Assembly: GCA_943325195.2 (NCBI GenBank) | Contig: CALPON020000015.1 | Coordinates: 1-36,496, forward strand | DNA length: 36,496 bases | DNA from: Sphingobacterium thalpophilum | Lineage (GTDB): Bacteria > Bacteroidota > Bacteroidia > B-17B0 > Aurantibacillaceae | Reading direction: 5' to 3' | Part shown: piece by piece, positions 1-36,496 of the stretch | Position numbering within the stretch: position 1 is the first letter of the stretch | Layout: every line of letters starts with the position of its first letter | Made by a program: the position numbers and the translations under genes | Notes under the pieces: model-generated | Told to the model about the DNA's origin: nothing | Seen by the model: the letters and a program-made list of their open reading frames with translations, nothing else | Database searches by the model: none

Positions 1-1
1 C

Positions 2-613
2 AAACTCGATGCGGCAGCGAAGGCGAAAGCAGAGGCTGATGCGCTGGCTAAGAAACAGGCGGATGAAGCCGCAGAGAAGTTAAAAGCCGAGGCAAAACTG
101 AAAGCGGATAAAGAAGCCGCGGATAAATTGGCGAAGGAAAAAGAAGCAGCCGATGCCAAAGCCAAACTCGATGCAGCAGCGAAGGCGAAAGCAGAGGCTG
201 ATGCGCTGGCGAAGAAACAGGCGGATGAAGCTGCAGAGAAGTTAAAAGCCGAGGCAAAACTGAAAGCGGATAAAGAAGCCGCGGATAAATTGGCGAAGGA
301 AAAAGAAGCAGCCGCTGCCAAAGCCAAACTCGATGCGGCAGCGAAGGCTAAAGCAGAGGCCGATGCGCTGGCGAAGAGCCAAGCGGATGCGCTTGCTAAA
401 AAGCAAGCAGAGGACTTAGCCGCAGAGAAATTAAAAGTCGAAGCAAAACTGAAAGCGGATAAAGAAGCGGCGGATAAATTAGCAAAGGAAAAAGAAGCAG
501 CGGATGCCAAAGCCAAACTCGATGCGGCAGCCAAAGCAAAGGCAGAGGCGGATGCGCTCGCTAAAAAGCAAGCCGATGACTTAGCGGCAGCGAAATTAAA
601 AGCAGAAGAAGAG
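2..613 (+). repeat. In-frame tandem repeat, 162-bp units (one 189-bp variant)
   Basis: Units start with the same AAACTCGATG at 2, 164, 326 and 515. Spacings are 162, 162 and 189 bp (54, 54 and 63 codons). The first two units differ at only about four bases by eye. The third carries an extra 27 bp encoding a partial duplication around ALAKSQADALAKKQA. The fourth matches for about 95 bp and then drifts. All period lengths are multiples of three, so the reading frame is kept. The array continues beyond the left edge, so its copy number is unknown. Confidence 0.95.
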
Positions 614-1279
614 CAGCTCGCTAAAAAATTAGCTGAAGAAAAATTGCTGAGTGCCTTGAAAGCAGAAAAAGAGCTGGCTGATAAAAAGGCTGCCGCTAAA
701 GCTGCAGAAGATCAGCGTCTGCTTGCTGAAGCGCTGCGTAAGGATAAAGAGGCAAGTCTCTTGAAGAAAAAACAGGAGGACGAAGAGCGACTACGAAATG
801 AAAAACTACTCGCTGATGCTGTTGCAAAGGAAAAAGCTGCCGCTGCTGAAAAAGCGAAGTCTACTATTCTGCCAAAACTCGGTGATGATTCCAAATACAA
901 GGAAGCTATCCGCAAAGGGGATAACTTTATGGCTTTGAAGCGCTATGCTGAGGCAAAAAAAGCCTTTGAAGAAGCGCTCATTCAAAAAGGCAATGACCCC
1001 TATGCCAAAGAGAAGTTGATGGAGTGTGAAAAACTTATGCAGTCAGATGCTGCGGTGGTGACCGACGAGCGTCAGAGGCAATTATTAAGTAAATATCCTC
1101 CGGGCGTTACTGAGGAAATGATTCCAATGGACGGTCTGGTGATCGTCAAAAGGGTCCTTGTAAAGGAAAGAGTCGCTTACGTCTACGAAAAGAAAATCTT
1201 TAACTGGGGCGGTATCGCTTTTTTCAGAGATGGAAGCCCTATCACTGAATCTCTATTCGAACAGGAAACAAAAAAATAA
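2..1279 (+). CDS. Repetitive Ala/Lys/Glu-rich helical protein, C-terminal part (5' truncated by the window)
   Basis: The frame is open from base 2, so the true start lies outside the window. The first 200 or so residues are heptad-like Ala/Lys/Glu/Asp sequence without Pro or Gly, expected to form one long helix or coiled coil like the rod of TolA. They consist of near-identical tandem repeats (see the repeat entry). A less regular helical part follows, then a short TPR-like segment (YKEAIRKGDNFMALKRYAEAKKAFEEAL). The last 60 residues form a separate module with YPPGVTEE, a VYEKKIFNWGG-like strand and a final FFRDGSPIT segment. I have seen similar ends in uncharacterised Bacteroidota proteins but know no function. 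The stop overlaps the next start (TAATG), so the methyltransferase is probably translationally coupled. A structural or envelope-spanning role is inference only. Confidence 0.85.
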   Translation, partial: KLDAAAKAKAEADALAKKQADEAAEKLKAEAKLKADKEAADKLAKEKEAADAKAKLDAAAKAKAEADALAKKQADEAAEKLKAEAKLKADKEAADKLAKEKEAAAAKAKLDAAAKAKAEADALAKSQADALAKKQAEDLAAEKLKVEAKLKADKEAADKLAKEKEAADAKAKLDAAAKAKAEADALAKKQADDLAAAKLKAEEEQLAKKLAEEKLLSALKAEKELADKKAAAKAAEDQRLLAEALRKDKEASLLKKKQEDEERLRNEKLLADAVAKEKAAAAEKAKSTILPKLGDDSKYKEAIRKGDNFMALKRYAEAKKAFEEALIQKGNDPYAKEKLMECEKLMQSDAAVVTDERQRQLLSKYPPGVTEEMIPMDGLVIVKRVLVKERVAYVYEKKIFNWGGIAFFRDGSPITESLFEQETKK

Positions 1280-2244
1280 TGAGTCAACCAATTCCAGCTT
1301 TCATGGCTGAAGGCATTTTCTGCTGTGTTTGCGGACAGAAAGATCCATCTCAATTTAATCTTCTCTATCAAAAAGATAATTTTGCAGTGGTGACCTGTAA
1401 TACCTGCACGCATCACTTTATACCGCACTATTACAGAAAAAAGATTGAGTATACACAGTACAAAGGTGCTGATGTTACAGCCGCTGTGCGGGCGGGAAAC
1501 AACTGGGTTAAAATACAACGCCATAAACTACGTTTCCGCTTTATAAACAAGTTCATAAAGGCCGGTAAATTATTTGATCTCGGCGCTGGCTGGGGACATT
1601 TTATGCTTGCCGGTAAAGAATTGGGCTATGATGTTTATGGCGTTGAAATTGCCGAGCAGCCCTATCTCTATTGCGTGAATGATCTGAAATTACCGGTTGA
1701 TCACATCGATTTTTTTCAAATGGACGGCTCTCGTAAATTCGATCTAATTACGATGTGGGATGTTCTAGAGCACATTGATCATGCTGATGTTTTTCTAAAG
1801 AAATGTGCAGAGTTGACACAGCAAGGTGGTTACTTATTTCTTCAGGTGCCTCAGATCGACAGCTATTTCGCAAAGCGACACCGTGACAGTTGGAAAATGA
1901 TGGGACTTGATCATGTGAATTATTTCAGTAAGAAAACGATGCGGACTCTTCTCGAGCGCAATGGTTACGAATTGGTGGCTATCAAATCCAGTTTTGAAAT
2001 CAAGTTATTTATTATGTATACTTTGCTGCCTTTACTCCGTCGGTTTAAATCCCGGAAGAAAGAAAGCTTGCAGCAAACAAATACAGGCATTTCATCTGGT
2101 GAGCGACAGCAATACTTTAATAAATTTACGGCTCGACCGCAGTGGCAGCTAAGTCTATTTGTCAAATTGCACAATATTATTTATTCCCTCCTGTCCACTT
2201 TAAACATTGGAGAAGAGATGATGGTGGCAGCTCGAAAGAAATAA
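1279..2244 (+). CDS. Class I SAM-dependent methyltransferase with N-terminal Cys cluster
   Basis: 321 aa. The N-terminus carries CCVCG near residue 15 and CNTC near residue 40, a zinc-ribbon-like pair often seen ahead of Methyltransf_23 domains. The SAM-binding motif I is LFDLGAGWGHF (about 97-107), followed by the acidic end of strand 2 (GVEIAEQPY) and the motif-IV-like MWDVLEHIDH. The region YLFLQVPQIDS... DHVNYFSKKTMRTLLERNGY is typical of this family. Relatives methylate sugars, lipids or small molecules in cell-surface glycan pathways, but the substrate cannot be read from the sequence. The start overlaps the stop of the repetitive protein by one base, so the two are co-expressed. No membrane segment is evident. 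Confidence 0.85.
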   Translation: MSQPIPAFMAEGIFCCVCGQKDPSQFNLLYQKDNFAVVTCNTCTHHFIPHYYRKKIEYTQYKGADVTAAVRAGNNWVKIQRHKLRFRFINKFIKAGKLFDLGAGWGHFMLAGKELGYDVYGVEIAEQPYLYCVNDLKLPVDHIDFFQMDGSRKFDLITMWDVLEHIDHADVFLKKCAELTQQGGYLFLQVPQIDSYFAKRHRDSWKMMGLDHVNYFSKKTMRTLLERNGYELVAIKSSFEIKLFIMYTLLPLLRRFKSRKKESLQQTNTGISSGERQQYFNKFTARPQWQLSLFVKLHNIIYSLLSTLNIGEEMMVAARKK

Positions 2245-2250
2245 TAAATA

Positions 2251-2283
2251 AAAAAAGCTATCCTTTTTCGGGATAGCTTTTTT
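2251..2283. terminator. Bidirectional intrinsic terminator between methyltransferase and aconitase
   Basis: Perfect stem AAGCTATCC/GGATAGCTT (2255-2263 with 2271-2279), extended by flanking A and T runs to 2251-2283, with a 7-base T-rich loop. A and T runs on both sides make it usable by both convergent genes. Confidence 0.9.
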
Positions 2284-2301
2284 TAAGAGAGTTATGTCTT
2301 A

Positions 2302-4569
2302 CTAAGCTTTGATGCTAGCACGAATAATATTCAGTGCACCACCGGCTTTAAACCATTCAATTTGTTGTGAATTATAGGTGTGGTTCACCTTGAATTCATC
2401 CGCAGATCCATCTGCGTGGTTCAGGACCACGGTTAAAGGTGTTCCTGCAGCGAAACTTGTTAAACCAATAACATCGATCGTATCATCTTCACGAATTTTA
2501 TCGTAATCAGATTTTTCATCAAATGTCAAAGCCAACATGCCTTGTTTTTTCAGATTGGTTTCGTGAATTCGGGCGAAAGATTTAACAAGAACAACACGGA
2601 CACCGAGGTGACGCGGTTCCATTGCGGCATGTTCACGGCTCGAACCCTCACCATAGTTCTCATCTCCCACTACAATTGAACCAATGCCCTGTGCTTTGTA
2701 TGCACGTTGAACCTTTGGCACACTGTCGTACTCACCGTTCAGTTGATTCTTAACAGCATCTGTTTTTTCGTTATAGAAATTCACAGCGCCAATCAACATA
2801 TTGTTTGAAATGTTATCTAAATGTCCGCGATATTTTAACCACGGTCCAGCCATGGAGATGTGATCGGTCGTACATTTCCCTTTTGCTTTAATCAGCAATC
2901 TGAGATCTTTTAGGTCGACTCCTTCCCATGCTGAGAATGGAGCGAGTAATTGCAGACGATCACTGGTAGGGGATACAGCTACCGTCACATGACTACCGTC
3001 CGCTGCTGGTGCCTGATAACCGGCATCTTCCACTGCAAAGCCTTTTGTTGGTAATTCATCACCGGATGGTGCATCGAGCTTCACCTGTTCACCTTTATCA
3101 TTGGTGAGCGTATCGGTTAAAGGATTGAAGGAAAGCCGGCCGCCGATAGCAAAGGCAGTCACCAGTTCCGGTGAAGCAACAAAGGCATAGGTGTTTGGAT
3201 TTCCATCTGCACGTTTTGCAAAATTCCGATTAAAGGAATGGATGATTGTATTTTTTTCCTGCTTCTCTGCGCCCATGCGATCCCACATGCCGATGCATGG
3301 TCCGCAGGCATTGGTAAAGATCTTCGCACCTATACCTTTTAATTCATCCAGTAAACCGTCTCGTTGAACGGTATAACGGATTTGTTCAGAACCAGGATTG
3401 ATGAGGTACTCCGCATTTACCTGCAGTCCCTTATCCTTCACTTGTTTTGCCACACTTACTGCGCGGGAAATATCTTCGTAAGAACTGTTTGTGCAGGAGC
3501 CGAGCAGACTCACTGAAATATTCATCGGCCAGCCATTCTTCTCTGCTTCTTCTTTGAGTTTAGAGATAGGAGTTGCGAGATCGGGACTAAAAGGTCCGTT
3601 TACATGCGGTTCCAGTTCAGACAGATTAATTTCAATTAACTGATCAAAGTATTTATCTGGATTTGCGTACACTTCCGGGTCAGCAGTCAGGTGTTCTTTT
3701 ACGCCGTTTGCCATTGCAGCCACATCGGCACGTCCCGTCGCTTTCAGGTAACGCTCCATGGATTCATCATAGCCAAAGGTTGAAGTGGTTGCTCCAATTT
3801 CCGCGCCCATATTACAAATGGTTGCCTTGCCGGTGCAACTCATGGCGCGTGCACCTTCACCAAAATATTCAACAATAGCGCCGGTTCCTCCTTTTACGGT
3901 AAGAATTCCAGCCACTTTCAGAATCACATCTTTTGGTGCTGTCCAGCCACTTAGTTTGCCGGTCAGCTTTATCCCAATCAGTTTTGGAAATTTTAATTCC
4001 CATGCCAAACCTGCCATCACGTCGCAAGCATCAGCTCCTCCAACCCCAATGGCTAGCATTCCTAATCCACCTGCGTTGACCGTGTGGGAATCAGTACCAA
4101 TCATCATTCCGCCTGGAAAAGCATAGTTTTCAAGCACCACCTGGTGGATAATACCTGCGCCTGGTTTCCAGAAGCCAATGCCATATTTATTTGAAACGGA
4201 GCCAAGAAAATCAAATACCTCTTTACTTTCTTTATTTGCAAAAGCCAAATCATCTACTGCACCATCTCTTGCAGTAATAAGGTGATCGCAATGCGCAGTC
4301 GAGGGCACTGCCACTTTGGGACGTCCCGCCTGCATAAACTGCAGCAAAGCCATCTGTGCTGTGGCATCTTGCATTGCGACACGGTCCGGAGCAAAATCAA
4401 CATACGATTTCCCTCTTTCAAAAATTTCGGCTTTCTGATCGCCATGTAGATGGGAATATAGAATTTTCTCACTCAGCGTTAATGGTCTTCCGACCATTTT
4501 TCGCGCTTGGTTCACTTTTTCCGGGAGGTTTTTGTAAACCCCCTCTATCATTTCAATGTCAAATGCCAT
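2302..4569 (-). CDS. acn: Aconitate hydratase, mitochondrial type
   Basis: 755 aa. It isomerises citrate to isocitrate in the TCA cycle in the cytoplasm. The [4Fe-4S] ligands are visible as Cys359 (GSCTNSS) and Cys422/Cys425 (ACGPCIG), with the same 63-residue and 3-residue spacing as mitochondrial aconitase. Other family signatures are [20 protein letters not shown] (159-178), the swivel-domain substrate motif GSSREHAA and the [12 protein letters not shown] block near the C-terminus. The length matches the mitochondrial type (about 750-780 aa), not the longer AcnA/IRP type. It lies 164 bp downstream of aroC on the same strand. I see no TAnnTTTG box in that gap, so transcription may come from aroC or from an unrecognised promoter. 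Confidence 0.97.
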
Positions 4570-4733
4570 AACTGCTTTTAAAGAATTATACGAGTGGACT
4601 AAGTTATAAATTATTAAAGGAAATTAAAAGGAAAGAATGCAATGTTTAAACACAAGTGGGGCTGATTTTAGGAGTTTTTCTGCTTTATCCTCTTGCCTTC
4701 TATATCGGAGAGAAATGCATCATCCGCTGCTAT

Positions 4734-5819
4734 TTAGCGCAGTTTATTTGTCCTGCTGATTAGCAAAAAATCTGCCAGCACCACTGCAGCCATACTTTCC
4801 ACAATTGGCACGGCACGGGGTAATACGCAGGGGTCATGTCGTCCCTCAATCTTCAAATCTTGAGGCTGCCCGCTTTTATCCACCGTTTTCTGCAGACCTG
4901 AAATACTGGCTACTGGTTTAAATGCTACGTTAAAATAAACAGGCATGCCATTGGTGATGCCGCCCTGAACGCCGCCACTATTATTGCTGCTGGTCCCAGT
5001 TGTCCCATCAGCCTGTCTCACAAAGGCATCGTTTTGCTCACTACCTTTTCCTCGAGTTCCTTCAAAACCACTGCCTGTTTCAAAACCTTTTACAGCATTG
5101 ATACTCATCATGGCGTGGGCCATTACGGCGTAAAATTTATCAAAAACAGGCTCGCCCAGTCCCGCCGGTATCTGCAGCGCAACACACTGAATAATCCCCC
5201 CCAGTGAATCGCCAGACTGCCTGGCGGCTTCTATTTCTGCGATCATGCGGGTGCTGGTTGCTTCGTCGGGACAACGGACAAGAGAATTTTCCGTTTTAGA
5301 TAAATCCAATGCATGATAATCTGCCTCCAGACCGATTTTCCCAATCTGTTTTACAAATGCCTGAACACTGATGCCATATTCCCGCAGTAGTAATTTCGCC
5401 ACTGCCCCTGCAACAATGCGACAAGCGGTTTCCCTGGCACTGCTTCTGCCTCCTCCGCGGTGGTCGCGCCGCCCATATTTCTGTTCGTAAGTAAAATCGG
5501 CGTGTGAGGGACGATAGGTTTCCCGCAGTGCCTCATAATCAGTTGAGCGTTTATCGTTATTCCTTATCAAGAAGCCAATGGGAGCCCCTGTTGTTTTCCC
5601 TTCAAAAAGGCCAGACAAAAATTCCACTTCATCCTCTTCCATCCTCTGCGTGGTGATTGAGGACTGGCCGGGCCGACGTCTGCGCATTTCAGATTTAATA
5701 AAATCTAAGTCAAGATCTAATCCGGCGGGACATCCATCGATTGTGCCGCCAATAGCTGGACCATGACTTTCTCCAAAAGTACTCAGACAAAAAATTCTTC
5801 CAAATGAATTTGCGCTCAT
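4734..5819 (-). CDS. aroC: Chorismate synthase
   Basis: 361 aa. It converts 5-enolpyruvylshikimate-3-phosphate to chorismate, the last shikimate step, using reduced FMN. Family signatures are all present: N-terminal SFGRIFCLSTFGESHG (16-20 = GESHG), RPSHADFTYEQKYG followed by RRDHRGGGRSSARETA (103-132), GSGFEGTRGKGSEQND and SNNSGGVQGGITNG. The start at 5819 is firm because the family begins with M-x-x-NSFG. A TAnnTTTG box ends only four bases before the ATG. It is divergent from hutI (73 bp between starts). No terminator is visible before aconitase. Confidence 0.97.
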   Translation of the reverse strand: MSANSFGRIFCLSTFGESHGPAIGGTIDGCPAGLDLDLDFIKSEMRRRRPGQSSITTQRMEEDEVEFLSGLFEGKTTGAPIGFLIRNNDKRSTDYEALRETYRPSHADFTYEQKYGRRDHRGGGRSSARETACRIVAGAVAKLLLREYGISVQAFVKQIGKIGLEADYHALDLSKTENSLVRCPDEATSTRMIAEIEAARQSGDSLGGIIQCVALQIPAGLGEPVFDKFYAVMAHAMMSINAVKGFETGSGFEGTRGKGSEQNDAFVRQADGTTGTSSNNSGGVQGGITNGMPVYFNVAFKPVASISGLQKTVDKSGQPQDLKIEGRHDPCVLPRAVPIVESMAAVVLADFLLISRTNKLR

Positions 5820-5823
5820 GGCT

Positions 5824-5831
5824 CAAAGATA
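5824..5831 (-). promoter_or_regulatory. -7 box of aroC (TATCTTTG, 4 bases before ATG)
   Basis: Reads TATCTTTG on the minus strand, an exact match to the Bacteroidota TAnnTTTG element, with a four-base spacer (AGCC) to the ATG. A TTTG lies 11 bases upstream (5846-5843); there is none at the usual 19-21. Confidence 0.65.
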
Positions 5832-5876
5832 CCAATTCGCAGCAAAGGGCAGATTTACTATTTGTGGACAAAGGCT

Positions 5877-5884
5877 TACCTTTG
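5877..5884 (+). promoter_or_regulatory. -7 box of hutI (TACCTTTG)
   Basis: Exact TAnnTTTG match, eight bases before the ATG at 5893. A TTTG sits at 5861-5864, 12 bases upstream. The box supports the start at 5893 rather than an in-frame ATG at 5818, which would place the promoter inside the coding region and overlap aroC. Confidence 0.6.
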
Positions 5885-5892
5885 CCGATATT

Positions 5893-7143
5893 ATGAGTAA
5901 ACTACTGCTAAAAAACATCAAACAACTTCTTGGCGCATCTGAAGCCGCGCCTGCAAAACTGGCTGGTGCGGAGATGAAAAAACTGCCCTGCATTGAAAAT
6001 GCCTGGCTCGCAGTAGAAGATGGTCGGGTTGCTGATTTTGGTGAAATGGCTTCATTTCCCGGTATTACAGATTGGAAAGATCTCGAGATTATGGACTGCA
6101 GCGGGCAAATTGTAATGCCTTGCTTCGCCGATTCACATACACACCTTGTCTATGCTGGCAATCGGGAGCAGGAATTTATTGATCGCATTAATGGCTTATC
6201 CTACGAGGAAATTGCAGCACGAGGCGGTGGTATTCTTAATAGTGTCGCAAAATTGCGGAGCTGCTCCGAAGAGGAATTGTACCAGCAGTCCTATGAACGC
6301 TTTCGGGAGGTGATTACTTTAGGTACGGGCGCCATTGAAATCAAAAGTGGCTATGGTCTGGATCTGGAAAGTGAATTGAAAATCCTCAGGGTCATCCGCC
6401 GGCTGCGGGATTTAGAGCTGATTCCCGTAAAAGCAACGTTTTTGGGTGCACATGCCGTACCCTCTGAATTTAAGGGCGATCGAAGTGCTTATGTCCGATT
6501 TTTGATTAAAGAATTGCTGCCAGCGGTGGCAGCAGAAAAGCTCGCTGATTTTATTGATGTTTTTTGCGAAAAAAACTACTTCGATGCCGCTGAAACAACT
6601 GAATTGCTGCAGGCGGGACAACAGTTCGGTCTTCAGGGCAAAGTGCATGCCGAACAACTCAGTCATTCTGGTGGTATTGCTGCTGCAGTAAAAGCCGGGG
6701 CAATCAGCGTTGATCACTTGGAGTATTGCAGCGATGCGGATATATCTCTCCTAAAAGATGCAGCGACAATCCCCACCGTTTTGCCGGGCGCTGCTTATTT
6801 TCTGGGATTACCATTGCCGCCTGCCCGCAAGATGATTGATGCGGGACTTGCTGTTGCTTTTGCGAGCGATTATAATCCCGGGAGCAGTCCCAGTGGCAAT
6901 ATGATGCAAATGATGAGTATGGCTTGTGTACAGTACCGTCTAAATCCAGAAGAAGCAATAAATGCTGTCACCATTAACAGTGCTGCAGCCATGGACTGCG
7001 CGCATCTGGTGGGGACATTGAGTCTAGGCAAACTTGCCAATTTTATCGTTACGCGGCCGATTAACTCCTATGGCTACCTTCCCTATGCTTTTGGAAGTCA
7101 ATTAATTAGTTCAGTTTACATAAAGGGGAAAGTACAGCAATAA
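5893..7143 (+). CDS. hutI: Imidazolonepropionase
   Basis: 416 aa. It hydrolyses 4-imidazolone-5-propanoate to N-formimino-glutamate, the third step of histidine degradation. It belongs to the amidohydrolase superfamily: metal-binding HxH in ADSHTHLVYAGNREQEF, GAIEIKSGYGLD, the metal or substrate residues in HAEQLSHSGG and SVDHLEY, and the catalytic Asp in FASDYNPGSSPSGN. The length matches the family. The start MSKLLLKNIKQLLG is chosen over an upstream in-frame ATG at 5818 because of family length and the -7 box. No other hut gene is in the window, so the rest of the pathway must be elsewhere if it exists. Confidence 0.95.
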   Translation: MSKLLLKNIKQLLGASEAAPAKLAGAEMKKLPCIENAWLAVEDGRVADFGEMASFPGITDWKDLEIMDCSGQIVMPCFADSHTHLVYAGNREQEFIDRINGLSYEEIAARGGGILNSVAKLRSCSEEELYQQSYERFREVITLGTGAIEIKSGYGLDLESELKILRVIRRLRDLELIPVKATFLGAHAVPSEFKGDRSAYVRFLIKELLPAVAAEKLADFIDVFCEKNYFDAAETTELLQAGQQFGLQGKVHAEQLSHSGGIAAAVKAGAISVDHLEYCSDADISLLKDAATIPTVLPGAAYFLGLPLPPARKMIDAGLAVAFASDYNPGSSPSGNMMQMMSMACVQYRLNPEEAINAVTINSAAAMDCAHLVGTLSLGKLANFIVTRPINSYGYLPYAFGSQLISSVYIKGKVQQ

Positions 7144-7171
7144 AAAAGGCCGCTGTTGAGGCGGCCTTTTT
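7144..7171. terminator. Intrinsic terminator, hutI / small lipoprotein
   Basis: Stem AAAAGGCCGC (7144-7153) with GCGGCCTTTT (7161-7170), 7-base loop, A run and T run on either side. It serves both convergent genes. Confidence 0.9.
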
Positions 7172-7190
7172 AGAGTGCAGAAGATGCGAA

Positions 7191-7412
7191 TTACTTAATT
7201 GAACACTTTGTGCTTGAAGTGATGCCCATCACCGTCGTGGATGTATTTCCCGCTTCGCAAGCATCTGTCGCATTTTGCTTGGTGTCGTTAATTGTTGAAC
7301 TTGCAGTAGCGGAAACTCCAGCAGTGGTAACAGTACACTCACAGGTGTAATCTTTTTTGCAAGAAACCATTGATAAACCTGCAACTGCGGCAACTAATAA
7401 TACTTTTTTCAT
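7191..7412 (-). CDS. Small cysteine-rich lipoprotein
   Basis: 73 aa. A lipoprotein signal peptide ends MVSCKKD, with the lipidated Cys at residue 18. The mature part of about 55 residues is rich in Thr/Ser/Ala and has four more cysteines (24, 26, 52, 70) in a CEC...C...C arrangement that could form two disulfides. I recall similar small lipoproteins in other Bacteroidota, where they are uncharacterised. It has its own promoter and a terminator on each side, so it is a monocistronic unit. Function unknown. Confidence 0.85.
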   Translation of the reverse strand: MKKVLLVAAVAGLSMVSCKKDYTCECTVTTAGVSATASSTINDTKQNATDACEAGNTSTTVMGITSSTKCSIK

Positions 7413-7441
7413 TTTAGATAGGATTTAATAGGTTATATATT

Positions 7442-7472
7442 CAAATGTATAAAGTAGAATTAACATTTCAAA
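7442..7472 (-). promoter_or_regulatory. Promoter of small lipoprotein (TTTG-N19-TACATTTG)
   Basis: On the minus strand TTTG (7472-7469), 19 bases, then TACATTTG (7449-7442), 29 bases before the ATG. This is the classical Bacteroidota -33/-7 arrangement and the best full promoter in the window. Confidence 0.7.
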
Positions 7473-7480
7473 AAAAAATA

Positions 7481-7507
7481 AAAAAGGCTTCAAAAGAAGC
7501 CTTTTTT
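7481..7507 (-). terminator. Intrinsic terminator of coiled-coil lipoprotein gene
   Basis: Stem AAAAAGGCTTC (7481-7491) with GAAGCCTTTTT (7496-7506), AAAA loop. On the minus strand it follows the stop at 7529 and ends in a T run. It overlaps the far end of the next gene's promoter region. Confidence 0.88.
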
Positions 7508-7528
7508 ATTTTCGGAAGGGTTTAGTGC

Positions 7529-8389
7529 TTACTCGATGACGATGACCAGGTATTTGGAGACTGACCAAAAATCAGCTGGATTTTTGATATCCAAACGATC
7601 CACAGGCTTATCGCCGACTAATTTATAGCTAGAAGTAGGGTGATTGGTAAGGATTTTGGCTTTTTTCGCCCCGATATTAATCGTTGTGAATTGTTCAATA
7701 TTCACTTTTGTAAAGTACTCTCGGTTAAAGTCCTGACTCACGGTAGTTGATTTGCCAAGTCCAATAAACCCACCTTCCTTACTGATGACTTTTTTCTCTT
7801 TCAGTTCTTTGCTGGTTCCGATGGCATAATAAGCAGTATTGAGGGATTCCTGTTTACTGGTATTTTCAGATTCTAGACTTTTGTAATTTGTGTTCAGATT
7901 GCTGAGCTCCACATTGAGTCCTTCTAGTTTGGTTTTTAGCTCCGCAATTTCAGTATCCTTCAGTGTAATCGTATTTTGAAGATTTTCAATCATCTTTTCC
8001 ATGCCGGATACTTTCAATTTGCTTTGCTTCAATTTCTGAGTCAAGGAACCGATACGGTTTTTATTTTTTTCCATCAGGTCATAAATAGCCTGAATATCTT
8101 CCTGAATCTGACCCTGCTTGCTTTTTACATCACCCGTGTTGCTGGCATTGGTGACGATTTTTTCTTTTTCCTTTATCGCATTGAGATTTTCCTGAATTTC
8201 GTTAAAAGAAGCAATAAACTCCTGAAGAGCGGCTTCCTTATCATTAAGTTTGCCATTTAATGAGCCATTTTCAGTCTGAAGACTGTCGGCCAGCGGATTG
8301 GCTTCAGGAGCATCATTTTTACATCCTGTAAATGTTAAGCTGCCAAGTCCCATAAGGAGGGCAGCTACAGCGAATTTTAGTTTCTTCAT
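7529..8389 (-). CDS. Coiled-coil lipoprotein of unknown function
   Basis: 286 aa from the ATG at 8389. The upstream in-frame ATG at 8401 would add MHYL ahead of a clean MKKLKFAVAALLMGLGS signal. The lipobox is FTGC. Residues about 35-190 form a long coiled coil with heptads (EIAELKTKLEGLNVELSNLN and similar). A compact C-terminal domain follows, with LNTAYYAIGTSKELKEK, GGFIGLGKS, the strand TINIGAKKAKILTNHP and a final FWSVSKYLVIVIE. I recall this C-terminal domain as widespread but unnamed in Bacteroidota. An envelope-facing role is inferred from the lipid anchor. A terminator follows directly. Confidence 0.85.
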   Translation of the reverse strand: MKKLKFAVAALLMGLGSLTFTGCKNDAPEANPLADSLQTENGSLNGKLNDKEAALQEFIASFNEIQENLNAIKEKEKIVTNASNTGDVKSKQGQIQEDIQAIYDLMEKNKNRIGSLTQKLKQSKLKVSGMEKMIENLQNTITLKDTEIAELKTKLEGLNVELSNLNTNYKSLESENTSKQESLNTAYYAIGTSKELKEKKVISKEGGFIGLGKSTTVSQDFNREYFTKVNIEQFTTINIGAKKAKILTNHPTSSYKLVGDKPVDRLDIKNPADFWSVSKYLVIVIE

Positions 8390-8447
8390 GAGGTAATGCA
8401 ATTTATTTTAATTTAAACCTACAAAATAATTAGGACATCCTAAGAAA

Positions 8448-8469
8448 AAAGACGCCCGGAGACGTCTTT
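8448..8469 (-). terminator. Intrinsic terminator of bacilliredoxin gene
   Basis: Stem AAAGACG (8448-8454) with CGTCTTT (8463-8469), 8-base loop. On the minus strand the stem runs into a T run (8450-8445), about 27 bases after the stop at 8496. Confidence 0.8.
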
Positions 8470-8495
8470 CGTTTTTTAACAATTAACTTCAGCAA

Positions 8496-8906
8496 TTAAC
8501 AAAATTCGTCGTAAACTGCTTTCAGGTGCTCAGAAATAGCATTCGCATTCTGGCCTTCAATATTGTGACGTTCAACAAAGTGCACCAATTCGCCATTTTT
8601 AAAAAGGGCGATGGCGGGACTGCTTGGCGGGTAAGGGGCAAAATGTTTGCGCGCCTGATTAACAGCTTCTACATCAAAACCAGCGAAAACGGTGGTTAGT
8701 TTGAATGGTTTACGGCCGTTATCTAGACTTCTTGTGACACCGGGACGACAGGCACCTGCCGCACATCCGCACACGGAATTCACCACCATGAGGACGGTTC
8801 CTTCTGTTTTAATCATCTGGTCCACCTCTTCAGGGGTCGTTAATTCTGCAAAACCAACGCTCGTTAGTTCTGCTTTCATGGGATTTACTATTGCTTCAGG
8901 ATACAT
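8496..8906 (-). CDS. BrxA/BrxB family bacilliredoxin
   Basis: 136 aa, the usual size of the YphP/YqiW (DUF1094) family. These thioredoxin-fold proteins reduce mixed disulfides between proteins and low-molecular-weight thiols in Gram-positive bacteria. The CGC active site is Cys46-Gly-Cys48 in VVNSVCGCAAGACRPG. A third Cys (53) and a C-terminal Cys136 are also present. The cis-Pro region reads YPPSSPAIALFKNGELVHF. The family is certain. Whether this organism makes bacillithiol is not shown by the window, so the partner thiol is unknown. It is divergent from the M16 protease gene. Confidence 0.92.
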   Translation of the reverse strand: MYPEAIVNPMKAELTSVGFAELTTPEEVDQMIKTEGTVLMVVNSVCGCAAGACRPGVTRSLDNGRKPFKLTTVFAGFDVEAVNQARKHFAPYPPSSPAIALFKNGELVHFVERHNIEGQNANAISEHLKAVYDEFC

Positions 8907-8928
8907 GACTTGTCTGTTTAGTGTGCTG

Positions 8929-8961
8929 CAAAGGTACTTTAGATTTCACACTGCCCACAAA
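8929..8961 (-). promoter_or_regulatory. Promoter of bacilliredoxin gene (TTTG-N21-TACCTTTG)
   Basis: Minus strand TTTG (8961-8958), 21 bases, TACCTTTG (8936-8929), then 22 bases to the ATG. Confidence 0.55.
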
Positions 8962-9025
8962 AACGCTTGTTAAATTGTTTTAAAACCGTTTATCCCCAAT
9001 TTCTTCCTTATTTAACATTCTCAGC

Positions 9026-9033
9026 TATATTTG
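9026..9033 (+). promoter_or_regulatory. -7 box of M16 protease gene (TATATTTG)
   Basis: Exact TAnnTTTG match, 19 bases before the ATG at 9053. No clear upstream element. Confidence 0.5.
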
Positions 9034-9052
9034 CTGAATCTAACACATCTAC

Positions 9053-11905
9053 ATGCGTAAATTATTAAGTTTAGCTGCCTTGGTGTTCGCACTTCAACCA
9101 GCGGTACAGGCACAAAAAAAAGATGGTAAGGCGACGCCTTCCAAAGTAAAACAATTGGAAGTGGTCTCTAAGAAAGGGAATGAAATTGCCATTCCCTACA
9201 AACGGTACTCCCTCTCTAATGGCCTGACGATTCTTATTCACGAAGATCACAGCGATCCTATTGTGTATGTAGATGTCACCTATCATGTGGGCAGCGCAAG
9301 AGAGCAGCAAGGTCGGAGTGGCTTTGCACATTTTTTCGAGCACATGATGTTTCAAGGCTCGAAACACGTGGGCGATGATCAGCATTTCAAAATTATTACC
9401 GAGGCTGGTGGAACACTGAATGGGACCACTAATACCGACCGAACGAATTATTTTGAGACGGTGCCTTCTAATCAATTAGAAAAAATGTTGTGGCTGGAAG
9501 CGGACCGAATGGGATTTCTGCTGGATTCGGTTACCCAATCTAAATTTGAAGTGCAGCGTGCAACCGTAAAAAATGAGCGGGGACAGCGTTATGATAATGC
9601 GCCCTACGGGCTGGTAGGCGAAAAAATGGGTGAAGCGATGTATCCACAGGGACATCCCTATAGTTGGACGACAATTGGTTACATCGTTGATCTGGATCGG
9701 GTAGATGTTAACGACTTGAAACGTTTTTACATGCGTTGGTATGGACCTAACAATGCGGTGTTGACTGTTGCCGGGGATGTGCAGACCGAGGAAGTTCTGA
9801 AACTGGCCAACATGTATTTTGGAAGTATTGCTAAAGGGCCAGAGGTTAAAAAACAAATTGTTCCGCCATTCACACTGCCTTCTTCCCGATATATTTCTTA
9901 TGAGGACAATGTTAGGTTTCCCATGTTGAATATTGGCTGGCCAAGTGCTGAAGACAAAACTAAGGAAGATGCGGCACTGGATGTGTTGGCTGATATCTTA
10001 GCCGGCAGTCAGGGGTCGCCGCTCTACAAAGGTTTTATCGAGAATAAAAAAGCCGTGAGCGCAAGCGCTTACGAGTATAGCCGTGAACTTGCGGGTCAGT
10101 TTCAGATTGTTATCCGCGCCAATGCCGGTGCAGCCTTGTCTGAGATTGAAAAAGATTTACAGTCTATTTTAGGTGCTTGGGAAAAAACAGGGGTAACGGA
10201 AGATGATCTCATTAAATTCAAGGCTCAGTTTCAAAGCAATCTTTATAATCGCCTGACTACAGTGCAGGGCAAGGGCGCTACTCTGGCGGCCTACTATACG
10301 CTTGGGGGAGATGCCAATTATCTGAAGAAAGAAATTCAGCGGTATATGAGTCTGACCCGTAGCGATATCATGGCTGCTTATGAAAAGTATATTAAAAACA
10401 AACCGGCAGTCATACTGAGTTGCGTGCCCAAAGGCAAAACGGAGTTAATCGCTCAAGCAGACAACTGGAAAATGTATGAGCGTACAATTGAAAGTGAAAG
10501 TTCAGAATATAAAAATCTATCGTATCAGATACCAAATGATAATTTTGACCGCAGTAAAATGCCTTCAGCGGGAAAAGCAGTTCCTGTGCCGGTTCCTGAC
10601 TTTTATACTGCTAAACTGGTAAACAACATTCCCTTAATTGGGGCCGTTGAAGCCGAAATTCCTAAAGTGAATATCCTTCTTAGTTTTAAAGCAGGACACC
10701 GTTACGAGCCAAAAGAGCGCTCAGGTACCGCCCAGTTGCTGGCGGCGATGCTACAGCAAAGTTCACAAAAAACAAATGCGGAAGAACTTGAAAATCGATT
10801 AAATCGTCTTGGTTCCAGTATTAGCATCAATGCAGGAGATGAAGATTTTAATATTGTGGTGCAATCGCTTTCCACTAATCTGAAAGCTACTCTCAAGGTT
10901 CTGGAGGAGCAGCTTTTTGAACCCCGTTTTGATGAAAAGGAATTTGAATTGGAAAAGAAAAAACAACTCGATGGTATTACGCAGAGCCTTACCAATGCTG
11001 GTAGTATTGCCGATCTGACCTACCGTCGTCTACTTTACGGCCCCGAAAATGTGATGTATTATACAACTTCCGGAAGTGCTGAAACAGTAAATAACATTAG
11101 TCTTCAGGATATCCGCAATTACCACGGATTCCTCAATTCTGGCATGACCTCCGTAGCGGTGACGGGTGATATTTCACAGGCAGATGTTATCAAAGAACTC
11201 GGGTTTCTGAGTCGTCTTAGATTTGGGACAGAAAACACCCTGCTGGAGACGCCAGCACCAGCGATTAGTAAGACAAAGATCTACTTCGTTGACAAAAAGA
11301 ATGCGGCGCAGAGCGAGATCAGAATCGGTTACTTGGCAATGCCGTTTGATGTGACGGATAAATTTTACAGAGCAACGGTTATGAATTTTCCTTTTGCAGG
11401 CGCTTTCAACAGCAGAACTAACTACTTGCTGCGCGAAGTGAAAGGCTGGACTTATGGAACCCGTGCGGGCTTCAGTGGCAGTAAATTTGCGGGACCTTAT
11501 ACCATGAGTGGTGGTTTTAAAGCCAATACAACAGATAGCACGCTGGTTGAGATTTTTAAGGAAATGCGCAAATATGCAGAGGAAGGCATGACCGAAGAGG
11601 AATTAAATTTCACCAAGAGGGCGTTGGCGCAGAGCGATGCTTTAAAATACGAGGCCCCAATGCAAAAGTTGTCTTTTATTAAGCGGGTCATGGATTATGA
11701 TTTGCCAAAAGACTACGTTTCACAGCAAATGAATGTATTGAATAGTATTTCTAAAGAAGAGATGGCTAAGTTTGCCCGGATGCACCTTCCTTATGACCAG
11801 CTCATTGTGGTAGTAGTGGGGGATAAGCTGTCGAATTTTGAGAAGATTAAAAAATTGGGTTATGAAGTTATTGAACTCGATGTCAATGGCAAAGCCCTTA
11901 ACTAG
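9053..11905 (+). CDS. Two-module M16 family zinc metalloprotease, exported
   Basis: 950 aa with an N-terminal signal peptide ending near AVQAQ, so periplasmic or envelope-associated. The first half is an active M16 (pitrilysin/insulinase) module: inverted zinc motif HFFEH with His93, Glu96 and His97, and the third ligand at Glu175 in NERGQ. The second half, from about residue 520, has the M16 fold (FKAGHRYEPKERSGTAQLLA, YFVDKKNAAQSEIRIGY) but no HxxEH, as is usual for the partner module. Fused N+C modules let one polypeptide form the clam-shell chamber that degrades peptides. The substrate is unknown. It has its own -7 box and lies 49 bp ahead of lpd. Confidence 0.93.
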   Translation: MRKLLSLAALVFALQPAVQAQKKDGKATPSKVKQLEVVSKKGNEIAIPYKRYSLSNGLTILIHEDHSDPIVYVDVTYHVGSAREQQGRSGFAHFFEHMMFQGSKHVGDDQHFKIITEAGGTLNGTTNTDRTNYFETVPSNQLEKMLWLEADRMGFLLDSVTQSKFEVQRATVKNERGQRYDNAPYGLVGEKMGEAMYPQGHPYSWTTIGYIVDLDRVDVNDLKRFYMRWYGPNNAVLTVAGDVQTEEVLKLANMYFGSIAKGPEVKKQIVPPFTLPSSRYISYEDNVRFPMLNIGWPSAEDKTKEDAALDVLADILAGSQGSPLYKGFIENKKAVSASAYEYSRELAGQFQIVIRANAGAALSEIEKDLQSILGAWEKTGVTEDDLIKFKAQFQSNLYNRLTTVQGKGATLAAYYTLGGDANYLKKEIQRYMSLTRSDIMAAYEKYIKNKPAVILSCVPKGKTELIAQADNWKMYERTIESESSEYKNLSYQIPNDNFDRSKMPSAGKAVPVPVPDFYTAKLVNNIPLIGAVEAEIPKVNILLSFKAGHRYEPKERSGTAQLLAAMLQQSSQKTNAEELENRLNRLGSSISINAGDEDFNIVVQSLSTNLKATLKVLEEQLFEPRFDEKEFELEKKKQLDGITQSLTNAGSIADLTYRRLLYGPENVMYYTTSGSAETVNNISLQDIRNYHGFLNSGMTSVAVTGDISQADVIKELGFLSRLRFGTENTLLETPAPAISKTKIYFVDKKNAAQSEIRIGYLAMPFDVTDKFYRATVMNFPFAGAFNSRTNYLLREVKGWTYGTRAGFSGSKFAGPYTMSGGFKANTTDSTLVEIFKEMRKYAEEGMTEEELNFTKRALAQSDALKYEAPMQKLSFIKRVMDYDLPKDYVSQQMNVLNSISKEEMAKFARMHLPYDQLIVVVVGDKLSNFEKIKKLGYEVIELDVNGKALN

Positions 11906-11954
11906 TGGTCCGAAAGGATTAAAATATTAATTTAGCATTCTAAATTTTAAAAGC

Positions 11955-13343
11955 ATGAACTACGATATTATAGTTATAGGTAGCGGTCCGGGGGGGTATG
12001 TCACCGCCATCAGGGCTTCTCAGTTAGGATTTAAGACGGCCATCATAGAGAAGGAAAGTCTAGGTGGCATTTGCCTTAACTGGGGCTGTATTCCCACGAA
12101 AGCACTTCTCAAAAGCGCACAAGTGTTTGATTACCTCAAGCACGCTGCCGATTACGGAATTAAGGCGGAGAATTTTTCTGCTGATTTTTCTGCTGTGATT
12201 AAGCGCAGCCGCGACGTAGCAGATGGCATGAGTAAAGGTATTCAGTTTCTGATGAAGAAGAATAAAATCGATGTCATCATGGGAACTGCTAAAGTGAAAT
12301 CTGGGAAAAAAGTAGAGGTCCTTGGTGCAGACGGTAAAACATCCACACATGAAGCAGCACATATTATTCTTGCTACAGGTGCGCGTTCACGTCAGTTGCC
12401 TAATTTACCTCAGGACGGCAAAAAAATTATCGGTTATCGTGAGGCGATGACCCTGCCAAAACAACCAGCCAGTCTGATTGTTGTGGGTTCAGGGGCCATC
12501 GGTGTGGAATTTGCTTATTTTTATGCTGCTATGGGAACGAAAGTAACCGTGGTAGAGTTTTTGCCAAATCTGGTGCCTGTTGAAGACGAAGAAGTAAGTA
12601 AACAACTCGAAAAGTCTTTCAAGAAGGCGGGGATCGAGGTCATGCTGGAGAGCAGCGTAGAAAGCGTAGACACGAAAGGAAGTGGTTGCAAAGTGAACAT
12701 TAAAACTAAAAGCGGAAACGTGACGATTGAAGCGGATATCGTTCTTTCTGCAGTTGGTATTGAAGCAAATATTACGGGACTTGGTCTGGAAGAGACCGGT
12801 ATCAAAACGGAGAAAGGTAAGATTTTAACAGATAAATTCTACGCAACAAACGTCCCTGGTTATTATGCCATTGGGGACTGTGTGAGTGGACAGGCATTGG
12901 CTCACGTCGCCAGTGCGGAAGGGATTACCTGCGTTGAAAAAATCAAAGGGCTTCATGTTGAACCCATTGATTACAATAATATTCCCGGTTGTACATATTG
13001 CACGCCGGAAATTGCGAGCGTTGGTTATACCGAGAAAAAAGCGAAGGAAGCCGGATATGAGCTGAAGATTGGTAAATTTCCTTTTACTGCTTCGGGGAAG
13101 GCAAAAGCTGGGGGAACACCGGATGGCTTCATTAAACTGATTTTTGATGCGAAATATGGGGAGCTCCTTGGCGCACACATGATTGGCGCTAATGTTACCG
13201 AAATGATTGCGGAAATTGTTGCTATCAGAAAACTTGAGACCACAGGTCATGAATTAATTAAAACGATTCATCCGCACCCGACCATGAGTGAAGCAATAAT
13301 GGAAGCGGCAGCCGCTGCTTACGGAGAGGTGATTCACCTCTAG
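11955..13343 (+). CDS. lpdA: Dihydrolipoyl dehydrogenase (E3)
   Basis: 462 aa. It reoxidises dihydrolipoamide in 2-oxoacid dehydrogenase and glycine cleavage complexes, using FAD and NAD+. Visible motifs are the FAD-binding GSGPGG (9-14), the redox disulfide Cys40/Cys45 in GGICLNWGCIPTK, the NAD-binding VVGSGAIGVEFAYFYAAMG near 173, the second FAD motif YAIGDCV and the C-terminal catalytic HPHPTMSEAIMEA. No E1 or E2 gene is next to it, so it is probably a shared E3. It follows the M16 protease gene by 49 bp and ends at a strong terminator. Confidence 0.96.
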   Translation: MNYDIIVIGSGPGGYVTAIRASQLGFKTAIIEKESLGGICLNWGCIPTKALLKSAQVFDYLKHAADYGIKAENFSADFSAVIKRSRDVADGMSKGIQFLMKKNKIDVIMGTAKVKSGKKVEVLGADGKTSTHEAAHIILATGARSRQLPNLPQDGKKIIGYREAMTLPKQPASLIVVGSGAIGVEFAYFYAAMGTKVTVVEFLPNLVPVEDEEVSKQLEKSFKKAGIEVMLESSVESVDTKGSGCKVNIKTKSGNVTIEADIVLSAVGIEANITGLGLEETGIKTEKGKILTDKFYATNVPGYYAIGDCVSGQALAHVASAEGITCVEKIKGLHVEPIDYNNIPGCTYCTPEIASVGYTEKKAKEAGYELKIGKFPFTASGKAKAGGTPDGFIKLIFDAKYGELLGAHMIGANVTEMIAEIVAIRKLETTGHELIKTIHPHPTMSEAIMEAAAAAYGEVIHL

Positions 13344-13360
13344 TAGAATCAAAACGGCAT

Positions 13361-13394
13361 AAAAAAACCGGATCTGAATGGATCCGGTTTTTTT
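13361..13394. terminator. Bidirectional terminator, lpdA / DUF58 gene
   Basis: 14-bp perfect stem (13361-13374 with 13381-13394) with core ACCGGATC and a 6-base loop, flanked by A and T runs. The stop codon of the DUF58 gene (13393-13395) lies inside the right arm. Confidence 0.93.
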
Positions 13395-14304
13395 ATTTTA
13401 TCATCCGCTGGCGCTTGACCAGATAGGTGTAAAGCACGGTATCAAATCCAGCATTAATATCTGCCTCCACATAATCGATTTTATATTGTCCACATTTCAT
13501 TTCAATTGCTTGCCTTCTCGTCTGAACCGAGTCACGGTATTGATTGCGTATCTGGGCAGGATTCAGTTTAATTTCCTCTCCACTTTCTAGGTCAATGAAT
13601 TGATAGGGTTTGTTTTCAAAATCAAAATCAAGTTCCTTACTTTTATCGGTCACATGAAAAACGACCACTTCATGTTTTCGGTATTTTAAATGTTGCAATG
13701 CAGAAAAAAAGTGTTCGTCTTCTGTCTCATTTTCAAAAAGATCACTGAAGATGATGACCAGTGATCGCTGATGGATGATTTCGGCCACCTGGTTCAGGGC
13801 ATTGGCTGCTGCGGTTTGTTTGAGTGCCTCGGTATTCACCAACAACTCTTCGAGCGTATTCATCACCAGTTTTTGCTGCATGGGATTGGATTTAGCTGGC
13901 AAGTGACGTGTAATTTCCTGATTAAAGAAGGTCAGGCCTACGGCATCCCGCTGCTGTTTCAACAATTCGCAAAGGGCCGCGGCGGCATGAACGCTAAAAT
14001 TAATTTTATTATTTTCCTGTCCTTTGGGGAATTGCATGCTCGAGCTAGTATCAAGCACAATCTGACAGCGCAGATTTGTTTCTTCTTCATACCGTTTAAC
14101 AAATAGTTTTTCGGTGCGCGCAAACAGTTTCCAGTCAATGTGGCGGGTACTTTCGCCGGTATTGTAGATACGATGTTCAGCAAATTCTACAGAAAAGCCA
14201 TGAAATGGACTCTTATGGAGACCCGTAATAAAGCCCTCGACCACTTTTTTAGCTAAAAGCTCCAAGTTCTTAAAACTCTCTGTTTTACTGCGATTGATTG
14301 GCAT
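13393..14304 (-). CDS. DUF58 domain protein (vWA-like)
   Basis: 303 aa. The DUF58 core is visible as GFSVEFAEHRIYNTGESTRHIDWKLFARTEKLFVKRYEEE. A vWA-like fold follows, with the MIDAS-type metal motif DTSSSM near residue 110 and a second acidic strand IIFSDLF. There is no signal peptide or transmembrane helix. DUF58 proteins are usually encoded next to a MoxR AAA+ ATPase and BatA/BatB vWA proteins, where they are thought to act in metal insertion, complex assembly or stress tolerance. None is next to it here. The start is supported by ATG and family length. A near match to the -7 box (GATATTTG) lies eight bases upstream. Confidence 0.88.
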   Translation of the reverse strand: MPINRSKTESFKNLELLAKKVVEGFITGLHKSPFHGFSVEFAEHRIYNTGESTRHIDWKLFARTEKLFVKRYEEETNLRCQIVLDTSSSMQFPKGQENNKINFSVHAAAALCELLKQQRDAVGLTFFNQEITRHLPAKSNPMQQKLVMNTLEELLVNTEALKQTAAANALNQVAEIIHQRSLVIIFSDLFENETEDEHFFSALQHLKYRKHEVVVFHVTDKSKELDFDFENKPYQFIDLESGEEIKLNPAQIRNQYRDSVQTRRQAIEMKCGQYKIDYVEADINAGFDTVLYTYLVKRQRMIK

Positions 14305-14806
14305 CTCTGAAACAAATATCTGACATTAATACGAGCGGTAACCTGAAAGAATCTATTTTTTTTAAAATTTTTAATTAATTGTGCAAAATTCGAGTTGAAT
14401 ACCCATTTTTCTACTGATGAAAAATCTTTTGGTTTTTTTAGTCAGCTTTTATTTCGCAAAAATCAAGCTCTGTGTGACAGTCAGGAGGGTAATTAGGTGC
14501 CACCTGATGCTGTGGCGATTGCACGACGGATTTTCCGGCAGACGAACCACAATTTCTAAAGGTCTAAAGGAACAAATTTTCCAGAGCGTACCGAAGTTTA
14601 ATCACAAAAGTATGCCTAGACAGCAATGCATCGGTGATGGAATAAAAAACCCATCATTCCCGAGGCACAAAAATGACAAAGAGCTGGATGAAAATGCTGG
14701 ATTTGCAGAAGCTAAGCAGAAGTTCTAGTCTAAGGCCGTCCTTTGCATTGCGAAAAGCACCAGCAATGCAGAAAACGATTTGCTTTAAGTTGTGTAACTT
14801 TGCTAT
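14305..14806. other. 502-bp stretch without a convincing gene
   Basis: It lies between the DUF58 gene start and acyP. One plus-strand frame is open from ATG 14417 to 14728 (103 codons). It begins like a signal peptide (MKNLLVFLVSFYFA) but continues as low-quality sequence rich in Arg, Cys and His. Protein-like stretches appear in the two other frames (VPPDAVAIARRIFRQTNHNF from 14497; NKFSRAYRSLITKVCLDSNA from 14571), so a decayed gene is possible. An 8-bp inverted repeat (TGCATTGC at 14744-14751, GCAATGCA at 14763-14770) precedes the acyP promoter. No tRNA or riboswitch was recognised. Confidence 0.4.
14795..14802 (+). promoter_or_regulatory. -7 box of acyP (TAACTTTG, 4 bases before ATG)
   Basis: Exact TAnnTTTG, spacer CTAT, then ATG at 14807. 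TTTG is at 14779-14782, 12 bases upstream. Confidence 0.65.
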
Positions 14807-15079
14807 ATGAACCGTAGTTACAAAATCATTGTGAAAGGCAGAGTGCAGGGGGTCAATTTTAGGTATAATGCGCAGGCTATTGCCCACAAACTGAACTTGA
14901 CTGGATTTATCAGGAACCATTTCGATGGCAGTGTTTTGGCCCATGCGGAGGGAGCTGATGAGCAGGTGCAGCGTTTTATTGAATGGTGTAATATTGGACC
15001 TCGGCTTGCGGATGTGACTGAGGTTCAGGCAGAAGAACAGGATTTGAAGGGTTATCAGACCTTTGAGATTAAACGCTGA
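14807..15079 (+). CDS. acyP: Acylphosphatase
   Basis: 90 aa, the typical size. It hydrolyses carboxyl-phosphate bonds of acylphosphates in the cytoplasm. The signature GRVQGVNFR contains the catalytic Arg19; the family usually has Gly where Asn17 stands. The catalytic Asn37 is in GFIRNHFDGSV. The start is firm because the first strand begins five residues in. The promoter box sits four bases upstream. The next gene has its own -7-like box. Confidence 0.95.
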   Translation: MNRSYKIIVKGRVQGVNFRYNAQAIAHKLNLTGFIRNHFDGSVLAHAEGADEQVQRFIEWCNIGPRLADVTEVQAEEQDLKGYQTFEIKR

Positions 15080-15130
15080 TACATTATCAATTTTTAAGAA
15101 CCTGAAAGGGAAGAGCACCCGATAATATTG

Positions 15131-15138
15131 TAAATTTA
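15131..15138 (+). promoter_or_regulatory. -7-like box of SurA-like gene (TAAATTTA, 6 bases before ATG)
   Basis: One mismatch to TAnnTTTG (final A), six-base spacer to ATG 15145. Confidence 0.4.
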
Positions 15139-15144
15139 CCTCGC

Positions 15145-16479
15145 ATGCGTAAAATTGTATTGACTTTAGTATTGTTTGGATCTTTGATTCACAGCAATGC
15201 ACAGGAGAATATTGATAAAGTAATTGGTGTGGTTGGAAAATATCCGATTCTCAAAAGTGATCTTCAAAATATGTTTCTAGATGGCGAAAATCAGGGAGCT
15301 GATTTTAATCTCTGCAAATCGTTTGAGATGCTAGTCTACCAGAAGCTGCTTGTTGCTCAGGCGGACCGGGATAGTGTGACGGTGACCGATTCAGAAGTGG
15401 ATACTGAATTAAGCCGTCGTATGGCTTATTTTATTTCGCAATTCGGTAGTGAAGCAAAACTCGAGGAGTTTTACGGTAAGCGCACCAATGTGATTAAGGA
15501 CGAACTTCGCCCCGAAGTTCAGGACCAGCTGGTTGCAGAAAAAATGAGTGGCAAAATCTCCGGCGAGATAAAATTATCTCCTGCAGAAGTCCGTTTGTTT
15601 TATAATTCAATTCCGCAGGATAGTCTGCCGCTTGTTGATTCAGAAGTCGAACTTCAACAATTGGTTAAAAAACCAACGGCCAGCCATCAGTCGCGTCAAG
15701 ATGCGAAAGAATTCCTTGAGAGTCTACGTCAGCGTGTTCTCAAGGGGGAGAGCATGAGTACCATGGCCCGTCTATATAGTGAAGATCCTGCATCAGCGCG
15801 GGAAGGAGGCTTGTACAATAATATAGGCAGGGGACAATTTGACCCGGCCTTTGAAGCCGTCATGTTCCGCTTGAAAAACGGTGAAATAAGTACAATCTTT
15901 GAATCCGCCTACGGTTTCCATTTTGTCGAACTTGTGCAAAGAAGGGGAGAGCTGGTAGATGTTCGACACATCCTCATCGTCCCTAAAATTACAAATGATG
16001 ACTATATGCGGAGTAAAAAACAATTGGATTCTATTTACACAGCTATTACTGCCCTAACCATTAGTTTTGAAGAAGCAGTGAAGAAATTTAGTGATGATTC
16101 GGAGACGCGACAAAATGGTGGACTGATGATTAATCCCGCCACCGCCAGTACAAAATTTGACAATGAGGTCTTGAGTCAGATTGATAAAAATCTGATTGCG
16201 ACACTAAATACAATGAAAGTAGGGGATGTTAGCCGCAGTATGCAATTTGCGGCAGCGGATGGTCATCCCGGTTTTCGCATGTTGCGATTAAAAAATAGAA
16301 TAGACCCCCACCGTACCAATTTGAAAGACGACTATCAGAAGATAAATCTGATGGCCATGGAAGCAAGAAAAAAAGAGTTAGTGCGGGAGTGGATCAAGCG
16401 ACGATCGAAAATAACCTATATACGTCTCGATCCCGAATATAAATGTAAATTCGAAAATGACTGGACCATTAGTAATTAG
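15145..16479 (+). CDS. SurA-like periplasmic peptidyl-prolyl isomerase, two PPIC domains
   Basis: 444 aa. A signal peptide (MRKIVLTLVLFGSLIHSNA-Q) directs it to the periplasm. A SurA_N-type helical chaperone region follows (ENIDKVIGVVGKYPILKSDLQ ... VAEKMSG). A first parvulin (PPIC) domain covers about residues 165-275, with YSEDPASAREGGLYNNIGRGQFDPAFEAVMF and YGFHFVELVQRRGE. A second starts at VDVRHILIVPK and contains the degenerate FSDDSETRQNGGLM. The architecture matches SurA, which escorts outer-membrane beta-barrels to BAM. The LytS-like kinase gene starts only five bases after the stop, so the two are co-transcribed. Confidence 0.9.
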   Translation: MRKIVLTLVLFGSLIHSNAQENIDKVIGVVGKYPILKSDLQNMFLDGENQGADFNLCKSFEMLVYQKLLVAQADRDSVTVTDSEVDTELSRRMAYFISQFGSEAKLEEFYGKRTNVIKDELRPEVQDQLVAEKMSGKISGEIKLSPAEVRLFYNSIPQDSLPLVDSEVELQQLVKKPTASHQSRQDAKEFLESLRQRVLKGESMSTMARLYSEDPASAREGGLYNNIGRGQFDPAFEAVMFRLKNGEISTIFESAYGFHFVELVQRRGELVDVRHILIVPKITNDDYMRSKKQLDSIYTAITALTISFEEAVKKFSDDSETRQNGGLMINPATASTKFDNEVLSQIDKNLIATLNTMKVGDVSRSMQFAAADGHPGFRMLRLKNRIDPHRTNLKDDYQKINLMAMEARKKELVREWIKRRSKITYIRLDPEYKCKFENDWTISN

Positions 16480-16484
16480 TCCTC

Positions 16485-17519
16485 TTGCTTCAGAAGAAAT
16501 ACATATACTGGCACTGCCAGTTTATAGGCTGGAGTTTCTACATTGCGGTTAATTCGATTTTTTCCGGTCTAAATTATCAGTCTACTTTTTCTGAGTACAT
16601 CATTTATTTTGTGATGTTACTGGCCGGACTTTTTATATCCCATGTTTATCGCAGTCTGGTTATTGGTCTCGATATTCTTAGAAAAAAAATACCTTATCAA
16701 TTACTATTTATTGTTTTTTTCAGCTTTATCAAAGGCGTCCTTTTTTTTCTTATCATTCTCGCCCAGTGGCGACTGATGCGTATTAATCTTTCTAATCTCA
16801 ACCTGATTAGCAGTTCGGAATACATTCTCAATTTTTCTGGGGTGTTTTGTATGTGGAATGTCATTTATTTTGGCTTCCATTATTTTCAGAATTACCGGCG
16901 GGCAGAAATCAACAGTTTACGTTACCTGGCGGCCAGCAGGGAGTCCGAATTAAACCACCTTAAGGCACAACTTAATCCACATTTTATCTTTAATTGTATG
17001 AATAGCATTCGGGCGCTGATTGACGAAAACCCCGCGAATGCAAAGGTGGCCATTACCCGCTTGTCTAACTTGTTGCGCAACACGCTGATTCTCGATAAGG
17101 ACCGCGAAATACCGGTAGAAAAAGAATTACAATTGGTGCGTGATTATCTCGATCTTGAAAAAATACGCTATGAAGAACGACTGAATTTCAATATTGAAAT
17201 CAGTGAGGAGGCGCTCATTCAATTGCTGCCGCCTTTTTTGATTCAGTCACAGGTTGAAAATGCCATTAAACACGGAATTTCAAGGTTACCGGGTCCGGGG
17301 GAAATCCAAATAAGTGTTACAACCGGGTCCGGGGAGCTTCAGATATCGGTCTCCAATACCGGCCATTTAATTTCACAAACTCCCCTGACGGGTGTCGGTT
17401 TTAAAAATTCCATCCAGCGTATTGAGCTCTTATATGGAAAAAATGCCGGTATTACCATTCGAGAAGCAGAAGAGTGGGTTATCGTAGAGATTCATTTACC
17501 TTTGAGAGTAAAGTCATAA
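16485..17519 (+). CDS. LytS/YehU-type sensor histidine kinase
   Basis: 344 aa. Four transmembrane helices lie at about 13-28, 37-60, 72-95 and 115-135 with little periplasmic sequence. They are followed by the His_kinase domain with the phosphoacceptor His166 in LKAQLNPHFIFNCMNSI and by an HATPase domain (QSQVENAIKHGI, then a weak TGVGFKN G-box). The start is TTG at 16485; an in-frame stop at 16473 rules out an upstream ATG. It sits five bases after the SurA-like stop and ten bases before its LytTR partner. The ligand is unknown. Confidence 0.92.
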   Translation: MLQKKYIYWHCQFIGWSFYIAVNSIFSGLNYQSTFSEYIIYFVMLLAGLFISHVYRSLVIGLDILRKKIPYQLLFIVFFSFIKGVLFFLIILAQWRLMRINLSNLNLISSSEYILNFSGVFCMWNVIYFGFHYFQNYRRAEINSLRYLAASRESELNHLKAQLNPHFIFNCMNSIRALIDENPANAKVAITRLSNLLRNTLILDKDREIPVEKELQLVRDYLDLEKIRYEERLNFNIEISEEALIQLLPPFLIQSQVENAIKHGISRLPGPGEIQISVTTGSGELQISVSNTGHLISQTPLTGVGFKNSIQRIELLYGKNAGITIREAEEWVIVEIHLPLRVKS

Positions 17520-17529
17520 AACGCCGCAA

Positions 17530-18243
17530 ATGAAAGCTATAATTATTGATGACGAGCGTCTTGCTAGGCAAGAATTAAAAACGTTACTCAGTATTCATAA
17601 AGAAATTGAAATCATTGCAGAATGCCAGGATGCCAATTCTGCCAAAGAAAAAATCAATGAATTAAAGCCCGACATTATTTTCTGTGATATTCAGATGCCG
17701 GGAAAGAGTGGTTTGGAGTTAGTAGAAGAAATATCGGCGACGGTGGATGTGGTATTTATAACTGCGCACGATGAACATGCGATCAAAGCTTTTGAGGTCA
17801 ATGCCTTTGATTATCTTTTAAAACCGGTTCAACCAGAACGTCTTGCCGAAACTATTAAAAAACTGTCGGTTAAAGACAGTGCCAACCGTCCAGATAATAC
17901 AAGTCCCCTGACTGATCAGGACACTGTTTTTATCAAGGATGGGGATAAATGCTGGCTTATCAAACTTGAGGAAATTAGATTGTTTGAAAGTGAGGGCAAT
18001 TATGTCCGAGTTTATTTTGATACTTTTCGGCCGCTGATTCTCAGGAGTCTGAATAGTTTGGAAACCCGCCTGAATGAAAAACAATTCTTCAGGGCCAGTA
18101 GACGACACATGATTAATTTGAGTTATGTTTCCAGCATTGAACCCTGGTTTAATGGGGGTTTAAACGTTAAAATGAAGGATGGTAAAGAGATTGAAATTTC
18201 GAGACGCCAGGCTGTTCGTTTAAAGGATCTGATGAGTCTTTAA
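17530..18243 (+). CDS. LytTR-family response regulator
   Basis: 237 aa. The receiver domain (1-115) has acidic residues Asp7/Asp8, phosphoacceptor Asp53 (FCDIQMPGKSGLE), Thr in FITAHDE and Lys in LLKPVQPE. The LytTR DNA-binding domain covers about 135-237 (FIKDGDKCWLIKLEEIRLFESEGNYVRVYF ... ASRRHMINLSYV), written here as the visible motif segments. It pairs with the LytS-like kinase ten bases upstream. Targets are unknown; the adjacent porQ promoter is an obvious candidate, by inference. Confidence 0.94.
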   Translation: MKAIIIDDERLARQELKTLLSIHKEIEIIAECQDANSAKEKINELKPDIIFCDIQMPGKSGLELVEEISATVDVVFITAHDEHAIKAFEVNAFDYLLKPVQPERLAETIKKLSVKDSANRPDNTSPLTDQDTVFIKDGDKCWLIKLEEIRLFESEGNYVRVYFDTFRPLILRSLNSLETRLNEKQFFRASRRHMINLSYVSSIEPWFNGGLNVKMKDGKEIEISRRQAVRLKDLMSL

Positions 18244-18260
18244 TTTTGTAAATTGCACAA

Positions 18261-18268
18261 TAAATTTG
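18261..18268 (+). promoter_or_regulatory. -7 box of porQ (TAAATTTG)
   Basis: Exact TAnnTTTG, four bases before ATG 18273 and 22 before an alternative in-frame GTG at 18291. TTTG is at 18245-18248, 12 bases upstream. Confidence 0.6.
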
Positions 18269-18272
18269 TGAA

Positions 18273-19346
18273 ATGGTCCGTTTCCTGAACGTGAAGAATT
18301 GTCTGCTTTTCATCTGCTTTTTCTGTTTTGCCGGCTTGTCTGCGCAAGTAGGTGGCACAAAGGCTTTTCGTTTTCTGGATTTGCCGATGGCTGCTAGGGC
18401 TGCGGGTAACGGTGGCAGTACAATGCCTATTTGGGGTGATGATCTTAATCTGATACACAGCAATCCAGGATCGCTGAATTCGGGAATGGTTAATCAGGCG
18501 GCTTTCAATTACTGTAATTATCTGAGTGATATTAATTATTACAGTCTGGCTTATGCTTACTCCATGAAAAAGCGCGGCATGACCGCCTTGAGTCTGCAGG
18601 CTTTTAATTATGGAGAATTTCAGGGTTATGATGAAGTGGGGACAAAGACAAGTACTTTTAAAGCAAGTGATTTCTCGCTTAACCTACACTACGCAAAAGC
18701 ACTTTCTGATTCCAGTTTCAATGTAGGCGTGGCGCTGAAAACAATTATTTCGCAATACGATAATTACCAAAGTGTGGGCAATGCCATTGATTTTGGCATC
18801 GTCTTCCACCGACCACAAGAGTTGACACTTTCACTTCTGGCGCGGAATGTTGGATGGATGTACACTGCGTATTCAGGGCAAAAGGGACAACAGGAAGCCC
18901 TTCCGAATACTGTACAGCTGGGGATTAGCAAGAAAGTGAGTAGGGCGCCTTTTCGCATTTTTGGCGTTTATGATCAGTTATTAAAATGGAATTTGAATTA
19001 TGTGAGTCCCATCGATACTGGAGGACAAAGAAATTCTTTCAGCAGCGCCGCAATCCCCGATTCATCAGGTTTTCAGCGTTTTTCAAAGCGGGCGGGTACC
19101 TTTACCGATAACCTTTTCAGACACTTGACCTTGGGCACAGAGGTGGTTTTATCTAAGAATTTTAATTTGCGCATCGCGTACAATTACCGACGCCAGAAAG
19201 AATACACCTTATCAGAAAAACGGGGAGCCAGTGCAATCAGTTTCGGATTTAATCTCAAAATTAAAAGCTTTGCATTTTCTTATGCGTTTTCAAAGATGTC
19301 CATTCCCGGCAGTTCGCATATGATCGGACTGACCTTTGGGTGGTAA
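18273..19346 (+). CDS. porQ: Type IX secretion system protein PorQ
   Basis: 357 aa outer-membrane beta-barrel of the PorV/FadL-like group. PorQ acts with PorU, PorV and PorZ in the T9SS attachment complex on the cell surface. Signatures are the mature N-terminus VGGTKAFRFLDLPMAARAAGNGG, HSNPGSLN, the late HLTLGTEVVLSKNFNLRIAYNYRRQKE, here as key residues of a PorQ-specific block, and the C-terminal SFGFNLKIKSFAFSYAFSKM...GLTFGW. The signal peptide could start at ATG 18273 or at GTG 18291, which gives the cleaner MKNCLLFICFFCFAGLSAQ. It follows LytTR by 29 bp with its own promoter box. Confidence 0.9.
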   Translation: MVRFLNVKNCLLFICFFCFAGLSAQVGGTKAFRFLDLPMAARAAGNGGSTMPIWGDDLNLIHSNPGSLNSGMVNQAAFNYCNYLSDINYYSLAYAYSMKKRGMTALSLQAFNYGEFQGYDEVGTKTSTFKASDFSLNLHYAKALSDSSFNVGVALKTIISQYDNYQSVGNAIDFGIVFHRPQELTLSLLARNVGWMYTAYSGQKGQQEALPNTVQLGISKKVSRAPFRIFGVYDQLLKWNLNYVSPIDTGGQRNSFSSAAIPDSSGFQRFSKRAGTFTDNLFRHLTLGTEVVLSKNFNLRIAYNYRRQKEYTLSEKRGASAISFGFNLKIKSFAFSYAFSKMSIPGSSHMIGLTFGW

Positions 19347-19364
19347 TCGGTTCACTAGGTTTTG

Positions 19365-19372
19365 TATCTTTA
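19365..19372 (+). promoter_or_regulatory. -7-like box of M1 peptidase gene (TATCTTTA, 6 bases before ATG)
   Basis: One mismatch to TAnnTTTG, six-base spacer to ATG 19379; it lies just after the porQ stop. Confidence 0.4.
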
Positions 19373-19378
19373 ACCATC

Positions 19379-21064
19379 ATGAAGTTTTTGTTAGGCAGTC
19401 TGGGTTTCGTATTGTTCTTCTCATCCTGTCTGCATTTAGGAGTTAATTTAAATCACCATACACCAAAGAAAGCTGCAAAGACACCGGCTTTTACCCGCAA
19501 AGACTCTTTGCTAGGCGCAAGCTACAGCCGTCGTACTTGTTTTGATGTGCACCATTATGGGCTTAATCTTTCTATTGATCCGCTCAATAAAACAATAGCA
19601 GGACAGGTGAAGACTTCTTTTTGGTTACTGGAACCCGTGGATCAGATTCAATTGGACCTGGATCCCGTCCTTACGATTGACTCTATTAGTGATGGCAATA
19701 GGCCTCTGAATTTTCAGCGTGAAGGTACTGCGGTAATAATTGCTTTATTATCGCAGGAAAAAGCACAGGCCCTCACCATTTATTATCACGGTGCTCCTCA
19801 TATTGCCAGGCGCGCGCCATGGGATGGCGGATTGATTTGGAAAAAAGATAAAGATGGAAATCCATGGGCCGGTGTGGCCTGTGAAGGAGATGGGGCCCAG
19901 CTCTGGCTGCCTGTTAAGATGCTACTGGCAGATGAGCCAGACAGTGCGGATTTGCAATTTACCGTCCCCAAAGGCCTCTCTGTGGTTTCAAATGGCGTGC
20001 TGGTGGACAAGCGATCGGATGATAAGACTAGCAGCTTTCATTGGAAAACGCGCTATCCAATCAATGTCTACAATCTCACTTTTTATCTTGGAAATTATCA
20101 GTTACAGGAACGTGATTATCTCAGTAGTTCAGGTAAACGGCTTCAACAACAATTCTGGGTTTTGCCTCAACATGCCACTTCAGTGCCGAGGGTATTTCAG
20201 TATACGGATACTCTGCTGAATTTTTATGAAAAATTGTATGGGGATTATCCCTGGCAGGGGGAGACTTATAAATTAATTGAAAGTCCCTACGAGGGAATGG
20301 AGCACCAGACGGCCATTGCCTATGGAAGTGGTTTTGAACAAGCCATCAACCCGAAGTTTAATTATATTCTTGTGCATGAAACGGCACATGAATGGTGGGG
20401 CAATTCCGTTTCCGTTTCTGATTTTTCTGAGGTATGGATTCATGAAGGTTTCGCTACCTATACTGAAGCGCTGTACAACGAATACAAGTGGGGCCGAGAA
20501 AGTTATCTGCAGTACATGAACGGGATTTATTACAGTATACTCAATAGAAAACCGGTTATCGGCCCAGACCAGGTCCATTACTGGGACTATAAAGATGGGG
20601 ATGTTTATATGAAGGGCGCCGCGGCTTTACATGCTCTACGCTGTGTGTTGTCGGACGATCCCTTGTTTTTTAAACTACTACGTGAATTTTATCAGCAACA
20701 TAAAATGGGACAGGCTACCACGCAGCAGTTCATTGAATTGAGCAATACCATGAGTGGCAGAAAACTGAATTTTGTTTTTGATCAGTACCTTTATCAGCGC
20801 TCCTCCCCGAAGCTGGTTTGGACCATCTCTGCCATTAATGATTCAAATGAGGTAGACTTTCTATATCGCTTTGAAAATATAGTTCCCGGGTTTGCTGTGC
20901 CAATAGAAATTAAAGTAGGGGAGAAGGCATTCACGATTTATCCCGATCGGACCAACCAGCTCCTTCGTCTGCCGGCTGGCAGTAAAGACCTTCTACAGAT
21001 AAATGTTCAGCGCATTTATTTGCAGAAGGTTCATTTGAAATTAAACAAATTTAAAAAATCCTGA
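19379..21064 (+). CDS. M1 family metallopeptidase, lipoprotein
   Basis: 561 aa from ATG 19379. An in-frame GTG at 19340 overlaps porQ and precedes the signal peptide, so it is rejected. The lipoprotein signal is MKFLLGSLGFVLFFSSC. The gluzincin zinc site is His333-Glu334-x-x-His337 (HETAHEWWGN) with the third ligand Glu356 (IHEGFATY). The exopeptidase GAMEN motif appears as EGMEHQTAIAYG, the form common in Bacteroidota. It probably trims peptides at the N-terminus in the envelope. It meets cystathionine beta-synthase tail to tail with one base between stops. Confidence 0.93.
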   Translation: MKFLLGSLGFVLFFSSCLHLGVNLNHHTPKKAAKTPAFTRKDSLLGASYSRRTCFDVHHYGLNLSIDPLNKTIAGQVKTSFWLLEPVDQIQLDLDPVLTIDSISDGNRPLNFQREGTAVIIALLSQEKAQALTIYYHGAPHIARRAPWDGGLIWKKDKDGNPWAGVACEGDGAQLWLPVKMLLADEPDSADLQFTVPKGLSVVSNGVLVDKRSDDKTSSFHWKTRYPINVYNLTFYLGNYQLQERDYLSSSGKRLQQQFWVLPQHATSVPRVFQYTDTLLNFYEKLYGDYPWQGETYKLIESPYEGMEHQTAIAYGSGFEQAINPKFNYILVHETAHEWWGNSVSVSDFSEVWIHEGFATYTEALYNEYKWGRESYLQYMNGIYYSILNRKPVIGPDQVHYWDYKDGDVYMKGAAALHALRCVLSDDPLFFKLLREFYQQHKMGQATTQQFIELSNTMSGRKLNFVFDQYLYQRSSPKLVWTISAINDSNEVDFLYRFENIVPGFAVPIEIKVGEKAFTIYPDRTNQLLRLPAGSKDLLQINVQRIYLQKVHLKLNKFKKS

Positions 21065-21065
21065 T

Positions 21066-22433
21066 TTACATTCGGGCTACCGCCTGAATGATATCGTGTT
21101 TGGTGATGATGTGCACATTACCACCCATGTCGCGGAGTAGAACAGCGTTATTATCGCGTGTAATCAATTTGCTAACTTCTTCAATTGGTGCTTTTTCTCC
21201 GACCACGGGAAAAGCAGCTTGCATTACGGAGCGGACTTCTTGGTTTTTCACCTCGCCATTTTCAAGTACTTTTGTGAAAAGAAAAGCATCACTCAGGGAG
21301 CCGGTAAATTCATTTCCGCTTTTGACGGGGATTTGAGAAATATTGTATTTTTTCATCAGGTCCCAGGCCTCACTCACTGTTGCACCTTCTTCAACGGTAA
21401 CTAGTTTCATGTTTTTATGGCTGGCCACAAGATCAATGGCTTTTGGTTTAGAAATCTCAAGAAAATGGCGATCGCGCATCCAGTCGTCATTAAACATTTT
21501 ACCAAGGTAGCGCGTGCCATGGTCATGGAAAATAACCACCACCACATCACCTTGTTTGAATTTAGACTTCAACTGCATCAAACCGGCCATCGCCGAACCA
21601 GCGCTGTTTCCAGCAAAAATACCTTCTTCACGTGGAATCCGGCGGGTCATCACGGCGGCATCTTTATCCGTCACTTTTTCAAAAAGATTAATCAGACTAA
21701 AGTCTACATTGGCTGGTAAAAAATCTTCGCCAATTCCTTCTGTGATGTAGGGATAAATTTCATTCTTATCCATAATTCCTGTCTCTTTATATTTCTTGAA
21801 GACCGAACCATAGGTGTCGATGCCATAAATCTGTATCGACGGATTTTTTTCTTTTAAGTAGCGGGCGGTACCTGAAATCGTGCCGCCTGTGCCTACACCA
21901 GCAATCAGGTGCGTGACCTTTCCGTCGGTTTGATCCCAAATCTCTGGTCCAGTTTGTTCGTAATGCGCTTGTGCGTTACTCAGGTTATCGTATTGATTTG
22001 GTTTCCAGCTGTTAGGAATTTCGTTCACGAGGCGTGAGGAAACGGAATAATAGGAACGGGGATCTTCCGGATCAACATCCGTAGGGCAGACGATGACTTC
22101 CGCACCAAAGGCTCGGAGAGCATCCACTTTTTCTTTACTCTGTTTGTCTGTTGTCGTAAAAATACATTTATAACCTTTGATGACAGCTGCAATTGCTAGT
22201 CCCATTCCAGTGTTGCCGCTGGTCCCTTCAATAATAGTACCGCCCGGTTTGAGACGACCATCTTTTTCAGCATCTTCAATCATTTTAACCGCCATTCGAT
22301 CTTTGATAGAGTTTCCGGGATTAAACGTTTCGACCTTTGCATACACCTCGCAGGGCAGATCTTTTGTAATTTTATTTAATTTAACCAAGGGCGTATTCCC
22401 AATGGTCTCTAAGATAGTTTGACAGACTTTCAT
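21066..22433 (-). CDS. cbs: Cystathionine beta-synthase (PLP enzyme with C-terminal CBS pair)
   Basis: 455 aa. The fold-type II PLP core has Lys44 in NPGNSIKDR, the phosphate-binding GTSGNTG, and GVGTGGTISG near 177. The blocks YDNLSNAQAHYEQTGPEIW and EGIGEDFLPANVD resemble eukaryotic CBS more than bacterial O-acetylserine sulfhydrylase. Residues about 335-455 hold two CBS domains (VTVEEGATVSEAWDLMKKYNISQIPV and a second ending HIITKHDIIQAV). There is no N-terminal haem domain. It would condense serine and homocysteine to cystathionine; a cysteine synthase role cannot be excluded. The start lies two bases after the asparaginase stop, so they form an operon. Confidence 0.9.
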   Translation of the reverse strand: MKVCQTILETIGNTPLVKLNKITKDLPCEVYAKVETFNPGNSIKDRMAVKMIEDAEKDGRLKPGGTIIEGTSGNTGMGLAIAAVIKGYKCIFTTTDKQSKEKVDALRAFGAEVIVCPTDVDPEDPRSYYSVSSRLVNEIPNSWKPNQYDNLSNAQAHYEQTGPEIWDQTDGKVTHLIAGVGTGGTISGTARYLKEKNPSIQIYGIDTYGSVFKKYKETGIMDKNEIYPYITEGIGEDFLPANVDFSLINLFEKVTDKDAAVMTRRIPREEGIFAGNSAGSAMAGLMQLKSKFKQGDVVVVIFHDHGTRYLGKMFNDDWMRDRHFLEISKPKAIDLVASHKNMKLVTVEEGATVSEAWDLMKKYNISQIPVKSGNEFTGSLSDAFLFTKVLENGEVKNQEVRSVMQAAFPVVGEKAPIEEVSKLITRDNNAVLLRDMGGNVHIITKHDIIQAVARM

Positions 22434-22435
22434 AA

Positions 22436-23473
22436 TTATTTAGTTAATTCTCCCTGGAGATCTTCTTGAAGGTATTTTTCAATTTGTTTTACAGACAACT
22501 TTCGACCCAGTAGCGACATTAATTTAGTCACTGCACTTTCAAAAGTCATATCCGCGCCACTGATGACACCAATTTTTTTCAGTTGACTACTTGTTTCGTA
22601 CATCCCCTGAATCACTTTACCCTCCTGACACTGGGTGATATTTAGGATGATGACTTTCCGACTGATTGTTTCTCGCAAGGCTTCGATGAACCACTCTTCT
22701 GTGCTGGCGTTACCTGCACCAAACGTTTCCAGTATTACCGCTTTAATTCCCGGTGTATTTAAAATAGCAGAGGTGATTTTTTTACTAATTCCAGGAAAAA
22801 GTTTCAAAACAGTGATGTCATTTTCCAGATTATCCTGCAATTGTAATTTCCCTTTTCCAGGCAGCCGAATGGCGGAAGGATGGTAGGTAATGGTCACACC
22901 TGCTTCAGCCAGTGCCGGATAATTGGGTGAGCGGAAGGCATCAAAGTGCTGGCTGTTGTACTTAAATGTGCGGTTACCACGATACAGTTTATATTCAAAA
23001 TAAATGCACACTTCTGGCACTCGGGCTTGATTTTTATACCTGGCCGCAGCAATTTCAATGGCGGTAATTAGATTTTCTTTCCCATCTGTCCGAATCACGC
23101 CAATGGGCAATTGAGAGCCGGTCAGCACCACTGGTTTACGGAGATTGCCAAGCATAAAACTCAGGGCACTGGCTGTAAAACTCATGGTATCGCTGCCGTG
23201 AAGAATCACAAAGCCATCATACTTTTCATATTGCTCAGCAATCATCCTGGCTAATTTTGTCCAAACCACCGGGTGCATATTACTGGAGTCAATTGGTTCG
23301 TTGAAGGACAAAGAAGAGAGGCGGACATCGATCTTAGTGAGTTCAGGAATCTGACTCGTTAGTGCTTTAAAATCAAATGGCCTTAGCTCTCCGCTGCGCG
23401 CATCTTCAATCATACCAATGGTACCACCAGTGTAGATAAGAAGAACGGATGCGCTGGCACCTTTTTTTTTCAT
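22436..23473 (-). CDS. ansA: Type I (cytosolic) L-asparaginase
   Basis: 345 aa from ATG 23473. A TTG ten codons upstream lies inside a terminator and is rejected. It hydrolyses asparagine to aspartate and ammonia. First-triad motif TGGTIG (15-20). The second site reads HGSDTM (92-97), with Ser94 where most asparaginases have Thr; I recall this Ser in other Bacteroidota. TGSQLPIGVIRTDGKENL supplies the catalytic Lys. No signal peptide, so the cytosolic type. The C-terminal domain ends normally. It is co-transcribed with cbs. An intrinsic terminator lies only 16 bases upstream of the start. Confidence 0.92.
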   Translation of the reverse strand: MKKKGASASVLLIYTGGTIGMIEDARSGELRPFDFKALTSQIPELTKIDVRLSSLSFNEPIDSSNMHPVVWTKLARMIAEQYEKYDGFVILHGSDTMSFTASALSFMLGNLRKPVVLTGSQLPIGVIRTDGKENLITAIEIAAARYKNQARVPEVCIYFEYKLYRGNRTFKYNSQHFDAFRSPNYPALAEAGVTITYHPSAIRLPGKGKLQLQDNLENDITVLKLFPGISKKITSAILNTPGIKAVILETFGAGNASTEEWFIEALRETISRKVIILNITQCQEGKVIQGMYETSSQLKKIGVISGADMTFESAVTKLMSLLGRKLSVKQIEKYLQEDLQGELTK

Positions 23474-23489
23474 AATAGTCTTTCCCTCT

Positions 23490-23524
23490 GAAAAAGAATG
23501 CAAGACCGGTTTGGCCCTGCATTC
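23490..23524 (-). terminator. Intrinsic terminator after DUF3127 gene, just ahead of asparaginase
   Basis: On the minus strand GAATGCA (23524-23518), a 15-base interior with some further pairing (GGCC/GGTC), TGCATTC (23502-23496), then TTTTT. It follows the DUF3127 stop by about 23 bases and ends 16 bases before the asparaginase ATG, so it may also act as an attenuator of ansA-cbs. Confidence 0.7.
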
Positions 23525-23547
23525 ATTTCTGTTGCTATGCCTTTTCT

Positions 23548-23937
23548 TTAGAAAGGAAGATCGTCGTTATCGGTTGAGTTCGCTGTAAAAACTGGTCCAC
23601 TATCAGCAGAACTAGAGGACTGAGTAGATTGTGAAGCAGCAGGCGCTGCCGCGGAAGCACTTCCAGTGCGCTCAATTCTCCAAGCTTCCAGGGTATTAAA
23701 ATAACGAATGCCTTGAGGACCATTCCATTCGCGGCCACGCAGGTTGAATTGAACGCGGATTTCGTCCCCATCACCAAACTGATCCAGCATGCTGCATTTA
23801 TCCTGTGTTACTTGAAAACTAACGTGTTGTGGATAGGGTGTGTTTGCTTCTGTAGTGAGAATGAACTCACGTTTTTGAAAACGATCGCTTACTTTTTGCG
23901 TTTCGAATTTCGATTTCAGGTTTCCGATTACTTCCAT
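23548..23937 (-). CDS. DUF3127 protein with SSB-like C-terminal tip
   Basis: 129 aa. The first 90 residues are the DUF3127 domain (MEVIGNLKSKFETQKVSDRFQKREFIL..., QDKCSMLDQFGDGDEIRVQFNLRGREW), with an OB-fold-like strand pattern. A disordered Ala/Ser/Gln linker follows, and the chain ends DNDDLPF. This layout (OB-like core, flexible linker, acidic tip with terminal Pro-Phe) mirrors single-stranded DNA-binding protein, whose tip recruits repair and replication proteins. The family assignment is from sequence; DNA binding is inference. It ends at an intrinsic terminator. Confidence 0.88.
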   Translation of the reverse strand: MEVIGNLKSKFETQKVSDRFQKREFILTTEANTPYPQHVSFQVTQDKCSMLDQFGDGDEIRVQFNLRGREWNGPQGIRYFNTLEAWRIERTGSASAAAPAASQSTQSSSSADSGPVFTANSTDNDDLPF

Positions 23938-23999
23938 GATATATAGTTTAATTGTTTACTCTTCTGGTGACGCCATAACCTGCGCCAATGTTCTAATTT

Positions 24000-24026
24000 G
24001 CGGCAAATCTCGGCGATTTACGCCGC
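24000..24026. other. Imperfect hairpin upstream of DUF3127 gene
   Basis: GCGGCAAATC (24000-24009), loop TCGGC, then GATTT-AC-GCCGC (24015-24026): a 10-bp stem with a 2-base bulge. It is 63 bases upstream of the DUF3127 start and 57 bases past the flavin-reductase stop. No T run follows on the minus strand, so it is not a standard terminator. Confidence 0.4.
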
Positions 24027-24082
24027 TAGTTTGAAACAATTTATTCACAGCCACAATTAGGCTTGGCTGCTCCGTTTTTCCT

Positions 24083-24928
24083 TCAGTCCAGCAACACCTG
24101 CCAAGCAGCTGCAACCATGTTTTCCGAAAGTAATTCCTGAGCTTTGCGGTGTTTTTCTTCTTCGCTCAGTTTTTCAGCTGCAGTGGCTGTATTCGAAATC
24201 TTTTCCGGAATGTGCTCCACACTGGCCAGCAATCCCAAATTATTACCATTGAGAATGTGACTGTTGCGAATTGCCGTTGGCAACTGATCAATGCCGATAC
24301 CAATGCTGGTAATGGGTTTTTGTACTTCAAAGAGTGCCGGACCGGTGGCGCGCACATACCAGTTATCGCCCATCCTGGCTACCAGATCGATTTTTCTGGT
24401 GTCAATCTGTTGCTCGGCATTCAGCACCGATTCCGAAATATGAATCCGCACAATCTCGCAGATGACCAGGTTTCCAGCACCACCATTGTTTCCCAATTCC
24501 TTTATTTCAATGACTTTACATTCCAGTTGTACCGGACTTTCCTTGACCCTCGGAGGACGCACCAGTTCAGAAGCAAGCGGCGTAAAGGCTGCCTTTTCAA
24601 ATTCATTGACTCCCCTAGGAAATGGACTGCTAGCGAGACTCATTTGTTGAACCATCTCGTAATTCACCATATTAATTACACATTCCGGCACTTCCCGCAC
24701 GTTCAGCAGCGTATCTTTCGGCGCACCCGTTCTACCACTATAGGCCGGCGAAAAAACAGCTATTGGCGGATTACTGGAGAATAAATTAAAAAACGAGAAA
24801 GGGGCAAGGTTGGGATTTCCTGCTGCATCTACCGTGCTTGCAAAACAAATAGGCCGGGGTGCAATGGCGTTCTGTAAATATTTCTGAAGTACCTGCACGC
24901 TCAGGTCTTTAGGATTAATCGATAACAT
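24083..24928 (-). CDS. Flavin reductase-like (FMN-binding split barrel) protein
   Basis: 281 aa, longer than the 160-220 aa of simple flavin reductases. The domain is visible as YLQNAIAPRPICFASTVDAAGNPNLAPFSFFNLFSSNPPIAVFSP, then a PKDTLLNVREVPECVINMV strand pair and LVICEIVRIHIS, matching the DIM6/NTAB-type FMN-binding split barrel. The C-terminal 80 residues are mostly helical. Relatives reduce FMN or handle aromatic and thiol substrates; the substrate here is unknown. A perfect -7 box ends four bases before the ATG. Confidence 0.85.
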   Translation of the reverse strand: MLSINPKDLSVQVLQKYLQNAIAPRPICFASTVDAAGNPNLAPFSFFNLFSSNPPIAVFSPAYSGRTGAPKDTLLNVREVPECVINMVNYEMVQQMSLASSPFPRGVNEFEKAAFTPLASELVRPPRVKESPVQLECKVIEIKELGNNGGAGNLVICEIVRIHISESVLNAEQQIDTRKIDLVARMGDNWYVRATGPALFEVQKPITSIGIGIDQLPTAIRNSHILNGNNLGLLASVEHIPEKISNTATAAEKLSEEEKHRKAQELLSENMVAAAWQVLLD

Positions 24929-24932
24929 GGTA

Positions 24933-24940
24933 CAAAGATA
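24933..24940 (-). promoter_or_regulatory. -7 box of flavin reductase-like gene (TATCTTTG, 4 bases before ATG)
   Basis: Exact TAnnTTTG on the minus strand, spacer TACC, then ATG at 24928. No TTTG is present upstream. Confidence 0.6.
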
Positions 24941-25111
24941 AGAATTTCAGTCGGGTGCTTTGTAGTAATAACTCAGGATTACGATTTTTTAGTAACCAGC
25001 CATTGTAGGTGCAAAAAGGTTGCTAGGACAGGTTTGTTGGCCTGCAAACCATCTGGCAGACCACTAAAATGAATGCTTCGAACAGTGACGCTATGAATTA
25101 AAAATGTTGTT

Positions 25112-27640
25112 TCAAAATTTCACCTGCAGTCGGACATTGACTTGGCGATTGGTCAAATAATTTGGTATCGCATACTTGTTACCTGTTACATCCGTCACCC
25201 AGGTGTAGCTGACCGTGTTCTGAATCTGAAGAAGGTTAAAGACTTCCAGATACAGCCACATCTCGCTTAAGCCCTTAAAGAAGTTTTTCTTGCTCTTGTC
25301 CCGGTCCGGTTTTAATGCATTATACGCCAGACCTGCGTCCGCTCGCCGGTATGGGGGCATGCGAAGTAATTGTGTCCAGCGCTGATGGGTGGGGGGGCCA
25401 AACGGTAGGCCGCTGCCAAACTGCAGATTGAGGTTAAACTTAATAGCAGGAAAGGCAGGTAAATGATCCTGAAAAAACAGGCCGAAGGTTACCATTTGAT
25501 CGGTTGGACGGGGGATGTAGCCTGGATCTATTTTCACACTATCCACACGTTTCTGATCGAAGGTGATGCCTCTGATAATTTTCTCACCCCCCTTATTGTA
25601 ATACACGTAATGAATATTATCTTTCGAGTATTCGTAGGTTCTCAGCACACCAATCGTTGCCCAGCTTTCCACACCCTTTATAAATTCTCCATTAATCCTC
25701 ACATCCGCCCCGGTAGCATAAGCGCGGGTATTGTTATTGGCAAAATAGCGGATGCGGACATTGTCAATCTCATAAGGAATAACGCTAGTCAGGTCTTTCC
25801 AATACGCGGCCATAATCAGTTTGAAGGGACGTTTCCACATGTTAAAGTTGTAATCCGATGTCAACACCGTGTGGATGGAACGCTGCGCTTTGACGGTTGT
25901 GTTTAAAGTGCCGTCTATCTTCCTTAACTCTCTGTAAAACGGTGGCTGATAATAAAAACCACCGCTAAGTTTAAAGAGCCAGTCACGTTTCCAATTGGGC
26001 TGGTAGGCAATGGTGACACGGGGAGAAATAACCACCTGATCGTTCACGGTCCAGTAATTACCGCGAATACCAGCCGTGATTTTTAAATGAGAGGTGTCCT
26101 TCAACACGGCATTCAGGTTGTATTGAAAATAGGCTTGGGAGCGGCCGCTGGCGAGACCCACGCGGGTTTTATAGACATCGGTCAGTATGATTTCATCTGG
26201 ACTGTAGGGTACATTAAATCCAGCGGAGTCCACCGTTTTCCATTCGCTCAGGCGGTCATGAATTGTTTCAAATTGCTGACGGGCACCCCATAGAAATTCA
26301 TTATTTCTGTTGATCAGGTGTAGGCCTTTGTGTTCAAAGTTCACCACAGATGCCTGCAGGTAATTGCGTCCATTGTTTAAGAATGTCCCCACACCCCTGT
26401 TAAAGGCTACCTGGCCAAAATTAGGCTTTCCTAAATCTGCTTCCAGTTGATCAATGAAGTATTGCCCCTGCACCGTATATATTTCCTGTTCATTGGCGCG
26501 GTAGGCTGAGCTGATGAATTTTAAACGGGTCCGCTGACTGTGTTTATAGGTCGCCGAAAGCCCCGCCATATAGGTGGTATATTCCATCAGCTCTTGGCCG
26601 TCAAAATAAACCGTAAAGCGTAGGGCATCTTTCACGGTGCCGAAATCGGTGGTTCTGTTGGCCGGAATAACCAGGTATTTATTATTATTAATGTTTCCTA
26701 GAAATTCAAGTTTCAGTTTAGGGTTAATCTCAAAGGTCAGGAAACTTTGAATATCGGCAGCACTTGGCCTGTATTCTCCTTTTGTATCAAGGCCGCGCAA
26801 AAGGTAGATATTGGTACGGTATCTGGCGCCAATACTCCAGGCCACGAGGCGGTTATTGCTCACACCTTCTACCTGCGCATTGCCGCCTAGAAAGGAAGCG
26901 CTGGCAGAACCCCCAAAACGCAGCGGCTTTCGATAAGTAATATCAAGCACACTGCTCAGTTTATCGCCATAGCGGGCTTCAAAACCCCCGGCTGAGAAAC
27001 TGATGTTCTGCACCATATTGGGATTTGCAAAACTAAGTCCCTCCTGCTGTCCGCTGCGAACCAAAAAAGGGCGGTACACTTCAATATCATTCACGTAGAC
27101 GAGGTTCTCGTCGTAATTTCCACCTCTCACACTGTAGCCACTGCTTAACTCATTATTTGAACTGACGCCCATCTGGGTTTTAATGATGTCTTCTACATTT
27201 TGTCCGACAGTTGGCAGATGTTTTAAGATCTTACTATCCAGCACGACAATTTCTTCACCTCTTTTCCGAAAATCGATAACGTCTACGCTTTTAAGATCAT
27301 TTTTAAATTCGAGCTGAACGGAATGCTGAATGAGCTGCCCGTCTACCGCAATCACGGTGTAGGTTTGAGGGTTGTGACTGATATCGAAATAAACGAGGGT
27401 CTGAATTTTACCACTTTCAATTTCAATGGTGTAAGAACCGTCCTCTGCGCTATAAACAAGCACGGTTGGTTTTTCACGAATCGCAATATTTACTCTGTCC
27501 AGTGCTTTGCCATCAGTGCCTTTTACGGTGCCACGCACAAAGGCCGTCTGCGAAAAGCTATTTCCGGCGGTTAAAAAAATGCAGACGGTCCATAGCACGC
27601 AGAGTAAATACGGACCGATTGTCGTTCGCAGTCTGCTCAT
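25112..27640 (-). CDS. TonB-dependent receptor with carboxypeptidase-like regulatory domain
   Basis: 842 aa. The signal peptide ends near residue 31 (AGNSFSQ). A CarboxypepD_reg-like domain follows (FVRGTVKGTDGKALDRVNIAI, about 33-115). The plug covers about 140-245: LPTVGQNVEDIIKTQMGV, SSGYSVRGGNYDENLVYVNDIEVYRP and ISFSAGGFEARYGDKLSSVLDI. The rest is a beta-barrel ending in the aromatic VNVRLQVKF typical of BAM substrates. I see no SusD partner, so polysaccharide uptake of the Sus type is not supported. The ligand is unknown. It is 82 bp downstream of the LTA-synthase-like gene on the same strand. Confidence 0.92.
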   Translation of the reverse strand: MSRLRTTIGPYLLCVLWTVCIFLTAGNSFSQTAFVRGTVKGTDGKALDRVNIAIREKPTVLVYSAEDGSYTIEIESGKIQTLVYFDISHNPQTYTVIAVDGQLIQHSVQLEFKNDLKSVDVIDFRKRGEEIVVLDSKILKHLPTVGQNVEDIIKTQMGVSSNNELSSGYSVRGGNYDENLVYVNDIEVYRPFLVRSGQQEGLSFANPNMVQNISFSAGGFEARYGDKLSSVLDITYRKPLRFGGSASASFLGGNAQVEGVSNNRLVAWSIGARYRTNIYLLRGLDTKGEYRPSAADIQSFLTFEINPKLKLEFLGNINNNKYLVIPANRTTDFGTVKDALRFTVYFDGQELMEYTTYMAGLSATYKHSQRTRLKFISSAYRANEQEIYTVQGQYFIDQLEADLGKPNFGQVAFNRGVGTFLNNGRNYLQASVVNFEHKGLHLINRNNEFLWGARQQFETIHDRLSEWKTVDSAGFNVPYSPDEIILTDVYKTRVGLASGRSQAYFQYNLNAVLKDTSHLKITAGIRGNYWTVNDQVVISPRVTIAYQPNWKRDWLFKLSGGFYYQPPFYRELRKIDGTLNTTVKAQRSIHTVLTSDYNFNMWKRPFKLIMAAYWKDLTSVIPYEIDNVRIRYFANNNTRAYATGADVRINGEFIKGVESWATIGVLRTYEYSKDNIHYVYYNKGGEKIIRGITFDQKRVDSVKIDPGYIPRPTDQMVTFGLFFQDHLPAFPAIKFNLNLQFGSGLPFGPPTHQRWTQLLRMPPYRRADAGLAYNALKPDRDKSKKNFFKGLSEMWLYLEVFNLLQIQNTVSYTWVTDVTGNKYAIPNYLTNRQVNVRLQVKF

Positions 27641-27722
27641 AATCGTATGTTTCCTAATCCACTCATCAATTGCTCACGCTTACTCGTTAACGAAGATATC
27701 GTCTTATTATTACGCTTTTATA

Positions 27723-29618
27723 TCACTCTTTAATCCGACCTTTATTGTTATTTAAAACCTCGTGATAGGTTTGCATAAAGGCTTTGTAGTCCCGAAACTG
27801 CGCCTCATCCAAAGTCGGATAACGGCCCAGTAACTGCGCTTGTGTTGCACTATCTCTTTTAAAATTATAGGCTTCCCGCATATTAGGACCTGTAAAGGCA
27901 TAGACCATGGAATCACTTAAAGCAAAGACAGAACCATTGGCAAATAAATAATCATGACCGCGTCTGGTATCCCGGTAGCTTTCACCGAAGGCAAAGAATT
28001 TTTTTTCATAGCCAAGATAGTTTAAAATGCTGGGCAGGATGTCTACTTGTGAAAAAGAGAGACTATCGCGGCCTTTGAGTGAATCGTCAGCTTTGTAAAA
28101 GAGAACTGGTATACTCGCAAGTCCCGCCACATGGGTATAAAAAGGGTGATCGGAGATACCTGTATGATCTGCCACCAAAACAAACAGTGTGTTTTTAAAC
28201 CATGCTTGTTGTTTAGCGGATTCAAAAAATAGACGCAGGGAATGATCGGCGTATCCTATGGATTCTGAATTCTCAAGTGCTGTCTTTCTGAAACGACCTT
28301 TGTATTTGTCCGGGAAAATATAAGGATGATGGGAACTTAAAGTGAAAATAGCCGTGTGAAATGGTTGCTTCATGGCTGACATTTTTTTTACAGAGAACTG
28401 CAAAAAAGGTTCGTCCTGGATTCCCCAGAAGCCATCAAAGTCTTGATCATTTGCATATTCATTTTTTCCATAATAGTTCTGATAGCCCGCCAGTGCGGCC
28501 CAGTCGTCAAAGTTCATGGTGCCATTTATTCCTCCATGAAAAAAGGCACTTTCATAACCTTCTTCCCCTAGTAGCGTGGCAAGGGAACTCTGCTGATTGT
28601 TGGCATATAGCGAATTAATAAAGGGATTAGGCATCAGGGAAGGAAGTGAACTTAAAATCGCGGGAATGCCTTCAATAGACTTTGTGCCATTACTAAAGGC
28701 ATTGGTAAACACCAGTCCATAATTCATTAAACTGTCCAGAAAAGGTGTAACCGAAAGCGCATTCCCGATGCCTGTATATTCTTTCCCAAAACTTTCAAGA
28801 ATAAGTACAACCACATTATCCTTTTTCTTTTGTGTTGAAGGGTATTGATGGAATGGCGAGTAGAGCCGCTCTAATTCAGCCTGCTCATAATAATTTAAGA
28901 CAGCGAGTGTTTTTTGCTCAAAGGATTTAATAAGGGTAAAAGGCGTGTTTAGTACCAGTGGAATTTCATCCATTTTAGTCATGCTGCCTGCATTGACCAC
29001 ATCAATCGGCACACGTTGCGTACCGCCTCTGATTCCCAGCGTGGCAAGGGTAAGGATGAGGAGGAAAATAAACCAGTTAAGGATAGGAATTTGCTTGGGA
29101 AAAGAATTCGGGTGGGCTCTGATGGAACGATAAGCACTTTTTAGGCCCAGGACCAGCATAATTAAAAGGAGGAATAACCACCAGAAATCGCGGAGGAATT
29201 GTGGGAGGAGTTGCGATAAATCCGTTTGTCCGCCCACCTGCTGAAACAATTCCGAAGTACTTCTTTTTTTAATAAAGGGATAATAAACCACATCAATCAG
29301 ATTAAAAATCAGAAAGATGGTATTGGTTATCATGTAAAGCCAGAAGAGAAATTTCTGATAGAAAGGCCGCCAGAAAAGCGCCAGTGGCAAAGCAGACAGC
29401 AAGATAAACAGGCTGTTGGAAACGGCAATACTAAAGGTGTCAAACCGAAGGCCAGCAAAGCAATCCCATAAAAACGCAAGTAGGCCCACCTCAGAGAAAA
29501 GTGATTTATTGGCGAGAAAAAAAAGCAGTCTACCAATGAAATACAGAAGATATAGGAGGACAATCCGCCTGAATAAAAGACTTAGCTGCTGTTTATACGA
29601 GAATTTAAAATGCTCCAG
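27723..29618 (-). CDS. LTA synthase-like membrane phosphotransferase/sulfatase-fold enzyme
   Basis: About 631 aa if it starts near 29618. The first conventional start is GTG 29489 (588 aa), but in-frame sequence upstream encodes an obvious helix (LLFRRIVLLYLLYFIGRLLFF), so the N-terminus extends further. No ATG is available before the TGA near 29670; CTG 29618 is the best guess and uncertain. About five membrane helices precede an extracytoplasmic alkaline-phosphatase-fold domain with metal and nucleophile motifs VLILESFGKEYTG, FSNGTKSIEG (Thr nucleophile), SSHHPY and VADHTG. Gram-positive relatives polymerise glycerol phosphate; in Gram-negative bacteria such enzymes often move phospho-head-groups onto surface glycans or lipids. 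The substrate is unknown. Confidence 0.85.
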   Translation of the reverse strand: MEHFKFSYKQQLSLLFRRIVLLYLLYFIGRLLFFLANKSLFSEVGLLAFLWDCFAGLRFDTFSIAVSNSLFILLSALPLALFWRPFYQKFLFWLYMITNTIFLIFNLIDVVYYPFIKKRSTSELFQQVGGQTDLSQLLPQFLRDFWWLFLLLIMLVLGLKSAYRSIRAHPNSFPKQIPILNWFIFLLILTLATLGIRGGTQRVPIDVVNAGSMTKMDEIPLVLNTPFTLIKSFEQKTLAVLNYYEQAELERLYSPFHQYPSTQKKKDNVVVLILESFGKEYTGIGNALSVTPFLDSLMNYGLVFTNAFSNGTKSIEGIPAILSSLPSLMPNPFINSLYANNQQSSLATLLGEEGYESAFFHGGINGTMNFDDWAALAGYQNYYGKNEYANDQDFDGFWGIQDEPFLQFSVKKMSAMKQPFHTAIFTLSSHHPYIFPDKYKGRFRKTALENSESIGYADHSLRLFFESAKQQAWFKNTLFVLVADHTGISDHPFYTHVAGLASIPVLFYKADDSLKGRDSLSFSQVDILPSILNYLGYEKKFFAFGESYRDTRRGHDYLFANGSVFALSDSMVYAFTGPNMREAYNFKRDSATQAQLLGRYPTLDEAQFRDYKAFMQTYHEVLNNNKGRIKE

Positions 29619-29752
29619 GGGACTCTTTTTTAATTTTACGCAAAATACGGCAATTGTCTTGATTACTCAATACTTGTGGGGACAAGTTGGCTGATTTTCA
29701 AAGTTTTATTTAATTATATTAAAAGGTTCAGCAAAATTCAGCAATTTCGCTG

Positions 29753-31666
29753 TTGGTGCACTACCGCAGCGAAGATATCCGTCCGATTTTAAAAAAATTC
29801 TGGGGCTATGACCAGTTCAGGCCTATGCAGGAGGACATTATTTTGTCCGCTTTGCAGGGGGTCGATACGCTGGCTTTATTACCAACCGGTGGTGGGAAAT
29901 CTATTTGTTTTCAGGTGCCCGGACTTTTACTGGGCGGTACTACGCTGGTGGTTTCTCCGCTGGTGGCATTAATGAATGATCAGGTACAAAACCTTAAGAA
30001 ACGGGGTATTTCTGCGGTAGCTATTTCAGCTGCCATGCAATTTAAAGAAATTGAGATTGCATTGGATAATGCTGCACGGGGTCACGTGCAGTTTTTGTAT
30101 GTGTCTCCTGAACGCCTCCAAAATGAGGTATTCAGGCAAAAAATCGGCCACTTGCCGGTAACACTCATTGCAGTGGATGAGGCCCATTGCATCAGTCAGT
30201 GGGGTTATGATTTTCGTCCTAGTTATTTAGTGATTAAGGAAATTCGTCAGTACTTTCCTGGAGTGGCTATTCTGGCGCTGACCGCCAGTGCAAACGCGCC
30301 CGTGATTGAAGATATTCAGTTACAGCTGCAGTTTTCCAAGCAGAGGGTCTTCCGGCAATCCTTCGAGCGGCGAAATCTCCGCTATGTGGTGCAGAAAGAA
30401 GAAAATAAAATTGAACGCCTTTTGAAGATTATCCGAAATCTGGGCGGCACGGGATTGGTTTATCTGCGCAACCGAAAGAGAACCGAAGAACTGGCGCGTT
30501 TCTTAAAACAGAAAGGGGTTTCCAGTGAAGCTTACCATGCCGGTTTAAAATATGATCAGCGCCAAGAAATACAGCAGGATTGGATCAACAACAAGACACA
30601 AGTCATTTGTGCCACCAATGCTTTCGGAATGGGTATCGATAAGCCGGATGTGCGTTTCGTGGTACATTTAGATTTACCAGAAAGTTTAGAAGCTTATTTT
30701 CAGGAAGCGGGGAGGGCCGGCAGAGATGGAAAAATCGCCTATTCGACTGTTCTCTTCACAGCTGCAGATGTCCAGAAATTGGAGGATGATTTTGTTTCTG
30801 GTTTTCCTGAGCTCGCTGAAATCAAACGCTCCTATCAGGCCATCTGCAACTATTTTCAAATAGCGGTAGGGGCAGGAGAAGGCACCCTGGTGGAGCTGGA
30901 CATGGACAGGATTTGTAAGAGTTATAATCTGAATGCCCGCATTGTATACAGCAGTCTGCGTTTTCTTGAAAAAGAGAATTACATGTCCCTGTTGGAAGCG
31001 GGTATTGAACCTTCCAAACTAATGTTTCTTTTTAACAAAGAACAATTATATGAATTTGAATTAAAACAACCGAAATATGAACCCTTAATCAAAACCCTAC
31101 TACGCAGTTATGGTGGTTTGTTCGACTCGTTTGTAGCCATAACGGAAAGGGATTTGGCCTATCGTGTAAAAAATTCAGTGGCCAATGTTGTCTCGTATCT
31201 CGAATTCCTCCATCAGCAAGGGATACTGGATTATCGTCCCCAGACGGAATTGCCACGCCTCTTTTTTACCATGAGTCGCATGGATGCTAGGTATCTGGAA
31301 CTTAGTCCTCAAAACTATGCACTGCTCAAAGAACGTCAGCGCCAACGCATTGATTCTGTTATCGCCTACACAAACAACGAACACCTTTGCCGGCAATCTC
31401 AATTACTGGCCTATTTTGATGAACAAAATTTCACGGATTGCGGGCATTGTGATGTCTGCATTGCCAAACGCCCCAAAAATTATCAGGTGATTCGCAATAA
31501 AATGCTGTCCCACTTTAAGCAACAGTCCATGAGCCTGGAACAGCTTAAAGAACTGTTCAGCGACACCAATGATGAACTGTGGATAAAAGTAGTTAATGAA
31601 CTGGTAGAAGAAGATTTGATTTATATGAATGGCGCCCTTTATAGTTACCGTGTCAGACAGGTCTGA
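29753..31666 (+). CDS. recQ: ATP-dependent DNA helicase RecQ, short form
   Basis: 637 aa. It unwinds DNA 3'-5' in recombination and replication repair. Walker A is LLPTGGGKS (43-50), Walker B DEAH (142-145) with the aromatic-rich loop ISQWGYDFRPSY, motif III LTASA, motifs V-VI ATNAFGMGIDKPDVR and QEAGRAGRDG. The RecQ zinc-binding cysteines are in the CRQ ... DCGHCDVC segment near 545-565. The chain ends after a short winged-helix-like region and has no HRDC domain. The start must be non-ATG (TTG 29753 or GTG 29756): an in-frame TAA at 29720 and no ATG in between. Its stop abuts the stop of the next gene. Confidence 0.93.
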   Translation: MVHYRSEDIRPILKKFWGYDQFRPMQEDIILSALQGVDTLALLPTGGGKSICFQVPGLLLGGTTLVVSPLVALMNDQVQNLKKRGISAVAISAAMQFKEIEIALDNAARGHVQFLYVSPERLQNEVFRQKIGHLPVTLIAVDEAHCISQWGYDFRPSYLVIKEIRQYFPGVAILALTASANAPVIEDIQLQLQFSKQRVFRQSFERRNLRYVVQKEENKIERLLKIIRNLGGTGLVYLRNRKRTEELARFLKQKGVSSEAYHAGLKYDQRQEIQQDWINNKTQVICATNAFGMGIDKPDVRFVVHLDLPESLEAYFQEAGRAGRDGKIAYSTVLFTAADVQKLEDDFVSGFPELAEIKRSYQAICNYFQIAVGAGEGTLVELDMDRICKSYNLNARIVYSSLRFLEKENYMSLLEAGIEPSKLMFLFNKEQLYEFELKQPKYEPLIKTLLRSYGGLFDSFVAITERDLAYRVKNSVANVVSYLEFLHQQGILDYRPQTELPRLFFTMSRMDARYLELSPQNYALLKERQRQRIDSVIAYTNNEHLCRQSQLLAYFDEQNFTDCGHCDVCIAKRPKNYQVIRNKMLSHFKQQSMSLEQLKELFSDTNDELWIKVVNELVEEDLIYMNGALYSYRVRQV

Positions 31667-32638
31667 TTATTCTATCAAGACACGCTGCACTGTGCAGCCA
31701 TTTAAGCCTTCAATTTTTAGGAAATATAGTCCCGGGCTCACGGTTTCTGGCACCTTTATAGTCTCACCCGCATGTGTTCGTATTTTTAAAATAACCCGTC
31801 CCTCACCACTCATCAGCGAAAGTTCTGTTGGCTCATCCAGATGCCTGATAACAAGTTCATGACTCACGGGATTTACAATTTGTGGAACTTCTTTATTTTG
31901 CCCTTGGTTTAATCCAAGAAAAAAAGAGGGGCCAGTGGCACCACGATATTCTACGCTACAGTCGTTATAGACTTTTATTTGCCAGGTTCTTCGCATATCG
32001 CAGCCATCGCTGCAGCTGCCCCAGCCGTATGAATAATTCAGAAGGATAAAACCTGCATTCAGGCTATCTGTAATGTTTCGCACATCATTATAACCCGTTT
32101 CCGGACTGGCAGCAATGGCACCCTGACTGATGTATACGGGCGATTGCGCAGGCAAATTCAGGCAGGTATCGGTATGAAAAAGTATAACGTCACTCAGTGT
32201 AGCCTGCAGATAGGTGTATTGCATGTTAAAGCGCTGCATGAGATTATTAATGACGGGACTTGAAGTGGGAGGCACATTGTTATAGAGTTCCTGCATCCAT
32301 AAAAGTGAAGGCGAGGCTTTAACATTCATGTTATTCATTTCCGGTACTGGATTCGTTCGCACGTTGAGCAGGTTAAAAAGCGAATCATAAACAGGCAAGG
32401 CAGTGGCATTGTATACGGCTATCAAGGCATCTTGGTAACGTTGACGGAGGATTGGATTAATTCTCACACTGTCCCTGTATGTCTCCGCAAATTTATATGT
32501 ATGCCTCAAGGCTAGGCGTGACGCATCTGGGCGGAATAAGTTGCGGATGGAATCGTTGGTCACGCAACTGGAAGGAATGACCTGGGCAGAGGCAACACAA
32601 CCAATGATCAGGAAGCAAATTAATAATTTATTTTTCAT
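31667..32638 (-). CDS. Secreted protein with T9SS type A C-terminal sorting domain
   Basis: 323 aa. The signal peptide is MKNKLLICFLIIGCVASAQ. The middle (about 20-245) is unfamiliar, largely helical in its first half, with a short Cys/Gly segment (GWGSCSDGCDMRR). The last 75 residues are a type A sorting domain: VNPVSHELVIRHLDEPTELSLMSGEG, the strand VILKIRTHAGETIKVPE, and the closing SPGLYFLKIEG ... QRVLIE. Such cargo is exported across the outer membrane by the T9SS, to which PorQ in this window belongs, and is anchored or released there. It is the last gene of a three-gene exported-protein run, 18 bases after the lipoprotein gene. Confidence 0.85.
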   Translation of the reverse strand: MKNKLLICFLIIGCVASAQVIPSSCVTNDSIRNLFRPDASRLALRHTYKFAETYRDSVRINPILRQRYQDALIAVYNATALPVYDSLFNLLNVRTNPVPEMNNMNVKASPSLLWMQELYNNVPPTSSPVINNLMQRFNMQYTYLQATLSDVILFHTDTCLNLPAQSPVYISQGAIAASPETGYNDVRNITDSLNAGFILLNYSYGWGSCSDGCDMRRTWQIKVYNDCSVEYRGATGPSFFLGLNQGQNKEVPQIVNPVSHELVIRHLDEPTELSLMSGEGRVILKIRTHAGETIKVPETVSPGLYFLKIEGLNGCTVQRVLIE

Positions 32639-32656
32639 AGGAAGTCACAAAATGGG

Positions 32657-33676
32657 TCAGGGAAAAATTCGGATTTCACGTGCATTACCGCCCGCTTTAT
32701 CCGCCCGAATACTCTTATATTCATTAAATATCACACTGTGTCCAATTACCTTTTTGATATGGAGTGTAAAACATAGTTCGCCAGTGGCAAGATTAACTTG
32801 TGGCCAGTTAAAAATACGATTATCACAATTTTTATATAAGGTATCTGTCTTTAAGCTGGGCAGATGACAACGGAAAATACCAGCATCATTGGACCAGAAA
32901 CAAAATTCATCTGTTAGGTCCACACAGAGGTTGTTAAAATGAACTTTTCCCGTTTTTGCATTAAATGGCCCACTAATGAGCGGCCGTTCTACCTGAGTAG
33001 CGGTGTTACGCTGCACAAGGGTGGCGAGACTTCCGGTGGTCTGGCAATAGATTAATTGATCTGATTGATGAAATGCTGCAAATTGCGGTATATCTGCGGG
33101 AAACATGACTACGACCATGTTCCCTTCTTGATTGACCTTTACAAGTTGAGAGCCCACGTTTTGATTGGCTTCCTTGAAGTAATAGAATCCTTTACCTTGA
33201 TAATCCCATTGAGGCGCCAAACTTTTGAAATCGCTCGTGAGCTGACTAAGAGAATCACCGTTGACTTTTATTTTTAGTATGTTATTATCGATGGTGCTGA
33301 ATACAATCCACCCCTTATTGCTAAGAGAGGGGAGGAAAAAGCCACCATTTCCTAAGAACCTTTTTGTACCGCTGACGACATCCAGATTATAGAAGGGTGA
33401 AAATCCGGTGATTGAGCCGGCAGTCATATAAATAATCTGATCAGGATTTTGCGGATTAAACGTGTAGGCTTGAATATTTTTTTCTTCATCGGCAGTGGAA
33501 TCTTGCCATCCGAAAGGCTTTGGTTCAGGAGGCAACACCCCGCAGTCGGGAATAAAGGAGGGGGGAATAGGCTGTGTGACTATTGGAGGTTCTGGTACTG
33601 GCTCATCTGTTTTTTTACGGCAAGCCATCAACAGCGAGACAAGAACGACCAACAATAAACCTGCGCGTGGTAACAT
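32657..33676 (-). CDS. Lipoprotein with TolB-like beta-propeller repeats
   Basis: 339 aa. The lipobox is LLMACRKK, followed by a Pro-rich linker (EPVPEPPIVTQPIPPSF). The rest looks like repeated propeller blades with the TolB/WD40-like pattern of a strand, an Asp and then 'Y-F' or 'I-Y' strands: IQAYTFNPQNPDQIIYMTAG, GWIVFSTIDNNILKIKVNGD, APQWDYQGKGFYYF, FCFWSNDAGIFRCHL. No catalytic motif is visible. Propellers of this type bind proteins or peptides. It is probably co-transcribed with the T9SS cargo gene. A TACCTTTA box lies six bases before the ATG. Confidence 0.8.
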   Translation of the reverse strand: MLPRAGLLLVVLVSLLMACRKKTDEPVPEPPIVTQPIPPSFIPDCGVLPPEPKPFGWQDSTADEEKNIQAYTFNPQNPDQIIYMTAGSITGFSPFYNLDVVSGTKRFLGNGGFFLPSLSNKGWIVFSTIDNNILKIKVNGDSLSQLTSDFKSLAPQWDYQGKGFYYFKEANQNVGSQLVKVNQEGNMVVVMFPADIPQFAAFHQSDQLIYCQTTGSLATLVQRNTATQVERPLISGPFNAKTGKVHFNNLCVDLTDEFCFWSNDAGIFRCHLPSLKTDTLYKNCDNRIFNWPQVNLATGELCFTLHIKKVIGHSVIFNEYKSIRADKAGGNAREIRIFP

Positions 33677-33682
33677 GGTCCT

Positions 33683-33690
33683 TAAAGGTA
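33683..33690 (-). promoter_or_regulatory. -7-like box of propeller lipoprotein gene (TACCTTTA, 6 bases before ATG)
   Basis: One mismatch to TAnnTTTG on the minus strand, six-base spacer to ATG 33676. Confidence 0.4.
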
Positions 33691-33739
33691 CAAAAAAAGG
33701 TGTTTTCGAAATAATTTATTGCGAATTTATGCGAACTGA

Positions 33740-34342
33740 TTAGTTTGAAAAGATCCATTTCAGTGCAGGTGTCAGCCATTCGTTGCGGGGGGTATAAAAA
33801 AATCCATGATGCAGTCCGGTATTTAAGGCAAGTTCTCTGAATTCGCTGATTGCCGCAGAATCTTTTTCATTTGGCAGATGGCAGGCACCGCAACTATCCG
33901 ACTTTTCGTAAATGGATAGGATTTTTCCACTGTAATTCAGGTCCGTCGACCCGCAGCAGCCGGCCAGCCAAACATAGCGAATTTCGGGATTTTTAAGCAG
34001 GGCTGAGCAAGCCATTGCAATCGCAGCCCCTTTTGATGCGCCTATCAGAGTAATATCCCGCGCCGGCACACCTGCAAGGAGCAGCTGGCGGATTTCGAGA
34101 CAGATTTTTTGTGCATAATCCGCCACTTCAGTTGTGGCTGGACGCAGCTCGCTGTGCACCCGCAAACCGCGCCCAGAAAGAGAGTCGAGAATCGCCTGGT
34201 AAAGGTAGGGACCATAACCATTGGTGGTTTCAATAGCATTGGCACCCTGTAATTCGGTAATACGACCATGTAGATAAAATACATGTTTCTGGGCTGAAAG
34301 CTGCAGCGTAAAGCAGAAAATTAGGAGTAAGAAGGACTTCAT
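33740..34342 (-). CDS. Exported alpha/beta hydrolase
   Basis: 200 aa with a signal peptide (MKSFLLLIFCFTLQLSAQ), so periplasmic or secreted. An alpha/beta hydrolase pattern is visible: HG near the first strand (VFYLHGR) for the oxyanion hole, nucleophile Ser103 in GASKGA, a likely acid Asp149 in YEKSD and His179 in LHHGFFY. Several cysteines (129, 130, 151, 154) cluster around the acid loop and may form disulfides. The substrate cannot be inferred. It is first of three exported-protein genes, 63 bp upstream of the lipoprotein gene. Confidence 0.8.
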   Translation of the reverse strand: MKSFLLLIFCFTLQLSAQKHVFYLHGRITELQGANAIETTNGYGPYLYQAILDSLSGRGLRVHSELRPATTEVADYAQKICLEIRQLLLAGVPARDITLIGASKGAAIAMACSALLKNPEIRYVWLAGCCGSTDLNYSGKILSIYEKSDSCGACHLPNEKDSAAISEFRELALNTGLHHGFFYTPRNEWLTPALKWIFSN

Positions 34343-34515
34343 CCAGATGAAGTTACCAAAAAAAGATTACTGATAGCCTTTTTCCCACTTTTCAGAATGC
34401 TGCTGGCAAAGCTTTTTTGCGGGTTTTCCCTCTCAAAAGAAAATTAAGGCCCCTTTAATTTACTCTTTTGGGATAAATGTTAACTTAGTGCTGCACACAC
34501 AAGCACAAATAGACA

Positions 34516-34932
34516 ATGTCAGAGCAGGAAAAGATTAAATGTCTTCAGGAGCATATTCAGCTCCTGATGGATGAAATATCGACCATCGACCTTAAAAGCC
34601 CGCGATTATCAGCTGAAGATTACCTCTTAGAAAAACGCCGTCTTCAGTCTCTAAAAAATTTACGCGCTATTGCGCGGAATGAATTGAATTCTTTGTTACA
34701 TCAGTACCGTTTCACGCTGAGTGGAAAAATAACCGGTTCAAAAGGTGATGTTTATGAACGGGTTGTCCGCACCCGCGTTTTTAGTGATATTGATTGTATG
34801 ATTGTTTCTCCGGCAACCATCAAAAGCAGTCCAGATGTCTCTCAGCCATTAATCGATATAATTAAAAGAGATTACTCTACTTATTTTCTAGAGGGAAAAT
34901 TTGAGATTAAACGCATCAAGAAAATTCGCTAA
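34516..34932 (+). CDS. Hypothetical protein with N-terminal coiled coil
   Basis: 138 aa, not recognised. Residues 1-65 are helical and charged (MSEQEKIKCLQEHIQLLMDE..., LLEKRRLQSLKNLRAIARNEL). The second half alternates strands (FTLSGKITGSKGDVYERVVRT, DIDCMIVSP) and ends in a basic helix or tail (FEIKRIKKIR). No signal peptide, so probably cytoplasmic. Upstream holds AAATTAA/TTAATTT, an AT-rich inverted repeat at 34441-34447/34455-34461. Its stop overlaps the stop of the convergent kinase gene by four bases. Confidence 0.7.
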   Translation: MSEQEKIKCLQEHIQLLMDEISTIDLKSPRLSAEDYLLEKRRLQSLKNLRAIARNELNSLLHQYRFTLSGKITGSKGDVYERVVRTRVFSDIDCMIVSPATIKSSPDVSQPLIDIIKRDYSTYFLEGKFEIKRIKKIR

Positions 34933-36302
34933 ATCGTGGTTAGTATCGGAAAACTGAGTTTAAATTCAGTTCCGACTAATGGGGTGGATTCGACAGTGAT
35001 TTTTCCTTCATGCATCTTGACGATTTTTTTAGTTAAAGCGAGTCCAATTCCATGTCCCTTGACTTCGGCCGTATTGTTGGCTCTGTAAAAGGGTTCAAAA
35101 ATTAACAGCATTTCTTGTTCTGTCATACCCAATCCCTTATCATTAAAGGAAACTAATAATTCATTCTTACTGAGTTGAAAATTAATCCAGCAGGAATTAT
35201 CTGAACTGAATTTGCAGGCATTATCAATCAGATTATTAAAAGCGACCTTTAATAGGGCGTCATTTCCTTTAATAATAAGTTGCCTTTCATCTGCCGGAAG
35301 ATTTCCAAAGGCCAGGATGACATGGCAGGTGGGATTGGATGTCTGAAACTGATCGCGTGAAGACCAGAGGACGTCATCGAGACGAATATCGGAAAGCTGA
35401 ATTTCCCCTTCATAACTTAAGCGGGCATACTCAATGAGATCGAGCGTGGTTCTGTTGAGCCGGCGAATATCTTCGATCAGAGACTGCAGAATCAGTTTAT
35501 ATTCTTCCTTACTTCTGTCGCTGAGCATCAACACTTGTAACTGAGACGTGATGGAGGTCAGAGGATTTTTTAGCTCATGGGAAGCACCGCTTACAAAAAG
35601 ACGCTGCATCTTTACCGATTGCTCCACTTTTTCCAGCATCAGGTTAAAGGTATCAATCAAACGGCCGATCTCATCCTTATTGGAACTCGTGGTCAGCCGC
35701 TGGTTTAGATTTTCCACATTAATATCTTCCACATTATTGATGACATTGGATAAAGGTTTGAGTGCGCGACCCGAATAAACCCAACCTGCAAAGGCAACAA
35801 TGGAAATAATTAGCAGAAAAAGAAGCACCATGGTGGTGCGCAGATTATTCAGTTTACTGAAACCATACTTATCAAATGCACAGGTAAAGATGACCAGATT
35901 TTGATTGTTATGTCGGTAGGATAGACCCAGAATTTCAAATGGCCCTTCGGAATAATTTTTCCTGCCTTTGAGCCGGACTTCCGCAACCATCTGCGAGCTG
36001 ATACGGACAAGATTGGAATCGATGTTTTTGTATAAGAGTGAATCCCGGCCTCCAAAAATTTTTATGTTTTCGCGTTGAAGTTTATCTTTCTGACCGCGGT
36101 AAAAAAGAATGAGCAGGGCAGGGTCCAGTTTTTTGTCATTCAGGAACATAGCCAGCGTGGCATTCGCTTTACTTTCGAGACGCTGATAGAATTCGTTGTG
36201 CCGGTATACACTGGAAGAGTAATAAATAATGCCAAAGCTGAGAGCAATAATTAGGCTTACTACAATAATAAATTGAAGGGTAAGTCTTGTTCTGATTTGC
36301 AT
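34929..36302 (-). CDS. Sensor histidine kinase (HAMP, HisKA, HATPase)
   Basis: 457 aa. TM1 at about 10-30, a periplasmic domain of about 125 residues, TM2 at about 155-177, HAMP to about 235 (GRALKPLSNVI ... DEIGRLIDTFN), and HisKA with phosphoacceptor His242 in SGASHELKNPLTS. The ATP-binding domain has the N box NLIDNACKFS, G1 DKGLGMTEQE, F box FEPFYRA and G2 GHGIGLAL. This is the class that partners OmpR/PhoB regulators, and one is encoded one base upstream. The signal is unknown. The 3' end overlaps the convergent gene by four bases. Confidence 0.94.
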   Translation of the reverse strand: MQIRTRLTLQFIIVVSLIIALSFGIIYYSSSVYRHNEFYQRLESKANATLAMFLNDKKLDPALLILFYRGQKDKLQRENIKIFGGRDSLLYKNIDSNLVRISSQMVAEVRLKGRKNYSEGPFEILGLSYRHNNQNLVIFTCAFDKYGFSKLNNLRTTMVLLFLLIISIVAFAGWVYSGRALKPLSNVINNVEDINVENLNQRLTTSSNKDEIGRLIDTFNLMLEKVEQSVKMQRLFVSGASHELKNPLTSITSQLQVLMLSDRSKEEYKLILQSLIEDIRRLNRTTLDLIEYARLSYEGEIQLSDIRLDDVLWSSRDQFQTSNPTCHVILAFGNLPADERQLIIKGNDALLKVAFNNLIDNACKFSSDNSCWINFQLSKNELLVSFNDKGLGMTEQEMLLIFEPFYRANNTAEVKGHGIGLALTKKIVKMHEGKITVESTPLVGTEFKLSFPILTTI

Positions 36303-36303
36303 A

Positions 36304-36496
36304 CTATTTTTCTTCTCTGAAAATATAGCCCATTCCCTTTTTTGTGTGAATGACCTTGGTTTTAAAATCTTTATCGATACGGTTTCGCAAATAGCTCACG
36401 TATACCTCAATGATGTTAGTGCCCGTATCAAAATTTACGTCCCATACTTTTTCGGCAATTTCTTCTTTACTGATCACCCTTCCTGCATTGCGCATG
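36304..36496 (-). CDS. OmpR/PhoB-family response regulator, C-terminal part (cut by right edge)
   Basis: The last 63 codons are in the window; the ATG at 36495 is an internal Met, not the start. The winged-helix trans_reg_C domain is clear: ISKEEIAEKVWDVNFDTGTNIIEVYVSYLRNRID, here as motif residues, then VIHTKKGMGYIF. Its stop lies one base before the kinase start, giving a regulator-kinase operon. Confidence 0.93.
   Translation of the reverse strand, partial: MRNAGRVISKEEIAEKVWDVNFDTGTNIIEVYVSYLRNRIDKDFKTKVIHTKKGMGYIFREEK

Follow-up and report, generated by a model that had tools for sequence, protein, structure and literature searches.

The window analysed here, a 36,496-nucleotide stretch of Sphingobacterium thalpophilum DNA, encodes a protein with a domain of unknown function, DUF3127, whose C-terminus reads N-D-D-L-P-F-stop. 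Is this protein a second single-stranded DNA-binding protein (SSB), as the first-pass annotation proposed, and does it recruit partner proteins through its tip? Our analysis indicates that DUF3127 is probably a genuine second chromosomal SSB-type protein and partner-recruiting hub, which shares or takes over the tip function. This reading rests on the predicted fold, remote homology, tip conservation, a reciprocal tip pattern, and phage gene context.

Predicted fold and likely remote homology to SSB

The DUF3127 gene, the proposed second SSB gene, is located at 23548..23937 on the minus strand and encodes 129 amino acids from an ATG start. Residues 2–89 match Pfam DUF3127 (PF11325, E 1.5e-26, 92.9 bits versus the curated cut-off of 27), and residues 1–129 match PHROG 4932, named 'single strand DNA binding protein' (E 1.4e-30). 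The NCBIfam search with the protein returned a chance match only. An AlphaFold2 model, a single-chain prediction built with 75 relatives, consists of a well-defined core (block-mean pLDDT of 89–96) and a tail and linker with block means of 50–62. The predicted OB-fold core, assigned from this model and from its SSB structure matches, spans residues 1–90 (23668..23937, minus strand) and is composed of strands at residues 2–10, 21–29, 37–44, 59–73, and 76–90 with a helix at residues 45–53. It is followed by a Ser/Ala-rich linker (residues 91–124; 23566..23667, minus strand), assigned as disordered from its pLDDT and poor conservation, and by the tip D-D-L-P-F (residues 125–129), identified by motif scan and conservation, which occupies 23548..23565 on the minus strand together with the stop codon.

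Comparison of the model with the PDB by Foldseek revealed that 49 of the best 50 hits are SSBs, the other being a chain of an RNA-editing complex. The top VIA-align match is the Salinibacter ruber SSB (Z 12.3, 2.2 Å over 90 residues), which also ranks first for a second model, whose lead sequence came from a divergent sub-group (Z 11.6, 1.8 Å over 84 residues). Prediction against OB folds thus yielded an SSB-type fold, and the OB-like core and disordered linker read from the sequence in the first-pass annotation are borne out by AlphaFold2, Foldseek, and VIA-align. SsbB-type SSB structures are also similar to the DUF3127 models. The SsbB-type second SSBs of Bacillus, Staphylococcus, and Mycobacterium are PF00436-type paralogues, some of them tipless; like DUF3127, they provide a second OB-fold SSB per genome, whereas DUF3127 is a different family and bears the tip.

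PriB (3klw_B, Z 11.7, 2.8 Å over 85 residues) and mitochondrial SSBs score within 1 Z of the Salinibacter SSB and are therefore tied with it, and PriB stays within 1 Z of the SSBs in the second model too. This tie speaks for a reading of DUF3127 as a PriB-like or RNA-binding OB protein, in which the tip is only a docking tag and no single-stranded DNA is coated. PriB shares the SSB-type OB fold predicted for DUF3127; to our knowledge, it has no linker and no SSB tip, unlike the window protein with its tail and DDLPF end.

Sequence comparison points in the same direction as the fold. The sole hit of a single-sequence PDB search was the Deinococcus radiodurans SSB (E 0.024), which the DUF3127 family profile recovered at E 1.2e-8; 18 SSB sequences, five of them with E < 0.01, score better than any unrelated protein, the first of which appears at E 0.71. 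When the family was aligned by hhalign with 12 canonical SSBs, the match was strong with the tails included (97%, E 1e-10) and weak with the cores alone (36%, E 6e-5), so remote homology to canonical SSB is likely, with a modest core signal. Canonical bacterial SSBs (PF00436/TIGR00621) accordingly resemble DUF3127 in OB core, disordered linker, acidic tip ending in P-F, and remote sequence similarity; unlike them, the window protein has no PF00436 match up to E 10. This absence and the weak core alignment both count against the second-SSB reading. One relative (G290 C87) matches PF00436 at E 9.3e-4, below the cut-off.

Conservation of the acidic tip

We collected 162 complete relatives from genome contigs and genomes, dropping four incomplete or broken ORFs of L083, L124, and L125; 14 of the 162 were second fetches or identical copies, and 148 distinct proteins remained. 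The PF end is present in 145 of these 148, and in 74 of the 76 that remain once the set is thinned to less than 75% identity. In alignment A1 (75 rows), the mean share of the commonest residue per column is 0.50 in the core and 0.21 in the linker, and reaches 0.84, 0.83, 0.76, 0.97, and 0.97 at the five tip positions. The DDLPF end is therefore conserved across orthologues and exceeds chance. Of the two grounds for rejection in the first-pass annotation that computation could address, an unconserved tip and a missing OB fold, neither materialised.

Scanning of the whole genome (2.91 Mb, 98.4% complete) found DD[LIVMF]PF-stop once, at the DUF3127 gene, and the backward-read control pattern likewise once, so the single genome-wide count is weak when taken alone. 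This equality is what a chance acidic tail would give; the near-invariant PF end of the distinct relatives, preceded by an unconserved linker, contradicts such a coincidence and leaves it a negligible chance.

The exceptions lacking the PF end (L112, L113, and L116) all belong to one family, in which the canonical SSBs keep DDLPF, and are counted against the second-SSB reading, as are two extra DUF3127 copies (L489 in G339 and L225 in G309), whose open frames span 98 and 91 amino acids and lack the tip. Other proteins also carry such an end. In the family of genome G012, which we guess to be Weeksellaceae, an SSB-like acidic end, DDFPF or DDMPF, is found on a DnaB replicative helicase (L389, L396, L403, and L490), the DnaB identity being assigned by profile for L389 (G012) and L490 (G327) and by eye for L396 (G360) and L403 (G344). 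DDLPF is also the end of a SIR2 anti-phage-like protein (L392 in G362; NF042942, E 4e-48, below its cut-off), and NDDLPF that of a protein whose C-terminal domain is of the abortive-infection type (L437 in G320; PF14355, E 5.6e-10). Because DnaB and two defence-like proteins carry the tip, the tip alone proves no SSB.

Reciprocal loss and retention of the tip in two lineages

Three PF00436 proteins are encoded in this genome, and all are tipless, ending in SSY, PAN, and SAA, a point missed by the first-pass annotation; the gene of the SSY-ending SSB (TIGR00621, E 3.7e-42) adjoins gldD (E 1.2e-67). Across the genus (19 genomes), 18 of 18 DUF3127 proteins of the window's kind end in DLPF, and the matching canonical SSBs (n = 16) comprise three ending in PF, eight in LPY, and five in neither. 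The difference in PF ends between DUF3127 (18/18) and canonical SSB (3/16) gives a Fisher p of 6e-7, uncorrected for relatedness. Two genomes of the genus have only a short tipless canonical SSB, and one genome (73% complete) has none. The LPY end may still work as a tip, which counts against the second-SSB reading; the end reads GLPY in eight of the 16 (loci such as L183, L184, and L189) and is perhaps a lineage-specific tip.

In 17 of the 19 genus genomes, DUF3127 carries the one and only DDxPF-stop site, compared with five sites in 19 genomes for the backward control. The exceptions are G303, with the tip EDLPF, and G308, in which DUF3127 was not detected and the single site is not closed by a stop codon. 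Outside the genus, nine of 12 relatives have at least two DDxPF-stop sites, and comparison of positions placed one on a canonical SSB and one on DUF3127 in all nine. Among these relatives, G315 combines a tipped DUF3127 (TDLPF) with tipless canonical SSBs, and in G318 DUF3127 is missing and a canonical SSB bears the tip. In G320 (91% complete), both DUF3127 and any tipped canonical SSB are absent, which is counted against the second-SSB reading.

The G012 family presents a similar picture. DUF3127 ends in PF in 35 of 35 near-complete genomes (33 DDxPF and two DDGLPF), whereas 30 of 35 encode a PF00436 protein and 15 of 35 a PF-ending one (Fisher p 4e-8 for 35/35 versus 15/35, ignoring relatedness). 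A canonical SSB was not detected at E <= 0.1 in five of the 35 (G327, G339, G340, G342, and G356), the lone PF00436 match of G339 overlapping its second DUF3127 copy; 15 more genomes have only PF-less canonical SSBs, or 14 without G337, which was counted as tipless and has one SSB running off its contig. G357 was counted as tipped from a PF00436 match and an in-frame DDxPF-stop, its ORF not being scored by our own SSB profile, and short broken PF00436 fragments in G329, G337, G350, and G355 are left out of these counts.

For Escherichia coli SSB, published work reports that removal of the tip or of the last Phe is lethal (PMC10164576) and that the penultimate Pro-to-Ser change causes temperature-sensitive growth (PMC10164576; PMC13220808). 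Since loss of the tip is lethal there, a cell whose canonical SSBs are tipless probably depends on a tip carried by some other protein. Because the canonical SSB is often tipless or undetected in the window's genus and the G012 family, and DUF3127 keeps its tip in every genome of theirs in which it was detected, partner recruitment in these two lineages probably depends largely or wholly on DUF3127, as judged from sequence.

The same lethality and the same family counts could be taken further, to a displacement in which DUF3127 replaced canonical SSB as the essential replicative SSB in some lineages. Most G012-family genomes retain a canonical SSB, usually short and tipless, and the absence of PF00436 in 5/35 versus 0/35 reaches a Fisher p of only 0.054, ignoring relatedness; these five genomes are drafts in 3 to 120 contigs, and a very divergent SSB could be missed. 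We regard such a replacement as unlikely.

Coexistence with canonical SSB in a wider sample

To the second-SSB reading, a wider sample of 50 genomes with DUF3127, compared with 18 lacking it, adds a measure of coexistence. Canonical SSBs ending in PF or PY are present in 45 of the 50, secondary SSB copies being read only in part where a genome was already tipped, so DUF3127 is usually not the sole tip-bearer, a point against the second-SSB reading. Only tipless canonical SSBs occur in G007, G012, G059, and G281, and G024 has no PF00436 match. DUF3127 ends in PF in 47 of the 50, and tipped canonical SSBs are present in G269 and G292. Overall, both proteins are tipped in 42 genomes, DUF3127 only in five, the canonical SSB only in three, and neither in none. 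In all 18 genomes without DUF3127, the canonical SSB ends in PF. DUF3127 thus coexists with canonical SSB, and differs from it in keeping the tip in two lineages where the canonical protein is often without one.

Distribution of DUF3127

DUF3127 matches were found in 171 of 296 genomes of the phylum, nearly always as a single copy; the 125 of 296 without a match are counted against the second-SSB reading. By our own count among the genomes listed, with the sort order taken as complete and 105 match-free phylum genomes lying outside that listing, 72 of 73 genomes of the same class carry it. It was also found in 28 of 31 close relatives. Among 14 named control genomes, the Bacteroides one alone passes the cut-off; the 13 outside the phylum gave none over the cut-off and two weak sub-threshold matches at E <= 0.1. 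A close-relative scan of GTDB contigs returned 64 loci, one of them (L087) in a record titled Candidatus Saccharibacteria, whose contig is probably mis-binned Bacteroidota DNA. Outside the phylum, the analysis covered the 13 control genomes, the GTDB contig scan, and phage records. In the first-pass annotation's proposal of a second, Bacteroidota-specific SSB-like protein, the SSB-like part thus gains support from the SSB-type fold, the linker, and the conserved tip, and restriction to Bacteroidota is plausible only.

Phage copies and a possible specialist role

DUF3127 also occurs in phages. At E 1e-3, 120 phage records carry a match, and 115 of these are from phages named after Flavobacterium, Polaribacter, Cellulophaga, Nonlabens, or Tenacibaculum. 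Ten phage copies were read: nine have the PF end, Freya_1 being tailless, and nine have replication, recombination, or nuclease genes within the fetched 3–4 kb, the exception being Dulem virus 40. Examples of such neighbours are the genes for RecT, ERF, YqaJ, NinB, NinG, RusA, primase, or helicase. RefSeq already calls four of these ten copies SSB, and the naming notes on these phage SSBs, where given, rest on similarity. Among viral-contig copies, 62 of 78 complete ones end in PF (80 fetched, two open-ended), and several PF-less copies stop shortly past the core; tailless phage copies are counted against the second-SSB reading. The phage proteins (RefSeq SSB, PHROG 4932) resemble the window protein in family, full-length PHROG match, and, mostly, tip; unlike the window gene, they are phage-borne, most are near recombination or replication genes, and some are tailless.

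Phage copies occupy the usual place of an SSB among recombination genes, and this setting, with the SSB label of PHROG 4932 and the absence of an SSB tip from PriB, makes the PriB-like or RNA-binding reading improbable. The phage neighbourhoods of RecT, ERF, YqaJ, and NinB genes, the coexistence of both tipped proteins in most sampled genomes, and the fact that paralogous SSBs occur in several bacteria are consistent with a narrower role, in which DUF3127 would be an SSB specialised in recombination or repair, with possible exchange between host and phage, and canonical SSB would perform replication everywhere. The near-universal, mostly single-copy retention in the class (among the genomes listed) exceeds what is expected of an accessory repair protein, and canonical tips decay in two lineages while the DUF3127 tip does not; we put this role at slightly below an even chance.

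In the literature, nothing on DUF3127 was found beyond a Pantoea phage SSB that is said to hold a DUF3127 domain (PMC8004638), and a search on PF11325 gave none. By title, searches on SSB in Bacteroidetes, Bacteroidota, or Weeksellaceae returned no second tip-bearing SSB, and none of the titles listed for 'DDLPF' was about Bacteroidota. In one source, the canonical Flavobacterium psychrophilum SSB ends in DLPF and a short tipless SSB of Psychroflexus torquis is mentioned (PMC3991886).

RecQ and gene neighbourhood

The first-pass annotation had taken a RecQ in the same window as support for its proposal. This RecQ is encoded at 29753–31666, 5.8 kb from the DUF3127 gene and on the opposite strand. 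Profile search detected no RQC or HRDC domain in it, but found the two domains in the second RecQ of the genome (L293). With no detectable RQC or HRDC and an unlinked gene, the argument from RecQ is not supported, and the window RecQ was rejected as evidence for a tip partner. Its zinc-binding match, at residues 525–569, is unusually far from the helicase domain.

No gene cluster around DUF3127 common across the phylum was found. Asparaginase and flavin reductase neighbours occur at 59 and 38 of 63 near loci and at 0 and 6 of 41 diverse loci; because they are confined mainly to close relatives, an operon partner from the neighbourhood was rejected.

Implications for the SSB system of Bacteroidota

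On the reading of DUF3127 as a second SSB-type hub, the OB core would coat single-stranded DNA, as its fold and remote homology suggest, and the linker would leave the tail free and give it reach. The conserved DDLPF tip would dock into the pockets in which repair, restart, and replication proteins receive the SSB tip. In most sampled Bacteroidota, DUF3127 would work beside a tipped canonical SSB, with which it presumably shares the work. More speculatively, the essential SSB hub could have been handed over, partner-recruiting tip included, to the distantly related OB protein DUF3127 in parts of the phylum, leaving it as the only SSB in some genera, with the canonical protein reduced to a tipless coat or lost; we hold this to be doubtful.

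Two SSB-type families seem to exist side by side in many Bacteroidota, and at least one tip is always kept among the 50 sampled genomes. If confirmed, these findings would assign a role to DUF3127, a widespread uncharacterised domain, and would change the choice of protein for rebuilding Bacteroidota replication and repair in vitro. They would also provide a natural system in which DNA coating and partner recruiting may be split between two proteins.
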